DNA of 64,000 bases, taken from contig NZ_CP009576.1 of assembly GCF_000763495.1 (NCBI RefSeq), forward strand, positions 2,366,001 through 2,430,000, read 5' to 3'. Source of the stretch: Listeria ivanovii subsp. londoniensis. GTDB lineage: Bacteria; Bacillota; Bacilli; Lactobacillales; Listeriaceae. Of this stretch, positions 1-64,000 are shown piece by piece (within the stretch, counting starts at the first letter, position 1; each line of letters starts with the position of its first letter). The notes beneath the pieces are model-generated. The model saw only the letters and a program-made list of their open reading frames with translations, had not been told where the DNA came from and made no database searches. The position numbers and the translations under genes were made by a program.

Positions 1-2
1 AT

Positions 3-47
3 ACATTAAATAAACGTTTTGCATCAGAATTGTTAAATGAAATCTAA
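3..47 (+). CDS. C-terminal end of an upstream gene (partial)
   Basis: One forward frame is open from the window edge to a TAA and encodes 14 residues ending in ASELLNEI. A terminator-like hairpin follows about 35 bases later, which suits the tail of a forward gene. Too little is visible to name a family, and an open frame this short can occur by chance. Confidence 0.3.
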   Translation, partial: TLNKRFASELLNEI

Positions 48-79
48 TAAATTCACTATACATTTGCAGAATCATTCAA

Positions 80-112
80 AAAAATCCACTCCAATGAAAG
101 AGTGGATTTTTC
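80..112. terminator. Bidirectional Rho-independent terminator
   Basis: An AAATCCACTC / GAGTGGATTT stem with an 8-base loop is flanked by A-rich sequence on the left and T-rich sequence on the right. It can end transcription of the minus-strand esterase and of the forward gene entering from the left edge. Confidence 0.85.
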
Positions 113-115
113 TAT

Positions 116-1159
116 TTATTTTTCTTCTAAAAACTCACTGATTAATTCGTATGTTTCGTCTGTTGCTTCGGAGTTTGTTGTCATATAACCATGTGGTACT
201 TTTTCAAACCGTTTTACGAATACTTCTACGCCGGCATTTTTTAATTTTTCAGCATATGCTTCCCCTTGATCTCTTAGTGGATCAAATTCAGCTGTTGCTA
301 AGAATGTTTTTGGAAGGCCAGCTAAATCTTTGCTACGAATAGGCGCAACAAGTGGATCATATTTACGATCAGTGGCGTTTGCCATATATAGTTTAAAGAA
401 TTTATCTAATGATTCTTTTGTTAATACATAACCTTCTGCAAATTCATCCATGGACGGATAAAGGACAGATGCGTCTCGGCTGAAAATATCTGTGGTTGGA
501 TAAAGCAAGATTTGTGCGGTGATGCTTGGTGCGCCTTTTGCTTTAGCGATTTGTGTCACTACGGTTGCTAAATTCGCTCCAACGCTATCTCCTGCAACGA
601 TGATGTCTGCGGATTTAGCACGCAAGCTTGTACGATGGCTTTGAACCCAAAGTAGCGCTGCATAAGCATCTTCTACTGCTGCCGGGAATGGATTTTCTGG
701 AGCAAGGCGATAATCCACGGTTACTACACGAGCGCCAGTTGTTTGTACTAGTTTACGAGCAACTGCATCATGTGTTTGCAGTCCACCTAATACAAATCCA
801 CCACCGTGATAATAAACAATGATTTCGAATGGCCCTTCTTCTTTTGGAGTGTAAATTCGAATTGGGATTTTTCCGCCTGGTCCATCAATTTTTTTGTTTT
901 CCACATCGCCAATTTCGATATCTTTAGCAGATGGTAAGGCTTTTGTTGCAAGTCTCATATATTTATATCGCGAATCTACATCGGATAATGGTGACGTGTT
1001 TTTCACAAATTCTTGTGATGCTTCATCTAAATTTTCAAGTACTTCTGGATTATACTCTTTTCTTCCAACCGCTTTTTTATAAATAAAGAAAACGACTAAC
1101 AAAGGAAGTAGAATAATCCCCGCAAAACCAATAGCAATCCATTTTATTGTATTTTTCAC
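116..1159 (-). CDS. Alpha/beta hydrolase, HSL-type esterase/lipase
   Basis: A 347-residue serine esterase of the hormone-sensitive-lipase (family IV) type, hydrolysing carboxyl esters of unknown origin. The oxyanion-hole motif HGGGF is at residues 118-122 and the nucleophile elbow GDSVG at 190-194 (Ser192). Asp293 in EFDPLRD and His323 in PHGY complete the triad. Residues 6-27 form one hydrophobic segment after a short basic stretch, so the enzyme is probably membrane-anchored; which side it faces is not decided by the sequence. The start is a GTG preceded by AAGGAG at about 10 bases. The gene stands alone, with a terminator downstream and the divergent argGH promoter upstream. Family assignment is firm; substrate is unknown. 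Confidence 0.9.
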   Translation of the reverse strand: MKNTIKWIAIGFAGIILLPLLVVFFIYKKAVGRKEYNPEVLENLDEASQEFVKNTSPLSDVDSRYKYMRLATKALPSAKDIEIGDVENKKIDGPGGKIPIRIYTPKEEGPFEIIVYYHGGGFVLGGLQTHDAVARKLVQTTGARVVTVDYRLAPENPFPAAVEDAYAALLWVQSHRTSLRAKSADIIVAGDSVGANLATVVTQIAKAKGAPSITAQILLYPTTDIFSRDASVLYPSMDEFAEGYVLTKESLDKFFKLYMANATDRKYDPLVAPIRSKDLAGLPKTFLATAEFDPLRDQGEAYAEKLKNAGVEVFVKRFEKVPHGYMTTNSEATDETYELISEFLEEK

Positions 1160-1304
1160 ACTTGCTCAACTCCTTCAATATAACTTCATTTACAAGTATA
1201 GCAGTTTTAGTAGCAGGAACCAATTTATTGCTATTTTAATCAAAGATTTTTTACCCCTCAATGTATTTTTTACTCATTTTTATGAATAATATAAAATAAA
1301 AAGG

Positions 1305-1351
1305 TTGATATATAATAATATCAGTGTTAATATAAATACAAATATTTGTAT
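1305..1351 (+). promoter_or_regulatory. argGH promoter with ArgR-like palindrome
   Basis: TTGATA (1305-1310) and TAATAT (1328-1333) are separated by 17 bases. Immediately downstream, 1336-1351 is a perfect 16-base palindrome, ATACAAATATTTGTAT, which resembles AT-rich ARG boxes. It covers the expected transcription start, the position for repression by arginine-bound ArgR. The palindrome is seen; the identity of the protein is inferred. Confidence 0.6.
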
Positions 1352-1375
1352 ATTTATAAATGGAGGGTGTTTACA

Positions 1376-2590
1376 ATGACAAAAGAAAAGATTGTATTAG
1401 CTTACTCAGGTGGATTAGATACTTCTGTTGCCATTCAATGGTTAGTAGAAGCTGGATATGAGGTAATCGCATGCTGTTTAGATGTTGGCGAAGGGAAAAA
1501 TTTAGACTTTATTAAAGAAAAAGCCATTACCGTTGGAGCGAGCCAATCCTATACGATTGATGCAAAAGAAGAATTTGCGGAAGATTTCGCTTTAATTGCT
1601 CTTCAAGCACATGCCTATTATGAAGGGAAATACCCGCTTATTTCCGCACTAAGCCGGCCTCTTATTGCTAAGAAACTAGTAGAAGTAGCTCGAAAAGAGG
1701 GCGCGTCTGCCATCGCTCACGGTTGTACTGGTAAGGGAAATGACCAAGTTCGGTTTGAAGTAGCGATTCATGCCCTTGCGCCGGATTTAAAAGTTGTTTC
1801 TCCTGTTCGTGATTGGAAATGGTCGAGAGAAGAAGAAATTAATTATGCACAGGAACACAATATTCCCGTTCCAATTGATTTAGATAATCCTTTTTCTATT
1901 GACCAAAATCTTTGGGGTAGAAGTAATGAATGTGGCGTCCTAGAAAATCCGTGGACAACACCACCGGAAGCTGCTTACGACTTAACCGTTAGTTTAGAAG
2001 ACGCACCAGATACAGCGGATATTATCGAAATCACTTTTGATGCTGGTATTCCAATTTCTTTAAATGGAGAAAACATGACTCTAGCTAACCTTATTTTGAC
2101 ATTAAATGAAATCGCTGGTAAACATGGCGTTGGTAGAATTGACCATATTGAAAACCGTCTAGTAGGTATTAAATCACGTGAAGTATATGAATGCCCCGCT
2201 GCAGTGACTTTAATCGCGGCACATAAAGAATTAGAAGACTTAACTTTTGTTCGTGAAATCGCCCACTTTAAGCCAATCATTGAACAAAAAATTAGCGAAA
2301 CTATTTACAATGGCCTATGGTTCTCTCCTTTAACAGAAGCGCTAGTGGCATTCTTGAAATCTACCCAAAAATTTGTGAACGGCACCATTCGTATCAAACT
2401 ATTTAAAGGACACGCTATTGTTGAAGGCAGAAAATCACCAAATTCCCTTTATGATGAAAACTTAGCTACTTATACCTCATCCGATACCTTTGACCAAGAT
2501 GCAGCAGTTGGCTTCATTAAATTATGGGGGCTACCAACAAAAGTGAGCGCAGAAGTAAATTCTAAAACAACCATTACAACTGAGGTGTAA
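1376..2590 (+). CDS. argG: Argininosuccinate synthase
   Basis: Joins citrulline and aspartate using ATP to make argininosuccinate, the penultimate step of arginine synthesis, in the cytoplasm. The protein has 404 residues, the usual length. The N-terminal ATP-pyrophosphatase P-loop AYSGGLDTS lies at about residues 10-18, and the conserved [13 protein letters not shown] is present. An in-frame ATG 30 bases upstream exists, but the ATG at 1376 has GGAGG 9 bases before it and lies beyond the operator palindrome, so it is preferred. argH follows after 3 bases, giving an argGH operon. The other arginine biosynthetic genes are not in this window. Confidence 0.97.
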
Positions 2591-2593
2591 AAA

Positions 2594-3964
2594 ATGGAAA
2601 AATTATGGGGCGGACGTTTTCAAGGAAAAAGCGAGACTTGGATAGATGAATTCGGTGCATCCATTTCTTTTGATCAAAAAATGGCGCAGGAAGATTTAAT
2701 CGGTAGTTTGGCACATGTCGCAATGCTTTCAAAATGTGGAATTATTTCCAGTACAGAAGCAGAGGAAATTACTGTTGGCTTAAAAACTCTTCAAGTGAAG
2801 TTATCACAAGGAGAACTTGAATTTAGTACGACAAATGAAGATATTCATCTAAATATCGAAAAACTGTTGCACGATGAAATTGGTCCTGTTGCTGGAAAAC
2901 TTCATACTGCTCGTAGCCGTAATGATCAAGTAGCAACTGATATGCATTTGTATTTAAAGCAAGGAGTGGCAGATATAATTACTTCTTTAAAACATTTGCG
3001 CATTGTTCTTATTAAAAAAGCGGAACGACATGTTGAAACGATCATGCCTGGTTATACTCATTTACAGCACGCCCAGCCGATTTCATTTGCACATCACCTG
3101 CTTGCTTACTTCGGCATGTTCACAAGAGATTTAGAGCGACTAGAAGAAAGTGTCAAACGGATTGATATCTCACCACTTGGTTCTGCAGCACTAGCAGGAA
3201 CCACCTTTCCAATTGATCGGATGTATAGTGCCGAATTACTAGGATTCTCCAAAGTATATGAAAATAGTTTAGATGGTGTTAGCGATCGTGATTTTATTAT
3301 TGAATTTCTTAGTAACAGTTCCATTTTAATGATGCATTTATCACGTTTTTGTGAAGAGTTAATACTTTGGACGAGCCACGAATTTCAGTTTGTTGAGTTA
3401 ACAGACGCTTTTTCGACCGGTAGCTCGATTATGCCTCAAAAGAAAAACCCTGATATGGCAGAGTTGATTCGCGGAAAAACAGGGCGAGTTTATGGTAATC
3501 TTTTCGGTATGCTGACGGTTCTCAAAGGACTTCCGCTTGCTTATAATAAAGACTTACAAGAAGATAAAGAAGGCATGTTTGATACACTGGAAACTGTAAA
3601 AATAAGTCTAGATATTTTTTCAGGAATGATTGAAACAATGAAAATTAATACAGTCGTTATGGAAGAATCCACCCAAAAAGATTTTTCTAATGCAACTGAA
3701 TTAGCTGATTACTTGGCGAAAAAAGGAGTTCCTTTTAGAGAAGCTCATGAAATCGTTGGAAAATTAGTTCTCGAATGTACACAAAATGGCATTTATTTGC
3801 AAGATGTGCCACTTTCATATTATCAAGAAATTAATCCACTAATTAAAGACGACATCTATCATGTACTCGCCTCCAAGACAGCCGTTCAAAAAAGAAATTC
3901 TTATGGTGGGACTGGATTTGATCAGATTCACATCGCGTTAGCTAATGCGAGAGATATTTTGTGA
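2594..3964 (+). CDS. argH: Argininosuccinate lyase
   Basis: Cleaves argininosuccinate to arginine and fumarate, the last step of arginine synthesis. The 456-residue length is typical. It begins KLWGGRF, as most ArgH proteins do, and carries the fumarase/aspartase-superfamily signature [12 protein letters not shown], whose mobile serine loop is catalytic. TARSRNDQ, another ArgH hallmark, is also present. It starts 3 bases after argG with GAGGTG as ribosome site, so the two are co-translated from one message. A hairpin terminator follows directly. Confidence 0.97.
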
Positions 3965-3966
3965 AA

Positions 3967-4003
3967 AATGGGACGCATTTCCTTATATGCGTTCCATTTT
4001 TTT
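3967..4003 (+). terminator. argGH terminator
   Basis: AATGGGACGCAT pairs with ATGCGTTCCATT across an 8-base loop with one bulge, followed by a run of seven T residues. It lies just after the argH stop codon. Confidence 0.88.
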
Positions 4004-4072
4004 GATGGATTTCTTGTTTATAGCTGAATTCTATTTGTCAAAGCACTAGTTTATTTGTTACTATAATAGGAT

Positions 4073-4098
4073 GTTACCTTTTGGCTAACTTGGGGAAA
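4073..4098 (+). promoter_or_regulatory. Possible sigma-B-type promoter of betL
   Basis: GTTACC and GGGAAA are spaced by 14 bases, close to the Listeria sigma-B pattern (GTTT, about 14 bases, GGGWAT). The site lies 32 bases before the betL start, and stress control would suit an osmolyte carrier. A TATAAT-like hexamer at 4062-4067 has no well-spaced -35, so a sigma-A alternative is weaker. Confidence 0.4.
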
Positions 4099-4130
4099 TA
4101 CATACAGAGAAATAAAAAGGGAGTGATGCA

Positions 4131-5654
4131 ATGAAAAAATTAACAACGGTATTTTGGGGAGCTAGCTTGTTAGTTGTGTTAGCTGTTTTATTCGGTGCTT
4201 TTTTACCAAATCAATTTGAAATGCTGACGTCAAATGTTCAACAATTTTTAACAAGTAATTTTGGTTGGTACTATTTAATCGTTGTAGCGGTTATTATTAT
4301 TTTCTGCTTATTTTTAGTTTTAAGCCCAATTGGTTCCATTCGGCTTGGAAAACCTGGCGAAAAACCTGAATATAGCAACCTTTCTTGGTTTGCGATGCTG
4401 TTTAGTGCCGGGATGGGAATTGGATTAGTATTTTGGGGTGCTGCCGAACCATTATCTCATTACGCAGTTCAAGCTCCTGGTGGTGAGGTAGGTACACAAG
4501 CTGCGATGAAAGATGCTTTGCGCTATTCATTCTTTCACTGGGGTATATCAGCATGGGCAATTTATGCAATCGTTGCACTTGCACTAGCCTACTTTAAATT
4601 CAGAAAAAATGCCCCTGGTCTGATAAGTGCTACGCTTTATCCGATTTTAGGAAAACATGCAAAAGGTCCAATTGGTCAAATCATTGATATAGTTGCTGTT
4701 TTTGCAACGGTTATTGGAGTCGCGACCACACTTGGACTAGGTGCTCAACAAATTAATGGTGGTTTAACGTATTTATTCGGCGTACCTAATAATTTTAGTG
4801 TCCAACTAACGATTATCGTAGTCGTCACTATTTTATTCTTACTTTCTGCAATGTCTGGGCTGGATAAAGGAATTCAACTCTTAAGTAATGTAAATATTTA
4901 TGTTGCTGGTGTCTTACTTATCTTAACGCTTATTCTAGGACCAACTCTGTTCATTATGAATAACTTTACCAATTCATTTGGTGATTACTTACAAAATATT
5001 ATTCAAATGAGTTTCCAAACTGCGCCTGATGCTCCAAATGCTCGTGCTTGGATTGACTCTTGGACGATTTTTTACTGGGCTTGGTGGCTATCTTGGTCTC
5101 CGTTTGTTGGTATTTTTATCGCCAGAATTTCTCGTGGTCGAAGTATTCGCCAATTTTTACTTGGTGTAATAGTACTTCCTTCCCTAGTCAGTATATTCTG
5201 GTTTGCTGTTTTTGGAGGTTCTGCTATTTTTGTTGAACAACATGCAAACAGTGGTCTTTCCAATCTCGCAACGGAGCAAGTACTATTTGGCGTATTTAAC
5301 GAACTTCCAGGTGGGATGATTCTATCAATTGTAGCGATGATTTTGATTGCAGTATTCTTTATTACTTCTGCTGACTCAGCCACATTTGTACTTGGCATGC
5401 AAACAACTGGCGGTTCACTGAATCCACCCAACTCAGTGAAAGTAACATGGGGACTCTTACAAGCCGGAATTGCCAGTGTTTTACTTTATGCTGGTGGATT
5501 GACTGCCTTGCAAAATGCCTCAATTATTGCCGCATTTCCGTTTTCGATTGTTATTATCTTAATGATTGTTTCGCTCTTTGTATCCCTTACTCGAGAACGA
5601 GAGAAATTAGGACTTTACGTAAGACCAAAGAAATCACAACGGTCACAACTATAA
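4131..5654 (+). CDS. betL: Glycine betaine transporter, BCCT family
   Basis: Secondary carrier importing glycine betaine, driven by sodium in characterised members, for osmotic protection. The 507-residue protein has about 12 membrane segments. It contains the tryptophan-rich BCCT core [12 protein letters not shown] followed by the conserved IARISRGR loop, and the early [14 protein letters not shown] motif. The start has GGGAG about 8 bases upstream. It is monocistronic, between the argGH terminator and its own terminator. The name is by recall of the Listeria carrier, which is sodium-dependent and distinct from the ABC importers Gbu and OpuC. It may instead carry a related betaine. Confidence 0.93.
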
Positions 5655-5660
5655 ACTAAA

Positions 5661-5703
5661 AAAGGGATGTAACGCTATTATTCAGTGTTACATCCTTTTT
5701 TAT
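5661..5703. terminator. Terminator between betL and the minus-strand operon
   Basis: GGATGTAAC (5665-5673) pairs with GTTACATCC (5687-5695), flanked by A residues on the left and a T run on the right. It can serve both betL and the convergent gene ending at 5709. Confidence 0.87.
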
Positions 5704-5708
5704 TACCC

Positions 5709-5900
5709 TTATTTCTGCTTATCGGCAATTATTTCTCGGTAACTCCTTGTTTTTCTAGGATACTTTTTCCGAAAGAAATGTTGCGAGATGATTGCTAACA
5801 CAAGGGCTATTGCGGTAATAGCAATAGAACTTCGAAATATACCCGTGATTAATAATAAAGCACTTATAAATAAGGTTGCATTAAAAAGGAATTTTTCCAT
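5709..5900 (-). CDS. Small two-helix membrane protein
   Basis: A 63-residue protein with two hydrophobic segments (about residues 6-22 and 26-41) and a basic tail, KKYPRKTRSYREI. GGAGGAG sits about 6 bases before the ATG and overlaps the end of the upstream aldolase gene, so it is the last gene of the galactitol-type operon. I recognise no family. A role with the PTS membrane component is possible but unsupported. Confidence 0.75.
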   Translation of the reverse strand: MEKFLFNATLFISALLLITGIFRSSIAITAIALVLAIISQHFFRKKYPRKTRSYREIIADKQK

Positions 5901-5903
5901 TTG

Positions 5904-6554
5904 TTACTCCTCCAAATTATAATTTAATTCTCCGTCATGTACTAATTTTTTTATATTTAATGCATCAAACACCATCGCTTTTTCAGCAATATACGCATTA
6001 TATTCAATCCGTTCTAACATATCGTAAGCTTTATGCAAAGTGGATTCTAATACGACAATTCCGTGTTTATTAAGTAAGCTAGCACTTGGAACAGCATTTT
6101 TTCCTAATTCAATGACATGTTTTCGAACGATTTCTGCTAGTTCTGGACTTGTAGCTGGAGCAAAGGTTAGTGTGGGGATTTGTCCTATTTTTTGCGTTGC
6201 TTCTGTTAAATTCGGGAGTTCCATACCTAGTGTTGCAAATAACATGGACTCTTTGGGATGCGCATGAAGAACACAACCAATATCGGGATTTTCTACATAA
6301 CAAGCACGATGTAAATTAATTTCGCGCGTGATTCTACCGTCTCCTTCTACCACTTCATTATTATTATCCACGACTAAAATCTCATATGGTGACAGGTCAC
6401 AAAGCCGTGCTTGACTCATTAAGGTTGGCGTCATAATAATGTGCTCTTTATTCATACGTACGCTGACATTTCCACCCGCTGCATTCGTTTCAAAGCGGTC
6501 AAACATGGTCTTCACTATTTTCGCTAAATCTTCACGTTCTTTTTGGTACAACAT
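5904..6554 (-). CDS. Class II aldolase/adducin family (L-fuculose-phosphate aldolase-like)
   Basis: A 216-residue zinc aldolase of the AraD/FucA family, which retro-aldol cleaves sugar 1-phosphates to glycolysis-level products. The phosphate-binding GGNVSVR is at 27-33. Zinc ligands are His97 and His99 in LHAHPKE and His164 in LNKHG; Glu78 is at the catalytic acid position. The ATG lies 1 base after the stop of the kinase gene and uses the GAGGAG inside it, so the two are translationally coupled. The true substrate is open: with a PfkB kinase and a galactitol-type PTS it should act on a phosphorylated ketose. An epimerase role (AraD-like) is the main alternative. Confidence 0.88.
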   Translation of the reverse strand: MLYQKEREDLAKIVKTMFDRFETNAAGGNVSVRMNKEHIIMTPTLMSQARLCDLSPYEILVVDNNNEVVEGDGRITREINLHRACYVENPDIGCVLHAHPKESMLFATLGMELPNLTEATQKIGQIPTLTFAPATSPELAEIVRKHVIELGKNAVPSASLLNKHGIVVLESTLHKAYDMLERIEYNAYIAEKAMVFDALNIKKLVHDGELNYNLEE

Positions 6555-6555
6555 A

Positions 6556-7488
6556 TTATCTCTCCTCTAATTGTATAATACTTACTTGATTTTTTAATTG
6601 TCCAGCTGCTTCTAAATCAAAACTCGAACTATCGAGCTGCATCACTTTACTAGCTGAACAGCCTGTCGCTACTTTTAATGTCTCCATAATTGGCATATTC
6701 ATCGCCAGTCCAGCAATAAAAGCTCCGACAAAAACATCTCCTGCTCCCGTATCGTTTCGTTCTTTTACAACCGGTGGAATAGCTTGATATAATTTGCCAT
6801 TATGCGCGCAAATCGAACCTTTTCCTCCAAGCGAAACGACTAAATAAGGAATTTCAAGAGCAAGCGAGCGAATGTTTTCTTCGAGTGATTCCGTCTTTTC
6901 TGCCAAAATAGCCACCACTTCCTCTTCATTTGGTTTAATAAAATCAACACCCAATTGAACAGCAAGTTTTAAGTAATCACCGGAACTATCACAAGCTAAA
7001 AAGGCTCCTGTGTTTTTAACGGTTTCTAGTAGTTCTTTAAAATCAGATAATGTATAATGAGGAGGCGGAGATCCAGCAATCACCACCATATCCTCTTTTT
7101 TAACTTTTTTAGCGATTTGTTTTAAAAGATTCGTTTTGTTGGTTTGACTTACGGAAAAACCAGCTTCCGGTATCATTGTGCTGCCATTTGTGTCATCACT
7201 AAGGACGATGAAGCATTCTCTTGTCGAAGTTCCAGCTTCCACAAGAAAATCATGGTTAATGTGCTTTTCTTCTAGAATCGCATATAGTTGGTCAAGATTG
7301 TTTGATCCCGCAATTCCAAGTGCTTCATTTTTAATACCAAATTTGGCTAACACTCCTGAAACATGTAGCCCCTTTCCCCCACAATCAAAAGTGGTTCTTA
7401 TGACCCGATTCGTCTTCCTTTTTTCTAACTCACCGTGAATGAAAAGTAATCGATCAATCGCTGGATTTAATGTTATTGTATAAATCAT
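6556..7488 (-). CDS. PfkB sugar kinase (1-phosphofructokinase / tagatose-6-phosphate kinase type)
   Basis: A 310-residue ribokinase-fold enzyme of the FruK/LacC branch, phosphorylating a ketose phosphate with ATP. The first signature GGKG is at 37-40 and the second, DTGAGDVF, around 246-253, with Asp251 as catalytic base. It begins MIYTITLNPAIDR, typical of FruK/LacC. GGAGTGATGAG precedes the ATG. It lies between the PTS membrane gene and the aldolase gene, so it probably acts on the sugar phosphate delivered by that PTS. FruK and LacC types cannot be separated by eye. Confidence 0.92.
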   Translation of the reverse strand: MIYTITLNPAIDRLLFIHGELEKRKTNRVIRTTFDCGGKGLHVSGVLAKFGIKNEALGIAGSNNLDQLYAILEEKHINHDFLVEAGTSTRECFIVLSDDTNGSTMIPEAGFSVSQTNKTNLLKQIAKKVKKEDMVVIAGSPPPHYTLSDFKELLETVKNTGAFLACDSSGDYLKLAVQLGVDFIKPNEEEVVAILAEKTESLEENIRSLALEIPYLVVSLGGKGSICAHNGKLYQAIPPVVKERNDTGAGDVFVGAFIAGLAMNMPIMETLKVATGCSASKVMQLDSSSFDLEAAGQLKNQVSIIQLEER

Positions 7489-7505
7489 CTCATCACTCCT
7501 GCTTA

Positions 7506-8855
7506 TTAAGAGCTCGCTTTTTCTAGCTCAATTGTTCGTTTTTTCATCATTTTTACATAAAATACTAGTAATAGTACCCAAATTGCGACAAAAATGAAAC
7601 CAAGAATCGTAAACTTGCTTGCCTCTGCAAAGATATAACGGAAGATTGGATACTCCAGCGTGCTCCAGGTAATTTCTTGCCCCGCTTTAAGTGAAATTGC
7701 TCCAGTTGAATGCGCCAAATCGGTAATTGTTCCGGCAAAAAAAGTCGATACATATAAGAAAATCGGTGTAGTAATGACACCTAGAATAATCATCCGCATT
7801 AAGTTTCCACCAGTCACAATTAAAGCTGGTGCGCATAAGGAAATATTCAGGATTCCGGCGAATGGAAGTACCCCGTTTCCTGGCAAAATAAGCGCAAAGA
7901 TAAGTGTGACAGGAACCATCACGACAACGGCAACCCAAACCTCACTACACCCTGCTAAAATTGGCCAATCTAAACCGATAAAAAGTTCACGGTTTTTAAA
8001 TTTACGTTTCATAAATTCGGATATACCATCAGAAAGTGGCGACAATGCTTGCATAAACAATTTCGCCACCATTGGGAAAAGGGTAAGTGCCGCAGCTGCC
8101 TGCATTGCTAACATCAACGTTTTAGCCACATCATAACCAGCAGCAATACCTAGAAGACCACCGATAATAAAGCCCATCACGTGGTTTTCTGCAAAAATCC
8201 CAATTTTATCTTTTAACGCGTTTGCATCCATGTCTTTGCGAAGTACTGGAATTTTCTTAAGTAGCCAATCAATCGGCATTAAGAAAATACAGAAAATCAT
8301 CATTCCGTGTGAAACAGTGACACCTGGAATCCCGTTCAACTCTTGAATTTGGCGTTGGTTCGCATCACAAAGGATTAATTCTGTCACAATCTGAATTCCC
8401 GCGACAATAAAGGCTAGGTACACATTATGTGTGACACCAATAATTAATACCGCTGTCAAAATTTTCCCCCAAACATTCCATAAATCGACATTCAAGGTTT
8501 TCGTCTTATTAATAATGAGCATGATAGCATTAATCCCTAGCTGTAACGGGAACATCAAGAAGGCGAATGGCCATGCCCAAGCAAGTGTCGCCATTGATGT
8601 CCAACCACCATCTAAAATACTTAAATTAATTCCAGTTCTTTCCGCAAGGCCCTGTGCTGCCGGGGTTAAAGCTTCAATCATAAAGCCAATAACAATATTC
8701 ATTCCAAGGAAAGCAACCCCCAGAATAATTCCTGCACTTACCGCGTCTTTCACTTTCATCCGTACAATGAGTCCAATAATAATCATTAACGCTGGAACAA
8801 AAACAGCCGCTCCAAGATTCAAAATAAATTGTATGACTGATTGTAATGACTCCAT
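7506..8855 (-). CDS. PTS galactitol-type transporter, EIIC
   Basis: A 449-residue polytopic protein of the GatC family, the membrane channel of a PTS that imports and phosphorylates its substrate. About ten hydrophobic segments are visible. The SLQSVIQFILNLGAAVFVPA start and the conserved loop with GLDWPILAGCSEVW are typical of GatC. GGGAG precedes the ATG. It is followed by the kinase gene and preceded by separate IIB and IIA genes, the GatABC arrangement. No galactitol-phosphate dehydrogenase is nearby, so galactitol itself is not assured as substrate. Confidence 0.92.
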   Translation of the reverse strand: MESLQSVIQFILNLGAAVFVPALMIIIGLIVRMKVKDAVSAGIILGVAFLGMNIVIGFMIEALTPAAQGLAERTGINLSILDGGWTSMATLAWAWPFAFLMFPLQLGINAIMLIINKTKTLNVDLWNVWGKILTAVLIIGVTHNVYLAFIVAGIQIVTELILCDANQRQIQELNGIPGVTVSHGMMIFCIFLMPIDWLLKKIPVLRKDMDANALKDKIGIFAENHVMGFIIGGLLGIAAGYDVAKTLMLAMQAAAALTLFPMVAKLFMQALSPLSDGISEFMKRKFKNRELFIGLDWPILAGCSEVWVAVVVMVPVTLIFALILPGNGVLPFAGILNISLCAPALIVTGGNLMRMIILGVITTPIFLYVSTFFAGTITDLAHSTGAISLKAGQEITWSTLEYPIFRYIFAEASKFTILGFIFVAIWVLLLVFYVKMMKKRTIELEKASS

Positions 8856-8882
8856 TTTTCCACGCTCCCTTTTCTGGCTTGT

Positions 8883-9158
8883 TTATTTTAAAGCATTAAT
8901 TAGTTTTTCTGTTTCTTCTTCCATTCCCATACCTGTTAAAAAGGCAATACCATTCAGTGTTGGAATATCATATTCTTTATTGGCTTTAGTGATTGCGACA
9001 TAAACTTCACTTGTTCGAACGTGTTGATCGAGTGACTTAATATCAACAGCTTCCACAGTTGCACGAACTCCTTTTTCTTTTAAAATCCGTTCTACTTTTG
9101 ATGCGACTGTTTGACTTGTTGCTACTCCAGAACCACATGCTACGATAACTTTTTTCAC
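8883..9158 (-). CDS. PTS galactitol-type transporter, EIIB
   Basis: A 91-residue cytosolic phosphocarrier that passes phosphate from IIA to the sugar bound to IIC. The phosphocysteine loop ACGSGVATS places Cys8 as the active residue. The GTG at 9158, with GGAG 10 bases upstream, gives the canonical start MKKVIVACGSG. A longer reading from 9197 would overlap the IIA gene and add 13 residues outside the fold, so it is rejected. It lies between the IIA and IIC genes of the same operon. Confidence 0.92.
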   Translation of the reverse strand: MKKVIVACGSGVATSQTVASKVERILKEKGVRATVEAVDIKSLDQHVRTSEVYVAITKANKEYDIPTLNGIAFLTGMGMEEETEKLINALK

Positions 9159-9163
9159 TGTAA

Positions 9164-9631
9164 TCACTCTCCAAATTGTTTTTTTAGAAACGTACATAAT
9201 GAGGCACTTTCATTGATTTCTTTCAGTTGTTCCACAAACGCTGCTTCCATGAATTTCTCCATGATACTTGAAAGCAGTGGAACTTGATCTTTTGGTTGTT
9301 TGATTCCAAGCATAAAAATGACTTCCACATCAATCCATTTCTCGCTTGATCCCATCTGGATAAATGGAATTGGTGTAGAAAGCTTATTTACCAGTACAAA
9401 AGGACGTTTGACATAAATCGTATCTGTATGAGGAATAGCCATTTTAATTCCATTCATCTCTAGTCCAGTAGGAAAAACGACTTCTCGGCTTGTTACCGCT
9501 TCTTTAAAAGTTGCTTCTACATACTGTTCTTTTTCTAAAATCTTGCTAGTGCATTCAAAAAGTTCTGCCTGATTTTGGTAAGTAGAATTTATCAGGGTTA
9601 ATTCTTTTTGAAACAAATCATGGTAATCCAC
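9164..9631 (-). CDS. PTS galactitol/fructose-type EIIA
   Basis: A 155-residue EIIA of the mannitol/fructose-like fold that accepts phosphate from HPr. The active histidine is His68 in MAIPHTDT. The start is a GTG with the strong ribosome site AAAGGGGGTGA just upstream. An ATG 33 bases further upstream lies inside the regulator gene and before the ribosome site, so it is not used. It is the first PTS gene after the regulator. Confidence 0.9.
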   Translation of the reverse strand: MDYHDLFQKELTLINSTYQNQAELFECTSKILEKEQYVEATFKEAVTSREVVFPTGLEMNGIKMAIPHTDTIYVKRPFVLVNKLSTPIPFIQMGSSEKWIDVEVIFMLGIKQPKDQVPLLSSIMEKFMEAAFVEQLKEINESASLCTFLKKQFGE

Positions 9632-9638
9632 GTACCGC

Positions 9639-11645
9639 TCACCCCCTTTCAAGGATTTCAACAATGTTATTTTTGTTAGTAGAAACTAAAATTTCTGCTA
9701 ATTTAGCTGGTTGTAAAAAAACTTCATTTAGTTTTAGTAACAATGGAATATGTTTATTTTGTTCGGATGGCGCGAGTGCAATCATCATTTTGACAAGCTG
9801 ATTATTAGGTGTTTTTGTAGCTGTTTTAAGAATCATTAGTTGAATATCTTGTTTTTTTGCACCACTGATGGGTTTAGCATGTGGCAAATAAATATTCGGA
9901 CCAATCATCATTTGCTCATAATTTTGATAGAATATTTCTTCACATGTGTTGATGTAACAGGAATCCACCGTTCCTCTTTCCAGCATTGGTGCGAACGCCG
10001 CTTGAACTAAATTTTCCCACTCGGAGGTGCTCTCTAAAAAATGAATTTGGTCTGCACCCATTTGCAGTTCTTTTGACTCTTCCTTCTCAGTTGGTAATTC
10101 TTTTTTATTAAAAAATGATTCTACTTTAGCTTGAACTAAGCGAATATTTTCTTCGGGAATTTCATCTTTTAGCATCGCGAGAAGTTCTTTTGTTTTTTTA
10201 TGGCTGTCCATTTCAATCGCTTTATCAACTTGTTCTCTTAGTATTTGGCGGCTGTCTTTACTTAGGATGGACGGAATAACAAAAATCGTTGCGTTACTTT
10301 GAACAGGAACGGTGGTAAAAATAAAATCGACATCTCTAGCAACTGTATTTAACTGCCTGACCGCATAAGCTCCTTGAAAATCGATATTTGGAAACATCAT
10401 TTTTAAGTTTTCAAGTAATAATTTAGAAATCGAAGTGCCGCTTTTACAAAGTACTACTGCTCGGAAAATGGGGTGCTTGGTTTCTTCAATTTGATACATC
10501 CAGCCAAGCACAATCATCGAGAGGTAGACAATTTCTTCCTCTGACCAAATATGTCCGACCAACTTTTCGAACGGTTTCGATGCCTTTGCTACAATATTAA
10601 ATGTTGGGGTGTATTCTTTAATAAATTGCTTTTTTAGTGGATTGTTAATTTGGAAACCTAGGATTGTTCGATAAATTGCTGGCCGGACATGTAAAATCAC
10701 TTTTTCTTTAAACTCATTTTTTTTAACAATTTCAATAGCAAAGTACATTTCAAGCAAACGAATAAATTCATCTACCGCATAGGAAATTTCTTCACTGTCT
10801 GAGAAATGAAGCGCCGATTCGACTAGATTAGATGCAAGGACTTGCAAAGATAAGTAAAGCAAATCATTTTCGCTTAAAAAGTCATAACCCCAGAACATTT
10901 CTTTCATAATTGGGAATTCGCGGGTGTTTTTAATGTCATACATCTCAATTTTAAAAGTCCACTTCTTTGTCGTAACTTTGGAGCGTTTGATGATTCCGTG
11001 GAGAATATAAGGTAATTCTTCCATTTGCTCATCTGTAAAAGTAATTTGGAGCTTACTTTCTACTTTCTCCAATCGTTTTCTCAATAAAAATACTTCATTT
11101 ACAGTAATTAACTTTTTTTCATCCAGTACAAACTTTCCGTATGGCGTCTGGATAACTTCGCGAATTAGTTCTGCAAGTAAATTACGAATCAAAAATTCTG
11201 AACCCGTAACCGCATAACCATCTTTTCGCGAATAATCTAATTGGATTTCAAATTCATGTAAGTTTTCTTTAATACTCCTTACATCGGTTAACATCGTATT
11301 TTTACTTACATAAACATACTCTGCCAGTGCTCCTAGAGACATATAATGATTATGCAGTAATAATTTAATCATAATCAGTTTGCGACGGATATTAACTTCA
11401 TAAAAAGAAAATAACTGTTGCTCTTCAGCAGTTAACAACCGGTAACAAGCTTCCCTACAGGCATCGGTAACAAAAATCATGTCATGGTCAATCAAAATTG
11501 GTTCTGACTTTAGTAGATGGTTTATTTGTGTAATCTGTGTGCTAATCGCTTCTTTTGATACTTTGAAATTTTTGGACACATTTTTTAGATTCACTTGTCG
11601 ATTTAAGAGCAGATAAGTAATTAATTCCTTACAATTCTGTTCCAT
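9639..11645 (-). CDS. PRD-containing transcriptional regulator with EIIB- and EIIA-like domains
   Basis: A 668-residue PTS-controlled regulator of the MtlR/ManR/LicR class. Order: N-terminal helix-turn-helix region (about 1-130), two PRD domains (about 180-400), an EIIB-like domain with Cys in VVLCKSGTS, and a C-terminal EIIA-like domain with His in YLPHAKP. Such proteins activate their operon when the PRDs are phosphorylated by HPr and the sugar-specific EII is dephosphorylated. It is the first gene of the galactitol-type operon, 7 bases before the IIA gene, so it should regulate its own transcript. GGGAGGGG precedes the ATG. Confidence 0.92.
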   Translation of the reverse strand: MEQNCKELITYLLLNRQVNLKNVSKNFKVSKEAISTQITQINHLLKSEPILIDHDMIFVTDACREACYRLLTAEEQQLFSFYEVNIRRKLIMIKLLLHNHYMSLGALAEYVYVSKNTMLTDVRSIKENLHEFEIQLDYSRKDGYAVTGSEFLIRNLLAELIREVIQTPYGKFVLDEKKLITVNEVFLLRKRLEKVESKLQITFTDEQMEELPYILHGIIKRSKVTTKKWTFKIEMYDIKNTREFPIMKEMFWGYDFLSENDLLYLSLQVLASNLVESALHFSDSEEISYAVDEFIRLLEMYFAIEIVKKNEFKEKVILHVRPAIYRTILGFQINNPLKKQFIKEYTPTFNIVAKASKPFEKLVGHIWSEEEIVYLSMIVLGWMYQIEETKHPIFRAVVLCKSGTSISKLLLENLKMMFPNIDFQGAYAVRQLNTVARDVDFIFTTVPVQSNATIFVIPSILSKDSRQILREQVDKAIEMDSHKKTKELLAMLKDEIPEENIRLVQAKVESFFNKKELPTEKEESKELQMGADQIHFLESTSEWENLVQAAFAPMLERGTVDSCYINTCEEIFYQNYEQMMIGPNIYLPHAKPISGAKKQDIQLMILKTATKTPNNQLVKMMIALAPSEQNKHIPLLLKLNEVFLQPAKLAEILVSTNKNNIVEILERG

Positions 11646-11703
11646 CTACTTTCCCCTCCCTTAATTTAATAGTAAATGATAACCCTTACATAAAAATGCT
11701 TAT

Positions 11704-11745
11704 TCATCACAACTTATCTTTTGGCAGAAAGAATTATTGTGATGA
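11704..11745. promoter_or_regulatory. Inverted repeat upstream of the galactitol-type operon
   Basis: TCATCACAA (11704-11712) and TTGTGATGA (11737-11745) form a perfect 9-base inverted repeat with a 24-base spacer, about 60 bases before the regulator's start. It could be the activator binding site. I found no convincing -35/-10 pair here. Confidence 0.4.
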
Positions 11746-11821
11746 GTTATTTTTCAAGGTTACTTTTTATTATAGATTAGAAGAATTTTAGGGAACAGAT
11801 GAAAAAGGTCACTTAAACAAC

Positions 11822-11849
11822 AAAAAACCCCAAAAATATTTTTTAGGGT
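11822..11849 (-). terminator. pdxR terminator
   Basis: On the minus strand, CCCTAAAAAATATTTTTGGGG folds into an AT-rich hairpin capped by C/G pairs and is followed by TTTTTTG, immediately after the pdxR stop. Confidence 0.65.
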
Positions 11850-13283
11850 CTACTGTTTTTCCAGTATAATTCTTTTTATAATTTGTGCAACCTCGGTGGC
11901 TTCTCGTTCACTCAACCTGGCAAAAGTAATTCGTATCATTGGTTCTTTTACACCAAATAGAAATCCTGGCATAATAAGTAAATTGTTATTTGCAAAAACA
12001 TCAAAATCACGAATTGAGCGGAACTCCACCGGTAATTTTACCCACAAATGAAAACCACCTTCTGGCTTATTGTAAATCAGTTTATTAGGTAAGGTTTCTT
12101 CCAGTGCAGCGACTAAATAGCTCCTACGCTCTAATAAAATTTGCTGTAATTGTTTTAAGTGAGCATCGTATCCGACTGTATTTAAAACTGCATTTGCTAA
12201 CACTTGCGGGAAAATACTCAATCCAAAGTCCATTTCATTTCTAGCGAGCGCAAGCCGTTCTATTACTGCAGCTGGTCCAATTAGCCAACCAATCCTCGTC
12301 GTTGATCCCATAATTTTTGAAAGCGAACCAATATATAAAACATTATCCGCATCTAGTTGTTTGAGTGGCACAGGAATAGTTGCATCTAAGGCAGCAAGCT
12401 CTGAAAATGGATCATCTTCTACAATCGGTATTTGCAAATGAGCGCAGACTTTCACCAGTTCCTTTCTTCGCTGTAAACTCATTACTAGTCCTGTTGGATT
12501 TTGGAAGGTTGGATTTACAAAAACCATTTTCACACGATGTTTATGATATAACTCTTTTAATTCTGAAATAACAACGCCCTCCGCATCCATTGGCAAAGCA
12601 AAAATTCTTAATCCCGCTGATTGAAATAAGGATAAGGAATAAAAGTAAGAAGGCGACTCAATCGCAACTGCATCACCAGGTTTTAATAAGCATTGTGTAA
12701 TCAAAAACAAGGCTTGCTGGGCACCAGATGTTACCAAAATTTGTTCTGATCTAGTTTTTAAACCGTACGAAGTTTTCATTTGTTGTTCAATCGTTACTCG
12801 AAGTGGCTGATATCCTGCTGCATCCTCTAGCTGTTCTTCTGCAATAAATGACTGCCAAGAAAGGCTTGGTGTTTCTAATTTTGGTGTCATTTCTAGTGGG
12901 AGTTCCCCAGTTGCCGCATCAATTACTTTAGCCGAAAGATCCTTTTCCATTATTCCAGCTTGTCGCGCATAAGGAACACTTGGCGTAAAACCACCTTGCG
13001 TTAAATAGTGGCGCCAATTGGTAGACTGCCCCGCAAAAAGCCCCCATTTTTCAGCGTTAACGATTGTACCACTTCCTTGCTTTCTAACGATGACAGCTCG
13101 AGCGGTTAATTCATCCAGTGCACGCACAACCGTAGACCGGTTCACGCCAAGGATAGCAGCAAGTTTTCTTTCGGGTGGTAATTTTTCTTCAGGTAAAAGC
13201 TCCCCGTTCATAATTTTTGTTTCAATTAAATCAACTATTTGTAAATAAATCGGTAATTTTGAATCAGTAGTTAGGCGCCACAT
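11850..13283 (-). CDS. pdxR: MocR/GntR regulator of vitamin B6 synthesis
   Basis: A 477-residue MocR-type regulator: a GntR winged helix at about 1-70 ([23 protein letters not shown]) fused to a fold-type-I aminotransferase-like domain that binds PLP. The lysine motif [14 protein letters not shown] is around residues 320-335. PdxR proteins activate pdxST when PLP is low. It is divergent from pdxS with 126 bases between starts, and an inverted repeat lies in that gap. GGAGG precedes the ATG. This protein type is known in Listeria as the activator of pdxST; the context here agrees exactly. Confidence 0.92.
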
Positions 13284-13306
13284 TCGTTTTTATTCCTCCC
13301 ACTAAA

Positions 13307-13370
13307 ATTGGATGGAGAAAATAACATCCAATTGGCCGTTTGTAAGAAATGGCTTTTAGCTTATCATAAT
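13307..13370. promoter_or_regulatory. pdxR-pdxS divergent control region with PdxR-like operator
   Basis: ATTGGATG (13307-13314) and CATCCAAT (13325-13332) are a perfect 8-base inverted repeat with a 10-base spacer. ATTGG recurs directly at 13331-13335. A possible pdxS promoter follows: TTGTAA at 13340-13345 and TATCAT at 13362-13367, 16 bases apart. An operator just upstream of the -35 suits an activator of pdxS that also represses its own gene. Confidence 0.6.
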
Positions 13371-13409
13371 AATCAGGTAATTTCAATTAAGTTGATGGAG
13401 GTTGTTCCT

Positions 13410-14297
13410 ATGGAGAAAAAAGTTGGTACAGATAGAGTAAAACGCGGAATGGCGCAAATGCAAAAAGGCGGCGTCATTATGGATGTTGTTAATGCAGAAC
13501 AAGCAAAAATTGCCGAAGCTGCTGGTGCAGTTGCAGTTATGGCACTTGAACGTGTTCCTTCCGATATCCGTGCGGCGGGTGGAGTAGCTCGTATGGCAGA
13601 TCCTCGCATAGTAGAAGATGTCATGAATGCTGTTTCCATTCCTGTTATGGCAAAAGCGCGAATTGGTCATATTACGGAAGCTCGTGCTTTAGAAGCAATG
13701 GGTGTTGATTATATCGATGAAAGTGAAGTATTAACTCCTGCTGATGATGAATTTCATTTGTTAAAATCAGATTTTACTGTTCCATTCGTATGTGGTTGCC
13801 GTGATATCGGGGAAGCATTGCGTCGAATTGGTGAAGGAGCTGCGATGCTTCGTACTAAAGGGGAACCTGGAACTGGCAATATCGTGGAAGCTGTCCGTCA
13901 TATGCGCCAAGTAAACAGCCAAATCCGTCAAATTGCTAGTATGACAGATGATGAATTAATGGTTGCAGCAAAGAATTTCGGTGCTCCTTATGAATTAATC
14001 AAAGAAATTAAAACACTTGGTAAACTTCCAGTTGTTAATTTTGCTGCTGGTGGAATCGCTACTCCGGCTGACGCAGCGTTAATGATGGAACTAGGAGCTG
14101 ATGGCGTTTTCGTAGGTTCTGGTATTTTCAAATCCGATAATCCAGCTAAATTTGCCAATGCGATTGTCCAAGCAACGACTTATTATACGGATTATGAATT
14201 AATCGGCAAACTTTCGAAAGAGTTAGGTTCGCCGATGAAAGGAATCGAAATGTCCCGCCTTAATCCAGAAGATCGCATGCAAGATCGGAGTTTTTAA
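13410..14297 (+). CDS. pdxS: Pyridoxal 5'-phosphate synthase, PdxS subunit
   Basis: Lyase subunit that builds PLP from ribose 5-phosphate, glyceraldehyde 3-phosphate and the ammonia supplied by PdxT. It has 295 residues from [16 protein letters not shown]. The catalytic lysine lies in MAKARIGH and phosphate-binding glycines in [15 protein letters not shown]. The ATG at 13410 has GGAGG about 9 bases before it. An upstream extension of 34 codons would run through the operator and promoter and is rejected. pdxT follows after 1 base. Confidence 0.97.
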
Positions 14298-14298
14298 T

Positions 14299-14865
14299 AT
14301 GAAAACAATCGGTGTTCTTGCAATTCAAGGAGCTGTTGATGAACATGTGCGCATGATTAAATCTGCTGGTGCTATTCCTACAAAAGTAAAGCACGCAAGC
14401 GATTTTGCTAAACTTGATGGTCTTATTTTACCTGGTGGAGAAAGTACGACGATGCGCAAAATAATGAAGCATTACGACTTAATGGAACCTGTCAGAGCAT
14501 TTGCGAAAGATGGGAAAGCAATTTTTGGTACTTGTGCTGGACTTGTTCTTTTATCCAAAGAAATTGAGAGTGGCGAAGAGAGTTTAGGCCTTATTGATGC
14601 AACTGCTGTCCGTAATGGCTTTGGACGGCAGAAAGAAAGCTTTGAAGTTGAGTTACCTGTTGAAGTATTTGGATCAACTTCTTTTGAAGCAGTATTCATC
14701 CGTGCTCCTTATTTAACAGCCCCAAGCAAAAATGTCACTGTGCTAGCAACGATGGATGATAGGATTGTAGCAGCAAGACAAGATAAAATATTAGTAACAG
14801 CCTTCCATCCTGAATTAACAGATGATAATCGCTGGATGCGTTACTTTTTAGAAAAAATCGTATAA
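14299..14865 (+). CDS. pdxT: Pyridoxal 5'-phosphate synthase glutaminase, PdxT subunit
   Basis: Class I glutaminase that releases ammonia from glutamine and channels it to PdxS. The 188-residue protein has LPGGEST near residue 50, the nucleophile cysteine in GTCAGLVLL near 79, and the His/Glu pair in FHPELTDD near the C-terminus. It begins 1 base after pdxS, using CGGAG inside the pdxS end. A strong terminator follows, so pdxST is a two-gene operon. Confidence 0.97.
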   Translation: MKTIGVLAIQGAVDEHVRMIKSAGAIPTKVKHASDFAKLDGLILPGGESTTMRKIMKHYDLMEPVRAFAKDGKAIFGTCAGLVLLSKEIESGEESLGLIDATAVRNGFGRQKESFEVELPVEVFGSTSFEAVFIRAPYLTAPSKNVTVLATMDDRIVAARQDKILVTAFHPELTDDNRWMRYFLEKIV

Positions 14866-14900
14866 AAAAACAGTAGACTCACGCGAGTCTACTGTTTTTT
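14864..14900. terminator. Bidirectional terminator between pdxT and pta
   Basis: ACAGTAGACTC pairs with GAGTCTACTGT over a 4-base loop, with A and T runs on the two sides. It separates convergent pdxST and pta. Confidence 0.93.
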
Positions 14901-14905
14901 GCTAA

Positions 14906-15883
14906 TTATTTGTTTACTGCTTGAGCGGCAGTAATTAGTGTTAAATTATAAACATCGTCTGTATTACAGCCACGAGACAAGTCATTAACCGGCGCATTTA
15001 AACCTTGTAAAATCGGGCCAACTGCTTCAAAATTACCTAAACGTTGCGCAATTTTATAGCCAATATTTCCTGCTTCTAAACTCGGGAAGATGAATACATT
15101 CGCGTCCCCTTTAATAACAGAACCTGGTGCTTTTTTCTCAGCAACAGTAGGAACAAATGCTGCATCAAATTGGAATTCGCCATCAAGTGTAAGTTCTGGC
15201 GCTTTTTCTTTTGCAAGTGCAGTTGCTTCTACAACTTTTTCTGTCTCATCGGATTTTGCAGAGCCTTTTGTTGAGAAACTTAACATAGCAACACGTGGAT
15301 CAATACCGAAGATTGCCGCCGTTTCCGCACTAACAATGGCATTCTCAGCTAAGTCTGCTGCAACTGGTGCGATATTGATTGCTACATCACTGAATAAGTA
15401 GCGTTCTTCCCCACGAACCATAATCATTGCCCCAGCCACTTTACTTACGCCTGGTTTTGTTTTAATAATTTGTAGTGCTGGACGAACTGTGTCGCCTGTA
15501 GAATGAGCCGCACCACTTACTAATCCTTCTGCTTTACCTGTGTATACAAGCATAGTTCCAAAATAGTTTGGATCTGCAAGCATTTTACGAGCAGCTTCTT
15601 CGGTTGCTTTACCTTTACGGCGTTCCACAAATGCAGCCACTAATTCATCAAAAAGTGGATCAGTTGCAGGTTCATGAATAGCGATTCCTTCAACAGAAAC
15701 ACCAATTTCTTTCGCTACTGCTTCTACTTCGCTTTTATTTCCAAGTAAAATCGGTGTAACAATGTTTTCTTTTTTTAGTCGTGCAGCTGCTCCAACGATA
15801 CGTTCATCCGTACCTTCTGGAAGTACAATGCGCACGTTTTTCCCAGTAACTTGTCCTTTAATCGTAGTAAATAAATCACTCAT
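14906..15883 (-). CDS. pta: Phosphate acetyltransferase
   Basis: Interconverts acetyl-CoA and acetyl phosphate; with acetate kinase it makes ATP and acetate during overflow metabolism. The 325-residue length is that of the short, single-domain Gram-positive enzyme. Conserved blocks include VLPEGTDERIVGAA, GLVSGAAHSTGDTVRPALQ and FPSLEAGNIGYK. GGAGG lies about 9 bases before the ATG. It is monocistronic. No cre-like site was recognised in the upstream region. Confidence 0.97.
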   Translation of the reverse strand: MSDLFTTIKGQVTGKNVRIVLPEGTDERIVGAAARLKKENIVTPILLGNKSEVEAVAKEIGVSVEGIAIHEPATDPLFDELVAAFVERRKGKATEEAARKMLADPNYFGTMLVYTGKAEGLVSGAAHSTGDTVRPALQIIKTKPGVSKVAGAMIMVRGEERYLFSDVAINIAPVAADLAENAIVSAETAAIFGIDPRVAMLSFSTKGSAKSDETEKVVEATALAKEKAPELTLDGEFQFDAAFVPTVAEKKAPGSVIKGDANVFIFPSLEAGNIGYKIAQRLGNFEAVGPILQGLNAPVNDLSRGCNTDDVYNLTLITAAQAVNK

Positions 15884-16113
15884 GTGTTATTTTCCTCCAT
15901 TAATATAAAATGTTATAGATACTATTTTACTATAAAAACAAGCAACTTGATAGGTAAAAACCGATTAAAAACAGCTCTGGCACTTATTTCCGTGTATCAA
16001 TACAGACGTAAAAAGGCATGACATTAAGACAAAAGAGCTATCCCTTGTTAGGAAATTTTTTTGCTGTTATACCCTACTATTTTGGTGTATAGCAAATTAA
16101 ATTGAAAAAAAGC
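15884..16113. other. pta-feoA intergenic region
   Basis: This AT-rich stretch should hold the pta promoter on the minus strand. TTACCT and TATAGT can be paired at 17 bases, but other readings are possible. An imperfect inverted repeat at about 16049-16097 (TTGCTGTTATACC against GGTGTATAGCAA) has T residues on the wrong side for a terminator. I see no gene. Confidence 0.4.
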
Positions 16114-16166
16114 TTCATATTAAATTGCATTCGTGATAAAATGAACATAGTTGATAATGATTATCA
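16114..16166 (+). promoter_or_regulatory. feoAB promoter and Fur box
   Basis: TTCATA (16114-16119) and TAAAAT (16137-16142) are spaced by 17 bases. At 16152-16166, TGATAATGATTATCA is a perfect 7-1-7 Fur box covering the region just after the start of transcription. Fur with Fe(II) should repress here, giving expression under iron limitation. Confidence 0.88.
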
Positions 16167-16203
16167 TATTCATTACATATTTTAAAAGGAGGCCTGTTTG
16201 ATT

Positions 16204-16431
16204 ATGCAATTAAATGAAACTTCCATTGGTGATAAAGTTCGAATTTCCGAGTTAAAACTTGAAAATTCGATGCTTAAACGTCGCCTACTCGCGCTTGGTT
16301 GCGATGAGGGTTGTGAAATTTGTATCAAACAAAAAGGATTATTTGGCGGACCGTATACGTTTGAAACAAAAGGACAATATATTAGTATCAGGCAATGCGA
16401 TGCTTGTGCCATTGTGGTGGAACGCAGATGA
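16204..16431 (+). CDS. feoA: Ferrous iron transport protein A
   Basis: Small SH3-like cytosolic protein needed for FeoB activity. It has 75 residues from the ATG at 16204. [24 protein letters not shown] is the typical FeoA core, split here only by my quotation. AAAGGAGG ends at 16192: a TTG at 16198 is 5 bases away and the ATG 11 bases away, so a 77-residue product from TTG is equally possible. It overlaps feoB by 4 bases (ATGA), giving translational coupling. Confidence 0.92.
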
Positions 16432-18422
16432 GTCAAAATACGTTTTGTTTACTAGGAAATCCAAATACAGGAAAAACATCTCTATTTAATGCACTAACTG
16501 GCTCTTATGAATATGTTGGAAACTGGAGCGGAGTAACGGTTGAAAAAAAAGTTGGAACCTTGCGTTCGAAAACGGGTAAACTAATTGATTTACCAGGGGT
16601 TTATGATTTAAATCCGATTTCCCGAGACGAGACAGTTGTTACACGTTTTTTATTAGAAGAAAAATTTGATTGTATGTTAAATATTGTCGATTCTTCGCAA
16701 ATTGAGCGAAACTTAAATTTAACGATTCAATTGCTTGAGTTTGGTGCCCCTGTTGTTATGGGACTAAATATGATTGATGTCGCAGCAGGTCGAGGCATTC
16801 ATTTAAACATTCAAAATCTCGCTAAAAAACTCCGGATTCCGATTTTACCAGTCGTTGCTAGATCTGGCAAAGGAACCGATGATATTTTAACGACATTGTC
16901 CGAAAAACACGTCGCACCAGCGATTCCACTAGTTTTACCGTACGGGCAACAAGCTGAAAAAGCCATTAGCGACATTCAAAATTTAACAAAAGATTTAATC
17001 CCTGCAAAACAGTCTCGGTGGCTGGCTGTACAATTTCTTTCAAAAAATGAAGTTACGGAAGAATTCTTAGCGACTAATTATGCTTTTGAACAACTTGTTT
17101 CCATTCGAAGTGAGCTCGAGGAAGCGCTTGATGACAAACTAGAAAATCATTTTCACCAAGTTCGTGTTACTTATATTCAAGATATTTGTTTGACTTCCGT
17201 TGAATACACACGCACTTCTGATATCCCGCTATCTGACAAACTAGATAAAATTTTCACGCATAAATGGTTAGGAATCCCCATTTTCTTAGGGATTATGTGG
17301 TTGATTTTCCAAATAACCTTTACTTGGGTTGGCGCCCCGCTGTCTGACTTACTTGACGGCTTTATCGGCGGCACGTTTACTGACTTTGTAACATCGTTTT
17401 TAAATACCATTGGTGCATCTGGTTTTATTATTGACTTGATTGCGGATGGAATTATCGCTGGTGTTGGTGGCGTTCTCGTTTTTGTTCCGCAAATTTTAGT
17501 CATCTTTTTCTTCATATCTGTCCTAGAAGATTCCGGTTATATGGCGCGAATTGCCGTTGTGATGGACCGTGTCATGGAAATATTTGGTCTTAACGGAAAA
17601 GCATTTATCCCAATGATTATTGGTTTTGGTTGTAACGTTCCTGGAATTATGGCAGCAAGATCCATTGAGGAATCCAAAGAACGTATGCTCACGATTCTTG
17701 TTTCTCCTTTTATGTCATGTTCGGCACGCCTTCCAGTATATGCACTTTTCGTCGGCGTATTCTTTGAGCAGTATCAAGCGCTGGTCGTTCTTTCACTTTA
17801 TGTCATTGGTATTTTAATGGCGCTAATCGTCACTAAGATTCTTTCTAAAACACTGCTTAAAAAAGATAATTCCGTATTCGTCGTGGAGCTACCACCTTAC
17901 CGTCTCCCTTCACTAAGAACATTATGGCGTAGCACTTGGGAAAAAGGAAAAGGATTTTTACGCAAAGCAGGAACATTTATTTTTGCCGGTTCGGTGATTA
18001 TTTGGTTACTCAATTATGCTGGTCCTTCTGGTTTTGGCGTTCCGATGGGAGAAAGTTTCTTAGCAATTATCGGCGGTGTCCTTGCACCACTACTCGTTCC
18101 ACTTGGTTTTGGAACTTGGCAAGCTGGGGCAACACTGATTCCCGGATTTTTAGCAAAAGAAGTCGTTGTTTCCACGATGGCAATTATTTATGCAGTTGGG
18201 GAAAGCTCGATGGGGAGTGTGGTTAGTACGTTCTATACCCCGCTATCCGCTTACTGCTTTATGTTATTTATTCTTTTATACATTCCTTGTCTGGCAACGG
18301 TCGCTGCAATTCGAAAAGAAACTAGTTCGTGGAAATGGACTGCCTTCTCTGTCGCCTATCCACTTGTAACAGCATATGTACTTGTATTTCTTGTCTATCA
18401 AATTGGTAGTTTGTTCATTTAA
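16428..18422 (+). CDS. feoB: Ferrous iron transporter FeoB
   Basis: Membrane Fe(II) importer with an N-terminal G-protein domain. The 664-residue protein starts at the ATG overlapping the feoA stop. The P-loop GNPNTGKTS is at residues 10-18, the switch II motif DLPG follows, and NMIDV is at the G4 position. The C-terminal half has two Gate-type pore regions with [13 protein letters not shown] and a later [12 protein letters not shown] reading from 16395 would add 11 residues inside feoA without a ribosome site and is rejected. A small Cys-rich gene follows after 14 bases. Confidence 0.96.
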
Positions 18423-18436
18423 GGAGGATATTTTAA

Positions 18437-18610
18437 ATGAGTATTATCGTTAACTTATTGCTCGGTGGCGCCATTTTCGGCTATACCATTTATGCGATTA
18501 TAAAATTTGTAAAACGTAGTAAAGAAGGCAAATGTGGCGGCTGCGAGTTGGAAAAAGCTTGTAACTGCGAATCTGAAGAACATACTAATTTGGATCATAT
18601 ATTTAAATGA
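18437..18610 (+). CDS. FeoB-associated Cys-rich membrane protein
   Basis: A 57-residue protein: one hydrophobic helix at about residues 3-23, then a basic stretch and a cytosolic tail with four cysteines in CGGC (33-36) and CNC (42-44). Such proteins are common at the 3' end of feoAB operons in Firmicutes and are thought to handle iron or redox near FeoB, possibly in place of FeoC; this role is not proven. AAGGAGG lies about 9 bases before the ATG. It is the last gene before the feo terminator. Confidence 0.85.
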   Translation: MSIIVNLLLGGAIFGYTIYAIIKFVKRSKEGKCGGCELEKACNCESEEHTNLDHIFK

Positions 18611-18650
18611 AAAAGAAGAGCTGAATGGATTTCATTTGGCTCTTCTTTTT
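18611..18650. terminator. feo operon terminator
   Basis: AAAAGAAGAGC pairs with GCTCTTCTTTT around a short interior loop, with A residues to the left and T residues to the right. The convergent phosphoesterase gene ends inside it, so it may work both ways. Confidence 0.85.
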
Positions 18651-19498
18651 CATTTAGGCTTAATCATCACTTCGACAATTTCATATGGATTTCCTAACCG
18701 CGGAAAGGCTTTTTGGTGAAAACTTCCGGCTCCTAAACCTGCGGATATAATCATCGTTTTTCCGTCTTTCGTATGTTCACCGTATACAAATTCAGGTAAT
18801 ATAAACCGTTGTGGTCCTGGCGCAATCGCTCCAATATTAGTAAAAGGAATCCGAACAATCCCACCGTGTGTATGGCCACTTAATGTTAAATCAAAGTCAT
18901 TTGCCACATAAAGCTCAAAATAATCTGGCATATGCGAAAGTAGTACTTGATAGTATTTAAAATTTTGTTGTTCTTTCAATTTTGCCAATCCTTCTTCATA
19001 ATAAGGATAATCATACGTCAAATTTGCACTACTCCGTAAACCAGACATTTGAAATTTTTGCCCGTCTACATCAATGGTCACAGTTTTATCTTCTAAATTA
19101 GTGACGCCAGCTTCTTCTAAAAACCGCTTATAGTCATCTTCGTACGCATCTTTAATATCGTATTCATGATTCCCTGGTGAAAAATAAACAGGAGCTATTG
19201 TTGTTAATTGCTTCACTAATGACTTTGGAATACTATCACCTTGCTCATCAAAGAGATCTCCGGTAATCGCAATTACATCTGGCTTCAATTCTTCCACCTT
19301 TGCTACAAGTTTACTATTATTTTCACCAAACTCACTAAAATGCAAATCAGATAATTGTACCAGCTTTATTTCTTTTTCGATTTTAGTGGATGTAACATCA
19401 TATTGCTTTACAGTCAACCGCGTTCCAGCAAACCACCCCACAACAAGTAAGGCAATCATCACACCCAATATAATAACCAACTTTATCTTCCTCGTCAT
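18650..19498 (-). CDS. Membrane-anchored metallophosphoesterase
   Basis: A calcineurin-like phosphoesterase of 282 residues with an N-terminal membrane helix (about 6-26). Metal-binding motifs occur in order: SDLHFS, GDLFDEQ, GNHEYD and SGHTHGG. The active domain probably faces outside, as in YkuE/YkoQ-type proteins of Bacillus. The ATG at 19498 has GAGGTG 6 bases upstream. A longer form from 19546 adds a charged stretch before the helix and includes the ribosome site, so it is rejected. Substrate unknown; single gene. Confidence 0.9.
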   Translation of the reverse strand: MTRKIKLVIILGVMIALLVVGWFAGTRLTVKQYDVTSTKIEKEIKLVQLSDLHFSEFGENNSKLVAKVEELKPDVIAITGDLFDEQGDSIPKSLVKQLTTIAPVYFSPGNHEYDIKDAYEDDYKRFLEEAGVTNLEDKTVTIDVDGQKFQMSGLRSSANLTYDYPYYEEGLAKLKEQQNFKYYQVLLSHMPDYFELYVANDFDLTLSGHTHGGIVRIPFTNIGAIAPGPQRFILPEFVYGEHTKDGKTMIISAGLGAGSFHQKAFPRLGNPYEIVEVMIKPK

Positions 19499-19703
19499 TT
19501 TTTCACCTCTACGTTGCTGTTTCGATTTATTTTTATTGACTTTCATTTTTTAAATGCCCCTATCAAACACAATTACTTTCATTATAACCCACATTAAGTT
19601 GTGACTCAAAATGAACAAAATTTGAAGCAAGTATTAAAACCTTTTAGAGTTAACCTTTTTGGGGAATCCGCTTTATGTGAAGCTAGGTGTAAAAAACATC
19701 GGA

Positions 19704-19731
19704 TTGACATAAGCTTAATATAGTATATAAT
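19704..19731 (+). promoter_or_regulatory. Promoter of the DeoR-nagA operon
   Basis: TTGACA (19704-19709) and TATAAT (19726-19731) are spaced by 16 bases. The following 60 bases before the regulator's start are rich in TATAA/TTATAA motifs, which could be operator half-sites for the DeoR protein. Confidence 0.75.
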
Positions 19732-19796
19732 AAAATTATAAATACTTATAAAAAATATAAAAAAACTTAAAATAGATTATAATAGGTGGAGATATT

Positions 19797-20555
19797 ATGA
19801 ACCAAAAAGAAAGAATACTTGAAGAACTGAAGTTGCTAGAGAGCCAGAAAACTATTTCTCAGGAAGAACTCATGCGCATTTTTTCTATTTCAAAAGATAC
19901 AGCTCGACGTGATATTGTAAAACTAGTTGAAAGTGGGTTGGCAGAACGCTATCCAGGTGGGGTGTCACGACCAATTTTAAAACCACAAATAGAAAGCTAT
20001 ACAAGTAGGTTAGTTCTACAGAGTAAACAAAAACAGGGAATCGCTTATGCAGCTGGTAAATTAATAAAAAATCATATGACAATCTATTTAGATGTTTCAA
20101 CCACAGTTAATTTTTTGGCTTCAGACCTTGAGCAAAATGATTTAGTAGTAGTGACTAATTCTATGGATAACGCAATATCCGCATCTCAAAATGAAAATAA
20201 TAAAGTATACTTGCTCGGCGGTTTTTTCCACTTCCATTCGCACGTGCTATCCGGTGAGCCCGTTTTAGATCAACTCAAACAATTTAATTTTGATTTTGCT
20301 TTTATTGGAGGGACAGGAATAACGGAAGCAGGTGTCTTTTACTCAGAACTTACAGATGTTTACATGAAACAAGAGATTATCAGAAATTCCGAAAAAGTAT
20401 ACTTATTAATGGATACTACCAAAGTTAATAAAAAGACTGCATTTAAAATTGATTTTTCTGGAATTGATGGCGTAATAACAGATGGGCCGTTACCAAAAAA
20501 TTTAATGCAGCACCTTATTTCTAAAGAAGTGGAAGTTATATCATTGAAAGGATAG
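19797..20555 (+). CDS. DeoR-family transcriptional regulator
   Basis: A 252-residue repressor: N-terminal DeoR helix-turn-helix (about 1-57; ISQEELMRIFSISKDTARRDI) and a C-terminal sugar-phosphate-sensing domain with VYLLGGFF and FAFIGGTGI. GGTGGAG precedes the ATG. It is the first gene of an operon with nagA, so it probably responds to an amino-sugar or related phosphate and represses the operon itself. Confidence 0.9.
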   Translation: MNQKERILEELKLLESQKTISQEELMRIFSISKDTARRDIVKLVESGLAERYPGGVSRPILKPQIESYTSRLVLQSKQKQGIAYAAGKLIKNHMTIYLDVSTTVNFLASDLEQNDLVVVTNSMDNAISASQNENNKVYLLGGFFHFHSHVLSGEPVLDQLKQFNFDFAFIGGTGITEAGVFYSELTDVYMKQEIIRNSEKVYLLMDTTKVNKKTAFKIDFSGIDGVITDGPLPKNLMQHLISKEVEVISLKG

Positions 20556-20563
20556 TGAAAGTA

Positions 20564-21706
20564 ATGGCAATGATCAAAAACGTGAAAGTTTATCAGAAAA
20601 ATGACGTAATGGATGTAACTGTTATTATAGAAAAAAATATAATAAAAGAAGTTTTACCGAGCGATAAATTTGCTCCTGAAAATTATTCAGAAGAGCAAAT
20701 TTTTGATGGAAAGGGCCAACTGCTGATTCCAGGAATGATTGACGTTCATATTCATGGAGCTAATAATTACAATATGATGGATGGTTCAACAGAAAGCATT
20801 CAAGCCGTTTCTATGGCATGTGCAGAAACAGGATGTACTAGCTTTTTAGTTACATCGGTTAGTTCCTCTTTGGAAGACTTGATTCAAATGATTAAGCAAA
20901 CAAAAAAAGTGATTGGAAAAGAGAAAGGCGCAAAAATTGCAGGAATTCATTTGGAAGGCCCCTACCTTAATATAGAAAAAAAAGGTATGCAAAACCCAGC
21001 ATATTTAAGGCATCCTGATTTAAATGAAATGATACAAATTTTTGATGAAGCAGACGGTTTGATTAAAATGGTAACTATTGCTCCGGAATTGCCTGGTGGT
21101 ATTGAACTAATTGAATTCTTGAAAAAAAGAGATGTCGTTGTTGCAATTGCGCACTCCAATGCAACTTATGAAGAGGCACAGAATGCTTTTGAAAAAGGGG
21201 CAAGCCACATTACTCACTGCTTCAATGCAATGCCGACAATCCATCATAGATCACCAGGACTCGTTACAGCAGCTTTGGAAAACGATTCGATTAGTGTTCA
21301 AACAATTGTAGACGGCGTACACCTTCACCCTGGAATTGTGCGTCTCATTCATAAAATTAAAGGACCAGATAAAGTCGTTCTTACTACTGACGCCCTTCAA
21401 GCTATGGGAGTTGGCGATGGCGCGTATATTTTTGGTGGTCATCAAGTAACTGTCAAGGAAGGAATAGCACGCTTAGAAGACGGAACCTTAGCTTCAAGTA
21501 CCGTGACGATGAATAAATCTTTACGGTTAAGTACGGAGTTTGGTATTAACTTGCAAGATTCTATTCAAATGGCAACAAGTACGCCAGCAACTATTTTAGG
21601 AATGGAAAATTTGGGCCAAATTGAAGAAGGTTATATGGCTGACTTAGTTTTACTTGATAACAAATTTGAGGTTCTATGTACATGGATTAATGGTGAAAAA
21701 TACTGA
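20564..21706 (+). CDS. nagA: N-acetylglucosamine-6-phosphate deacetylase
   Basis: Removes acetate from GlcNAc-6-phosphate to give glucosamine-6-phosphate, linking cell-wall amino sugars to glycolysis. The 380-residue amidohydrolase has DVHIHGA, the metal-ligand Glu in HLEGPYLN, AHSNATY and HCFNAM, and the catalytic Asp in LTTDALQAMG. The ATG at 20564 has AAAGGA about 11 bases upstream; a GTG at 20555, overlapping the DeoR stop, is an alternative adding three residues. nagB is not adjacent. Confidence 0.93.
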   Translation: MAMIKNVKVYQKNDVMDVTVIIEKNIIKEVLPSDKFAPENYSEEQIFDGKGQLLIPGMIDVHIHGANNYNMMDGSTESIQAVSMACAETGCTSFLVTSVSSSLEDLIQMIKQTKKVIGKEKGAKIAGIHLEGPYLNIEKKGMQNPAYLRHPDLNEMIQIFDEADGLIKMVTIAPELPGGIELIEFLKKRDVVVAIAHSNATYEEAQNAFEKGASHITHCFNAMPTIHHRSPGLVTAALENDSISVQTIVDGVHLHPGIVRLIHKIKGPDKVVLTTDALQAMGVGDGAYIFGGHQVTVKEGIARLEDGTLASSTVTMNKSLRLSTEFGINLQDSIQMATSTPATILGMENLGQIEEGYMADLVLLDNKFEVLCTWINGEKY

Positions 21707-21741
21707 ACCAATATGACTATCAGAGGAGTGGATTATAAAAC

Positions 21742-22551
21742 ATGTCATTTTTTAAACACGAAGGAATTGGCTTTAACTATGAAATACAAGGAGAGGGCAT
21801 ACCACTTTTGTTTCTTCATGGATTAGGTGATAATTTAGAATTTGCTTTTGAAACATTTAATAAAGACGAAAAAATTCAATTAATTTCAATGGATCAAAGA
21901 GGTCATGGGAAAAGCGGACATGACTCTAAAAAACTTAGCTACGATAGATTGGCAAGTGATGCTTTAGCGTTAATGGATTATTTAGGGATACAGCATTTTT
22001 ATGTCGGTGGATTATCTATGGGCGCTGGTGTTGCATTGAATTTAGCAGTTCATGAGACAAATAGAGTGTCGGGGTTGATATTACTTAGGAGTTCTGCGAC
22101 AGATGAGCCGATGAAAAAAGAAGTGATAGAATGGTTTAGAACAGTAAGTAACTATTTGCCGAAAAAAAACGGAAAACAGTTATTTGAACAGGATCCGATA
22201 TTTCAATCTATAAAAGATACCTACCCTAAAGCAATTGATACTTTTGAGCGATATTTTGAAGATGAGGCCTCTGTTCATTACTATAAAAAATTTATTGATA
22301 TACCTAAAGATAGTCCGATAAAAAACAAAAGTGAACTAACTAATTTAACCATTCCAGTCCTTATACTTTCCAATAAGCATGATGTGATTCATCCGATTGA
22401 ATATAGTTTGTTTTATGAACGATATATTGAAAATTCCAGTTATTTTGAGCTCACACCTAAGACAGTTGATGCAGAGAAACATAAATTGGAAATAGATACC
22501 TATATTAAAACCTTTATTATAGGTATCCAAAAAACGGTGTATAAAAGTTAG
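21742..22551 (+). CDS. Alpha/beta-fold hydrolase
   Basis: A 269-residue alpha/beta hydrolase. HGLGD near residues 26-30 supplies the oxyanion region, GLSMGAG has the nucleophile Ser92, and the acid and histidine are likely in SNKHDVIHP and DAEKHKL. No signal peptide, so cytosolic. GAGGAG is about 13 bases before the ATG. It is the third gene of the DeoR-nagA operon; an esterase or deacylase of amino-sugar derivatives would fit but is only an inference from position. Confidence 0.85.
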   Translation: MSFFKHEGIGFNYEIQGEGIPLLFLHGLGDNLEFAFETFNKDEKIQLISMDQRGHGKSGHDSKKLSYDRLASDALALMDYLGIQHFYVGGLSMGAGVALNLAVHETNRVSGLILLRSSATDEPMKKEVIEWFRTVSNYLPKKNGKQLFEQDPIFQSIKDTYPKAIDTFERYFEDEASVHYYKKFIDIPKDSPIKNKSELTNLTIPVLILSNKHDVIHPIEYSLFYERYIENSSYFELTPKTVDAEKHKLEIDTYIKTFIIGIQKTVYKS

Positions 22552-22603
22552 TATAGCCGTGCGCAAAACTATATTTTAGTTGTACTCTCATAAAGAAATG
22601 AAT

Positions 22604-22672
22604 AAGCAGAAATATTCTATATCCCACTTTAGAAATGGCTTTATACAATGATTTCTGCTTGTATTTTATTTT
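22604..22672. repeat. Long terminator-like hairpin, repeat copy 1
   Basis: AAGCAGAAAT (22604-22613) pairs perfectly with ATTTCTGCTT (22651-22660), and GTATTTTATTTT follows. The 37-base loop holds an inner hairpin, CCACTTT/AAATGG, and ends CTTTATACAAT. A second intergenic hairpin at 28547-28605 has nearly the same outer stem and loop elements, so this looks like a member of a small repeat family used as a terminator. Confidence 0.7.
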
Positions 22673-23622
22673 ACAGGAGGATTAGAAACTATCGCTGTAA
22701 TTTTGCCAGTTATTGCCCAAGTTTTCACTTCATTTGGTAAAATAAAATGGTCACCTTTTTTTATAGTTTGGTCTTTACCATCAATTGTAAGCACTGCTTC
22801 TCCATCTAAAATACTTACTAATGTGTACGGCGCTTTGGCTGTAAATTCAGCCGTACCATCCACTTCCCACTTGAAGACACTAAAGAAATCATTGGAAACA
22901 AAAGTGGTTTCTGTCAAACCGCCACGTGTTTCGGTTTGGATATCTAGTTTCACATCCACATGGGGAGCAGTTGTTACGTCGATTGCTTTATCTAAGTGCA
23001 ATTCGCGCAAGTTTCCTTCTGCATCTTTACGATCATAATCATACACGCGATAAGTTGTATCAGAACTTTGTTGCGTTTCAAGCACTAAAGTTCCAGTACC
23101 CAGTGCATGAATCGTACCGCTTGGAACATAATAGAATTCGCCAGGTTTGATTGCTACTTTGCGAAGTAATTTGTCCCATTCACCATTTTTCGCCCAACTA
23201 GCAAATTCTTCCTTGCTAGCTGCTTTATGTCCATAAATCAATTCTGCGCCCGGAGCACAGTCAATGATATACCAGCATTCTGTTTTACCTAATTCGCCAT
23301 TTTCGTGTGTTTTCGCATACTGGTCATTTGGATGTACTTGAACCGAAAGATCGGTATTTGCATCTAAAATCTTCGTTAAAAGTGGAAAAACAGCTTCTTT
23401 CGGATTTCCAAAAAGTGCTGGATTTTCTTTCCATAACTCTGCTAACGTTTTCCCTTTAAATTCGCCATTTTTAACTACAGAAGGACCATTTGGATGCGCG
23501 GAAATCGCCCAATCTTCTCCAGTAGTATCAGACGGAATATCATAACCAAAGTAATCATGTAATTTCGTTCCACCCCAAATTCGATCTTGGAAAACAGGGT
23601 TTAAAAATAGTGCTTCTGTCAT
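22666..23622 (-). CDS. manA: Mannose-6-phosphate isomerase, class I
   Basis: Interconverts mannose-6-phosphate and fructose-6-phosphate. The 318-residue zinc cupin has VQVHPND (metal ligands), the conserved FYVPSGTIHALG and a C-terminal cupin domain. It opens LNPVFQDRIWGG, as expected for Firmicute ManA. The ATG at 23622 has GGAGG about 10 bases upstream; an in-frame TTG 6 bases earlier is possible but less likely. Single gene. Confidence 0.94.
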   Translation of the reverse strand: MTEALFLNPVFQDRIWGGTKLHDYFGYDIPSDTTGEDWAISAHPNGPSVVKNGEFKGKTLAELWKENPALFGNPKEAVFPLLTKILDANTDLSVQVHPNDQYAKTHENGELGKTECWYIIDCAPGAELIYGHKAASKEEFASWAKNGEWDKLLRKVAIKPGEFYYVPSGTIHALGTGTLVLETQQSSDTTYRVYDYDRKDAEGNLRELHLDKAIDVTTAPHVDVKLDIQTETRGGLTETTFVSNDFFSVFKWEVDGTAEFTAKAPYTLVSILDGEAVLTIDGKDQTIKKGDHFILPNEVKTWAITGKITAIVSNPPVK

Positions 23623-23701
23623 TATCAACTTACCTCCATTCCAGCTTTTCTGCTGGGTTTTGTCTCTTAAAAGTATATACTACTAACCGGGAAGATGCTA
23701 G

Positions 23702-24433
23702 TTATTTCCCGCCTAAAAAGCCTCTTTCTTTTATTTGTTCTGTTAAATTTGGATAGTAAGGTTTATCATAAAATTTCGCTAGTCGTTCAGTATAAGAAAC
23801 AAAACCTTCTCGTTCTGAAAATGGAATAATTTCTTTATCATAAGCTTCTAGTAAAGACCTCACATCCGTTTGATAAGTTTCCTCAAAATATACAGCTTCT
23901 TTGGGTAATCTTGGTTTGACTGGTACTTCAACATCTGGTACTCCAATACAAAGTCCGACTACAGGCATGACAAACTCCGGTAAACCTAGAAATTCAGAGG
24001 TAGCAGTAATATTCCTCCTTAATCCCCCAATACAAATCGTACCGTAGTCAAGTGATTCTGCTGCTGTCAACGCATTTTGCATGCTAAGGCCAATATCTGT
24101 CGCAGCAACCATAAGCAAATCTTCTTCGCCTGAAATAGCAAAACTTTTCTTATGCATCTCACTTGCCAATTTCACTCGGTAGAAGTCTGCCACGAAGCAA
24201 AGAAATACAGAACATTCCGCTATGTAGGCTTGGTTACCACATAGTTCTGCGATTTTATTTTTGCGAGCTTGGTCTTTAATCGCAATAATCGAATAATGTT
24301 GACCATTAATCCACGACGGAGCACTTTGAGCAGCACGAATAATTGCAGCTAATTTTTCTTCAGGTATGGTTACTCCTTGTTTATACTTGCGAAAAGAGCG
24401 ATGCTTTCTAAGCAAAGTTAAAACATCATTCAT
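23702..24433 (-). CDS. NAD(P)H-dependent nitroreductase/flavin oxidoreductase
   Basis: A 243-residue FMN-dependent nitroreductase of the NfrA/Frp type. The N-terminal HRSFRKYKQG binds FMN phosphate, AAQSAPSWINGQ and YGTICIGGLRRN are family blocks, and the tail has FYDKPYYPN. Probably reduces quinones, nitro compounds or flavins using NAD(P)H in the cytosol. The ATG at 24433 has GGGAGG 8 bases upstream. An upstream ATG five codons earlier overlaps this ribosome site and is not used. It is divergent from the small HTH gene. Confidence 0.9.
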   Translation of the reverse strand: MNDVLTLLRKHRSFRKYKQGVTIPEEKLAAIIRAAQSAPSWINGQHYSIIAIKDQARKNKIAELCGNQAYIAECSVFLCFVADFYRVKLASEMHKKSFAISGEEDLLMVAATDIGLSMQNALTAAESLDYGTICIGGLRRNITATSEFLGLPEFVMPVVGLCIGVPDVEVPVKPRLPKEAVYFEETYQTDVRSLLEAYDKEIIPFSEREGFVSYTERLAKFYDKPYYPNLTEQIKERGFLGGK

Positions 24434-24557
24434 ATTTATGCCTCCCATTTTTTATTTCGTTAATTAAAGTATAGCTTGTTTTAAAGCAATTGTTAATGTT
24501 TTCCCTTGTATTTCGTGGAGATATTTTCTACACTTAAGTAGAAAGAGGTGAAAAGGC

Positions 24558-24788
24558 ATGCGCCAACAACAAATTGACTTTAAATGGTTAGAAGAAAACT
24601 TTCTGACAGCAAATGAAGCAGCTGCGTTTTTAGGTATATCGAAGCAAGCGCTCCTTTCCCTAGCAAAACGTAATGTGCTTCCCTTTACCAAAAAAGGTAA
24701 TATGGTTCTCTTTCACCGGATTGATATTGAACTTCGCCTTGAGAAACAACAAAGTTTACGCAAAAAATATCGTCCATTTGAAGCCTAG
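24558..24788 (+). CDS. Small excisionase/MerR-type helix-turn-helix protein
   Basis: A 76-residue protein with a HTH_17-like fold: LTANEAAAFLGISKQALLSLAKR at about residues 16-38 is the recognition part (two fragments joined here), then a short wing with PFTKKGNMVLFHRIDIE. The basic tail KKYRPFEA may extend DNA contact. GAGGTG is 9 bases before the ATG. No integrase or phage gene is near, so it is probably a chromosomal regulator rather than an excisionase. It lies 82 bases before hemQ and could be co-transcribed with it. Confidence 0.8.
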   Translation: MRQQQIDFKWLEENFLTANEAAAFLGISKQALLSLAKRNVLPFTKKGNMVLFHRIDIELRLEKQQSLRKKYRPFEA

Positions 24789-24870
24789 ATTCACAAACAG
24801 CGAAGCAGACGAACAAAGTCTGATATGGTACACTTTAGTTAGTGATATTCTAAACAAGGAGTGATACATA

Positions 24871-25626
24871 GTGAATGAAGCAGTAAAAACATTAGATGGT
24901 TGGTTTTGTCTCCATGATTTTCGTTCGGTTGATTGGGCAGCTTGGCGTGAGTTAAATCCAACTAATCAAGAATTGATGTTGAATGAGTTAAGTCATTTTT
25001 TAAGTGATATGGAAATTACGAAAAATATCGGTGAAGGGGAACACACAATTTATAGTATCCTTGGTCAAAAAGCAGATCTTGTTTTTTTCACTTTACGCGA
25101 TTCGCTTGAAACGTTAAATGAAGTCGAAAACAAGTTTAATAAATTAGCTATTGCCGATTACTTATTACCAACTTATTCCTACATATCTGTTGTCGAATTA
25201 AGTAATTATCTGGCTTCTCATATGGCTGGAGGCGAAGATCCTTATCAAAACAAAGGTGTGCGTGCTAGACTTTATCCAGCTCTGCCTCCTAAAAAACACA
25301 TCTGTTTTTATCCAATGAGCAAAAAACGCGATGGTGCTGATAATTGGTATATGCTTCCAATGAATGAACGCCAACAATTGATTCGTGACCATGGCATGAT
25401 TGGTCGCTCTTACGCTGGTAAAGTACAACAAATTATCGGTGGTTCAATTGGTTTTGATGACTATGAATGGGGTGTCACTTTATTTTCTGACGACGCACTG
25501 GAATTTAAACGAATCGTTACAGAAATGCGTTTTGACGAAGCAAGCGCGCGATATGCAGAATTTGGTTCTTTCTTTATCGGAAACCTGTTACCTTCCGAAA
25601 ATCTATCTAAACTATTTACCATTTAA
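24871..25626 (+). CDS. hemQ: Coproheme decarboxylase
   Basis: Last enzyme of the Gram-positive coproporphyrin-dependent heme pathway: oxidatively decarboxylates coproheme to heme b with peroxide. The 251-residue protein is of the chlorite-dismutase family. Known Listeria HemQ residues are all found where expected: proximal heme ligand His174, radical Tyr147, Arg133 and Gln187. The start is GTG with AAGGAG about 9 bases upstream. It is alone or with the small HTH gene; other heme genes are elsewhere. A long hairpin follows. Confidence 0.96.
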
Positions 25627-25631
25627 TAAGC

Positions 25632-25703
25632 AAAAACTGGAATTTCTTGAAACCAATCTTTTTTTATGCAGATTTGTTTTCAAGATTTCCAGTTTTTTTC
25701 ATT
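25632..25703 (+). terminator. hemQ terminator (long hairpin)
   Basis: An imperfect stem of about 20 pairs joins AAAAACTGGAA...CTTGAAAC (25632-25653) to GTTTTCAAGA...TTCCAGTTTTT (25676-25697), followed by more T residues. The loop is 22 bases and T-rich. Confidence 0.82.
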
Positions 25704-25827
25704 AAACTAACAATTTTGTAAGGATAATTACTACAATTGTCATTCGAGACGATGGAACCGTGTAATTTTTATCGGTAGAATGATACATATACTTAAAAGA
25801 ATTTAGTTTATCTAAGGAGCGAAAATA

Positions 25828-26595
25828 ATGGAAACAGTTTTACAAGCAAAAAATGTTCGAAAGATTTATGGAATTAAAGGAAATGTCTATACTGCACTTG
25901 AAAATATCAGTATTGATATTAAAAAAGGAGAATTCACTGGTATTATGGGGCCTTCTGGGGCAGGGAAATCTACCTTGCTAAATGTGTTATCAACTATTGA
26001 TAAACCTACTTCTGGTGAGATTATGATTTCCGGACAAGCACTTGAAAACATGGATGAACAACAAATGTCTATGTTCCGCCGTAATAAGTTAGGATTTATT
26101 TTTCAAGACTACAATCTCTTGGATACACTCACGATTCGTGAAAATATTATTCTTCCATTAGCACTTGCTAAACAACCTGTAAAAGAAATCGAAGCCAAAC
26201 TCGTTGTTATTAGTGAAAAATTTGGCATCATAGATATTCTTGATAAATATCCTAGTGAAGTATCTGGGGGACAAAAACAACGTACAGCCGCTTCCCGTGC
26301 AATTATTACTTCCCCAAGTTTGATTTTTGCCGATGAACCAACTGGAGCATTAGATTCTAAATCTGCTACCAACTTACTGGAAAGTTTACGTGATTTAAAT
26401 GAACAAGACAATGCGACAATTATGATGGTTACCCATGATGCTTTCGCCGCTAGTTTTTGTAAACGAATTTTATTTATTAAAGACGGCGAATTATATACCG
26501 AAATTTATCGTGGAACAAAAACGCGTAAGGAGTTCTTCCAGAAAATTCTAGACGTCCTTGCTAAACTGGGAGGCGACGCTGATGACGTTATTTGA
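25828..26595 (+). CDS. anrA: ABC transporter ATP-binding protein, BceA type
   Basis: A 255-residue ATPase of the MacB/BceA class driving a peptide-antibiotic resistance transporter. Walker A GPSGAGKST near residue 39, signature SGGQKQR and Walker B LIFADEPTGALDS. AAGGAG is about 6 bases before the ATG. It overlaps the permease gene by 14 bases. The pair corresponds by recall to Listeria AnrAB (nisin, bacitracin and beta-lactam tolerance), which is controlled by the unlinked response regulator VirR; no sensor kinase or regulator is adjacent here, which agrees. Confidence 0.9.
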   Translation: METVLQAKNVRKIYGIKGNVYTALENISIDIKKGEFTGIMGPSGAGKSTLLNVLSTIDKPTSGEIMISGQALENMDEQQMSMFRRNKLGFIFQDYNLLDTLTIRENIILPLALAKQPVKEIEAKLVVISEKFGIIDILDKYPSEVSGGQKQRTAASRAIITSPSLIFADEPTGALDSKSATNLLESLRDLNEQDNATIMMVTHDAFAASFCKRILFIKDGELYTEIYRGTKTRKEFFQKILDVLAKLGGDADDVI

Positions 26596-28525
26596 TTTAG
26601 CTAAAAAAAATATTCGCCACAATTTTGTCCATTACTTTCTATACTTTGCTTCGATGATTTTTAGTATTATGATTTATTTTACCTTTCTCGTTCTTTCTAA
26701 AGACCCCGCCGTTGTTGAACGAATTGATAAATCCACCAAATTATCCACCGCATTTTCCACATCATCTGTAATCTTACTTATTTTTGTAGCTATCTTCATT
26801 CTCTACTCAAATAATTTCTTCACTAGAAAACGTAAAAAAGAAATCGGCCTTTACTCTTTACTTGGTTTGCGTAAAAAAGAAATTGGACGGATGCTGTTTT
26901 ACGAAAATTTCTTAATGGGACTTGGTGCACTAGTAATTGGTATTTTAGCAGGAACATTACTTTCTAAAATATTTGTTACTATTTTGCTGAACTTAATTAA
27001 TATTGGAAATATTGGTGGCTTTGCTTTTTCATGGGAAGCTGTCATTCAAACAAGTATTGTCTTTTTAATCATCACTTTGTTCACATCGTTTTCAGGTTAT
27101 CGAATCATCTATCGTACTACTTTACTTGATTTATTCCATTCTGAAGCGAAACGCGAAAAAAGCCCAAAACCATCATTAATTTTGGCGCTACTTTCGTTAA
27201 TATTTATTGCGCTTGGCTATACTATCGCTGGGCAACCACTTGAATCAAAAGGATCCATCTGGGTAAAACTCGGCTTGCCAATTGGCTCACTCGTTATTTT
27301 AGCTTCTGTTATTGTAGGAACAGCTCTCTTCATTACATTCTTCCTACCATATTTACTGGCAAAACTGCGAAAAAATAAAAAGCTTTTTTATAAAGGTAGC
27401 AATATTATCTCTACATCACAATTAACATTCCGAATCTCATCCAATGCTAAAACGTTAATTGTTATTTCTATTCTTAGTGCTACAACACTTTCTGTTATTG
27501 GTACAATCAGCAGCATTTACTATCAAGCAAATAAATCTGCAAGTACAACTGCACCATCTAGTTTTGAATATGTCATTCCAAAAGATGCTTCTAACAATGA
27601 AAAAATTATCCAAACAGCTGGAAGCGACCCGGAACACCCAATAGAATATCAACAAGAAAGTACTTATTATATTGTTCCAGCCAAGGAATCTAACCCAGAT
27701 TTTATTGAATATAATATTAACGAAGGTTTCCCAGTTATTTCAGAATCTAATTATAATACCCTTGTGAAAAAGCAAGGAAACAACGAAAAGGCTGCCAATC
27801 TAAAAGAAAACCAAGCTCAAATGGTTCTCTCATTCATGTATGATGAACGTTCTAAAAAAGAAATGATTGGCGAAAAATATACATTAATGACAGCTGGAAA
27901 TCCAACAGTTCAAATCAAATCTGTTGTGCAAGACTCTCCACTTGGCACCGTTCAAGGATTACTTGTTTTACCAGACAGTCAAATAAAAAAAATCGCATCT
28001 GACAAACATAATAAACCAGTTAAGCTTGAATCCATATCTGTCCAAAATGCAAAAAAAGCACAAGAATTAGCTGGAAAAGTACAGGCTGTGACTCCAAAAG
28101 ATAGTATGCTTCTTTCTTATAGCACCACTTATCAAGGAATCATTACCATCACAGGTGTCCTTCTCTTCATCGGAATGTTCATCGGTTTTGTCTTCTTAGC
28201 GGCAACAGGAAGCATCATTTACTTCAAACAATTAACGGAAGCTTACAATGACATCGGTACATTTGATATCCTACAAAAAATCGGGCTTAACCGAAAAGAC
28301 ATTCGAAAAACACTTGCTAAGCAGTTGCTAGTAGTCTTCTTAATTCCGTTAGTTATCGGTATTTTGCATAGTAGTTTTGCGCTAGTTGGCCTTTCTCATA
28401 TGTTAGGTCTAGATTTAACGATGCCAGTTATCATCTCCACTGGAATTTACACACTGATGTATATTGTCTACTATTTCCTTACTTTAAATAGTTACACAAA
28501 CATAGTTGTAGGTAAAAAACAGTAA
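26582..28525 (+). CDS. anrB: ABC transporter permease, BceB type
   Basis: A 647-residue FtsX-like permease with about ten membrane segments and a large extracellular domain (about residues 310-520) between helices 7 and 8, the layout of BceB permeases that recognise cell-wall-active peptides. The ATG at 26582 has GGAGG 8 bases upstream within the ATPase gene; an upstream ATG in the same frame precedes the ribosome site and is rejected. Translationally coupled to the ATPase. A repeat-type hairpin terminates the operon. Confidence 0.9.
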   Translation: MTLFDLAKKNIRHNFVHYFLYFASMIFSIMIYFTFLVLSKDPAVVERIDKSTKLSTAFSTSSVILLIFVAIFILYSNNFFTRKRKKEIGLYSLLGLRKKEIGRMLFYENFLMGLGALVIGILAGTLLSKIFVTILLNLINIGNIGGFAFSWEAVIQTSIVFLIITLFTSFSGYRIIYRTTLLDLFHSEAKREKSPKPSLILALLSLIFIALGYTIAGQPLESKGSIWVKLGLPIGSLVILASVIVGTALFITFFLPYLLAKLRKNKKLFYKGSNIISTSQLTFRISSNAKTLIVISILSATTLSVIGTISSIYYQANKSASTTAPSSFEYVIPKDASNNEKIIQTAGSDPEHPIEYQQESTYYIVPAKESNPDFIEYNINEGFPVISESNYNTLVKKQGNNEKAANLKENQAQMVLSFMYDERSKKEMIGEKYTLMTAGNPTVQIKSVVQDSPLGTVQGLLVLPDSQIKKIASDKHNKPVKLESISVQNAKKAQELAGKVQAVTPKDSMLLSYSTTYQGIITITGVLLFIGMFIGFVFLAATGSIIYFKQLTEAYNDIGTFDILQKIGLNRKDIRKTLAKQLLVVFLIPLVIGILHSSFALVGLSHMLGLDLTMPVIISTGIYTLMYIVYYFLTLNSYTNIVVGKKQ

Positions 28526-28546
28526 ACAGTATAATAAAAAATAGAA

Positions 28547-28617
28547 AAGCAGGAATCATTGTGTCAAGCCATTTCGAAAAGTGACTTTATACAAGGTTCC
28601 TGCTTATTTTTATTTCG
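28547..28617. repeat. Long terminator-like hairpin, repeat copy 2
   Basis: AAGCAGGAA (28547-28555) pairs with TTCCTGCTT (28597-28605), then ATTTTTATTT. The loop contains GCCATTTCGAAAAGTGAC, itself an inner hairpin, and ACTTTATACAA. Compared with the hairpin at 22604, the outer stem and TTTATACAA are shared in the same direction, while the inner core is shared in the opposite direction. Confidence 0.7.
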
Positions 28618-28629
28618 TATCTGAGTCGG

Positions 28630-29463
28630 TTATTTTTTAGCGATATAAGCAAATATGCTAGAAATAAAAGCCGAAGCACCCATCAGAAATTGCATTCCAA
28701 ACACTTGCCGTTCGTTACTGCCAAATGTAATCGATAAATTATCTTTAGCGAAATCAATCCAATTTGTCACGGATAGATAATTCGTAAATAAAATGAAAGC
28801 TGCTCCCATTAGTATTCCGATTAATAAAAAAGATACTTTTCGCCAAGAGAGGAGTGTTACAATCGTAAATACAATCGCCATAAAGCAAGCGAAGTATGCA
28901 TCTAGAGGCATCGTAAATAGATAACCCTCTTTTATGCTATCTGAATGGAGTTGTTTAAAAATAGTGATTGCTGCATACACAGAAGTTACTGCACCAATCA
29001 GCGAGAAAAATCCTGCTGTATAACGCCATTTGGTCTTCCAACTCTGGTCTGCTTTTACTTCTCGTATAGGGATTTTTGGTGCAATAAGTAATAGTATTAA
29101 GATGAGTAGACCCGTGATAAACAGTAAGGTACCCGACCACTCGAATGGTGCATTTTTTTTAATTTCCGCTAATACTCTAATTTGATAGTAGTAAACAGAA
29201 AAACCTTGGAACAATGTAAAGCAAAGAACGACGATCAAACTAATAAGCCAAAGCTGTTCTTTTCTTATAAAACTAATTCCTATGATAAAAAGTCCTAATC
29301 CAAATAATAGTATCACCCAATAATTCCAGACGATGACAAAATTATTCTCTTCCGCACTAAAATAACCTACCAATACACTAACAAAACTATAAAGCTGTGT
29401 AACTCCTAGTGCAATCAGCAAACTACCACATATTCCTCTTAATTTTTCAGGCAATTTTCCCAC
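28630..29463 (-). CDS. Multi-pass membrane protein of unknown function
   Basis: A 277-residue protein with about eight hydrophobic segments and no recognised catalytic motif. The GTG at 29463 lies only a few bases after AGGAAGGG; a TTG three codons later has better spacing, so the true start is uncertain by three residues. Single gene, convergent with the ABC operon. I do not recognise a family. Confidence 0.75.
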   Translation of the reverse strand: MGKLPEKLRGICGSLLIALGVTQLYSFVSVLVGYFSAEENNFVIVWNYWVILLFGLGLFIIGISFIRKEQLWLISLIVVLCFTLFQGFSVYYYQIRVLAEIKKNAPFEWSGTLLFITGLLILILLLIAPKIPIREVKADQSWKTKWRYTAGFFSLIGAVTSVYAAITIFKQLHSDSIKEGYLFTMPLDAYFACFMAIVFTIVTLLSWRKVSFLLIGILMGAAFILFTNYLSVTNWIDFAKDNLSITFGSNERQVFGMQFLMGASAFISSIFAYIAKK

Positions 29464-29515
29464 TTCCCTTCCTATTTGTTGCCTACCATGTTAATCTAAA
29501 AATGAGGTGATAAAA

Positions 29516-29977
29516 ATGCACTGGACAATCTGGGACAAAAGCAAGCCTTCACCGCTTGAACTTCTTCTAGAAGCCGATCCTAGCGAAACACAAATTACTC
29601 AATATCTAGATAAATCTACTGTTTTCGAGTTAAAAGATGACGAAAAAACAATGGGTGTTGTTTGCTTATTACCAATAAATAACCATCAAATAGAGATTAT
29701 GAATATCGCTGTTTTGGAATCTATCAGGAATAATGGCCTTGGAAAGAAACTTTTAGAAAAAGCTTTTGACTTTGCTAATTCCTATCATTTTACTGAACTA
29801 ATCGTTAAAACTGGTAATTCGAGTATTAATCAGCTTGCCTTCTATCAAAAAAATGGTTTTCGAATCCAAAAAATTGTTCCTAATTATTTTTCGGAACAGT
29901 ATCCAAACCAAGCTATTATCGAAAATGGCATACCTTGCTTAGACCAAATTATTTTATTAAAAGAAATAAAATCCTGA
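29516..29977 (+). CDS. GNAT-family N-acetyltransferase
   Basis: A 153-residue acetyltransferase. The acetyl-CoA-binding core is IRNNGLGKKLLEKAF (about residues 71-85), followed by the AFYQKNGF strand typical of the fold. The ATG at 29516 has GAGGTG about 6 bases upstream; the GTG inside that ribosome site is rejected. Substrate unknown. Single gene with its own terminator, convergent to glmM. Confidence 0.88.
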   Translation: MHWTIWDKSKPSPLELLLEADPSETQITQYLDKSTVFELKDDEKTMGVVCLLPINNHQIEIMNIAVLESIRNNGLGKKLLEKAFDFANSYHFTELIVKTGNSSINQLAFYQKNGFRIQKIVPNYFSEQYPNQAIIENGIPCLDQIILLKEIKS

Positions 29978-30004
29978 TGACATGTATCATCAGGATTTTT
30001 TGTT
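29971..30004. terminator. Terminator between the GNAT gene and glmM
   Basis: ATCCTGATGA pairs with TCATCAGGAT over a 6-base loop, followed by a T run. It starts inside the end of the GNAT gene and separates convergent genes. Confidence 0.88.
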
Positions 30005-30010
30005 TTCTAG

Positions 30011-31363
30011 TTAGTCATTAAGCGCCATTTCAGCACGAACAACTGCTGAAATACGTTCACAATATTCATCTGTTTTTTCTTTTGTTGCTGCTTCTACCAT
30101 AACTCTGACAAGCGGTTCTGTTCCAGATGGGCGAACAAGTACACGACCATTTCCAGCCATTTCAGTTTCTACCTCGCTGATGACTTTACTTACTTTTGGA
30201 TTATCAGTTACATGGTTTTTATCACTAACGCGAATATTTTCAAGTTTTTGTGGGAAAGTTTTCATTTCAGAAGCCAGTTCCGACAATTTTTTCCCTGTTG
30301 CTTTCATAACATTAATTAGTTGGATTCCGGATAAAAGACCATCACCAGTTGTATTATGATCCAAGAAAATAATATGACCGGATTGCTCCCCACCAAGATT
30401 ATAGTTACCTTCACGCATTGCTTCCACTACATAACGATCTCCAACAGCCGTTTGTACATCCTCAATGTTAAGTTCTTTTAAACCTTTGTAAAAACCAAGA
30501 TTACTCATGACAGTGGAAACAATCGTGTTGCTATTTAAAAGACCTTGTTCGCGTAGATATTTCGCACAAATGAACATAATTTTGTCTCCATCGACAATTT
30601 GGCCAATTTCGTCAATCGCAATTACTCGGTCTCCATCACCATCAAAAGCTAAACCAACATCCGCTTTTTTTTCTAAAACAAAAGCAGCTAGGGCTTCTGG
30701 ATGTGTTGAACCAACACCATCATTGATATTCAGTCCATTTGGAGATGCTCCCATCGAACTTATATCTGCATCTAGATCTGCAAATAAATGTGTTGCAAGT
30801 CCAGAAGTGGCTCCATTAGCACAATCTAATGCGATATGATAACCATTAAAGTCATTTTCAATTGTTTGTTTTAAGTATTGAATATATTTTTGTTTACCTT
30901 CAAAATAATCGCTAACGGTTCCTAAACCTTCGCCACTAGGACGTGGTAGTGTATCTTCTGCGGTATCTAAAAGTTGTTCAATTTCTTCTTCTTGGTCATC
31001 AGAAAGTTTAAAGCCATCTGAACCGAAGAACTTAATCCCGTTATCATCTACTGGATTGTGACTAGCTGAAATCATCACACTTGCAGATGCTCCTTGTGCT
31101 TTTGTTAAATAAGCTACTCCTGGAGTTGAAATGACCCCTAAACGCATTACTTCTATCCCAACTGACACAAGACCAGCGATTAAAGCGGATTCAAGCATTT
31201 CACCGGAGATTCGTGTATCCCGAGCAACAAGCACACGCGGATGTTCACCTACATGGCGAGTTAATACATAACCACCCATTCGACCTAATCGGAATGCAAG
31301 TTCTGGTGTTAATTCTGAGTTCGCTACCCCTCTAACTCCATCCGTACCAAAATATTTACCCAT
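30011..31363 (-). CDS. glmM: Phosphoglucosamine mutase
   Basis: Converts glucosamine-6-phosphate to glucosamine-1-phosphate for UDP-GlcNAc and peptidoglycan. The 450-residue protein has the phosphoserine Ser101 in ISASHNP, the Mg-binding DGDGDR loop and the C-terminal phosphate loop [18 protein letters not shown] lies 9 bases before the ATG. It is the third gene of the conserved cdaA-cdaR-glmM cluster, but 227 bases and a hairpin separate it from cdaR. In other species GlmM binds and inhibits CdaA. Confidence 0.97.
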
Positions 31364-31552
31364 TTTATTACTCTCCTTCTAAGTCATTCATTATCTAAAT
31401 GATTTTTGTTTATCGTTTTAGTTTTTACTTTTTCCAAATTCCGGTTTTATCTACTTACTTTCGACCATATACCTGTTATTATACCTTTTTTAAGAAAAAA
31501 TTTCATCCTTCTGCAGTAAAATCCCTATTTTATTCTATGTAAAAGCGCAAAA

Positions 31553-31590
31553 GGAGGAGTATGAGACTCTATATCTCATACTCCTTATTC
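31553..31590 (-). terminator. Hairpin between cdaR and glmM
   Basis: GGAGTATGAGA (31556-31566) pairs perfectly with TCTCATACTCC (31574-31584) over 7 bases. On the minus strand it is followed by TCCTTTTGCGC, not a clean T run. It may terminate partially, protect the cdaAR transcript's 3' end, or be a processing site that sets glmM levels apart. Confidence 0.55.
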
Positions 31591-32955
31591 TTATGTGTTT
31601 TTCGATGGAACCGTATTTTGTGCTTCTTTTTCTGTAATTATAAAGTCAGCTGATATTGGATTAATAACATACGCGACATTATCAGGCAAACCATTTAGTT
31701 CTAGCGGAACCGAGAAGTCCCCTGTTTTGCCTTTACTTAAGTTAGCAATAACGCTCAAATCTTTTACAGTAACATTATCCACAACTTTTTTCTCACCAGT
31801 AATAGTTACCGAGACTTTACCGTTTGCTGGTGTAATCATTTGTGCGTCTAAGGTGTTTTTTAAACCACTCATGTACACTTGCATATTGGAGAAAGACTTA
31901 GATACTTTAGAATTGGTGTCGCTATCCCCTCGATCATCTGTCGCTGTCTTGTTGGAGTCCGAATCATTTTTATCTTCTGAGGTGCTTGATTCGCTATTTG
32001 CTTCAGACTTTTTTACAGTTTTTATTTTAACCTCAATTGTCGTTGGTTGAACTGATTTTGCTCCATTTGGGACCGGAACAGTCACTTCTTTAACGGTATC
32101 CGCTTTTATTTTAGTTACATCGATTGGGATTTCTATTTCTTTAATTTTATCAAGGACCGCATCATCGCCGACCACAACAACTTCTGACTTATCAGGCGTC
32201 ATGCTAGAGATTTCAATATCGCTCTCTGGTGTTCCTTCTTGTTTAATTTTAACTGGGACGGATTTCCCCACTTTCTCAACGGGAACAGTGACTTCGACTT
32301 CTTGTGGACTAACCTCTACATCTAATTTATTCAAATTGCTATCAAATACAGAAACAGTTGCTTTATCGGTGAATTCCGATTTATGCTTCCCGTCATCTTC
32401 CAAAGTGGCTTTCACATAGGCGATTTGCTCAATGGTATCTTTTGCGCCTGTGATAGATACTTTTTTAGGATCAATGACCGGTGTTCCTGCTTGATATCCA
32501 TCCGCAATGACTGATTTACTTAATTCAACATCAACAGAGAATTTTTTCGTCACTTTTTCTTGCACATTGACGTTTACTGAAGCTGGATCCACTTTTACTT
32601 TGAGTCTATCTGAGACGTCTTTTACTTGTAGTTTCACTTCTTGTGTCCCAATCGACGCATTTTTCAAATCTGCGTAAACAGTGAAATCTTGCTGTGCTTT
32701 AGCCGATTGGACAATACTTCTTGGTCCAGAAATGGTCACTGTGACTGTCTCTGGAACGCCAGAAATGTATAAATTCGTTTTATCATAATAAACTTTTACA
32801 GGTACGTTTTCGATTACTTCTGTATCACTTGAGGCACTAGTTGAAAAGCTAGTTGTATCTTTATTGCTTGCGTTGACTGATGTGAAAAGGATGGCTGCAA
32901 GTAATAAAGCTATAATCCGAATCGACCACTTGTTATTTAAAATTCGATCCATCAT
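31591..32955 (-). CDS. cdaR: c-di-AMP synthase regulator, YbbR-domain protein
   Basis: A 454-residue protein with an N-terminal membrane helix (about 8-28) and several extracytoplasmic YbbR repeats containing V-x-V and G-hydrophobic strands. An acidic, serine-rich linker at about 330-360 (SSTSEDKNDSDSNK) precedes the last repeat. It modulates CdaA at the membrane. The start is the ATG pair overlapping the cdaA stop (ATGATG), with AAAGGAGG about 9 bases upstream. An ATG seven codons earlier precedes that ribosome site and is rejected. Confidence 0.95.
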   Translation of the reverse strand: MMDRILNNKWSIRIIALLLAAILFTSVNASNKDTTSFSTSASSDTEVIENVPVKVYYDKTNLYISGVPETVTVTISGPRSIVQSAKAQQDFTVYADLKNASIGTQEVKLQVKDVSDRLKVKVDPASVNVNVQEKVTKKFSVDVELSKSVIADGYQAGTPVIDPKKVSITGAKDTIEQIAYVKATLEDDGKHKSEFTDKATVSVFDSNLNKLDVEVSPQEVEVTVPVEKVGKSVPVKIKQEGTPESDIEISSMTPDKSEVVVVGDDAVLDKIKEIEIPIDVTKIKADTVKEVTVPVPNGAKSVQPTTIEVKIKTVKKSEANSESSTSEDKNDSDSNKTATDDRGDSDTNSKVSKSFSNMQVYMSGLKNTLDAQMITPANGKVSVTITGEKKVVDNVTVKDLSVIANLSKGKTGDFSVPLELNGLPDNVAYVINPISADFIITEKEAQNTVPSKNT

Positions 32956-33773
32956 TCGCTTTTGCCTCCTTTCCATTTAGAAAAGATAGAAGGTTTTTTA
33001 ACGGTCACTGTGACTAGTTCTCTTAGAAGAATTTTATGTAATTCTTCTTCGGAAACATCACGGAAAAGTTCTCCGCCTTTCGTTAATGAAATTCCGCCTG
33101 TTTCTTCGGAGACAACAATCGTGATACTATCTGTCACTTCACTAATCCCAAGTGCAGCCCGGTGACGTGTCCCAAGTTCTTTGGATAAGAATGGACTATC
33201 AGAAAGCGGTAAATAACTTGCCGCCGATGCGATTTCATTTCCTTTAATAATTACAGCTCCATCATGAAGCGGTGTATTTGGAATAAAAATATTAATTAAT
33301 AGCTGGGAAGAAATTTTTGCATTGAGTGGAATCCCTGTTTCGATGTAGTCATCCATCCCTGTATCACGCGCAACAGAGATTAACGCTCCGATACGACGTT
33401 TTGCCATATATTGGGTAGACTTCTCGATAGATTCAATTAAATGGTGCTGTTCACGCTCAATTCTTGAACCATAGCGGGTAAAAATATTCCCTCGACCAAG
33501 CGTCTCTAAAGCACGGCGCAATTCTGGTTGGAAGATAATAATAATTGCAAGGAATCCCCAAGTAAGCATTTGATCCGTAATCCATTCTACTGTATGGAGA
33601 CCAAAAAATCCGCTTAATAGTTTTACTGCAATGATAATAAAAATACCTTTTAATAACTGAACTGCTTTTGTCCCTCGGATCAGCATGATCACTTTATAAA
33701 TTACAAACCATACGACAAGAATATCTACAATGTTTGCTAGATAATGCAATATCGACATATTGGAAAAATCCAT
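32952..33773 (-). CDS. cdaA: Membrane-bound diadenylate cyclase
   Basis: Makes the second messenger c-di-AMP from two ATP. The 273-residue protein has three N-terminal membrane helices (to about residue 80), a linker helix, and a DAC domain with the catalytic DGA at 171-173 and GTRHR at 201-205. The ATG has GGAGG 7 bases upstream; a GTG one codon earlier is too close. It is the first gene of the cdaA-cdaR-glmM cluster. In Listeria c-di-AMP is essential in rich medium and restrains potassium and osmolyte uptake. Confidence 0.97.
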   Translation of the reverse strand: MDFSNMSILHYLANIVDILVVWFVIYKVIMLIRGTKAVQLLKGIFIIIAVKLLSGFFGLHTVEWITDQMLTWGFLAIIIIFQPELRRALETLGRGNIFTRYGSRIEREQHHLIESIEKSTQYMAKRRIGALISVARDTGMDDYIETGIPLNAKISSQLLINIFIPNTPLHDGAVIIKGNEIASAASYLPLSDSPFLSKELGTRHRAALGISEVTDSITIVVSEETGGISLTKGGELFRDVSEEELHKILLRELVTVTVKKPSIFSKWKGGKSE

Positions 33774-33843
33774 CACTTCACCTCCGCGCCTTTTGTAAAC
33801 CGTTTATGCTAATTTGCTAGTCATTTAATTGTTCACTTTCTTT

Positions 33844-33852
33844 ATTATAGCA
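33844..33852 (-). promoter_or_regulatory. cdaA promoter, extended -10
   Basis: On the minus strand TGCTATAAT gives an extended -10 (TATAAT at 33844-33849), about 70 bases before the cdaA start. The -35 region at 17 bases is only TTTTTC, so the extended -10 probably compensates. Confidence 0.5.
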
Positions 33853-33910
33853 TAAGAGCCCGGATGGAAAAAGGAATCATCCCGCCAAAAATTGGAAAGA
33901 TTTGTTAAAG

Positions 33911-33958
33911 AAAAAAACTTACCTAAAACGATTTTTACTGTTTTAGGTAAGTTTTTCA
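33911..33958 (-). terminator. Terminator of the maltose operon
   Basis: AAAAACTTACCTAAAAC (33913-33929) pairs perfectly with GTTTTAGGTAAGTTTTT (33940-33956) over 10 bases. It lies directly after the maltose phosphorylase stop. Confidence 0.93.
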
Positions 33959-36223
33959 TTACGAGATTGGGATAGTTACTGTTGTTTTTAGTAAATAGTT
34001 TTTCTTGTACATTTCTAAATCTATCGGCTCCCCGTGACATAATTTAATCGTCACATCACCTTCTGCAACATTCACTTCTAGCAAGCGATCGCGGAAGTTG
34101 ATTTTAAAACGATAGTTGTTCCAGCCTGTTGGTAAAAACGGCGCAAATCTAAGTTTACCTTCTGAAATTCGCATACCAGCAAAACCTTGCACAATCGAAA
34201 GCCAACTGCCTGCCATAGATGTAATGTGGAGACCATCTTCCGTATCATTATTAATGTTGTCTAAATCAAGGCGAGCGGTTCGTTTATAAAGTTCCACTGC
34301 TTTATCATACTTGCCAATTTCAGCTGCTAAAACCGAATGGACAGCAGGCGATAAGCTTGATTCATGGACTGTCAACGGTTCATAAAATTCAAAATTACGT
34401 TGTTTCGTATCAAAGTCAAAGTCATCATGGAATAAATACAACCCTTGCAGAACATCTGCCTGTTTAATGAAGCAAGAACGCAAAATTTTATCCCAAGACC
34501 AGTTTTGATTAATAGGTCTGTCTTCTGCTTTCAGTGTATCTGTTGACCGCAATTCTTTGTCTAAGAATGTGTCGTGCTGAACGAAAATTTGCCACTTCTC
34601 ATCAAAAGGGTAGTACATTCTGTGCACGATATCTTCCCATTTAGCAATTTCAAATTCTGTAATACCAAAACGTTTTTTCGCTTCAGTGTCTAGATTTTGA
34701 AGCGTGTAGCGAATTGTCCACGCGGCAATATAGTTGGTATACCAGTTATTGCTGACGTTATTATCATATTCATTCGGTCCTGTAACCCCGTGAATCATGT
34801 ATTTATCTAACCGATCAGATAAATGCACTCGGTCAGCCCAGAAACGGGTAATTTCAGTTAGAACTTCGATCCCATCTGTTTTCAAATAGCTGTCGTCGCC
34901 CGTATAATTTGTATAGTTATAAATCGCATAAGCAATCGCACCATTTCTGTGGATTTCTTCAAAAGTGATTTCCCATTCATTGTGGCATTCTACACCTGTA
35001 AAAGTAACCATTGGATAAAGCGCGCCGTCTAAACCGACTTTCTTAGCATTGATTTTGGCTCCCGCTAATTGGTCGTGACGATATTTCAATAAATTGTGAC
35101 TGACAGATTTATCGGTTAATGATAAGTACATTGGTAAGGCAAATGCTTCTGTGTCCCAATAAGTTGCACCGCCATATTTTTCACCTGTAAAGCCTTTAGG
35201 ACCAATGTTTAACCGTGCATCTTCACCATAATATGTCGCAAATAATTGGAAAATATTAAAACGGATTCCTTGTTGCGCGGAATCATCTCCAGCAATTTCC
35301 ACATCAGCTTTATCCCAGCGTTCGCGCCAACCGGCAATATGCGCTGCGAGAAGTTCTTCGTAAGAGCTTGAGGCAAGTTTATTCAAGATAGCATAACCAG
35401 CACCTAAAACCTCTATCTCGGAAAAGTCACGAGAAGTCGTAATTACCACTCGTTTTTCAATTTGCGCCACTTCATTTGCTTTTAAATCAAAATGATACTT
35501 ATTTTCTGCGTAAAGTGATTTCGTTTGATTTGTTTCGTTGGTTGCATTGGTACGATTTTCCACCACAGCAGAAACAGTAAAACGTGGCGTATCAAAGTTG
35601 TTCGGAATCGTTTTTGTAATTAGTGAACTTTTATTCATGTCGGAAAATTGTTCGACTTCTTGCCAAAACATTTCTTCATAGTTAGCATCTTCATTTTGAA
35701 CATTACCATCTACATAAGAAGTTAATTCGACTGTCGCATCACTTAAAGCTTCCACTTGGTAGCGAATAACTGCCAACTCTTTTGTTTCAACACTTAAAAA
35801 TCGTTCTGCCGAAACTCGGAAAGATTTATTATTTTTAACTACTATGAAATGACGACTAAGTATCCCTTTTTCCATATCTAAAACAAGCTCAAAATCGCTC
35901 ACTTCATCTGTGAATAAATCTAGTTTTTCACCATCAAGTCGAACGTCGATTCCAATAAAATTTAGTCCGTTAATGACTTTGCCAAAATAATCTGGGTAGC
36001 CATTTTTCCACCAACCAACACGCGTTTTATCAGGAAACCAAACACCTGCATAATATGTTCCAATATGGCCATCACCGGAGTATCCTTCTTCAAAATTCCC
36101 GCGCATTCCCATGTAACCATTACCAAGCGAAGTTAAACTTTCTTGAAGTCGCTTGTTTTCTTTATCTAATTTGGTTGTTCGTAATGTCCATGGACTGATT
36201 TCAAATAATTGCTTCTGTGCCAT
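33959..36223 (-). CDS. Maltose phosphorylase (GH65)
   Basis: Phosphorolyses maltose to glucose and beta-glucose-1-phosphate in the cytosol. The 754-residue length, the (alpha/alpha)6 domain and the catalytic Glu in GPNEYDN are typical of GH65. It also carries [15 protein letters not shown], the substrate-site block. It is the last gene of the malEFG operon, 15 bases after the DUF1189 gene. A beta-phosphoglucomutase would be needed to use the product and is not in this window. Kojibiose or trehalose phosphorylase are family alternatives, but the context favours maltose. Confidence 0.92.
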
Positions 36224-36238
36224 ACTAAATCCTCCTAA

Positions 36239-37072
36239 TTAGCGACTAGCAGCCATATTTTCCTCACTAGTCTTATAAAATCTTGTCTTTAAAAATGTCC
36301 AAGCTATCATTAGCACCATTCCAAGCGACTGAATAGCCATAATGATCGTTATATCAAAATAGATAAAGCCGATAGCGCATGCTGCAATCACTGGAATTCC
36401 TAGTGCATTTAGCGTTAAATTTAATGATTCTTTAAAAGAAGCAATCTTTGAAAAGCTGCTCCGTTTTGTCATCCAAATGAAAAGCGTTGTGAATATAGCA
36501 AGCATAAGTGAACTCACAAAGACAATTGAACCAATCATCATGACCATGGATAGAAAAACAAATGCTTGGTTTTCCAAATACCACTGAGCTGAGATCCAGT
36601 TAACCAGTGATTCTCCGGAAGTAATTTCCGCTAATGTGGCATCTTTTGGATAACTTACTTCAAATGTATAACCACTTGCATCTTTAAGTTGCATTTCGTT
36701 TGCTTTGAGGTTAATCACATTCTCCGCACCTCTAAGTTCAGCATCGGTTAAGTTAACTCCAGCAACTCCAGTATCCGATTTTTCTACCAAATGAGTGTTT
36801 TTGTCGGTTAATTCTCCGTTTTCCAGTGATAAATGTTTGATGTCATTCGCGAATTGATCTGTTCCGAGTGCAGCCATTCCTGGCATTATTTCTGGTAAAT
36901 CAAAACTCGACTGATTAGCAAAATGAGCCGAAACGGGTAATAATAGTAACGCATTTAAGAAAATAAACACGATAACCATCTGCCAAAATTTAAGCACTTT
37001 CCGACCATCAAAAATAGCACTTGGTCCTAGCGTACTTTTTGCATATTGAATGATAAATGGAACTTTTTTCAT
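36239..37072 (-). CDS. DUF1189 membrane protein of the maltodextrin operon
   Basis: A 277-residue protein with one N-terminal helix, a soluble middle part rich in KNTHLVEKSDTG-type sequence, and three or four C-terminal helices. The family (DUF1189, MalA-like) is often found between maltodextrin transporter genes in Firmicutes; its biochemical role is not established. The start at MKKVPF has only a weak AAAGG site. A longer form by nine residues would also be readable. Confidence 0.8.
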   Translation of the reverse strand: MKKVPFIIQYAKSTLGPSAIFDGRKVLKFWQMVIVFIFLNALLLLPVSAHFANQSSFDLPEIMPGMAALGTDQFANDIKHLSLENGELTDKNTHLVEKSDTGVAGVNLTDAELRGAENVINLKANEMQLKDASGYTFEVSYPKDATLAEITSGESLVNWISAQWYLENQAFVFLSMVMMIGSIVFVSSLMLAIFTTLFIWMTKRSSFSKIASFKESLNLTLNALGIPVIAACAIGFIYFDITIIMAIQSLGMVLMIAWTFLKTRFYKTSEENMAASR

Positions 37073-37099
37073 TGATATCACAGCCTTTTTAAAAATCAA

Positions 37100-37951
37100 T
37101 TATCCTTTTGTTCCACCTGCTGTTAAGCCAGAAACAAAATTCTTTTGTAAGAAGAAGAACAGTAAGCAAATCGGTAGTGCCGCAAGAATAGCACCTGCTG
37201 CGAATAACGCGACTTTTTGTTGTTGTGGATTGGCGATGAATGTTTGAAGTCCAACCGCAATCGTTAAATTTTCTGGCGTTCTTAGTAAGAATTTAGCCAG
37301 TAGGAAATCACCGAATGGTCCCATGAATGCCCATAAAGCTTGAACTGCAATCATCGGTCTTACCAGTGGTAAAATGATTTGTGCGAAAATCCGGAAATGT
37401 CCCGCTCCATCAAGTTTTGCAGATTCATCAAGATCCCGGGGAACAGTATCAAAGTATCCTTTCATCAACCAAGTGTTCATTGGAATTCCGCCACCGATAT
37501 AAATCAATGTCAGGAACCAGTATTGGTCAAGTGCGCCTAAAAGCATTGCTAAAACATAGAAAGCTGTAAGTGCCGCCATTGTTGGTACCATTTGGATGAT
37601 CAAGAAGAAAATCAAGCTGTTTTTACGTCCTTTAAAACGGTATCGACTGTATGTATAACCAGCAAGCGTCACAATCGTTACTTGCATAATCATTGTTACA
37701 ACTGCAATAATAAGCGTATTTTTGTACCAATCTAGGTATAGTGTTTCATTAAATAAGCGAGTGAAATTATCTAACGTCCAGCTATCCGACCACTCTAATG
37801 TAAATGCCGCAATATTACCTGGTTTGAAGGCAGAGGAGGCAGTAATTAGAATCGGATACAAAATAATAATCGTTAACACAGTTAAAAATAGATACGTGAA
37901 AAACTGTGTTAAAAACTTCGTCGTCCGTTGATCTTTCATAAAGTCTCTCAT
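37100..37951 (-). CDS. malG: Maltose/maltodextrin ABC transporter permease MalG
   Basis: A 283-residue inner-membrane permease with six helices and the EAA loop ([20 protein letters not shown]) that docks the ATPase. It begins immediately after the malF stop, with GAGGAG inside malF, so the two are coupled. Works with MalF, MalE and an ATPase that is not encoded here. Confidence 0.94.
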
Positions 37952-39259
37952 TTACATCATCTCCTCGTTTCCAAAGGCATTCGTTTTCTTAAAGGCAATC
38001 ATCGAAACAGTAATAACGATAATTGAAATAAGAAGCGTCACAGCAGCTGCAACAGCGTATTGTGGCGAAGTACCTGTTGTTAATTTGTAAATCCATGAAA
38101 TCAAGATATCCGTTGATCCAGCGCCTGCTCCGACACTTCCAGGACCACCTTCATTAAATAAGTATATAATCGAGAAGTTATTGAAATTAAATGTATATTG
38201 TGTTATAAATACGGGCGCTGTTACGAATAAAATCATTGGTAAAGTGATTTTACGGAAACGTTGAATCGCACTCGCCCCGTCAATTCTTGCAGCTTCATAA
38301 AGTTCACCCGGAATAGCTTGTAAGACTCCTGTAACCATGACATATATATACGGGAATCCAAGCCACCCTTGAATGCTAATCAGCGCTACTTTTGTCCAGA
38401 AAGGATCTGTTTTCCAAGCAATTGCATTCATATCCACAAATGGCAAATGATTCAGCAATGGAATAACTTGTGTATTAATCGCTCCGATACTGTCATTAAA
38501 CATATTCGAGAAACTCATAATCGTGATAAAAGCTGGTACCGCCCAAGGAAGCAAGAAAACAACTCCGAATAAGCGTTTTCCTTTAATAAAGCTTTGGTTG
38601 GCAACAATTGCCGTGAATACCCCAACAACAATTTGTAAAGAAGTAGCACAAATTGTCCAAACAAGCGTCCACGAAAATACACTTAAGAAAGTATCACGAT
38701 ACGAACTTAGAAAGAAAATATTGAAAAAGTTCTTAAAACCGACCCAGTCAATCAAATTAGCTGGTGGAATATGATAAAAGTCGTAGTTAGTAAACGCCAT
38801 AAAAAGTGTCACTAATACTGGGAAAATAATTACAAAAGTCATAACTAAGTATGCTGGTAAGGTTAGTAAGTACGGAAAACCTTTATCAAGCATATTTTTT
38901 ATGATAGCAAGTGCGGATCTATTAACAGTTTCTCCCAAGTTCCACTGCATAGCCACGCTTCTTGCATCAAAAATATTTATAAACCAAAAGCCTATAAATA
39001 GTAATGTCACAATTAATTGTAAAGTCCCTTCAATCATTAAGAATAAGGAATGGTCAACGCCTGGAACTGATCCAAGTGTGATTAGGCCAATAAGTGCATT
39101 TAGGCCGATTGTAAAAAATTCTATGATAAACAAAGCAAATACTGCAAAAAAGACAATCCCTTTAAAATTTTGCTTATTATAAAATTGACCAAGCCCAGGT
39201 ATGATTGATAACAAAGTCGCTTTACGAACACTTTTTATTTGTTTCTGTTCTAGTTTCAT
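37952..39259 (-). CDS. malF: Maltose/maltodextrin ABC transporter permease MalF
   Basis: A 435-residue permease, longer than MalG because of extra N-terminal helices and a periplasm-equivalent loop, as in MalF. The EAA loop is ELYEAARIDGASAIQRFRKI. It opens with a TM-rich LSIIPGLGQFYN segment common in Firmicute MalF proteins. Separated from malE by 87 bases with a strong hairpin. Confidence 0.94.
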   Translation of the reverse strand: MKLEQKQIKSVRKATLLSIIPGLGQFYNKQNFKGIVFFAVFALFIIEFFTIGLNALIGLITLGSVPGVDHSLFLMIEGTLQLIVTLLFIGFWFINIFDARSVAMQWNLGETVNRSALAIIKNMLDKGFPYLLTLPAYLVMTFVIIFPVLVTLFMAFTNYDFYHIPPANLIDWVGFKNFFNIFFLSSYRDTFLSVFSWTLVWTICATSLQIVVGVFTAIVANQSFIKGKRLFGVVFLLPWAVPAFITIMSFSNMFNDSIGAINTQVIPLLNHLPFVDMNAIAWKTDPFWTKVALISIQGWLGFPYIYVMVTGVLQAIPGELYEAARIDGASAIQRFRKITLPMILFVTAPVFITQYTFNFNNFSIIYLFNEGGPGSVGAGAGSTDILISWIYKLTTGTSPQYAVAAAVTLLISIIVITVSMIAFKKTNAFGNEEMM

Positions 39260-39301
39260 TTTGTTACCTCAATTCTAGATATAGATTCTCTGACTAGATT
39301 T

Positions 39302-39341
39302 AAAAAAATTCGGCGGGCGCGCTACCTATGCCCCGCCGAAT
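39302..39341 (-). terminator. Intercistronic hairpin between malE and malF
   Basis: ATTCGGCGGG (39308-39317) pairs with CCCGCCGAAT (39332-39341). On the minus strand a T run follows. It probably causes partial termination or stabilises the malE part, giving more binding protein than permease, as is common in sugar ABC operons. Confidence 0.82.
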
Positions 39342-39346
39342 CTTTA

Positions 39347-40609
39347 TTATTTCGTGTATTTTTGTGTTACATTATCTTCTATTACTTTCACCGCATCGTC
39401 CGCTGATTGTTGCGGTGTTTTAGAGCCAGATGCTGCATCAAACATTAGGTTTTCCGCACCAGTCCATACTTCCGACATTTCTGGAATATTTGGCATTGGT
39501 TGCGCGTTTTTATATTGTTCGATAACGGCATTAGTCAATTCATCATTTTTAGATTGTGCTGTGTCGCGTGCTTTTAAGTTAGCTGGTACTTCATTTGTCA
39601 TATCATAAAGTGTTTCTTGATTTTTTTGGTTTGTTACATAATCTAACCATTTTTGAGCAACATCTTTATTTTTTGAATAGTTACTTACAACCCAGCCCTT
39701 ACCACCTGCAAATGGAGCATATTCTTTGCCATTATCAAGTGTTGGGATTTTTGCTACACCGTAATTAATTTTTGCTTCTTTGTAGTTTGCCGCTGACCAT
39801 GGTCCACCTAGTATTGCCGCTGTTTTCCCTTTGACAAATTGGTCTTGGATGAAGTCATCTGCACTCTTATTATCTTGCATTCCTTTTGGCCATACATCTT
39901 GGAACCATTTAGTTGCATAAGTAATTCCTTCAACAGAACCTTCATTGTTTAAACCAATATCTTTTGGATTAGTACCATCATCGCCGAAAACATAACCGCC
40001 GTATCCAGCAAGCAGACCGTAAGAGAAGTAGAAGTCAGTCCATTTTGCTAAGAAACCAGTGTTTTTACCTTTTTCTGAAGTGAAAGCAAAACGTGGATCT
40101 TTAGCTAGCGTTTCTAAATCTTTAAATGTTTCTGGAGCTTTATCAAGTAAGTCTTTATTATAGTAAAGAACTAATGTTTCAATAATAGCTGGAGCACCGT
40201 AAACTTTATCATCGATGGTTACTTGTTTTTGATCTTTTTTATCATAATCATCTTTATTTCCAAGTTTCACTTCTGCCAAATGTCCTTGTTGTCCAAGACT
40301 GCCAATTCTATCAAAAGCAGACATCATAACGTCTGGTGCAGTACCAGCAGGACCATCAAGCGGAAGTGCTTCCAGTGTTTCAAACATATCTTTTTCCACT
40401 ACTTTTACTTTTACATTGTTATCACTTTCAAAGTCGCCTTTTATCTTATTCACGTAGTCTTTATATCCTGCGTCAACTGAAACCGTTAGTGTCTTTTCCG
40501 CGTCAGATGCGCCCGCTTTACTAGAATCTTTTCCGCCACCACATGCTGCCAAGCTTAAAGCCATTACTAAAACCGCTGAAACTATTCCCACTTTTTTAAA
40601 ACGCTTCAT
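39347..40609 (-). CDS. malE: Maltose/maltodextrin-binding lipoprotein
   Basis: A 420-residue extracellular solute-binding protein. The signal peptide ends in the lipobox LAAC with the lipidated Cys23, followed by GGGKDSS as a linker. Later blocks (AILGGPWSAANY, FAGGKGWVVSNYSKNKD) are typical of maltodextrin-binding proteins. It delivers ligand to MalFG and is the first gene of the operon; cre-like and LacI-type sites lie upstream. Confidence 0.94.
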   Translation of the reverse strand: MKRFKKVGIVSAVLVMALSLAACGGGKDSSKAGASDAEKTLTVSVDAGYKDYVNKIKGDFESDNNVKVKVVEKDMFETLEALPLDGPAGTAPDVMMSAFDRIGSLGQQGHLAEVKLGNKDDYDKKDQKQVTIDDKVYGAPAIIETLVLYYNKDLLDKAPETFKDLETLAKDPRFAFTSEKGKNTGFLAKWTDFYFSYGLLAGYGGYVFGDDGTNPKDIGLNNEGSVEGITYATKWFQDVWPKGMQDNKSADDFIQDQFVKGKTAAILGGPWSAANYKEAKINYGVAKIPTLDNGKEYAPFAGGKGWVVSNYSKNKDVAQKWLDYVTNQKNQETLYDMTNEVPANLKARDTAQSKNDELTNAVIEQYKNAQPMPNIPEMSEVWTGAENLMFDAASGSKTPQQSADDAVKVIEDNVTQKYTK

Positions 40610-40735
40610 CTACTTTTCCTCCTCTTTATGAAAAAAGTCGCTATATCTGTCTAATCAATTGGTCCCTTCTTTTTTCAATTCTTTTTTCCAAATTTGTGAA
40701 TTAGGTTAACCTATGCATTTATTATATGCTGATAT

Positions 40736-40749
40736 CGAAAGCGTTTTCA
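40736..40749. promoter_or_regulatory. cre-like site upstream of malE
   Basis: CGAAAGCGTTTTCA agrees with the CcpA consensus at all but one position. It lies about 130 bases before the malE start, in the expected promoter region, and implies glucose repression. Confidence 0.75.
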
Positions 40750-40755
40750 AGAGGA

Positions 40756-40801
40756 TTTCACATGTTACCGATAACAACATTTTTCTAGATAACATGTGAA
40801 A
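40756..40801. promoter_or_regulatory. MalR-type operator inside a long inverted repeat upstream of malE
   Basis: TGTTACCGATAACA (40763-40776) is a LacI-family operator, probably for the regulator encoded at 43506-44471. It sits within a larger structure: TTTCACATGTTA (40756-40767) and TAACATGTGAAA (40790-40801) are perfect 12-base arms. The large repeat could also act as terminator for the amylase gene ending at 40822. Confidence 0.7.
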
Positions 40802-40821
40802 AATCCCTATACTATGCCGAT

Positions 40822-42597
40822 TTAACTGTTTTCTTTAATAACAAGGAATCCCTTAGCTGGGACAGTTAGATTTTCAGTTACAACTTCCTTATTCCAAATA
40901 TCTGTCGCTTGATTTTCAAAAAATATTGTGAAATTTTTATTTTCCGCTGCTTGGTTAAATACGAAATACAGTTTTTCACCATTTAGTTCTCGTTTGAATG
41001 CAGTGATTCCTGTTTGACTGCTTGCTGCCAGCCAACTTAACTCTCCTGAAGTAATAATTGCTTGATTTTCTTTTCTAAGCGCAATTAATTTTTTAGTGAA
41101 GGCGAGCATGTCTTGGTTTTGTTTTTCCGTGTCCCATTCCATGCATTTCCGACAACCTGGGTCATTACCGCCGTCCATACCCATTTCGGTTCCATAGTAA
41201 ATACACGGGGAACCAGTGTGTGCAAACATGAAGGTTAATGCTTGTTTTACTTTATCAATGTCATTATTTGCTCTTGTTAAGATTCGCGCAGTATCATGGC
41301 TATCAAGCATATTAAACATCACTTCATTTACTTGATTTGGATAGCGCATGTATTGCTCATTAATACCTGAAATCATTTGTTCCGGTGTGATTTTCTCTTC
41401 AATAAAGTTTTCAATAATTGTTTGGGTAAACGGATAATTCATTACTGCATGGAATTCATCGCCAAGCAACCAAATCCAGGAATCATGCCAAATTTCGCCT
41501 AATATATAGATATCTTCTTTCTCCGCTTGCACTGCCTTTTTAAATTCTTTCCAAAATGCATGATCTACCTCATTAGCTACATCTAAACGCCAACCGTCAA
41601 TATCAAATTCGCGAATCCAATAAGTCGCAATATCAAGGAGATACGCTTGTACTTCTGGATTAGCCGTATTTAATTTTGGCATATGCGTTGTAAAAGCAAA
41701 CGTATCATAAGAAAGTGTGGGTTCTCCCTCGATATTGCCATTTTCATTTTGACGAACAGGGAAACTGTGAACATGGAACCAATCGCGATAACGAGATTTC
41801 TCTTCTTTTTCCACAACATCTTGCCATTCAGCTGACGTATCTCCAATATGATTAAATACAGCATCTAGCATAATTCGAATTCCTCGTTTATGTGCTTCCT
41901 GTACTAATTTTCTAAATGTCTCTTTATCGCCAAAATGTGGATCAATTTTTTTATAATCAATCGTGTCGTATTTGTGGTTCGTTGGTGCTTCAAAAACCGG
42001 TGTCAAATACATACCATTAATCCCTAATTCTACTAAGTAATCTAAATGCTGGATAATCCCTTCAATATCTCCACCAAAAAAGTCTGTCGTACTTGGATCT
42101 TTACTTCCCCATGGCAAGGCATTTTCTGGTGAGATACTCGGATTACCATTTGCAAAACGTTCTGGGAAAATTTGATACCAAATTGTATTGCTAACCCAAG
42201 CAGGCGCTTCAAAAGTATCCACTGCATGGATAAACGGAAATTTGAAATAATAATCCATCGTACCTAAGTTTGCTTCCGTTGCTTCAAAAAAGCCACGACC
42301 TCCGTAAAAGATAGTTTCTCCTTCTGTATCAGTAAGCAAAAAGCCATACTGCAAACGTTTATGTTCAGGTGTGACTGGAATAAACCAATAATCATGCTCT
42401 TCTGTTTCTGCAATTTTTCGCATTGCATAAGACTTACTTTGCCACTTTTCGTCTTTCCATAAATAAGGGTCGGCAGCAATTAAAGTAACTTCGCTAATAT
42501 CCAATCGTTTCGTCCTAATCCGAATATGTAGTGTTTTAGCATCATAACTATAAGCATAGCTACTAGCCGGTTGATGATAAATTCCTGCTTTTTCCAT
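40822..42597 (-). CDS. Maltogenic amylase/neopullulanase-type glycoside hydrolase (GH13)
   Basis: Hydrolyses maltodextrins, cyclodextrins or pullulan in the cytosol, feeding the maltose phosphorylase. The 591-residue protein has an N-terminal beta domain (about 1-120) typical of this subfamily, then the GH13 barrel with nucleophile Asp339 (WRLDVAN), acid/base Glu368 (LGEIW) and Asp435 (LDSHD). There is no signal peptide. It lies upstream of malE with its own operator and cre-like site. Confidence 0.92.
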   Translation of the reverse strand: MEKAGIYHQPASSYAYSYDAKTLHIRIRTKRLDISEVTLIAADPYLWKDEKWQSKSYAMRKIAETEEHDYWFIPVTPEHKRLQYGFLLTDTEGETIFYGGRGFFEATEANLGTMDYYFKFPFIHAVDTFEAPAWVSNTIWYQIFPERFANGNPSISPENALPWGSKDPSTTDFFGGDIEGIIQHLDYLVELGINGMYLTPVFEAPTNHKYDTIDYKKIDPHFGDKETFRKLVQEAHKRGIRIMLDAVFNHIGDTSAEWQDVVEKEEKSRYRDWFHVHSFPVRQNENGNIEGEPTLSYDTFAFTTHMPKLNTANPEVQAYLLDIATYWIREFDIDGWRLDVANEVDHAFWKEFKKAVQAEKEDIYILGEIWHDSWIWLLGDEFHAVMNYPFTQTIIENFIEEKITPEQMISGINEQYMRYPNQVNEVMFNMLDSHDTARILTRANNDIDKVKQALTFMFAHTGSPCIYYGTEMGMDGGNDPGCRKCMEWDTEKQNQDMLAFTKKLIALRKENQAIITSGELSWLAASSQTGITAFKRELNGEKLYFVFNQAAENKNFTIFFENQATDIWNKEVVTENLTVPAKGFLVIKENS

Positions 42598-42649
42598 TTC
42601 TTCTCCTCCTATTTCCCCTGTTCGTTCTATTTCAAATTAGCATTTTAAG

Positions 42650-42689
42650 TAAAGCGTTTGCAACCTTTTCTCGCTCGTTAACGGTAACA
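42650..42689. promoter_or_regulatory. cre-like site and MalR-type operator upstream of the amylase gene
   Basis: TAAAGCGTTTGCAA (42650-42663) is cre-like. CGTTAACGGTAACA (42676-42689) is the reverse of TGTTACCGTTAACG and closely matches the operator before malE. Shared sites indicate one regulon for the transporter and the amylase. Confidence 0.7.
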
Positions 42690-42752
42690 AGATTTCAGCG
42701 CATAAAAAAATATTATAAAAGATATCCGTCCTTACGTAACCATTTAGTAGCT

Positions 42753-42780
42753 TTACTGTTTCAAAAGAACAAGCTATAAT
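42753..42780 (+). promoter_or_regulatory. Promoter of the CPBP protease gene
   Basis: TTACTG (42753-42758) and TATAAT (42775-42780) are separated by 16 bases, about 50 bases before the start codon. Confidence 0.6.
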
Positions 42781-42829
42781 ATGCTAGCTAGGTAAATGCT
42801 TTTAAAGTCAGTTTTATAAGGAGGAAATA

Positions 42830-43468
42830 ATGGGAAATCCATTAAATATTAAAAAACAAGGTTATTGGTTATTTTCTAGTGCAATACTTATTGGGATTCT
42901 CTATCAGCTTTTGCCACACATCATGTCCAATATGGCTACACTAGAATTCATCGGTGCTTACTTTAATGCCCTTTTTATGGGTGTAATTGCATATATTATC
43001 TTAAAAGCAGAGTTCTTAGATTGGTTTAAACATTTTAGCTTCAAATGGTTGGTAATTGGGGCTCCGTTACTAATTATTATTAGTACTATTTTTAGCTTCA
43101 TTTGGAAGTTTATATCAGGACAACCAGCAGCTGAAAACAGTATAAATGACGTTCTTAGTTGGTCTTATTTACTGCAATATATTCCATTCATGTTACTAGG
43201 TGAAGAATTGCTTTCTATTAGCTTACTGTATGCCGCTTGGAAAAAATGGAACTGGAAATTTTGGCAAGCTTCCTTACTCTGTTCCTTACTTTTCGCTGCA
43301 TGGCATTTATCTGCATATGATTTCAATTTACTTCAATGTATCGTTACGCTTGCACCCGCGAGACTTCTTCTAAACTACTTGTTCAAAAAAAGCAACTCCA
43401 TTTGGGTTACTTTCCTTGTACACTTAATATTTGATACTTTTGCTTTTTTGCCAATTCTACTAAAATGA
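42830..43468 (+). CDS. CPBP-family intramembrane metalloprotease-like protein
   Basis: A 212-residue membrane protein with about six helices. Abi/CPBP motifs are present: Glu125-Glu126 in GEELL, His159 in AAWHLSAYD, and His198 with Asp202 in VHLIFD. The first motif is usually EExxxR, but the Arg position here is serine or isoleucine, so activity is less certain. GGAGG is about 6 bases before the ATG. Related proteins process prenylated or small peptides or confer bacteriocin immunity; the role here is unknown. Confidence 0.8.
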   Translation: MGNPLNIKKQGYWLFSSAILIGILYQLLPHIMSNMATLEFIGAYFNALFMGVIAYIILKAEFLDWFKHFSFKWLVIGAPLLIIISTIFSFIWKFISGQPAAENSINDVLSWSYLLQYIPFMLLGEELLSISLLYAAWKKWNWKFWQASLLCSLLFAAWHLSAYDFNLLQCIVTLAPARLLLNYLFKKSNSIWVTFLVHLIFDTFAFLPILLK

Positions 43469-43505
43469 AAAAAGCGCTAGGAATCGGCTCCCTAGCGCTT
43501 TTTTA
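43469..43505. terminator. Terminator between CPBP gene and LacI gene
   Basis: AAGCGCTAGG pairs with CCTAGCGCTT over about 9 bases, with A and T runs on either side, separating convergent genes. Confidence 0.92.
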
Positions 43506-44471
43506 TTACTCTTCTTTTCCAGTTGTAGAAGCCCGTATTAGTAATTTTGGAGTAAATAATAAGTTTCCTTGAGGTTTCCCGTGATCATTAATTTTAGCGA
43601 GTAACATCTTAGCAAGTTCCTCACCCATTTCTACTACTGGGGAACGAACTGTAGTAATTTTTGGGGAGGAAATCCTATCCAAAAACACCCCATCAAATCC
43701 CGTCACAGCAATATTTTCACCGAAGCGACGACCAAATGTGGCAGCTGCTCGAACTACACCAATAGCAATACGGTCTGAAGCGCACACGATAGCAATTTTT
43801 TCTGAGTTATAACGTAATAATTCAAATGCTTTTTCTTCCGCCACACTAGAGCTATTTGCAATAAAGTAACTTTCCGGCTGCAAATGATGCTTTTTAACAA
43901 CCTCTTCATAGCCCTCTAAACGCGACTTCATAAACTGTTCATCTAATAAATCAATTCCTAAAAAAACTACTCTAGAAAAACCAATCTCTATCACATGTGT
44001 TGTAGCAAGTTCGGTTCCTTTTTTATTGTCGACATCAATTGAATCATAACCACGTTTATTTTCCCCATAAAAAATAACCGGCTTATCAATGTCTAAAAGC
44101 CCCATATCATAATCTTTGTCACGTATTCCAGTAACAATAAGCCCATCATAAGCACCGATATTCCTAGATCTTTGGGTAACAAGTTGCAGTGAATAATAAT
44201 ATTTATCAAGTTCTCTACTAATTCCAGTTAATAAATTCATATAATAAGGTTCTACCGTATCAATTTCTTCTAAAATCAAAAATTTGATAACTTGTGTCCT
44301 ATTTTGAACAAGCGCCCGAGCAGCATAATTCGGCACATACTCTAACGCTTCCATTGCACTATAAACAAGCATTTTCAGTTCATCTGAAACCTGGTCTGGA
44401 TGATTAATAACCCGTGAAACTGTCATTTTGGAGACATTTGCCCGTTTCGCAACATCTGCTAAAGTTGCCAT
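43506..44471 (-). CDS. LacI-family regulator, probably of maltose genes
   Basis: A 321-residue repressor. The N-terminal LacI helix-turn-helix is ATLADVAKRANVSKMTVSRV, followed by the hinge helix NYAARALV and a periplasmic-binding-like effector domain. The ATG at 44471 has GGAGGAGG about 5-8 bases upstream; a 25-residue extension has no ribosome site. It lies next to the maltodextrin genes, whose upstream regions carry two similar LacI-type palindromes, so MalR is the likely role. Maltose or maltodextrin as effector is an inference. Confidence 0.9.
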   Translation of the reverse strand: MATLADVAKRANVSKMTVSRVINHPDQVSDELKMLVYSAMEALEYVPNYAARALVQNRTQVIKFLILEEIDTVEPYYMNLLTGISRELDKYYYSLQLVTQRSRNIGAYDGLIVTGIRDKDYDMGLLDIDKPVIFYGENKRGYDSIDVDNKKGTELATTHVIEIGFSRVVFLGIDLLDEQFMKSRLEGYEEVVKKHHLQPESYFIANSSSVAEEKAFELLRYNSEKIAIVCASDRIAIGVVRAAATFGRRFGENIAVTGFDGVFLDRISSPKITTVRSPVVEMGEELAKMLLAKINDHGKPQGNLLFTPKLLIRASTTGKEE

Positions 44472-44608
44472 CTCCAACCTCCTCCATTCATAATCTTTCT
44501 TATTGTACCATCTTTTCCACAAAAAAAAATATGTATTAACTAACAAAAAAACATTCCCACAAAAAAATGCGGAAATGCTTGGTTATTTTAATTATGTAAT
44601 GACTCACT

Positions 44609-44845
44609 TTATAGTGTTTGCCACTTTTTTTGAGAAACTCTTCTCGCTTTTGCTTGTTGATAAGTTTTTAAAAGCATTCTAAGTAATTGATGTGCACCAC
44701 CAATGATAATTCCAATCACTGCAGCCAAGAGCGTAGTTGTCAGAAAACTAACAAAAGGAAAAGTAGTTGCATTCATTGCAGCAATTCCCAATATAAAAAC
44801 GATAATAGTAGGTAGTACATAATACCTAACATCTTGTTCCTGCAT
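44609..44845 (-). CDS. Small membrane protein
   Basis: A 78-residue protein with two hydrophobic segments (about 9-28 and 30-48) separated by a short turn, and a basic amphipathic tail QQAKARRVSQKKWQ. AAGGAG lies about 8 bases before the ATG, and a good promoter is found upstream. I recognise no family and no partner. Confidence 0.75.
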   Translation of the reverse strand: MQEQDVRYYVLPTIIVFILGIAAMNATTFPFVSFLTTTLLAAVIGIIIGGAHQLLRMLLKTYQQAKARRVSQKKWQTL

Positions 44846-45387
44846 ACAAAGCGCTCCTTCACTAACATAATTACTCCATCAACTAAAGAAATTATAACTC
44901 GAAAACTGGCTTTTTTCAAGACTCTGGCTGATTTTCAGTTGTCTCAAAAAAATATGCAAATGGCTGTATATCGCCCTTTCTCACCACCCTTCAAACCCAC
45001 TCAGTCTGAATTCATCAAAAAGAAAAATTTGTTACCGCTTTGTAACATTACATATGACCTTTTTCTCATTTTTATCCATGCTAATATTTATTCATTTTTT
45101 TAGATAAGTATTACAAATATACTTCAATTTAAGCACAAATTAGTTTTTTTGCTAATATTATATACAAATTTTGCTAACGTCTTTCCATAAACAAAAAAAG
45201 AGTCTTCATAGTATAAAAAAATCATTCCTTGTTAAAATTTTCATTTTCATTTCAATGATTACCTTCCATTTCTCTTTTTCTTTAAACAAAAAAGAGTTTT
45301 TCTTTGTCGTTCTGCTTTTAAAATAGATTTTTACCATTTTTACAAATTCACTAATTATAGCTATGCTTAGATTGTTCCATTATAAAA
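44846..45387. other. AT-rich intergenic region
   Basis: Over 500 bases between two minus-strand genes with no supported gene; a short plus-strand open frame from 44834 lacks a ribosome site. It contains the promoter of the small membrane gene at its left end and two similar purine-rich tracts, AAACAAAAAAAGAGTCTT (about 45190) and AAACAAAAAAGAGTTTTT (about 45287). I see no RNA gene. Confidence 0.5.
44891..44919 (-). promoter_or_regulatory. Promoter of the small membrane protein gene
   Basis: On the minus strand TTGAAA (44914-44919) and TATAAT (44891-44896) are separated by exactly 17 bases, about 45 bases before the start codon. Confidence 0.8.
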
Positions 45388-45432
45388 AACGGAAGAGCGT
45401 CCCTCTTCCCCCGAAGCGCTCTTCCGTTTTTC
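45388..45432 (-). terminator. kimA terminator
   Basis: AACGGAAGAGCG pairs with CGCTCTTCCGTT with a 17-base loop, flanked by A and T runs, directly after the kimA stop. Confidence 0.88.
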
Positions 45433-45437
45433 TCTCG

Positions 45438-47261
45438 CTATTCTTTTAAATGATAAGGATATGTGGAAACAACCACATCTCTTTTCATTAGAAGTCTTGT
45501 GCGAATCAATAGACTTGTTTGGTTATGAAGGAGATTTTGCCATCCTTTTCTAGGGATAAATTGCGGTATCAACACCGTTAGTGAGTAATTGTCTTGATCT
45601 GCTTTTTGCTTTGCCGTGTCAATAAATTTCATTAATGGATCTGAAATAGAGCGATACGGCGAAAACAGATTAGCAATGCGCACTTCAGGATGAACCCTAT
45701 TCCATCTCTCAACAAATTCCTTTTCCTGTTTTTTGTCAATAGAAATGTGGACAGCTATGACTGTATCACCAATAGATTTAGCATATTGTAATGCACCTTC
45801 TACAACCTTGGTGGTATCAGATACACAGATAATGACGGCATTTCCTTTGAAATCAGGCAAGTCCATTGTTTCATCAATGCGAAGTTGTGGTCCAACTTTC
45901 CGGTAATGATGTCTTGTGCGATGGAAAACATAAATCATAATTGGCATAAAGATAAACACTGGCCAGACTGACTCAATCCGAGTTAAGAATAATACAATTA
46001 ATACTGTAAATGAAATAGATGCTCCGAGTAAGTTAGCTGACAACGACTTCTTCCAGCCTTTAGGTCGCTGTTTCCACCATTTCACAATCATCCCAGTTTG
46101 TGAAAGTGTGAATGGAATAAATACGCCGACTGAATAAAGCGGTATGAGCAACTCTGTTTTCCCTTTGAATAAGATAATCAGTAGTATCGAACCCACTGCA
46201 AGAGTGATAATCCCATTAGAGTAGCCTAATCGATCTCCTCTTGCTAAATACATTCTCGGCATAAATTTATCTTTTGCCAAATTAAATGCTAAAAGTGGAA
46301 ATGCAGAAAAGCCTGTATTAGCTGCTAAAACCAAGATAAGCGCTGTTGTCGCTTGAATAAAATAAAACATGAAGTTTCTGCCAAAAACATTTTCGGCAAT
46401 TTGGGATAATACAGTTACTTTTAGCTCTGGAACAGTTCCATATACAAACGCAAGGACAGTTATACCAACAAAGAAAAAGCCAAGTAGCGCAGCCATTAAG
46501 GTTAAGGTTTTAGCGGCATTTTTAGGTCGTGGTTCTTTAAATAATGGTACTGCATTCGAAATAGCTTCAATCCCCGTTAAAGATGCCGAACCGGAAGCAA
46601 AGGCTCTAAGTAACAGGAAGATGGTCACTCCTTGCACATGCGTTCCTACCGCGGCCGTTTCATGACTTGCATCCATTCCAGTTAGAACTTTAAATAAACC
46701 AGTAAATATAAGAACAATAATAGAAAAAACAAATAAATACACTGGAATTGCAAGTAAGCTAGCAGATTCGGTAATACCTCGTAAATTAATAATCGTTACA
46801 CCAACTACTAATACGACAGCAATTGGTACTGCAAAAGGATACAACGAAGGTACTGCTGATACAATTGCGTCTGTTCCAGATGAAACACTTACTGCAACGG
46901 TAAGCATGTAGTCAACGAGTAAAGAACCACCTGCGATTAATCCTGCATTGTTTCCTAAATTTTCTCTCGAAACAATATAAGCTCCCCCACCATGCGGGTA
47001 AGAGTATATAATTTGCTTATACGACAAATTCAGTGCAAACAAAAGAACAAGCACACAAAGTGCTATGGGTAATGAATACCACATAGCCGCAGCACTAACA
47101 GTTACGAGCACCAATAAAATCTGTTCTGTACCGTATGCAATAGAAGAAAGTGCATCGGATGATAGGACTGCTAAAGCTTTTAATTTCCCCAATTTTTGGT
47201 CTCCAGCTTCTGATGTTTTCAGAGGGCGGCCGATTAATAATCTTTTTAGCGGCGAAGCCAT
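45438..47261 (-). CDS. kimA: High-affinity potassium importer, KUP/APC type
   Basis: A 607-residue secondary transporter with 12 membrane helices and a C-terminal cytosolic domain of about 150 residues with a universal-stress-like fold (NAVIICVSDTTKVVEGAL). KimA imports K+ with protons at low potassium. Length, the SDALSSIAYGTEQILL motif of helix 1 and the order of genes match Listeria KimA, whose activity is inhibited by c-di-AMP. An amino-acid permease label is the older alternative. In Bacillus the gene has a c-di-AMP riboswitch; I see none here. Confidence 0.9.
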   Translation of the reverse strand: MASPLKRLLIGRPLKTSEAGDQKLGKLKALAVLSSDALSSIAYGTEQILLVLVTVSAAAMWYSLPIALCVLVLLFALNLSYKQIIYSYPHGGGAYIVSRENLGNNAGLIAGGSLLVDYMLTVAVSVSSGTDAIVSAVPSLYPFAVPIAVVLVVGVTIINLRGITESASLLAIPVYLFVFSIIVLIFTGLFKVLTGMDASHETAAVGTHVQGVTIFLLLRAFASGSASLTGIEAISNAVPLFKEPRPKNAAKTLTLMAALLGFFFVGITVLAFVYGTVPELKVTVLSQIAENVFGRNFMFYFIQATTALILVLAANTGFSAFPLLAFNLAKDKFMPRMYLARGDRLGYSNGIITLAVGSILLIILFKGKTELLIPLYSVGVFIPFTLSQTGMIVKWWKQRPKGWKKSLSANLLGASISFTVLIVLFLTRIESVWPVFIFMPIMIYVFHRTRHHYRKVGPQLRIDETMDLPDFKGNAVIICVSDTTKVVEGALQYAKSIGDTVIAVHISIDKKQEKEFVERWNRVHPEVRIANLFSPYRSISDPLMKFIDTAKQKADQDNYSLTVLIPQFIPRKGWQNLLHNQTSLLIRTRLLMKRDVVVSTYPYHLKE

Positions 47262-47317
47262 TGTATTCCCTACCTTTTTTATTTGATTTTTAAACTGATT
47301 TCCAATTGACCAGACAC
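47262..47317. other. kimA 5' untranslated region
   Basis: From the predicted promoter to the kimA start only about 50 bases are transcribed, too short for a ydaO-type c-di-AMP riboswitch. The ribosome site is AAGGTAGGGAA before the ATG. Confidence 0.5.
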
Positions 47318-47346
47318 ATTATAGCACAGCTACTTTTAGATTGTAA
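47318..47346 (-). promoter_or_regulatory. kimA promoter
   Basis: On the minus strand TTACAA (47341-47346) and TATAAT (47318-47323) are spaced by 17 bases, and TGC before TATAAT makes an extended -10. The remaining bases up to the tRNA promoter are AT-rich with nothing else recognised. Confidence 0.75.
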
Positions 47347-47535
47347 TACTTATTTAGATTATTTTATTTCTACGATTTCATTTTCAGTTTAAACCTGTTC
47401 ATAGGTCGTATTTTTCTACCATCATGTTCTAAATATTTATACGGAAATATCTCTAAGTACACATACCCATTAAATTTAAAATCAACTCATTTTCCTAGCA
47501 ATTATTTTCAGAAAAAAAAGAAATTAATTTAGGTG

Positions 47536-47565
47536 TTTACAAATGATACCCTTTTTTTATATAAT
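47536..47565 (+). promoter_or_regulatory. tRNA operon promoter
   Basis: TTTACA (47536-47541) and TATAAT (47560-47565) are separated by 18 bases and lie about 30 bases before tRNA-Glu. Confidence 0.75.
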
Positions 47566-47596
47566 AGTTTCTAGCGGTAAAAACCTTTTACGATAT

Positions 47597-47668
47597 GGCC
47601 CGTTGGTCAAGCGGTTAAGACACCGCCCTTTCACGGCGGTAACACGGGTTCGATTCCCGTACGGGTCA
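47597..47668 (+). tRNA. tRNA-Glu (UUC)
   Basis: A complete cloverleaf of 72 bases: acceptor GGCCCGT/ACGGGTC, anticodon stem ACCGCC/GGCGGT with loop CTTTCAC, T arm ACGGG-TTCGATT-CCCGT. The anticodon is UUC. The CCA end is not encoded. Confidence 0.96.
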
Positions 47669-47823
47669 CTTTTAACATTAATTCATCCGTTAAAAAAATA
47701 AATTTATTTTTTTGAAAAAAAAGCTGGTAAAAATAGTGAAAATGTTATATTATGTATTAGTATCTGTTTCGAATAATTAATTTGCAAGAGATTTCGATTT
47801 GCCAGCAGTGAGAGCGATTCTTC

Positions 47824-47897
47824 GCCGACTTAGCTCAATCTGGTAGAGCAACTGAATCGTAATCAGTAGGTTGCGGGTTCAATTCCTGCAGTCGGCA
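47824..47897 (+). tRNA. tRNA-Thr (CGU)
   Basis: A 74-base cloverleaf with acceptor GCCGACT/AGTCGGC and anticodon stem ACTGA/TCAGT with loop ATCGTAA, reading CGU for ACG codons. No CCA is encoded. It stands 155 bases after tRNA-Glu, farther than the other spacers. Confidence 0.95.
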
Positions 47898-47907
47898 TTT
47901 TTATAGC

Positions 47908-47991
47908 GGAGGGGTAGCGAAGTGGCTAAACGCGGCGGACTGTAAATCCGCTCCTTCGGGTTCGGTGGTTCGAATCCACTCCCCTCCACCA
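47908..47991 (+). tRNA. tRNA-Tyr (GUA)
   Basis: Acceptor GGAGGGG/CCCCTCC, anticodon loop CTGTAAA (GUA), and the long variable arm expected of bacterial tRNA-Tyr (CTCCTTCGGGTTCGG region). The CCA end is encoded. Confidence 0.97.
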
Positions 47992-48005
47992 TTTATTTCT
48001 ATTAT

Positions 48006-48077
48006 TGGGCTATAGCCAAGCGGTAAGGCAACGGATTTTGATTCCGTCATGCGCTGGTTCGAATCCAGCTAGCCCAG
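48006..48077 (+). tRNA. tRNA-Gln (UUG)
   Basis: Acceptor TGGGCTA/TAGCCCA, anticodon stem ACGGA/TCCGT with loop TTTTGAT, giving UUG. The U1-A72 pair is typical of tRNA-Gln. No CCA is encoded. Confidence 0.96.
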
Positions 48078-48086
48078 TCATATTTA

Positions 48087-48159
48087 GAGCCGTTAGCTCA
48101 GTTGGTAGAGCATCTGACTTTTAATCAGAGGGTCGCTGGTTCGAACCCAGCACGGCTCA
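48087..48159 (+). tRNA. tRNA-Lys (UUU)
   Basis: Acceptor GAGCCGT/ACGGCTC, anticodon stem TCTGA/TCAGA with loop CTTTTAA, giving UUU. Last of the five-tRNA operon; no CCA encoded. Confidence 0.97.
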
Positions 48160-48169
48160 TACTTAACGG

Positions 48170-48202
48170 AAGTGAGAAAAGACATCTTTTCTCACTTTTT
48201 TT
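48170..48202 (+). terminator. tRNA operon terminator
   Basis: AGTGAGAAAAGA (48171-48182) pairs with TCTTTTCTCACT (48185-48196) with a tiny loop, followed by a T run. Confidence 0.92.
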
Positions 48203-48253
48203 TCAAAAAAAATAAGACAAAAGTTGATAAAGACTTCAACTCATGACTTATTT

Positions 48254-48958
48254 TTATAATGGAGATGCTGTTTCAGATTTTAAATCACCCCATGACTCTT
48301 CTGAATTTTTCAATAAAACGAAAGACTTGGAATTTTCTGCTAAAAACCCAGACTCTATTAACTTGCCGCACAGATGCGTGACAGATCTTACAGAAAGGTT
48401 CGAATAGTTAGCAATAATCTTCCTTGTAAAGCATTTGGGGATTCGTAACACCCCTTCTTTTTCACTCCCAAAGAATTTTCCTAACTGTTCCAATGATTCT
48501 TTTAATCTGCTTTCTCCATTTCCTCGCATTAGATTGCACTTTTCAATGAGCACGTTTTCATGATTTCGATTATTAAGGTATAAATAGAGCCACCCTTCTT
48601 GCATCCCAATAATCGAACAAATAATATCTTCTTTAGCAAACTCATACGCTGTAACGGTTTCTATGACTCTTGTTGTGTACACATTTGCTTCTGCCATAAA
48701 ATAATCATTTAAACCAGCAATTTGATTTGCCCCTAAAAAACTCACTACATTTTTTTCTTTTTCTAATGATACAATCCCTTTTTCGATAAAATAAACATTG
48801 GAATTAATTGTATCTTCTGTTAGCAAGATTGTATTATTTGCTATCTTCGTTTTTTTATAGGGGATTTTATTATCAATTAAAGTTTGTAAAAAACGCTTGT
48901 ATCCAAATTCCTCTTCTAGAACTTTCTTGCTATATAAATCTTCAAATAACGATTGCAT
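48254..48958 (-). CDS. Crp/Fnr-family transcriptional regulator
   Basis: A 234-residue PrfA-like regulator from the ATG at 48958. Residues 20-120 form the cyclic-nucleotide-binding-like beta roll (NVYFIEKGIVSLEK), and the C-terminal 60 residues a winged helix (IIANYSNLSVRSVTHLCGKL). An upstream in-frame ATG at 48973 adds five residues and is possible. A much longer reading from 49120 uses a GTG without ribosome site and would add a basic hydrophobic stretch foreign to the family, so I reject it. No cysteines for a cluster; ligand and targets unknown. Listeria carries many such paralogues. Confidence 0.85.
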   Translation of the reverse strand: MQSLFEDLYSKKVLEEEFGYKRFLQTLIDNKIPYKKTKIANNTILLTEDTINSNVYFIEKGIVSLEKEKNVVSFLGANQIAGLNDYFMAEANVYTTRVIETVTAYEFAKEDIICSIIGMQEGWLYLYLNNRNHENVLIEKCNLMRGNGESRLKESLEQLGKFFGSEKEGVLRIPKCFTRKIIANYSNLSVRSVTHLCGKLIESGFLAENSKSFVLLKNSEESWGDLKSETASPL

Positions 48959-49455
48959 CTTTTTCCATCTCATTTCTACTTTTTGATCATTAAAATTATT
49001 GTGCACAACTGTGATGAGTGACTTCTTACAAGTGATGATACTACCAAATACTTTTAAAAGGAACCCAGTAATGAACCCAAACTTCCTGCTTTCACGGTAT
49101 ATTTTTGACTTTTTCGTCACATTTATTTTTCATATACACCTTCAAAGATTCTATTAGTTTATTTAATCTATCTATATTATAAGGCAGAGCGCAGATTTTC
49201 ATATTTTCTTCACATTTAAAAAACAGCAAATATCACTTAATCATTTATTATTTTTATACTTATTAGCCATTCCCACTCAAAGTTCTTGCTGCTTAAGCTC
49301 GATTATGAACTATTTGTGACATTTTTTGATTATTACAGGTTGTTCTTTCGGGATTATAAATCATTCCAATTTATTCAACTGGAAGAACATATGCCAAAGA
49401 AACGTTTTATTTGCAGGGGTTTCGGGAAACATCAAGATATAGAGGGGGAGTTTTC
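48959..49455. other. Divergent region between two Crp/Fnr-type genes
   Basis: About 500 bases separate the two starts. It is AT-rich with no supported gene and no clear PrfA box (TTAACA-N2-TGTTAA). TTTGTGACATTTTTTGA at about 49313 has one Crp-like half-site. The promoters of both genes should lie here but are not obvious. Confidence 0.4.
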
Positions 49456-50160
49456 ATGTATCTAAAAGAAACTTTAGACCAATTTGCATCACAAGCAAAT
49501 ATTCTTAAATTGTTAAAAAGAAATCCTAGTTTTAATCAGCATTGCATTCAAGAGCGCCTTACCTCCAACACGACTATAACAACAGGTACAAGAAGAAAGT
49601 ATATTTATATTATTGAAGAAGGCTTCGCGAAATTTGTTTTCGAAGGTCTACATAAACAAAATTTCGTCTTTATTATGAATCAAGGGTCACTAGTATACTT
49701 ACCTGTCTATTCAGAAGACATTCCGAAACATACGATGGTAGTTGCGTTAACTGATATTATTTGGTGGCGAATTGAGTTTGAATTCTTCAAAGAGATGTTA
49801 GCGCTGGAAGATCCGAGGAATTATATCATGCTACATCACCTAGCTGATACACGAAGAAAGCTATATTTTATCGCCATTCAAGAAATTTTAAGTGCACGAG
49901 ATAGCATTTACTTTTCATTAAATACAATGATGCAATTTGGATTACGTATCTCTGCCAATGTCATGGAACTCCCAAAATTTCTTACATATCAAATACTAAG
50001 CGATCATGCAAATACCTCCAAAAGCTACACATCAAAGGTGCTAACGGAACTTCGAGAAAAAGGAATATTGGACTCAAAGAAAAAGCCCTGGCGTATTAAT
50101 GATATCCAGCGACTTAAACAATTAATTGATGTTGAAAGTATACAACCCTATCTTAAATAA
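49456..50160 (+). CDS. Crp/Fnr-family transcriptional regulator
   Basis: A 234-residue regulator, the same length as its divergent neighbour. The beta-roll half includes YIYIIEEGFAKFVFEG; the C-terminal winged helix has ILSDHANTSKSYTSKVLTELREKGIL. The ATG at 49456 has AGAGGGGGAG about 6 bases upstream; an extension of 15 residues precedes that ribosome site. Its strong SD suggests good expression. No adjacent metabolic gene on its strand, so targets are unknown. Confidence 0.87.
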   Translation: MYLKETLDQFASQANILKLLKRNPSFNQHCIQERLTSNTTITTGTRRKYIYIIEEGFAKFVFEGLHKQNFVFIMNQGSLVYLPVYSEDIPKHTMVVALTDIIWWRIEFEFFKEMLALEDPRNYIMLHHLADTRRKLYFIAIQEILSARDSIYFSLNTMMQFGLRISANVMELPKFLTYQILSDHANTSKSYTSKVLTELREKGILDSKKKPWRINDIQRLKQLIDVESIQPYLK

Positions 50161-50163
50161 AAA

Positions 50164-50212
50164 ACACCCCTTACATTGTACTTTTACTGTACAACGTAAG
50201 AGGTGCTTTTTC
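50164..50212. terminator. Terminator between the Crp/Fnr gene and the aldolase operon
   Basis: AACACCCCTTAC-TTGTAC (50164-50181) pairs with GTACAA-GTAAGAGGTGC (50189-50206) in a long stem with one mismatch or so, A-rich left and T-rich right. It serves convergent transcription. Confidence 0.87.
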
Positions 50213-50263
50213 AGCTTGTCCCACTTATGGGGGGCATAATAAATTTCATCGGTAGTTTTTTGC

Positions 50264-51163
50264 TTAAATGAAATCACTACGCCAAGCTTGCGTGTTACTT
50301 TGTTGATACTTTTCGATTTGGTTTACAGAATGAAAAAGCTCCATTTTATATTTCACGACTGCTTTGGCAGCATCTATACAATCTGGATAAATAGCATTAG
50401 CATCCCAAAGTTCCGTTGTACTTAAAATTTCTCGACATTTCTTGTAGAAAGCATACTTATAATCACTTGAAATATTTACTTTTTGGATACCAATTTCAAC
50501 AGCAGCAGCAATTTCCGCATCAGGATTTGCCGAGCCACCATGAAGGACGAGAGGAATTGTTACTAAGTTTTTAATTTCTTGTAGTATATCTAGGCGTAGT
50601 TTTGGCTCTTTGTCTTTAGGATAAATACCATGTGCAGTTCCAATTGCTACTGCTAACGTGTCAACACCAGTTCTACTTATATATTCTTCTGCTTCTTCTG
50701 GCTTGGTATAAATAATCTCGCTCACGCCGCCTTCAATACTATTTCCTGTTTTTCCAATAGTTCCTAGCTCTCCTTCTACTGACACGCCTAATTTATGGCA
50801 AACATCCACTACTTCTTTTGTCACGCGAATATTTTCTTCAAATGGTAATAGCGAACCATCAATCATCACTGAGCTGAATCCACAACGAACTGCTCGCATT
50901 ACATCAGCCATATTATCACCATGATCTAAGTGAAGCACAAAAGGTACTGGACTATTTTTAATTCGTGCAAGTACATATTCAAAAAAATCATCTTTCGTAA
51001 AATCAAGCTCCGTTGGGTGGACAGCGATAATTGCTGGTGCATTATTTTTCTCTGCTTCTTCAACTACTACGCGTAAAAAGTTACTATCAGCTACATTAAA
51101 TGCCCCTACCGCAAACTTATTTTCTTTCGCTACCTCTAATAATTGCTTCATATTAACTAACAT
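50264..51163 (-). CDS. Class II fructose-bisphosphate aldolase-type enzyme (GatY/KbaY-like), second copy
   Basis: A 299-residue zinc aldolase that reversibly cleaves ketose 1,6-bisphosphate to dihydroxyacetone phosphate and an aldehyde phosphate. LDHGDN carries the catalytic Asp and first zinc His; GTAHGIYP and VLHGGSA carry further ligands and phosphate-binding residues. AAAGGAG precedes the ATG. It follows another aldolase gene after 15 bases. The two share fold and motifs but differ in many loop residues, so they may act on different epimers (fructose, tagatose, or other). Confidence 0.9.
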   Translation of the reverse strand: MLVNMKQLLEVAKENKFAVGAFNVADSNFLRVVVEEAEKNNAPAIIAVHPTELDFTKDDFFEYVLARIKNSPVPFVLHLDHGDNMADVMRAVRCGFSSVMIDGSLLPFEENIRVTKEVVDVCHKLGVSVEGELGTIGKTGNSIEGGVSEIIYTKPEEAEEYISRTGVDTLAVAIGTAHGIYPKDKEPKLRLDILQEIKNLVTIPLVLHGGSANPDAEIAAAVEIGIQKVNISSDYKYAFYKKCREILSTTELWDANAIYPDCIDAAKAVVKYKMELFHSVNQIEKYQQSNTQAWRSDFI

Positions 51164-51178
51164 CTTTTCATTCTCCTT

Positions 51179-52033
51179 TTAAAGTGATTTTCCGTTTGAA
51201 CCGGATAATAGAATATAATATTGAACAGCTTCTTTGCCGGCTTGAATGGTTGCATGAATTAAGTCAACAAAACTAATAGCTGGGGTTTCTTCTAGCATTT
51301 CTTTGATTTTGGTTGATTGAGCTTTCATAAAATCGGAACCTACATTGATTTTGTTAATTCCCAGTTGAACTGATTTTTGAATATTTTCTGCACCGCACCC
51401 TGAACCACCATGTAATACTAGTGGCATTTTTGTCGCTGTTTTAATTTCTCGAACTATGTCAAACTGAAATGCTGGAGTAAAGCCATCAGGGTAGTCTCCA
51501 TGAGAAGAACCATAAGAAATTGCAAGTGCATCAATCCCAGTCCGTTTTGCAAAATCAATGGCTACTTTTGGTTCGGTATACATCGCTTGGTTTGTATAAT
51601 TATCTCCAGTTACCGCGCCAATGTTCCCCACTTCGGCTTCTACACTTGCACCATAAGTTTCTGCAAATTGGACCATTTCTTTTGTAATAGCGACATTTTT
51701 TTCGTAAGGGTGACTGGACGCATCCATCATTACACTTGAGAAACCATCTGCTAAACACCGTTTCACAACCGGAACATCTTGTCCGTGATCTAAATTAATC
51801 GCCACTTCTACACTTGCTTCTTTTGCCATTTTTATAATCGGTGTTGTTAAAAAGCGGCTTCCTAAATGAGTATCTAAATGCTCTTGCAACAAATCAATAA
51901 TAATCGGCGCCCGAAGTTCTTGAGCCGCATCAATAACTGCTTTTGCTGTTTCTAAATTAAAACAGTTAATCGCCATGACTGCATACTTTCCTTCATTGGC
52001 ACGTTGTAACATTCCTTTCATTGAAACATACAT
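51179..52033 (-). CDS. Class II fructose-bisphosphate aldolase-type enzyme (GatY/KbaY-like), first copy
   Basis: A 284-residue member of the same family, with NLDHGQD, ASVEAEVGNIG, SSHGDYPDG and VLHGGSGCG. GAGGAGG lies 8 bases before the ATG. It stands between the PTS IIC gene and the second aldolase. Having no sugar kinase in the operon means that either a housekeeping 1-phosphofructokinase supplies the second phosphate or the substrate is unusual. Confidence 0.9.
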   Translation of the reverse strand: MYVSMKGMLQRANEGKYAVMAINCFNLETAKAVIDAAQELRAPIIIDLLQEHLDTHLGSRFLTTPIIKMAKEASVEVAINLDHGQDVPVVKRCLADGFSSVMMDASSHPYEKNVAITKEMVQFAETYGASVEAEVGNIGAVTGDNYTNQAMYTEPKVAIDFAKRTGIDALAISYGSSHGDYPDGFTPAFQFDIVREIKTATKMPLVLHGGSGCGAENIQKSVQLGINKINVGSDFMKAQSTKIKEMLEETPAISFVDLIHATIQAGKEAVQYYILLSGSNGKSL

Positions 52034-52055
52034 TGCTTTTGCCTCCTCTCTTACC

Positions 52056-53153
52056 TTATGAAATTTTAATTCCAGATAAATCGACTTCTTCTTCCTCTTC
52101 TAAACCTTGATCGGCAATTAATTCTTCTTCTTTGGTAGGCTCTCGTTTCAATATAAGCAGAAGTGCCGCCGTAACACAGGTTCCTATCAGTAAAGCTACA
52201 CAGAAAAGTATTGGTTCATTCATTGCTGGCACGATGAACATCCCACCTGACGGAACTGGTGAACCAATTCCCCACGTCATACTGAGTCCACCACCAACTG
52301 CAGCGCCTAGTGTGCAAGAGATAATCACACGAATCGGGTCGACCGCGGCAATTGGTATAACCCCTTCCGTTATCATACAAATCCCCATTGGGAAGGCGAT
52401 TTTAATATTATCTTCCTCTGATTTAGTATATTTTTTCTTTTTGATTATTTTAGAAACAACCCACGAAAGCGTGACCCCAAACGGAGGTACCATTGAGGCA
52501 AGAATTTTAACTGCTTCTGGCTCTTTGACACCTTCAAGTAGCAACCCATCGGCAAATAACGAAGCAACTTTATTAACAGGACCACCAAAATCAAAAGCAG
52601 CCATTCCACCGAGCACTGCTCCAAATACAAATCGCATACTTCCCTGCATTCCCTGCAAGAAACTAGTCATCGCATCCGTTGCCCATACAATCGGAACACC
52701 AATGACAAAGTACATTAATAGTCCCATCACTAAACTGCTGATAAGTGGGATAATCATCATCGGCATTAAACCTTGTGCCCATTTTGGTACTTTTAAATAT
52801 TTCACGAGAATAAGAACAAAATAACCAACTAAGTAACCACCGAGCATCCCCCCTAAGAACCCTGCTCCGATAGAATTCGCGATTACCCCCATAAGAAGAC
52901 CTGGAGCAATCCCTGGCCTGTCAGCTATCGAATAAGCAATTGCAGCGGCAATGACTGGCGCGAGTAGCCCCATCCCTAGTACACCAAGCGAAACAAGAGC
53001 ATCAGGAATAGAATATGGTGCTTTATAATCTAAAATCACTTGCCCACTTGTTAAATTTCCAATGGCAATAAGTAACCCCGAGGCAACAACTAACGGTAAC
53101 ATATACGAAATCGCTGTAAGTGCATGTTTTTTGATTTGCAGTTTTTTCATCAT
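52056..53153 (-). CDS. PTS fructose-type transporter, EIIC
   Basis: A 365-residue membrane component with about nine helices; it begins KKHALTAISYMLPLVVASGLL, the usual start of fructose-family IIC. FDFGGPVNKVA and GIGSPVPSGGMF are conserved in this class. GGGAG is about 9 bases before the ATG. The acidic C-terminal tail (EEEEEVDLSG) is short. It works with the IIB and IIA encoded just upstream. Confidence 0.94.
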   Translation of the reverse strand: MMKKLQIKKHALTAISYMLPLVVASGLLIAIGNLTSGQVILDYKAPYSIPDALVSLGVLGMGLLAPVIAAAIAYSIADRPGIAPGLLMGVIANSIGAGFLGGMLGGYLVGYFVLILVKYLKVPKWAQGLMPMMIIPLISSLVMGLLMYFVIGVPIVWATDAMTSFLQGMQGSMRFVFGAVLGGMAAFDFGGPVNKVASLFADGLLLEGVKEPEAVKILASMVPPFGVTLSWVVSKIIKKKKYTKSEEDNIKIAFPMGICMITEGVIPIAAVDPIRVIISCTLGAAVGGGLSMTWGIGSPVPSGGMFIVPAMNEPILFCVALLIGTCVTAALLLILKREPTKEEELIADQGLEEEEEVDLSGIKIS

Positions 53154-53166
53154 ACCGGTTCACTCC

Positions 53167-53478
53167 CTAGTTATTTATTTCATTATCTATTTTGGTAATA
53201 ATTTGTTTTGGTGCTTTAATAGCTAAGTCTGTTGGAATTTCGACAATCTTTTTACCTTTAAAACGGTCCTTTCCACTAATTTTAATATCGGCTGCAATAA
53301 TGACGACATCCGCATTTTTTAATTGTTCAGCTGAGAGTTCATCTTCAATCCCAATGGTTCCTTGTGTTTCAATATGGATGTTATGTCCGAGAGCAATTCC
53401 TGCTTTTGTCAGTTTTTCTTTGGCGATATACGTGTGAGCAATTCCTGATGTACAGGCTGCTATTCCGATAATGTTCAT
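53167..53478 (-). CDS. PTS fructose-type EIIB
   Basis: A 103-residue phosphocarrier with phosphocysteine Cys9 in IAACTSGIAHTY. GGAGGAG precedes the ATG. It lies between the IIA and IIC genes of the operon; the separate-subunit layout resembles FrvABC or 2-O-alpha-mannosyl-glycerate-like systems more than fused FruA. Confidence 0.93.
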   Translation of the reverse strand: MNIIGIAACTSGIAHTYIAKEKLTKAGIALGHNIHIETQGTIGIEDELSAEQLKNADVVIIAADIKISGKDRFKGKKIVEIPTDLAIKAPKQIITKIDNEINN

Positions 53479-53490
53479 TCTAAACTCCTC

Positions 53491-53964
53491 CTATACCTGA
53501 TTTTTAGCTAACAATTTGATCAACTCTTCTTTTGTTTTAACTGTCTGAAATTGTCTTATCACCTCATCATCTGCAAGTAAGATTGCTACTTTTTGGAGTA
53601 ATTTTATATGGGTGGTCGTTGCATCTGAATTTTTGACTGCGAAAAGAATAATAATATTTACTGGTTTATCATCTAATGACTCCCATTCGATTGGCTCTTT
53701 GGTTCGTCCCACCGCAATCGATGTGTTTGTTACACTCGCCGATTTCCCGTGCGGAATAGCTACTCCTTCACCTAATCCGGTTTTGCCTTCTTCCTCACGA
53801 TACAAGACGTCTGCGATAAACGCGTCCTTATCAGCAACCGCTTCCATTTGAACAAGTAAATCGGTTAGTTCTTCAATTACTTCTAACTTGGTTGTGGCTT
53901 TTAAATCTAAATTAACAAGTGCTGGATTAATTACTTTACTAATATCTAATTCTTGAATATCCAT
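53491..53964 (-). CDS. PTS fructose-type EIIA
   Basis: A 157-residue protein with phosphohistidine His72 in AIPHGKSA, accepting phosphate from HPr. GGAGG precedes the ATG. It is 11 bases after the regulator gene, which is upstream in the transcript. Confidence 0.93.
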   Translation of the reverse strand: MDIQELDISKVINPALVNLDLKATTKLEVIEELTDLLVQMEAVADKDAFIADVLYREEEGKTGLGEGVAIPHGKSASVTNTSIAVGRTKEPIEWESLDDKPVNIIILFAVKNSDATTTHIKLLQKVAILLADDEVIRQFQTVKTKEELIKLLAKNQV

Positions 53965-53975
53965 GGATTCGCCTC

Positions 53976-55433
53976 CTATAAACTTTCCATTAATTTTTTC
54001 ACCATCATTTTATCTTTCTCTGTAAACATGGCACTCACTAGTAGCGACGGAATAGAATCATTACTATCTGATTGGATTGTTGTTAGAATAAAGTCAATAT
54101 TCCGATAGTCTTGTAAATTATTTTTGAATCTTGTGGATGATAAAACGTCCACTATTTCTACATCAGGGAATGCCTTTTGAACTTTTACTTTTAACAACTC
54201 TGATGTTCCAATCCCGCTAGAACACATAATAATAATTCGTTTTATTAGTGGTGATTGCTCGATGTGTTTGGCAAAGTAGATCGTAATATAGCCAATTTCA
54301 TCCTCTGATATCGTGTGGATTTTAAATGTTTTTGCCACATCTCTAGCAGTTTTTTTTATAATTTCAAAAAGGCTGCCGTACTCTAATTTAATATCACTTA
54401 ACAAATTATTTTTTATATTTATTTGGTGATTCATTCGATTTACCATTGGCTTCATATGGCTTAAAAGCTCAATTTTTAGCTGTTTTTTATTAAAAGGAAT
54501 GTTCATTTTAGCAGCCACTTGGTTGATATAAAAATCCGTCATTTCCTCCACTATTGGTAAACAATTGTTAGGAACTAATTCAATTTCATGATTAAAGCGA
54601 GAAGAAATTAAATACTGGAGAAAATGAAACGTTTCGCAGTTAGGCAGTTTCCTATCCAAATATTGTTCAATAGCTTCGATTGCTTCCACAGCGATTAAAT
54701 AGAGTGTTTCATTAGTAATGGTGTATTTTTCGCTTGTCTCAGCAAAATCTTCCACCTCTCCTTGCCTGAAGCGATTAATTAAAATATACAAATGAGAAAA
54801 AATATTTATATCATATGGATAAGGGATGCTAATTTCCAGTTTGTTTTCGATAATTTCCATTTGTTGGACGATAAACTGTACGTCTTCTTTATTTAAATCA
54901 CTATATTCTGTTTTCAAGTCGTCATAACGGAATAGATCTAAGTTGTTAATGACTTCATTAATTGCTACCCGAATATTTTCTTCGGTTCCAACCACACGGA
55001 TTTCCTTTTGCCGCTTTTGAATAGTTAAATGGTACTTCTCAATCGATTGGTTTAGCAGGGTAAAATCATTTTTTATCGAGTTATAGCCAACATAGTAGCC
55101 TTCATATAAATCATGAATATTTAAATATTTTGGAGATTTAAATAGGATTTGAAGCAGGATTTTTTCTCTTCGTTCAGTCGGTGTATAGCCAAAAATATCT
55201 TCCGTCGTTTCTAGTTTTGCTTGAATATAGGCTTTATAATCAAGCTTGAAACCACGCCCCTTTTCTGAAATCAAGATGTCCTTTTTTCCTGTTGTACTAT
55301 TAATATTTTTGATTTTCCGGTAAATCGTCTTAGAAGAAACATCAAGAATTCCCGCTAATTGACTGGCTGTTAGAAAATCATTTTTTGTTAGGAACAAGTT
55401 AATTAACGCACGCTCCGTTTTAGTTAGAAGCAT
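53976..55433 (-). CDS. PRD-containing transcriptional regulator of the fructose-type PTS operon
   Basis: A 485-residue regulator: N-terminal helix-turn-helix (ASQLAGILDVSSKTIYRKI at about 25-43), two PRD domains (about 180-390) and a C-terminal EIIB-like domain with Cys in IMCSSGIGTSE. There is no EIIA-like domain, unlike the regulator at 9639-11645. The ATG at 55433 has GGAGGTGAT 4-6 bases upstream; an 11-residue extension precedes it and is rejected. First gene of the operon; a cre-like site overlaps the promoter. Confidence 0.9.
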   Translation of the reverse strand: MLLTKTERALINLFLTKNDFLTASQLAGILDVSSKTIYRKIKNINSTTGKKDILISEKGRGFKLDYKAYIQAKLETTEDIFGYTPTERREKILLQILFKSPKYLNIHDLYEGYYVGYNSIKNDFTLLNQSIEKYHLTIQKRQKEIRVVGTEENIRVAINEVINNLDLFRYDDLKTEYSDLNKEDVQFIVQQMEIIENKLEISIPYPYDINIFSHLYILINRFRQGEVEDFAETSEKYTITNETLYLIAVEAIEAIEQYLDRKLPNCETFHFLQYLISSRFNHEIELVPNNCLPIVEEMTDFYINQVAAKMNIPFNKKQLKIELLSHMKPMVNRMNHQINIKNNLLSDIKLEYGSLFEIIKKTARDVAKTFKIHTISEDEIGYITIYFAKHIEQSPLIKRIIIMCSSGIGTSELLKVKVQKAFPDVEIVDVLSSTRFKNNLQDYRNIDFILTTIQSDSNDSIPSLLVSAMFTEKDKMMVKKLMESL

Positions 55434-55455
55434 TTTATCACCTCCTCTACGGTCT

Positions 55456-55486
55456 ATTATACACAAATAAAAGAAAACGGTTACAA
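55456..55486 (-). promoter_or_regulatory. Promoter and cre-like site of the fructose-type PTS operon
   Basis: On the minus strand TTGTAA (55481-55486) and TATAAT (55456-55461) are spaced by 19 bases. AGAAAACGGTTACA (55472-55485) differs from the CcpA consensus at one position and covers the -35, so carbon catabolite repression is likely. Confidence 0.65.
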
Positions 55487-55637
55487 CAAGTTATGTCCAC
55501 TACACTAGACAATTTTTTGGCAAAGCATGTGAAATGTCCTTCGCTCACTTCAAGAAAATTCAAGCTACTTTTAGCAAGACAATAGCTCTTTAAAAACGTA
55601 TAATGATGATGGGAAGAAATTAGAAAGGGGTGTTTGT

Positions 55638-56534
55638 ATGACGCTTGAACTACATAATGTTACCAAAAAGTTTGCTGATAAAACGGCTGTGAATGACTTG
55701 TCTTTCCAAGTAGAAGAAGGGAAGATACTTGGACTCATTGGACAAAATGGTGCTGGAAAAACGACTACATTTCGCCTGATTTTGCATTTTTTAGAGGCAA
55801 CTTCTGGAAAAATCACATGGAATGGCAAAGAAGTAAGTAAAATTGACCCGGATATCATCGGCTATTTGCCCGAAGAACGTGGTTTGTATCCAAATGTCAC
55901 CATTGAAGAACAACTGATATTTTTTGCAGAACTAAAAGGTTATCCTAAGCAAAAAATCAAAAATGAGATAGATGATTGGTTAGAACGTGCAGAGATTGTT
56001 GGTAAAAAGACAGATTTAATTAAGACGTTATCCAAAGGGAACCAGCAAAAGATTCAACTTTTAAGCACGATTATTCATCAACCAAAACTAGTTATTTTAG
56101 ATGAGCCTTTTAGTGGCCTTGATCCTGTTAATGCAGAAATTTTGAAAAAGTTTGTTTTTGATTTACGTACTTCTGGGGCTGCTATTATTTTCTCCAGCCA
56201 CCGTATGGAAAATGTCGAGGAACTATGCGATTCACTTCTAATGTTAAAAAAAGGCAGTACGGTGCTTCAAGGAACAACTGAATCTGTTAAGTCTGTCTTT
56301 GGTCGTAAAAGAATCTTCATTGAATCAAGTCATACAAAAGAACAACTAGCTGCATTACCTGGAGTACTTCATATCGAAACACAGCGCGATGGTGTTTTCC
56401 AGCTGGAAATAGCCAATGAATCTGATGCCGAGAAAATTTTCGATTATGTCACAAAAGATGGATTCATTCCAACATTCAGCCTCCAAGCTCCAACACTCGA
56501 AGAAATCTTCAAATGGAAAGCTGGTGAATTCTAA
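55638..56534 (+). CDS. ABC transporter ATP-binding protein, NatA-like
   Basis: A 298-residue ATPase. Walker A GQNGAGKTT near residue 37, signature LSKGNQQKIQ and Walker B LVILDEPFSGLDP, followed by a C-terminal extension of about 80 residues typical of NatA/DrrA exporter subunits. AAAGGGG is about 8 bases before the ATG. It overlaps the permease gene by a base. NatAB of Bacillus exports sodium; drug export is the main alternative. Confidence 0.9.
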   Translation: MTLELHNVTKKFADKTAVNDLSFQVEEGKILGLIGQNGAGKTTTFRLILHFLEATSGKITWNGKEVSKIDPDIIGYLPEERGLYPNVTIEEQLIFFAELKGYPKQKIKNEIDDWLERAEIVGKKTDLIKTLSKGNQQKIQLLSTIIHQPKLVILDEPFSGLDPVNAEILKKFVFDLRTSGAAIIFSSHRMENVEELCDSLLMLKKGSTVLQGTTESVKSVFGRKRIFIESSHTKEQLAALPGVLHIETQRDGVFQLEIANESDAEKIFDYVTKDGFIPTFSLQAPTLEEIFKWKAGEF

Positions 56535-57769
56535 TGAGTAAATTTTGGGTTATTACAAAACAAGTTTATAAAAGGCGTGTAAAAACAAAATCATTTCTTA
56601 TTTCCCTTTTATTTCCCGTCTTCATTGCGGCACTCATTGCTGGAATCCCCAAAATGGTTGAGTACTTTGATTCCAGTAGCGATATTACAACCATTGCAGT
56701 TGTAACAGACAATCCGATTTATCAAAAAACATTAGAAAAAGATAAAGATAACTTCAAAGTAATGCCGAACATCACTGATAAAACAGCCGCTCAATCAGCT
56801 CTTAAAAATGGTGAAATTGATGGTTTTGTGACGATTACAGAAAAAAATGATATGGTAAGCGCGGTTTATACGACGGAGGAAACAGCTGGACAAGATATCC
56901 TAACTAGATTGACTGAAGACCTTACCGCAACCAAAGTAGCCGAAAAAGCAGCTATTTATAAAATCACAAGTGACCAATTAAACGAAATTACTTCACCAGT
57001 TTCAGTAACCAATGATTTAGAGGCCAATAACCAACTAACGAATCATGAAAAAGATGTAATGAGTGCTGCTGTCCTGATTTTAACGCTCGTTATCTTTATT
57101 TTCGTAATGAGCTATGCAAATATTGTCGCTTCTGAAATCGCTACAGAAAAAGGTACACGGATTATGGAAGTAATCTTGTCAAGTGTTTCTGCCACGACAC
57201 ATTTGTTTGCTAAATTAACAGCCATCATCTTAATGCTCCTAACACAAATTGGCTTTTATGTCGTTTGTGGAGCAATCGTCCTTATTGCTGGTAGGAATAC
57301 AGCAATGGTGCAAAACGTACTTGATCAAGTAGCTGTATTCCCTGCTTATTATCTAGTGCTAAATCTACTATTTGTCATTTTAGGATTACTCTTATATATC
57401 TTAATCGCAGCAATGATTGGCTCGATGGTTCCAAATGTAGAAACAGTGGCCCAGTTCATTTATCCAATGACTATCCTAGCTATTATCGGTTACTGGGGTT
57501 CTATCGCAGCAGCAAATGCACCAGACAATTTACTGGTTATTATCGGCTCCTATATCCCAACATTTTCGCCAATGATGATGTTAGCCAGAATGGACCTATT
57601 ATCCGTCTCCACACTTGGTATATTTAGTTCGCTAGCTATTCTTGCACTAAGCGTAGTCGGTGCTTTTTTCCTCACTGTGCGTCTTTATCAAGGAAATGTC
57701 TTACTTTACTCCAATGAGGGTTTGTGGAAAACATGGAAAACCTCCTTATCCTATGCAAAAAGAAAATAA
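56534..57769 (+). CDS. ABC transporter permease, NatB-like
   Basis: A 411-residue ABC-2 permease: one N-terminal helix (about 20-40), a large extracellular domain (about 45-175), then five or six helices. SEIATEKGTRIMEVILSSVSA is the characteristic cytosolic coupling segment of NatB-type proteins. Its start overlaps the ATPase stop (TAATG). Confidence 0.9.
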   Translation: MSKFWVITKQVYKRRVKTKSFLISLLFPVFIAALIAGIPKMVEYFDSSSDITTIAVVTDNPIYQKTLEKDKDNFKVMPNITDKTAAQSALKNGEIDGFVTITEKNDMVSAVYTTEETAGQDILTRLTEDLTATKVAEKAAIYKITSDQLNEITSPVSVTNDLEANNQLTNHEKDVMSAAVLILTLVIFIFVMSYANIVASEIATEKGTRIMEVILSSVSATTHLFAKLTAIILMLLTQIGFYVVCGAIVLIAGRNTAMVQNVLDQVAVFPAYYLVLNLLFVILGLLLYILIAAMIGSMVPNVETVAQFIYPMTILAIIGYWGSIAAANAPDNLLVIIGSYIPTFSPMMMLARMDLLSVSTLGIFSSLAILALSVVGAFFLTVRLYQGNVLLYSNEGLWKTWKTSLSYAKRK

Positions 57770-57785
57770 AGAAAGTTGGTAAATT

Positions 57786-58259
57786 ATGCAAATTAGATTA
57801 TCCGTTCGTGAAGATGCATCATCCATGATGGAACTTGAACATTTAGTTTGGACACCTGGCACAACTCCTGGAAATATACATTTTGACAGCGAGGCAGAAT
57901 TCTTACTCAAAAACCCCCCGGGATCCAAAATAGTTGTCGTTAAAGAGGATAAAGTAATTGGGATTCTTGGATATAAATCGCCCATCCCTCTTCCGTCCAA
58001 TAAACATGTAGTAGAACTTGATATTGCCGTACATCCTGACTACCAACGGGAAGGTATTGGTCAGCTACTAATGGATAAAATGAAAGAAATAGCTCGTGAA
58101 AAAGGATATCTCAAAATCTCTTTACGCGTTTTATCTATCAATCAAAAAGCCATTCGTTTTTATGAAAAAAATGGTTTTAAACAAGAGGGATTACTAAAAA
58201 AAGAATTTATTATTAATGGGAATTTTGTAGATGATATTTTAATGGCTTATTTCCTCTAA
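57786..58259 (+). CDS. GNAT-family N-acetyltransferase
   Basis: A 157-residue acetyltransferase with the acetyl-CoA loop YQREGIGQLLMDKM (about residues 91-104) and AIRFYEKNGFKQEGLLKKEF, the pattern of spermidine or peptide acetyltransferases. The ribosome site is weak (AAAGTTGG). It starts 16 bases after the permease gene and may be co-transcribed. Substrate unknown. Confidence 0.88.
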   Translation: MQIRLSVREDASSMMELEHLVWTPGTTPGNIHFDSEAEFLLKNPPGSKIVVVKEDKVIGILGYKSPIPLPSNKHVVELDIAVHPDYQREGIGQLLMDKMKEIAREKGYLKISLRVLSINQKAIRFYEKNGFKQEGLLKKEFIINGNFVDDILMAYFL

Positions 58260-58310
58260 CTAAAGACCCTATTTCATTCAATTAGCTATGACTTTATAAT
58301 CATTTTTCAT

Positions 58311-58347
58311 ATAAAGCGTTTACATTTTTTGATAACGGTTATATATA
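58311..58347 (+). promoter_or_regulatory. Promoter with overlapping cre-like site
   Basis: TTTACA (58319-58324) and TATATA (58342-58347) are separated by 17 bases. ATAAAGCGTTTACAT (58311-58325) read on the other strand is ATGTAAACGCTTTAT, which matches the degenerate CcpA consensus at all but one position and covers the -35. It drives the structured RNA candidate downstream. Confidence 0.7.
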
Positions 58348-58376
58348 GAGTACAACAAACAAAAAAGGTGATGCGA

Positions 58377-58403
58377 ATGACAAAAACTTGGTGTACAAGC
58401 TGA
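58377..58403 (+). CDS. Leader-like 8-codon ORF (MTKTWCTS)
   Basis: Near the 5' end of the predicted transcript, AAAAAAGGTG lies 6 bases before an ATG that opens an 8-codon frame with adjacent Trp and Cys codons. The stop TGA lies in the left arm of the AAGCTGA/TCAGCTT hairpin, whose loop is T-rich. A competing small hairpin, CTTG/CAAG, would place the T run as a weak terminator. Size and layout resemble attenuation leaders, but translation is not shown. Confidence 0.4.
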   Translation: MTKTWCTS

Positions 58404-58825
58404 TTTTTTTCTCAGCTTTGTCATATGCCGGCAAAACGTCTGGTGAAGGATTTTAGTGTCAAGCAGCTAAAGTTAGCTTACAGGAGGAAGGCGAGGAGTA
58501 TACGCCGCGTCAAGAACTTAACTAACTTAGTTGTAGGAAGACGGACTTTCGTTACGTCGCCCATTTATCAATATTTTTTTAAGCCTCACTAAATTGGTAA
58601 ATAAGCGAATAAAGTATCGTATCATTAATGGCCACTATTTGAACAAGTTACGGGCGCTCATTTATTCGTAAGTGGAATATCTTGAGGAGTAAAGGTTAGA
58701 TAAAATTGGCCTACTTGTTCGAAAATGCCTCACCGTTTTCCGAATGTTGTATGTTTATTCAGAAACATCCAGACATGGTCCGGCCATCAGATGAGTGGCA
58801 AGACAAGCTCATCCGAAAAGAAAAA

Positions 58826-58860
58826 CCCCGTGTGACGAAAGTTATCACACGGGGTTTTTT
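58826..58860. terminator. Strong terminator of the structured RNA / GntR-like gene
   Basis: CCCCGTGTGA (58826-58835) pairs perfectly with TCACACGGGG (58845-58854) and six T residues follow. The A run to its left and the minus-strand stop at 58863 let it work in both directions. Confidence 0.93.
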
Positions 58861-58862
58861 GA

Positions 58863-59510
58863 TTAAGAAAATAAAATGGAAATGTTTTTATCATAAAATT
58901 TTTGAATAACAAGATGGCACTCTTCAAACTCTCTCGCTTCTAAATGATCAACTAATTCTTCTAATGCCTTGGTAATATCCATGATAAAAGCATCAAAAAA
59001 CAACTTCTCATTCTTCACTTTCATTTTTTGCAAAAGTTTCGTAAGTGTATCAATGTTCTTCTCCATAGCAGGCATTTCTGTATAGTGAATCATACAAGTA
59101 TAAAAATTTTTGACATGCTCAATGAACACATCTGTATTTTGATCAGCAACAGCTAATTTAATATATACTAATTCTTTTCGAAGACAAGTCGCACATACTT
59201 CCGCATCTTGATCTTGTAATTTTTGAACCGCGTAGTTCAAATGAAAAAATGCTAACTTCAGACGTGATTTCTCACGATGTTCCGCCTCATTTTTGATAGC
59301 TACCGAAAAACTTTTTCCACCGTTATTTTCGCATAACATGCCACTCTTATGTAGACAATGGAGCGCACCAAAAGCTACTCGTTTGCTTACTTGAAATCGT
59401 TTCATAATGTCATCAATATCCACTTCTTCACCATTTTCCAAAGTGTTAGTCATTATTTCATTCTTGATTTCTCCGTATATCGGATCTGCAACAAATCCAC
59501 TTTTTTCCAT
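58863..59510 (-). CDS. GntR-like transcriptional regulator
   Basis: A 215-residue protein: a winged-helix start (IYGEIKNEIMTNTL, then VDIDDIMKRFQVSKRVAFGAL) of GntR type at about 10-70, followed by an all-helical domain resembling FadR/FCD effector domains but without the usual metal histidines that I can align. Two cysteines lie in VCATCLRK. AAAGAGG is about 8 bases before the ATG. It may control the downstream EIIC-like gene on the same strand, which is encoded 184 bases upstream, or the adjacent RNA; neither is shown. Confidence 0.78.
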   Translation of the reverse strand: MEKSGFVADPIYGEIKNEIMTNTLENGEEVDIDDIMKRFQVSKRVAFGALHCLHKSGMLCENNGGKSFSVAIKNEAEHREKSRLKLAFFHLNYAVQKLQDQDAEVCATCLRKELVYIKLAVADQNTDVFIEHVKNFYTCMIHYTEMPAMEKNIDTLTKLLQKMKVKNEKLFFDAFIMDITKALEELVDHLEAREFEECHLVIQKFYDKNISILFS

Positions 59511-59694
59511 AATTTAACCTCTTTAATTTTTATTGCTTACAATGTTATATTCTACACGAAAAGAATACTTTTTGATATGCTATTTCAGAAAAAAATTATG
59601 TACATTCTGTTACAATGAAACTTTTATAGCTAACTGGTTTCATCTCTGCTTGCAACAAAAAAGCAGCGCCAAACAGCCCTACTTTTCCGTGTTA

Positions 59695-60711
59695 TTATTG
59701 TAGTTCAATTGTTAAATCCCCTGTTTTTAAGCGTTCTTTTTTAATTAATATTGGTCTGACAATAAGTGCAATAACACCTGGCAAGACAACCGCAACCAAA
59801 ATAAAAGCAGCTAGTGTGCTGAATCCGTAATTAGCTATTAAATAAAGTGGTGCAACAAACGCGCATAACCCAAGCCCTGCCACCTCACTAGATGCTTGAA
59901 TATGGAAAACCATCACACCAAGAGGTCCTGCAATTAAAGTCGTCAGTAATGGAACTAACATGACGCTAGGTTTTTTAATAATATTTGGTGTTTGTAACTT
60001 TGGCGTACAAATAAGTTGTGCAAAAAACGCACCCCAGTTGTTATCTCGGTAGCTTAACACTGCAAATGATACAAATTGAACCGAACAGCCAATTAACGCT
60101 GCTGCACTAGCAGTTGGATCTAATTGAAGCGCAATTGCAAGAGCGGCTGATGAAGCGGGACTGAGAATCAGCAATCCAAAAACAAAAGCGATAACCATAG
60201 ATGAAATAAGCGGTGAACCACCAATTAATGAACTAATTCCTAAACTAACAGAGTCTAAAATTGGCGCCATAATCTTAGCAAATAAAATACCACTAAGCCC
60301 GCCTGCCAGAAGCGATACTCCTGGAATTAAAATCATATCAAACTTAGTCTTTCCTGTTACACGCTTTCCAGTCCAAACTGCCACAATGACAGCTAAAATA
60401 GCTCCGACCGGTTCGCCACTAGTTATTCCAACACCCCCGCCAGCAAGCGTCACCACTGCTCCACCACCAATAATAGCAGATGCCGCTGCACTTATCGTCA
60501 CAAGTGTGTTTGCATGCAAGCACATCGCAATACCAATGCCTATTGCTGGTACTAACATTGTCTTTCCAATTGCACCAATCGTCACAAGAACCGAAACTCC
60601 TGTCATTTGCCCGATGGTTTGTAAAAGAAGTCCGATTCCAAGTGTTACAAGAACCGCATTTGCTATTCCCATCGAGGCTTTATAGGAACGATCTATAAAA
60701 TAATCCTTCAT
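59695..60711 (-). CDS. PTS EIIC_2 / PfoR-like membrane protein
   Basis: A 338-residue protein with about nine hydrophobic segments and many glycines (IIGGGAVVTLAGGGVGI), matching the EIIC_2 family that includes PfoR of Clostridium, a proposed regulator of toxin expression. No IIA or IIB gene is adjacent, so a standard PTS role is doubtful; it may be a solute carrier or sensor. The ATG is preceded by AAAGGGAG at about 6 bases. Confidence 0.82.
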   Translation of the reverse strand: MKDYFIDRSYKASMGIANAVLVTLGIGLLLQTIGQMTGVSVLVTIGAIGKTMLVPAIGIGIAMCLHANTLVTISAAASAIIGGGAVVTLAGGGVGITSGEPVGAILAVIVAVWTGKRVTGKTKFDMILIPGVSLLAGGLSGILFAKIMAPILDSVSLGISSLIGGSPLISSMVIAFVFGLLILSPASSAALAIALQLDPTASAAALIGCSVQFVSFAVLSYRDNNWGAFFAQLICTPKLQTPNIIKKPSVMLVPLLTTLIAGPLGVMVFHIQASSEVAGLGLCAFVAPLYLIANYGFSTLAAFILVAVVLPGVIALIVRPILIKKERLKTGDLTIELQ

Positions 60712-60773
60712 TGCTTCTCCCTTTCTAAAATGTATTCTTTCTCATTGTAATCACAACGAGGTAAAAAAGCTAG

Positions 60774-61634
60774 CTATAATGACTGATTATCATGCAAAAA
60801 TGCTAAAAATGTTTCCGCGATTCGATTTTCTAGCATTTGTTTATTTTTTAAAACAGAAAATTTACGCATCAATATCTTATCTGTATGAAAGGTAAGCAAA
60901 TCACCTTTTTTTATTTCTTCTTCTACTACACATCTAGAAATAACGGTATATCCAACCCCTTTAAGAACCATTTGTTTGACTGCCATATTACTCCAAGCTA
61001 CGATCCGCTCTGTCACATTCCAACCATTTGTACTAATGACATGATCCAGATATTCGCGCGTGCCTGAGCCTTCTTCCCGAGCAACCCATGTCGTACCTTT
61101 TTGAATCTCCTCTACCGATCCGCTTGTTGGACCAACAATACACATTTCATCATCTAAAAATGCACTTATTTCAAGATCTTTTTTATTGATTTGACCTTCA
61201 ATTAAGCCTATGTCGACTTGTAGCAATTCTACTTTATCGGCAATTTTTACAGTATTTTCTATAATTAACTCTAGGGTAATTTCCGGATACCGAGCATGAA
61301 ACTTAGCAATCATCGCAGGCAAATAGTACTCTCCTACTGTGAAACTAGCTCCAACTCGTAGCCTTCCTTTTAAATGATGATGGTACAGACTAATTTCTTC
61401 CTCGACTTGTTTGTACAGTCCTTCTAATTGTTTTGCCCGGTGATAAAGTATTTCTCCTGTCGCTGTTAGAACGAACTTTTTCGATTTCCTGTAAATTAAT
61501 TCCGTATTATATTGCTGTTCTAACTTTTTTAGTTGCAAAGAAACAGCTGGTTGCGATATGTGTAATTCTTCCGATGCTTTTGTAAAACTCTTCAACTCCA
61601 CTACTCGAATATAGGTTCTAAGTGCTTCATCCAT
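60774..61634 (-). CDS. LysR-family regulator, CysL-like
   Basis: A 286-residue LysR protein: helix-turn-helix at about 15-37 (FTKASEELHISQPAVSLQLK) and an effector domain with LRVGASFTVGEYYLP. GAGGGG precedes the ATG. It is divergent from a YeiH-type membrane gene with 104 bases between; this pairing recurs in many bacteria and implies that it activates yeiH. CysL-like proteins respond to sulfur compounds; that effector is an inference. Confidence 0.9.
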   Translation of the reverse strand: MDEALRTYIRVVELKSFTKASEELHISQPAVSLQLKKLEQQYNTELIYRKSKKFVLTATGEILYHRAKQLEGLYKQVEEEISLYHHHLKGRLRVGASFTVGEYYLPAMIAKFHARYPEITLELIIENTVKIADKVELLQVDIGLIEGQINKKDLEISAFLDDEMCIVGPTSGSVEEIQKGTTWVAREEGSGTREYLDHVISTNGWNVTERIVAWSNMAVKQMVLKGVGYTVISRCVVEEEIKKGDLLTFHTDKILMRKFSVLKNKQMLENRIAETFLAFLHDNQSL

Positions 61635-61738
61635 TTTATCCCCTCCATAAAAAAATATTATCGATAATATAACTAATATAAATTTTACTAATAAAATAAG
61701 GAATGGTAAAGTAAAAATATAAAGAAAGGGGGATTTAT

Positions 61739-62746
61739 ATGAGTCAATCTTTATTTCGACTTAAAACATTTTGGTATGGCATCGCACTTACTTTTTGTAT
61801 CGCTGGATTATCTTATTTTCTAGCTAAACTACCATTTTTAATGATTCTTGGGCAACTTGTTACAGCTATTTTAATTGGTATTATTATTCGTGCTCTTGTG
61901 CCAATTCCTGACAAATGGTTTACAGGAATTCAGTTCTCTAATAAAGTCATTCTTCGGGCTGGAATTATCTTACTAGGTTTCCGATTAAATTTAGTGGATA
62001 TTTACAATGCCGGATGGCGTGTTTTCCTCATTGCAGCTCTATGTCTTAGTTTTGGCATTACTATCGTTTACTTTTTAGCCAAATTATTTGGGGTAGATAA
62101 AAAACTAGCGATTTTAGTTGCCTGTGGAACTGGGATTTGTGGAGCAGCGGCAGTTGTAGCCATTTCTCCTCAAGTAAAAGCAGACAACAATCAAACGGCA
62201 GTAGCTGCTACGATTATTGCTTTACTTGGAACTATTTTCACTGTTGTTTATACACTTATCTATCCTATTTTACCGCTTGGACCAGATGGGTATGGTATTT
62301 TTGCAGGTGCGACACTTCATGAAATCGCCCATGTAATTGCTGCTGCTGATCCTGGCGGTGCTTCCGCAGTTGATATGGCCGTTATCGTTAAATTAACTCG
62401 TGTAGCCTTACTTGTACCAGTTTGTTTCGTCGTTGCAAAAATGGTGAATGTCGGAACAAAAAACCGTTTTTCTTGGGCAGAACTTCCTGTGCCATGGTTT
62501 ATTTTTGGTTTTTTAGCAACTAGTGCTATTAATAGTTTTGGAATCATTCCTTCATCTATAACAGACTTCCTTGTCGTTTGCGCTTATTTCCTAATTGCCA
62601 TGTCAATGGGCGGACTTGGCTTGAATGTCCATTTACCTTCTTTTGGGAAAATGGGCGGGAAACCCTTTGCTGCCGCATTTATCGGTTCTATTTTACTTTC
62701 TGCTTTTGGCTTAGGTTTAGTACTTTTGTTCCATTTAGCAGGTTAA
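61739..62746 (+). CDS. YeiH-family membrane protein (putative sulfate exporter)
   Basis: A 335-residue protein with about ten helices, of the family annotated as putative sulfate exporters. [16 protein letters not shown] with its two cysteines and the [15 protein letters not shown] block are family hallmarks. AAAGGGGG precedes the ATG. Export of sulfite or another sulfur anion has been suggested for the family but not proven. Divergent from the LysR gene. Confidence 0.88.
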
Positions 62747-62754
62747 GTTTCGCT

Positions 62755-62795
62755 CGTCACCTCAATTTATGATACAATAGCTAGCACGAGGTGAC
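62755..62795 (+). promoter_or_regulatory. SD-sequestering hairpin with internal promoter upstream of the DUF1361 gene
   Basis: GTCACCTC (62756-62763) is the exact complement of GAGGTGAC (62788-62795), which contains the ribosome site of the next gene. TGATACAAT in the loop is an extended -10 (TACAAT at 62773-62778). Read-through transcripts from yeiH would fold and hide the ribosome site, whereas transcripts from the internal promoter would lack the left arm and stay open. Confidence 0.55.
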
Positions 62796-62801
62796 TATTT
62801 C

Positions 62802-63443
62802 ATGAAAAAAGCAATTTGGACTTGCCGAGCTTTTTTAGTTGGTTATTTTCTTATTCTGTATTTTACAGCAGATACTTATACCTTTTTGATTTTAAATGTC
62901 GGGCTTGCTTACATCCCTTTCGAAATAGCTGTGTTTCTTACAAAAAAACCTCGCGTTTGGTGGGTTTTCTGGCCATTAGCTATCGTTTGGTTAGTATTTT
63001 TCCCGAATTCCCCATACTTGTTAACTGATTTACTTCATTTACAGCGTTTAGAAATTTATGGTGCGGAAGGAATTTTATCAACTGCCCCTTGGTTATGGCG
63101 TCATTTCACTTATATTATCGTTGGTGTCTTTTTTGGATTATTTATTGGATTTTGGTCTTTTGCCAAGATGCTTGCAGAAATCAGAAGACGATTCAACTGG
63201 ACTAGCAAACTTAGTTATCAACTACTTTTAATAGGGTTAATTCTATTATCTAGTTATGCTATTTACATCGGTCGTTTTTCACGTTTACATTCTATCCACT
63301 TACTGACACAGCCAATTGAATCGTTACAAGTTATGTTTGGCGTTTTCCACTGGCCATTCTGGAACTTTGTATTCTATTTCTCGATTATCCAATATGTTAT
63401 TTACACGCTATTTAGTAAGTTTTCTAGCTCGCTAAAAAATTAA
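62802..63443 (+). CDS. DUF1361 membrane protein
   Basis: A 213-residue membrane protein with six to seven helices; FFPNSPYLLTDLLHL and IYIGRFSRLHSIHLL are the conserved DUF1361 blocks. Function unknown. GAGGTGA is about 7-8 bases before the ATG. It lies 55 bases after the YeiH gene and ends at a bidirectional terminator. Confidence 0.85.
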   Translation: MKKAIWTCRAFLVGYFLILYFTADTYTFLILNVGLAYIPFEIAVFLTKKPRVWWVFWPLAIVWLVFFPNSPYLLTDLLHLQRLEIYGAEGILSTAPWLWRHFTYIIVGVFFGLFIGFWSFAKMLAEIRRRFNWTSKLSYQLLLIGLILLSSYAIYIGRFSRLHSIHLLTQPIESLQVMFGVFHWPFWNFVFYFSIIQYVIYTLFSKFSSSLKN

Positions 63444-63492
63444 AAACGTTTGTATTATAGGAAAATTTCTTTTCTTAAATACAAACGTTTTT
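63441..63492. terminator. Bidirectional terminator
   Basis: AAAAACGTTTGTATT pairs with AATACAAACGTTTTT over about 20 bases, with A residues on the left and T residues on the right. Convergent genes end on either side. Confidence 0.9.
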
Positions 63493-63810
63493 TTAATCGA
63501 TATGAAGTTTACTGCGCTCAGCTGAAAAACCTTGTGGATAGCGTCGTTTCAGTTTTTCAATATTTAGTTCTGCGACTGTTTCCATACTAATATCTGCCCA
63601 TTTTGCAATTTGTGATACATACCAAAGTACATCACCGAGTTCTTTGGTTAGGGCTTCTTTGTTTAAATCATGTCCATGAAAAGCATATTTCTTAATCAAA
63701 TCGGCAACTTCACCGGCCTCACCAGTAATTCCAAGTCCGTAGTTTGTCAGTGCCTGTTCGTGTGTTGCTGCAGTCCTGTTTGCTAAAATTTGATACTCTT
63801 TAAAATCCAT
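63493..63810 (-). CDS. MazG-like nucleotide pyrophosphohydrolase
   Basis: A 105-residue all-alpha NTP pyrophosphatase. The metal-binding motifs EAGEVADLIKK (EExxE/D type) and ELGDVLWYVSQ are present at about residues 31-41 and 61-71. It probably hydrolyses non-canonical or damaged nucleotides (house-cleaning). AAGGAGG is about 7 bases before the ATG. Single gene. Confidence 0.9.
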   Translation of the reverse strand: MDFKEYQILANRTAATHEQALTNYGLGITGEAGEVADLIKKYAFHGHDLNKEALTKELGDVLWYVSQIAKWADISMETVAELNIEKLKRRYPQGFSAERSKLHID

Positions 63811-64000
63811 ATGTTTTCCTCCTTGCTTCTCTTCCTTTCTTACTATAACAGATAAATTTTTTTGTTTGCAGTCTTGACTATTTCCTATTTATGCGAACCT
63901 ATGCTCTATCAGTAGCTTTCATCTTTAAAATTTTTTTATCTTTTAAACCTTATTTTTTTGCACTAATTCCTTTATAATAGAGATAAGATTTCTGAAAGGA
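63811..64000. other. Intergenic region at the right edge
   Basis: TATAAT at 63973-63978 with only an AT-rich -35 region could start a forward transcript. The last bases (AAAGGA, 63995-64000) look like a ribosome site for a gene beginning just outside the window. Confidence 0.4.

Follow-up and report, generated by a model that had tools for sequence, protein, structure and literature searches.

The structured block downstream of a GNAT gene in Listeria ivanovii subsp. londoniensis is an ordinary copy of Rli47 (SbrE), orthologous to the catalogued stress-induced regulatory RNA of Listeria and nothing new in kind. What looks new is the extent of the family. Judged from sequence comparison, homologs of Rli47 occur in all 34 Listeria genomes searched, which contradicts the published absence of the RNA from Listeria sensu lato. 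Two of its helices, P4 and P1, covary across these homologs.

The window analyzed is a stretch of 64,000 nucleotides (contig positions 2366001-2430000; whole genome, 3,045,035 bases). Within it, cmscan matched positions 58340-58843 of the forward strand to Rfam RF01478 (rli47/SbrE) at 524.2 bits (gathering score, 200), over model positions 1-508 of 508 (Table 1). A preliminary description, made from the letters of the sequence, had allowed for either a new or an already listed RNA, and it is the second branch that is right. Seven further Rfam lines on the block, each under its own cut-off and all around the terminator, were rejected. In keeping with a size of about 500 nt, the window copy extends from 58340 to about 58860 and ends in an intrinsic terminator of 15 pairs. 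The terminator that the preliminary description had seen in the block is real (mean pair probability 0.98); our terminator scan missed it, probably because the scan allows loops of at most 8 bases and the loop here has 9. The same description saw no convincing gene in the block, and we agree. A 55-codon ORF (58425-58592) has no Pfam match and crosses an A run that differs by one base in length between close species, and the reading of the block as protein-coding was rejected on these grounds. The block also lies, as described, between a GNAT gene and a convergent GntR-like gene, the GntR match being weak, and these flanks match those of the other sensu stricto loci. With the flanks included, the copy closest to that in the window is L014 (96.4% identity), followed by L012 (92.6%), the L. 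immobilis copy L015 (91.5%), and the remaining sensu stricto copies (87.2-88.9%). Elsewhere in the window, five tRNA genes are clustered on the + strand (47597-48159).

Table 1. Coordinates, in window positions, of the Rli47 RNA, its promoter and structural elements, and the flanking genes.
Feature	Position	Strand	Detail
GNAT gene, upstream of block	57786-58259	+	Pfam Acetyltransf_1, E 8.1e-21
cre-like sequence over SigB -35	58311-58324	+	2 mismatches
SigB-type promoter GTTT-N15-GGTTAT	58318-58342	+	GTTT 58318-58321, 15 bases, GGTTAT 58337-58342
Rli47 (SbrE) RNA	58340-58843	+	RF01478 model; transcript expected to ~58860
Putative 8-codon ORF (M...WCTS) after AAAAAGGTGATGCGA	58377-58403	+	in 15/15 sensu stricto copies
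Helix P1	58397-58418	+	58397-58402 with 58413-58418; pair probability 0.83
Long-range helix P2 (weak)	58427-58784	+	58427-58431 with 58780-58784; pair probability 0.009 in window
Strand 58438-58445, alternative partners	58438-58791	+	58769-58774 (P3) or 58784-58791 (preferred by Rfam)
GAGGAAG and stem-loop B	58484-58510	+	GGCG 58490-58493 with CGCC 58503-58506; probability 0.35
Long-range helix P4	58536-58741	+	58536-58544 with 58733-58741; pair probability 0.94
Stem-loop C	58563-58602	+	58563-58572 with 58593-58602; loop CCUCAC 58584-58589
3' hairpin GATGAG/CTCATC (weak)	58790-58813	+	pair probability 0.04 in window
Intrinsic terminator	58821-58859	+	15 pairs, 58821-58835 with 58845-58859; 9-base loop; T-run
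Weakly GntR-like gene, convergent	58863-59510	-	PF00392, E 0.0015, 18.6 bits, under Pfam's 27

Rli47 (SbrE) has been described as an RNA of about 514 nt, encoded between lmo2141 and lmo2142, that has a SigB promoter and depends on SigB, its level being 186-fold higher in the parent strain than in a strain without SigB (PMC2813243). When L. monocytogenes was co-cultured on plates for 72 hours, 50-90% of its reads came from this RNA (PMC7377500). In L. monocytogenes, its CU-rich third stem-loop is reported to bind the Shine-Dalgarno region of ilvA (PMC12596718, PMC8079631), and its deletion phenotypes are weak (PMC3565269, PMC12596718). One of these texts points out, citing Marinho 2019, that Listeria sensu lato notably lacks rli47, and uses the absence from environmental Listeria to suggest a host role for the RNA (PMC12596718).

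Within the window's genus, RF01478 matched 24 of 25 genomes, and 15 of these scored above the cut-off; in the family it matched 32 of 36, and among 14 control genomes none. All 19 copies outside sensu stricto miss the gathering score, 17 of them at 29.8-125.9 bits and two (G009 and G035) without any match; similarly, a cmscan of nine loci outside sensu stricto returned none at the cut-off. The sub-cut-off matches in the window's genus present their motifs in the same order as Rli47. In the g3 group (nine genomes of 3.2-3.5 Mb), the RNA sits between GNAT and PTS_EIIC_2 genes, and in G009 and G035 it occupies the same GNAT/PTS place even though RF01478 missed it there. In neither of the two genomes of the sister genus g2, which we take to be Brochothrix, is the GNAT gene next to the PTS gene. 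A different arrangement is seen in L016-L024, where the PTS gene is retained downstream of the RNA and no GNAT gene was found within the fetched upstream flank (L018 has a GNAT copy elsewhere); in five of these nine loci, the five inspected by eye, an ORF resembling a substrate-binding lipoprotein lies upstream. The first motif list did not fit the g3 matches, but a reading of these matches as chance was rejected, as sequence and synteny support them.

One exact core motif was found in 12 stretches of named genomes, all of them Listeria: L. farberi, L. marthii, L. cossartiae, and L. immobilis within sensu stricto, and L. goaensis, L. ilorinensis, L. valentina, L. fleischmannii, L. aquatica, L. 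kieliensis, L. costaricensis, and L. floridensis outside it. Among viral contigs, no stretch contained this motif. R1, which models the 5' core from 17 rows over 105 positions, finds 34 of 34 Listeria genomes, 17 of which lie outside the model, and neither of the two g2 genomes. Across 359 other genomes of the order, R1 gave one borderline match (E 0.0097), in a search that covered a sample of the order under stricter filters that lose weak matches; a second R1 match in G011 (E 0.0062) was taken as noise. Homology outside sensu stricto rests on synteny, motif order, helices P1 and P4, and model R1. In the literature searched, including PMC12596718, PMC7377500, and PMC7677406, there are no reports of Rli47 homologs outside sensu stricto.

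Helix arms were hand-picked from the 34 copies, and each helix was compared with 2000 shuffles. P4 is paired in 104 of 104 cells over 13 distinct arm pairs from 34 species, seven of its eight columns have changed on both sides, and no shuffle did as well (0/2000); its arms in L016, L017, and L019-L024 exclude bases of bulges and internal loops. P1 is paired in 36 of 36 cells over six distinct arm pairs, with three of six columns changed on both sides and 10 of the 2000 shuffles as good. P2, P3, and stem-loop B are not distinguished from shuffles. P2 occurs as GCCGG:CCGGC versus GUCGG:CCGAC in four g3 species, with one of five columns changed on both sides (338/2000 shuffles as good). P3 pairs in 34 of 34 copies, yet 996 of the 2000 shuffles equal it and its pair probability in the window is 0.009. 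The stem of stem-loop B, which is GGC:GCC, GGC:GUC, or GAC:GUC in the 34 copies, is uninformative (1313/2000 shuffles as good). Stem-loop C is paired in every one of its 26 copies and no shuffle equals it (0/2000), a result that proves little because the g3 arms were picked for complementarity. The sequence of the 3' hairpin is nearly invariant in the 13 rows of alignment A2. The RNA does not stand out by its folding energy (z -1.7 for 58342-58815). Near stem-loop B, positions 58482-58492 carry the Shine-Dalgarno-like sequence AGGAGGAAGG, within which GAGGAAG is invariant in 17 of 17 rows of alignment A3. All 15 sensu stricto copies share a second CCUCAC (58728-58733), just before the 3' strand of P4, which the 19 other copies lack.

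Two strands of the RNA have more than one candidate partner. The partner that Rfam prefers for the P3 strand, 58784-58791, can form 8 of 8 pairs in the g1 and G009 copies inspected and 6 of 8 in three g3 copies inspected. When g3 was folded alone (eight of nine sequences, L039 being left out), the fold contained P1, P2, P3, and stem-loops B and C, with CCUCAC in the loop of the latter, and the 5' strand of P4 (the counterpart of 58536-58544) was paired locally, at a quality similar to that of its long-range partner. Alternative partners of the P4 5' strand and the P3 strand may represent a switch, or only uncertainty in the predicted folds.

The promoter of the window copy reads as SigB type. 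The pattern GTTT-N15/16-GGN(A/T)A is present in 34 of 34 homologs, and its GTTT-N15/16-GG portion fits the SigB consensus. The preliminary description had proposed a CcpA-type promoter, 17-spaced and with a cre-like site at the -35. Its 17-spaced promoter was not borne out: the promoter scan found no sigma-70-type site on the + strand of the block at its threshold, and the conserved element is the SigB pattern. The cre-like site survives in part, in that a match with two mismatches does lie at the -35 and the same sequence stands at the Rli47 promoter in 19 of the 34 homologs, including all 15 of sensu stricto. Such matches, however, occur in the window at chance level (85 with at most two mismatches versus 82.1 expected from shuffles, a second one lying at 58330-58343), and the conservation of this one is partly explained by its position on the SigB -35. 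CcpA as the main control of Rli47 is not supported by these comparisons, given that all 34 homologs have the SigB elements but only 19 the cre-like sequence, and given the SigB dependence reported in PMC2813243. CcpA may still have an additional effect.

The key observation of the preliminary description was a long-range helix of 58430-58449 with 58728-58741, and a CcpA-controlled RNA built on this helix is, in our estimate, extremely improbable. Its bases are able to pair (14 of 14 pairs possible in the window), and this complementarity stands. Their mean pair probability, however, is 0.007, whereas P4, in which this 3' strand also takes part, reaches 0.94, and forcing the helix costs 5.7 kcal/mol. 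The strands barely vary among the 15 copies of sensu stricto, and 204 of 210 pairs are standard there; in the 19 other copies the figure is 175 of 266 (strands placed by motif). As a conserved helix it was rejected, being lost outside sensu stricto while the 3' strand is compensated with 58536-58544, that is, in P4. The identical cre-like sequence over the -35 would suit the CcpA model, but it is missing in 15 of the 34 homologs, lies on the SigB -35, and belongs to a class of matches found at chance frequency.

Of the 34 species, 26 carry the loop CCUCAC/U, namely all 15 of sensu stricto, all nine of g3, and L016 and L017, and eight lack it; the 19 copies outside sensu stricto thus divide into 11 with the loop and 8 without. 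In the window, CCUCACUA pairs with UAGUGAGG in the Shine-Dalgarno region of ilvA (8 pairs, -13.0 kcal/mol). Among 57 start regions this duplex ranks first, though narrowly, none of the 56 others in the window being as good and the next reaching -12.6 kcal/mol. Rli47 of the L001 type, in contrast, forms 13 pairs with ilvA (-21.1 kcal/mol), and the pairing was not predicted for L. ivanovii in PMC12596718. Because the window match has only 8 pairs and was not predicted there, control of ilvA should be weaker in this species.

Of the family's 36 genomes, 33 contain ilvA above the TIGR02079 cut-off. In the remaining three, G001, G014, and G023 (L. aquatica, L. kieliensis, and L. valentina), the best matches lie at E 4.8e-22 to 2.2e-21; these genomes are 89% (G001) and 99% (the other two) complete. 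In G028, G032, and G033 the TIGR02079 match falls in two pieces, as if ilvA were frameshifted in those assemblies. The 31 Listeria that possess ilvA comprise 21 with both the loop and GUGAGG, 5 with the loop and a changed site (L004, L016, L017, L040, and L042), and 5 with neither (Fisher P 0.0015, descent ignored). The RNAs of L. valentina, L. aquatica, and L. kieliensis (L022, L023, and L024), which have no ilvA above the cut-off, contain no CCUCAC and keep the SigB promoter, core, and terminator, with R1 matches of 4.6e-20 to 5.6e-19, as good as elsewhere. Five species that do have ilvA likewise possess the core and no loop. On a tree of the PTS protein that covers 28 of the 34 species (the gene is outside the fetched flank in the other six, and 7 of 27 inner branches are starred), the loop needs at least two changes.

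A short reading frame may lie in the 5' part of the RNA region. In L001-L024, a ribosome-binding site and a start codon stand at one place; L016-L024 have their start codon at the position of the putative 8-codon sensu stricto ORF, followed by other short peptides. Outside g3, these 5' peptides have 8 to 20 residues and are unlike between groups. In the nine g3 genomes (L037-L045), a 39-codon ORF begins straight after the SigB promoter, and its peptide aligns gap-free from residue 1 with the N-terminus of Listeria CsbD (L092 and L094; 0/1000 shuffles). It scores 70-71 against the G009 CsbD and 58 against the CsbD that the window's genome encodes, but it matches L093, the CsbD of a g3 genome itself, only weakly (23 and 28 of 1000 shuffles). 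Pfam CsbD (PF05532) was not found in three g3 peptides, which matched no family at E up to 10, so that the similarity is pairwise only. The ORF has a GTG start in three of nine genomes, is frameshifted in L042, and has a pN/pS of 0.55-0.63; a motif search of G009 found no CsbD-like 5' ORF. The g3 frame is possibly a relic or a small peptide, and its coding is putative. CsbD is the protein also named YwmG. In PMC2813243, lmo2158, named YwmG-like, stands high on the SigB list.

For this Listeria of the sensu stricto group, we consider it quite probable that Rli47 is a SigB-transcribed, terminator-ended antisense RNA on ilvA that also carries a conserved core with a second, older function. The SigB promoter would drive Rli47 in stress and stationary phase, giving a transcript of about 500 nt that would end at the intrinsic terminator. 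The CCUCAC loop of stem-loop C would then pair in trans with GUGAGG in the ilvA ribosome-binding site, and this pairing would lower threonine deaminase and slow isoleucine-limited growth; repression of ilvA, reported for L. monocytogenes, is suggested for the window's species by the 8-pair match. The loop would sit on a conserved core made of P1, P4, the stem-loop B motif, and a conserved 3' segment, and this core would most likely bind other mRNAs or a protein in general stress. We infer the second, older function of this core because promoter and core outlive the loop and ilvA in three species.

For the genus as a whole, we give about even chances to an interpretation in which Rli47, rather than being peculiar to the host-associated species of sensu stricto, is a genus-wide SigB RNA whose ancient core acts beyond ilvA repression. 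The ilvA loop would then be an older add-on, lost at least two times together with its site, and the promoter and core would have outlived ilvA in three species. One branch has a CsbD-like start, so the RNA may derive from an mRNA for a small general-stress protein, or may be such an mRNA even now. Alternatively, Rli47 could be a regulator of ilvA only, with the core as a stabilizing scaffold and the copies without loop or ilvA as decaying relics or RNAs with a late substitute target. We regard this as unlikely. It would agree with ilvA being the one experimentally shown target in the literature searched, and with loop and ilvA site going together in 26 of the 31 ilvA species (21 with both, 5 with neither), but it is at odds with the three species that keep promoter and core without ilvA above cut-off, at R1 values no worse than elsewhere, and with the five ilvA species that carry the core without the loop.

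The 5' reading frames raise another alternative, decidedly improbable in our assessment, that Rli47 serves as mRNA for a small stress peptide and continues into a long structured 3' region, or that it has a dual function. The short, dissimilar peptides outside g3 speak against it, as do, within g3, the GTG starts, the frameshift in L042, the pN/pS values, the empty Pfam result, and the weak match to g3's own CsbD, together with the missing ORF of G009. In its favor, the co-located ribosome-binding site and start codon of L001-L024 and the nine 39-codon g3 frames, CsbD-like from their first residue, would be expected of such an mRNA.

If Rli47 is indeed genus-wide and kept without ilvA, the host role suggested for it loses its basis, and efforts to find its main function can begin with a defined core and with species naturally without loop or target. 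The comparison around the window matters in that Rli47 can be the most abundant L. monocytogenes transcript on plates (PMC7377500), and the effects of its deletion are weak.

Compared with known systems, the window copy resembles Rli47/SbrE (RF01478) in its full-length match, SigB-type promoter, terminator, and CU-rich loop matching the ilvA start region; the difference lies in the relatives outside sensu stricto, which fall under the Rfam cut-off or, in two genomes having one, are missed. RsaE/RoxS are Firmicutes sRNAs with CU-rich loops that bind Shine-Dalgarno regions. Rli47 is like them in its unpaired C/U-rich loop covering a ribosome-binding site, but it is much longer and not a member, without an Rfam match at cut-off: the RsaE line reached 24.8 bits (cut-off 79), on the opposite strand and over the Rli47 terminator. 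Finally, OLE, ROOL, and GOLLD are large ornate bacterial RNAs. The window RNA differs from them in that it has no Rfam match to any of the three and that convincing Rli47 relatives are confined to Listeria among the genomes searched, and it resembles them in its length of several hundred nucleotides, a core with long-range pairing, variable arms, and very high abundance.
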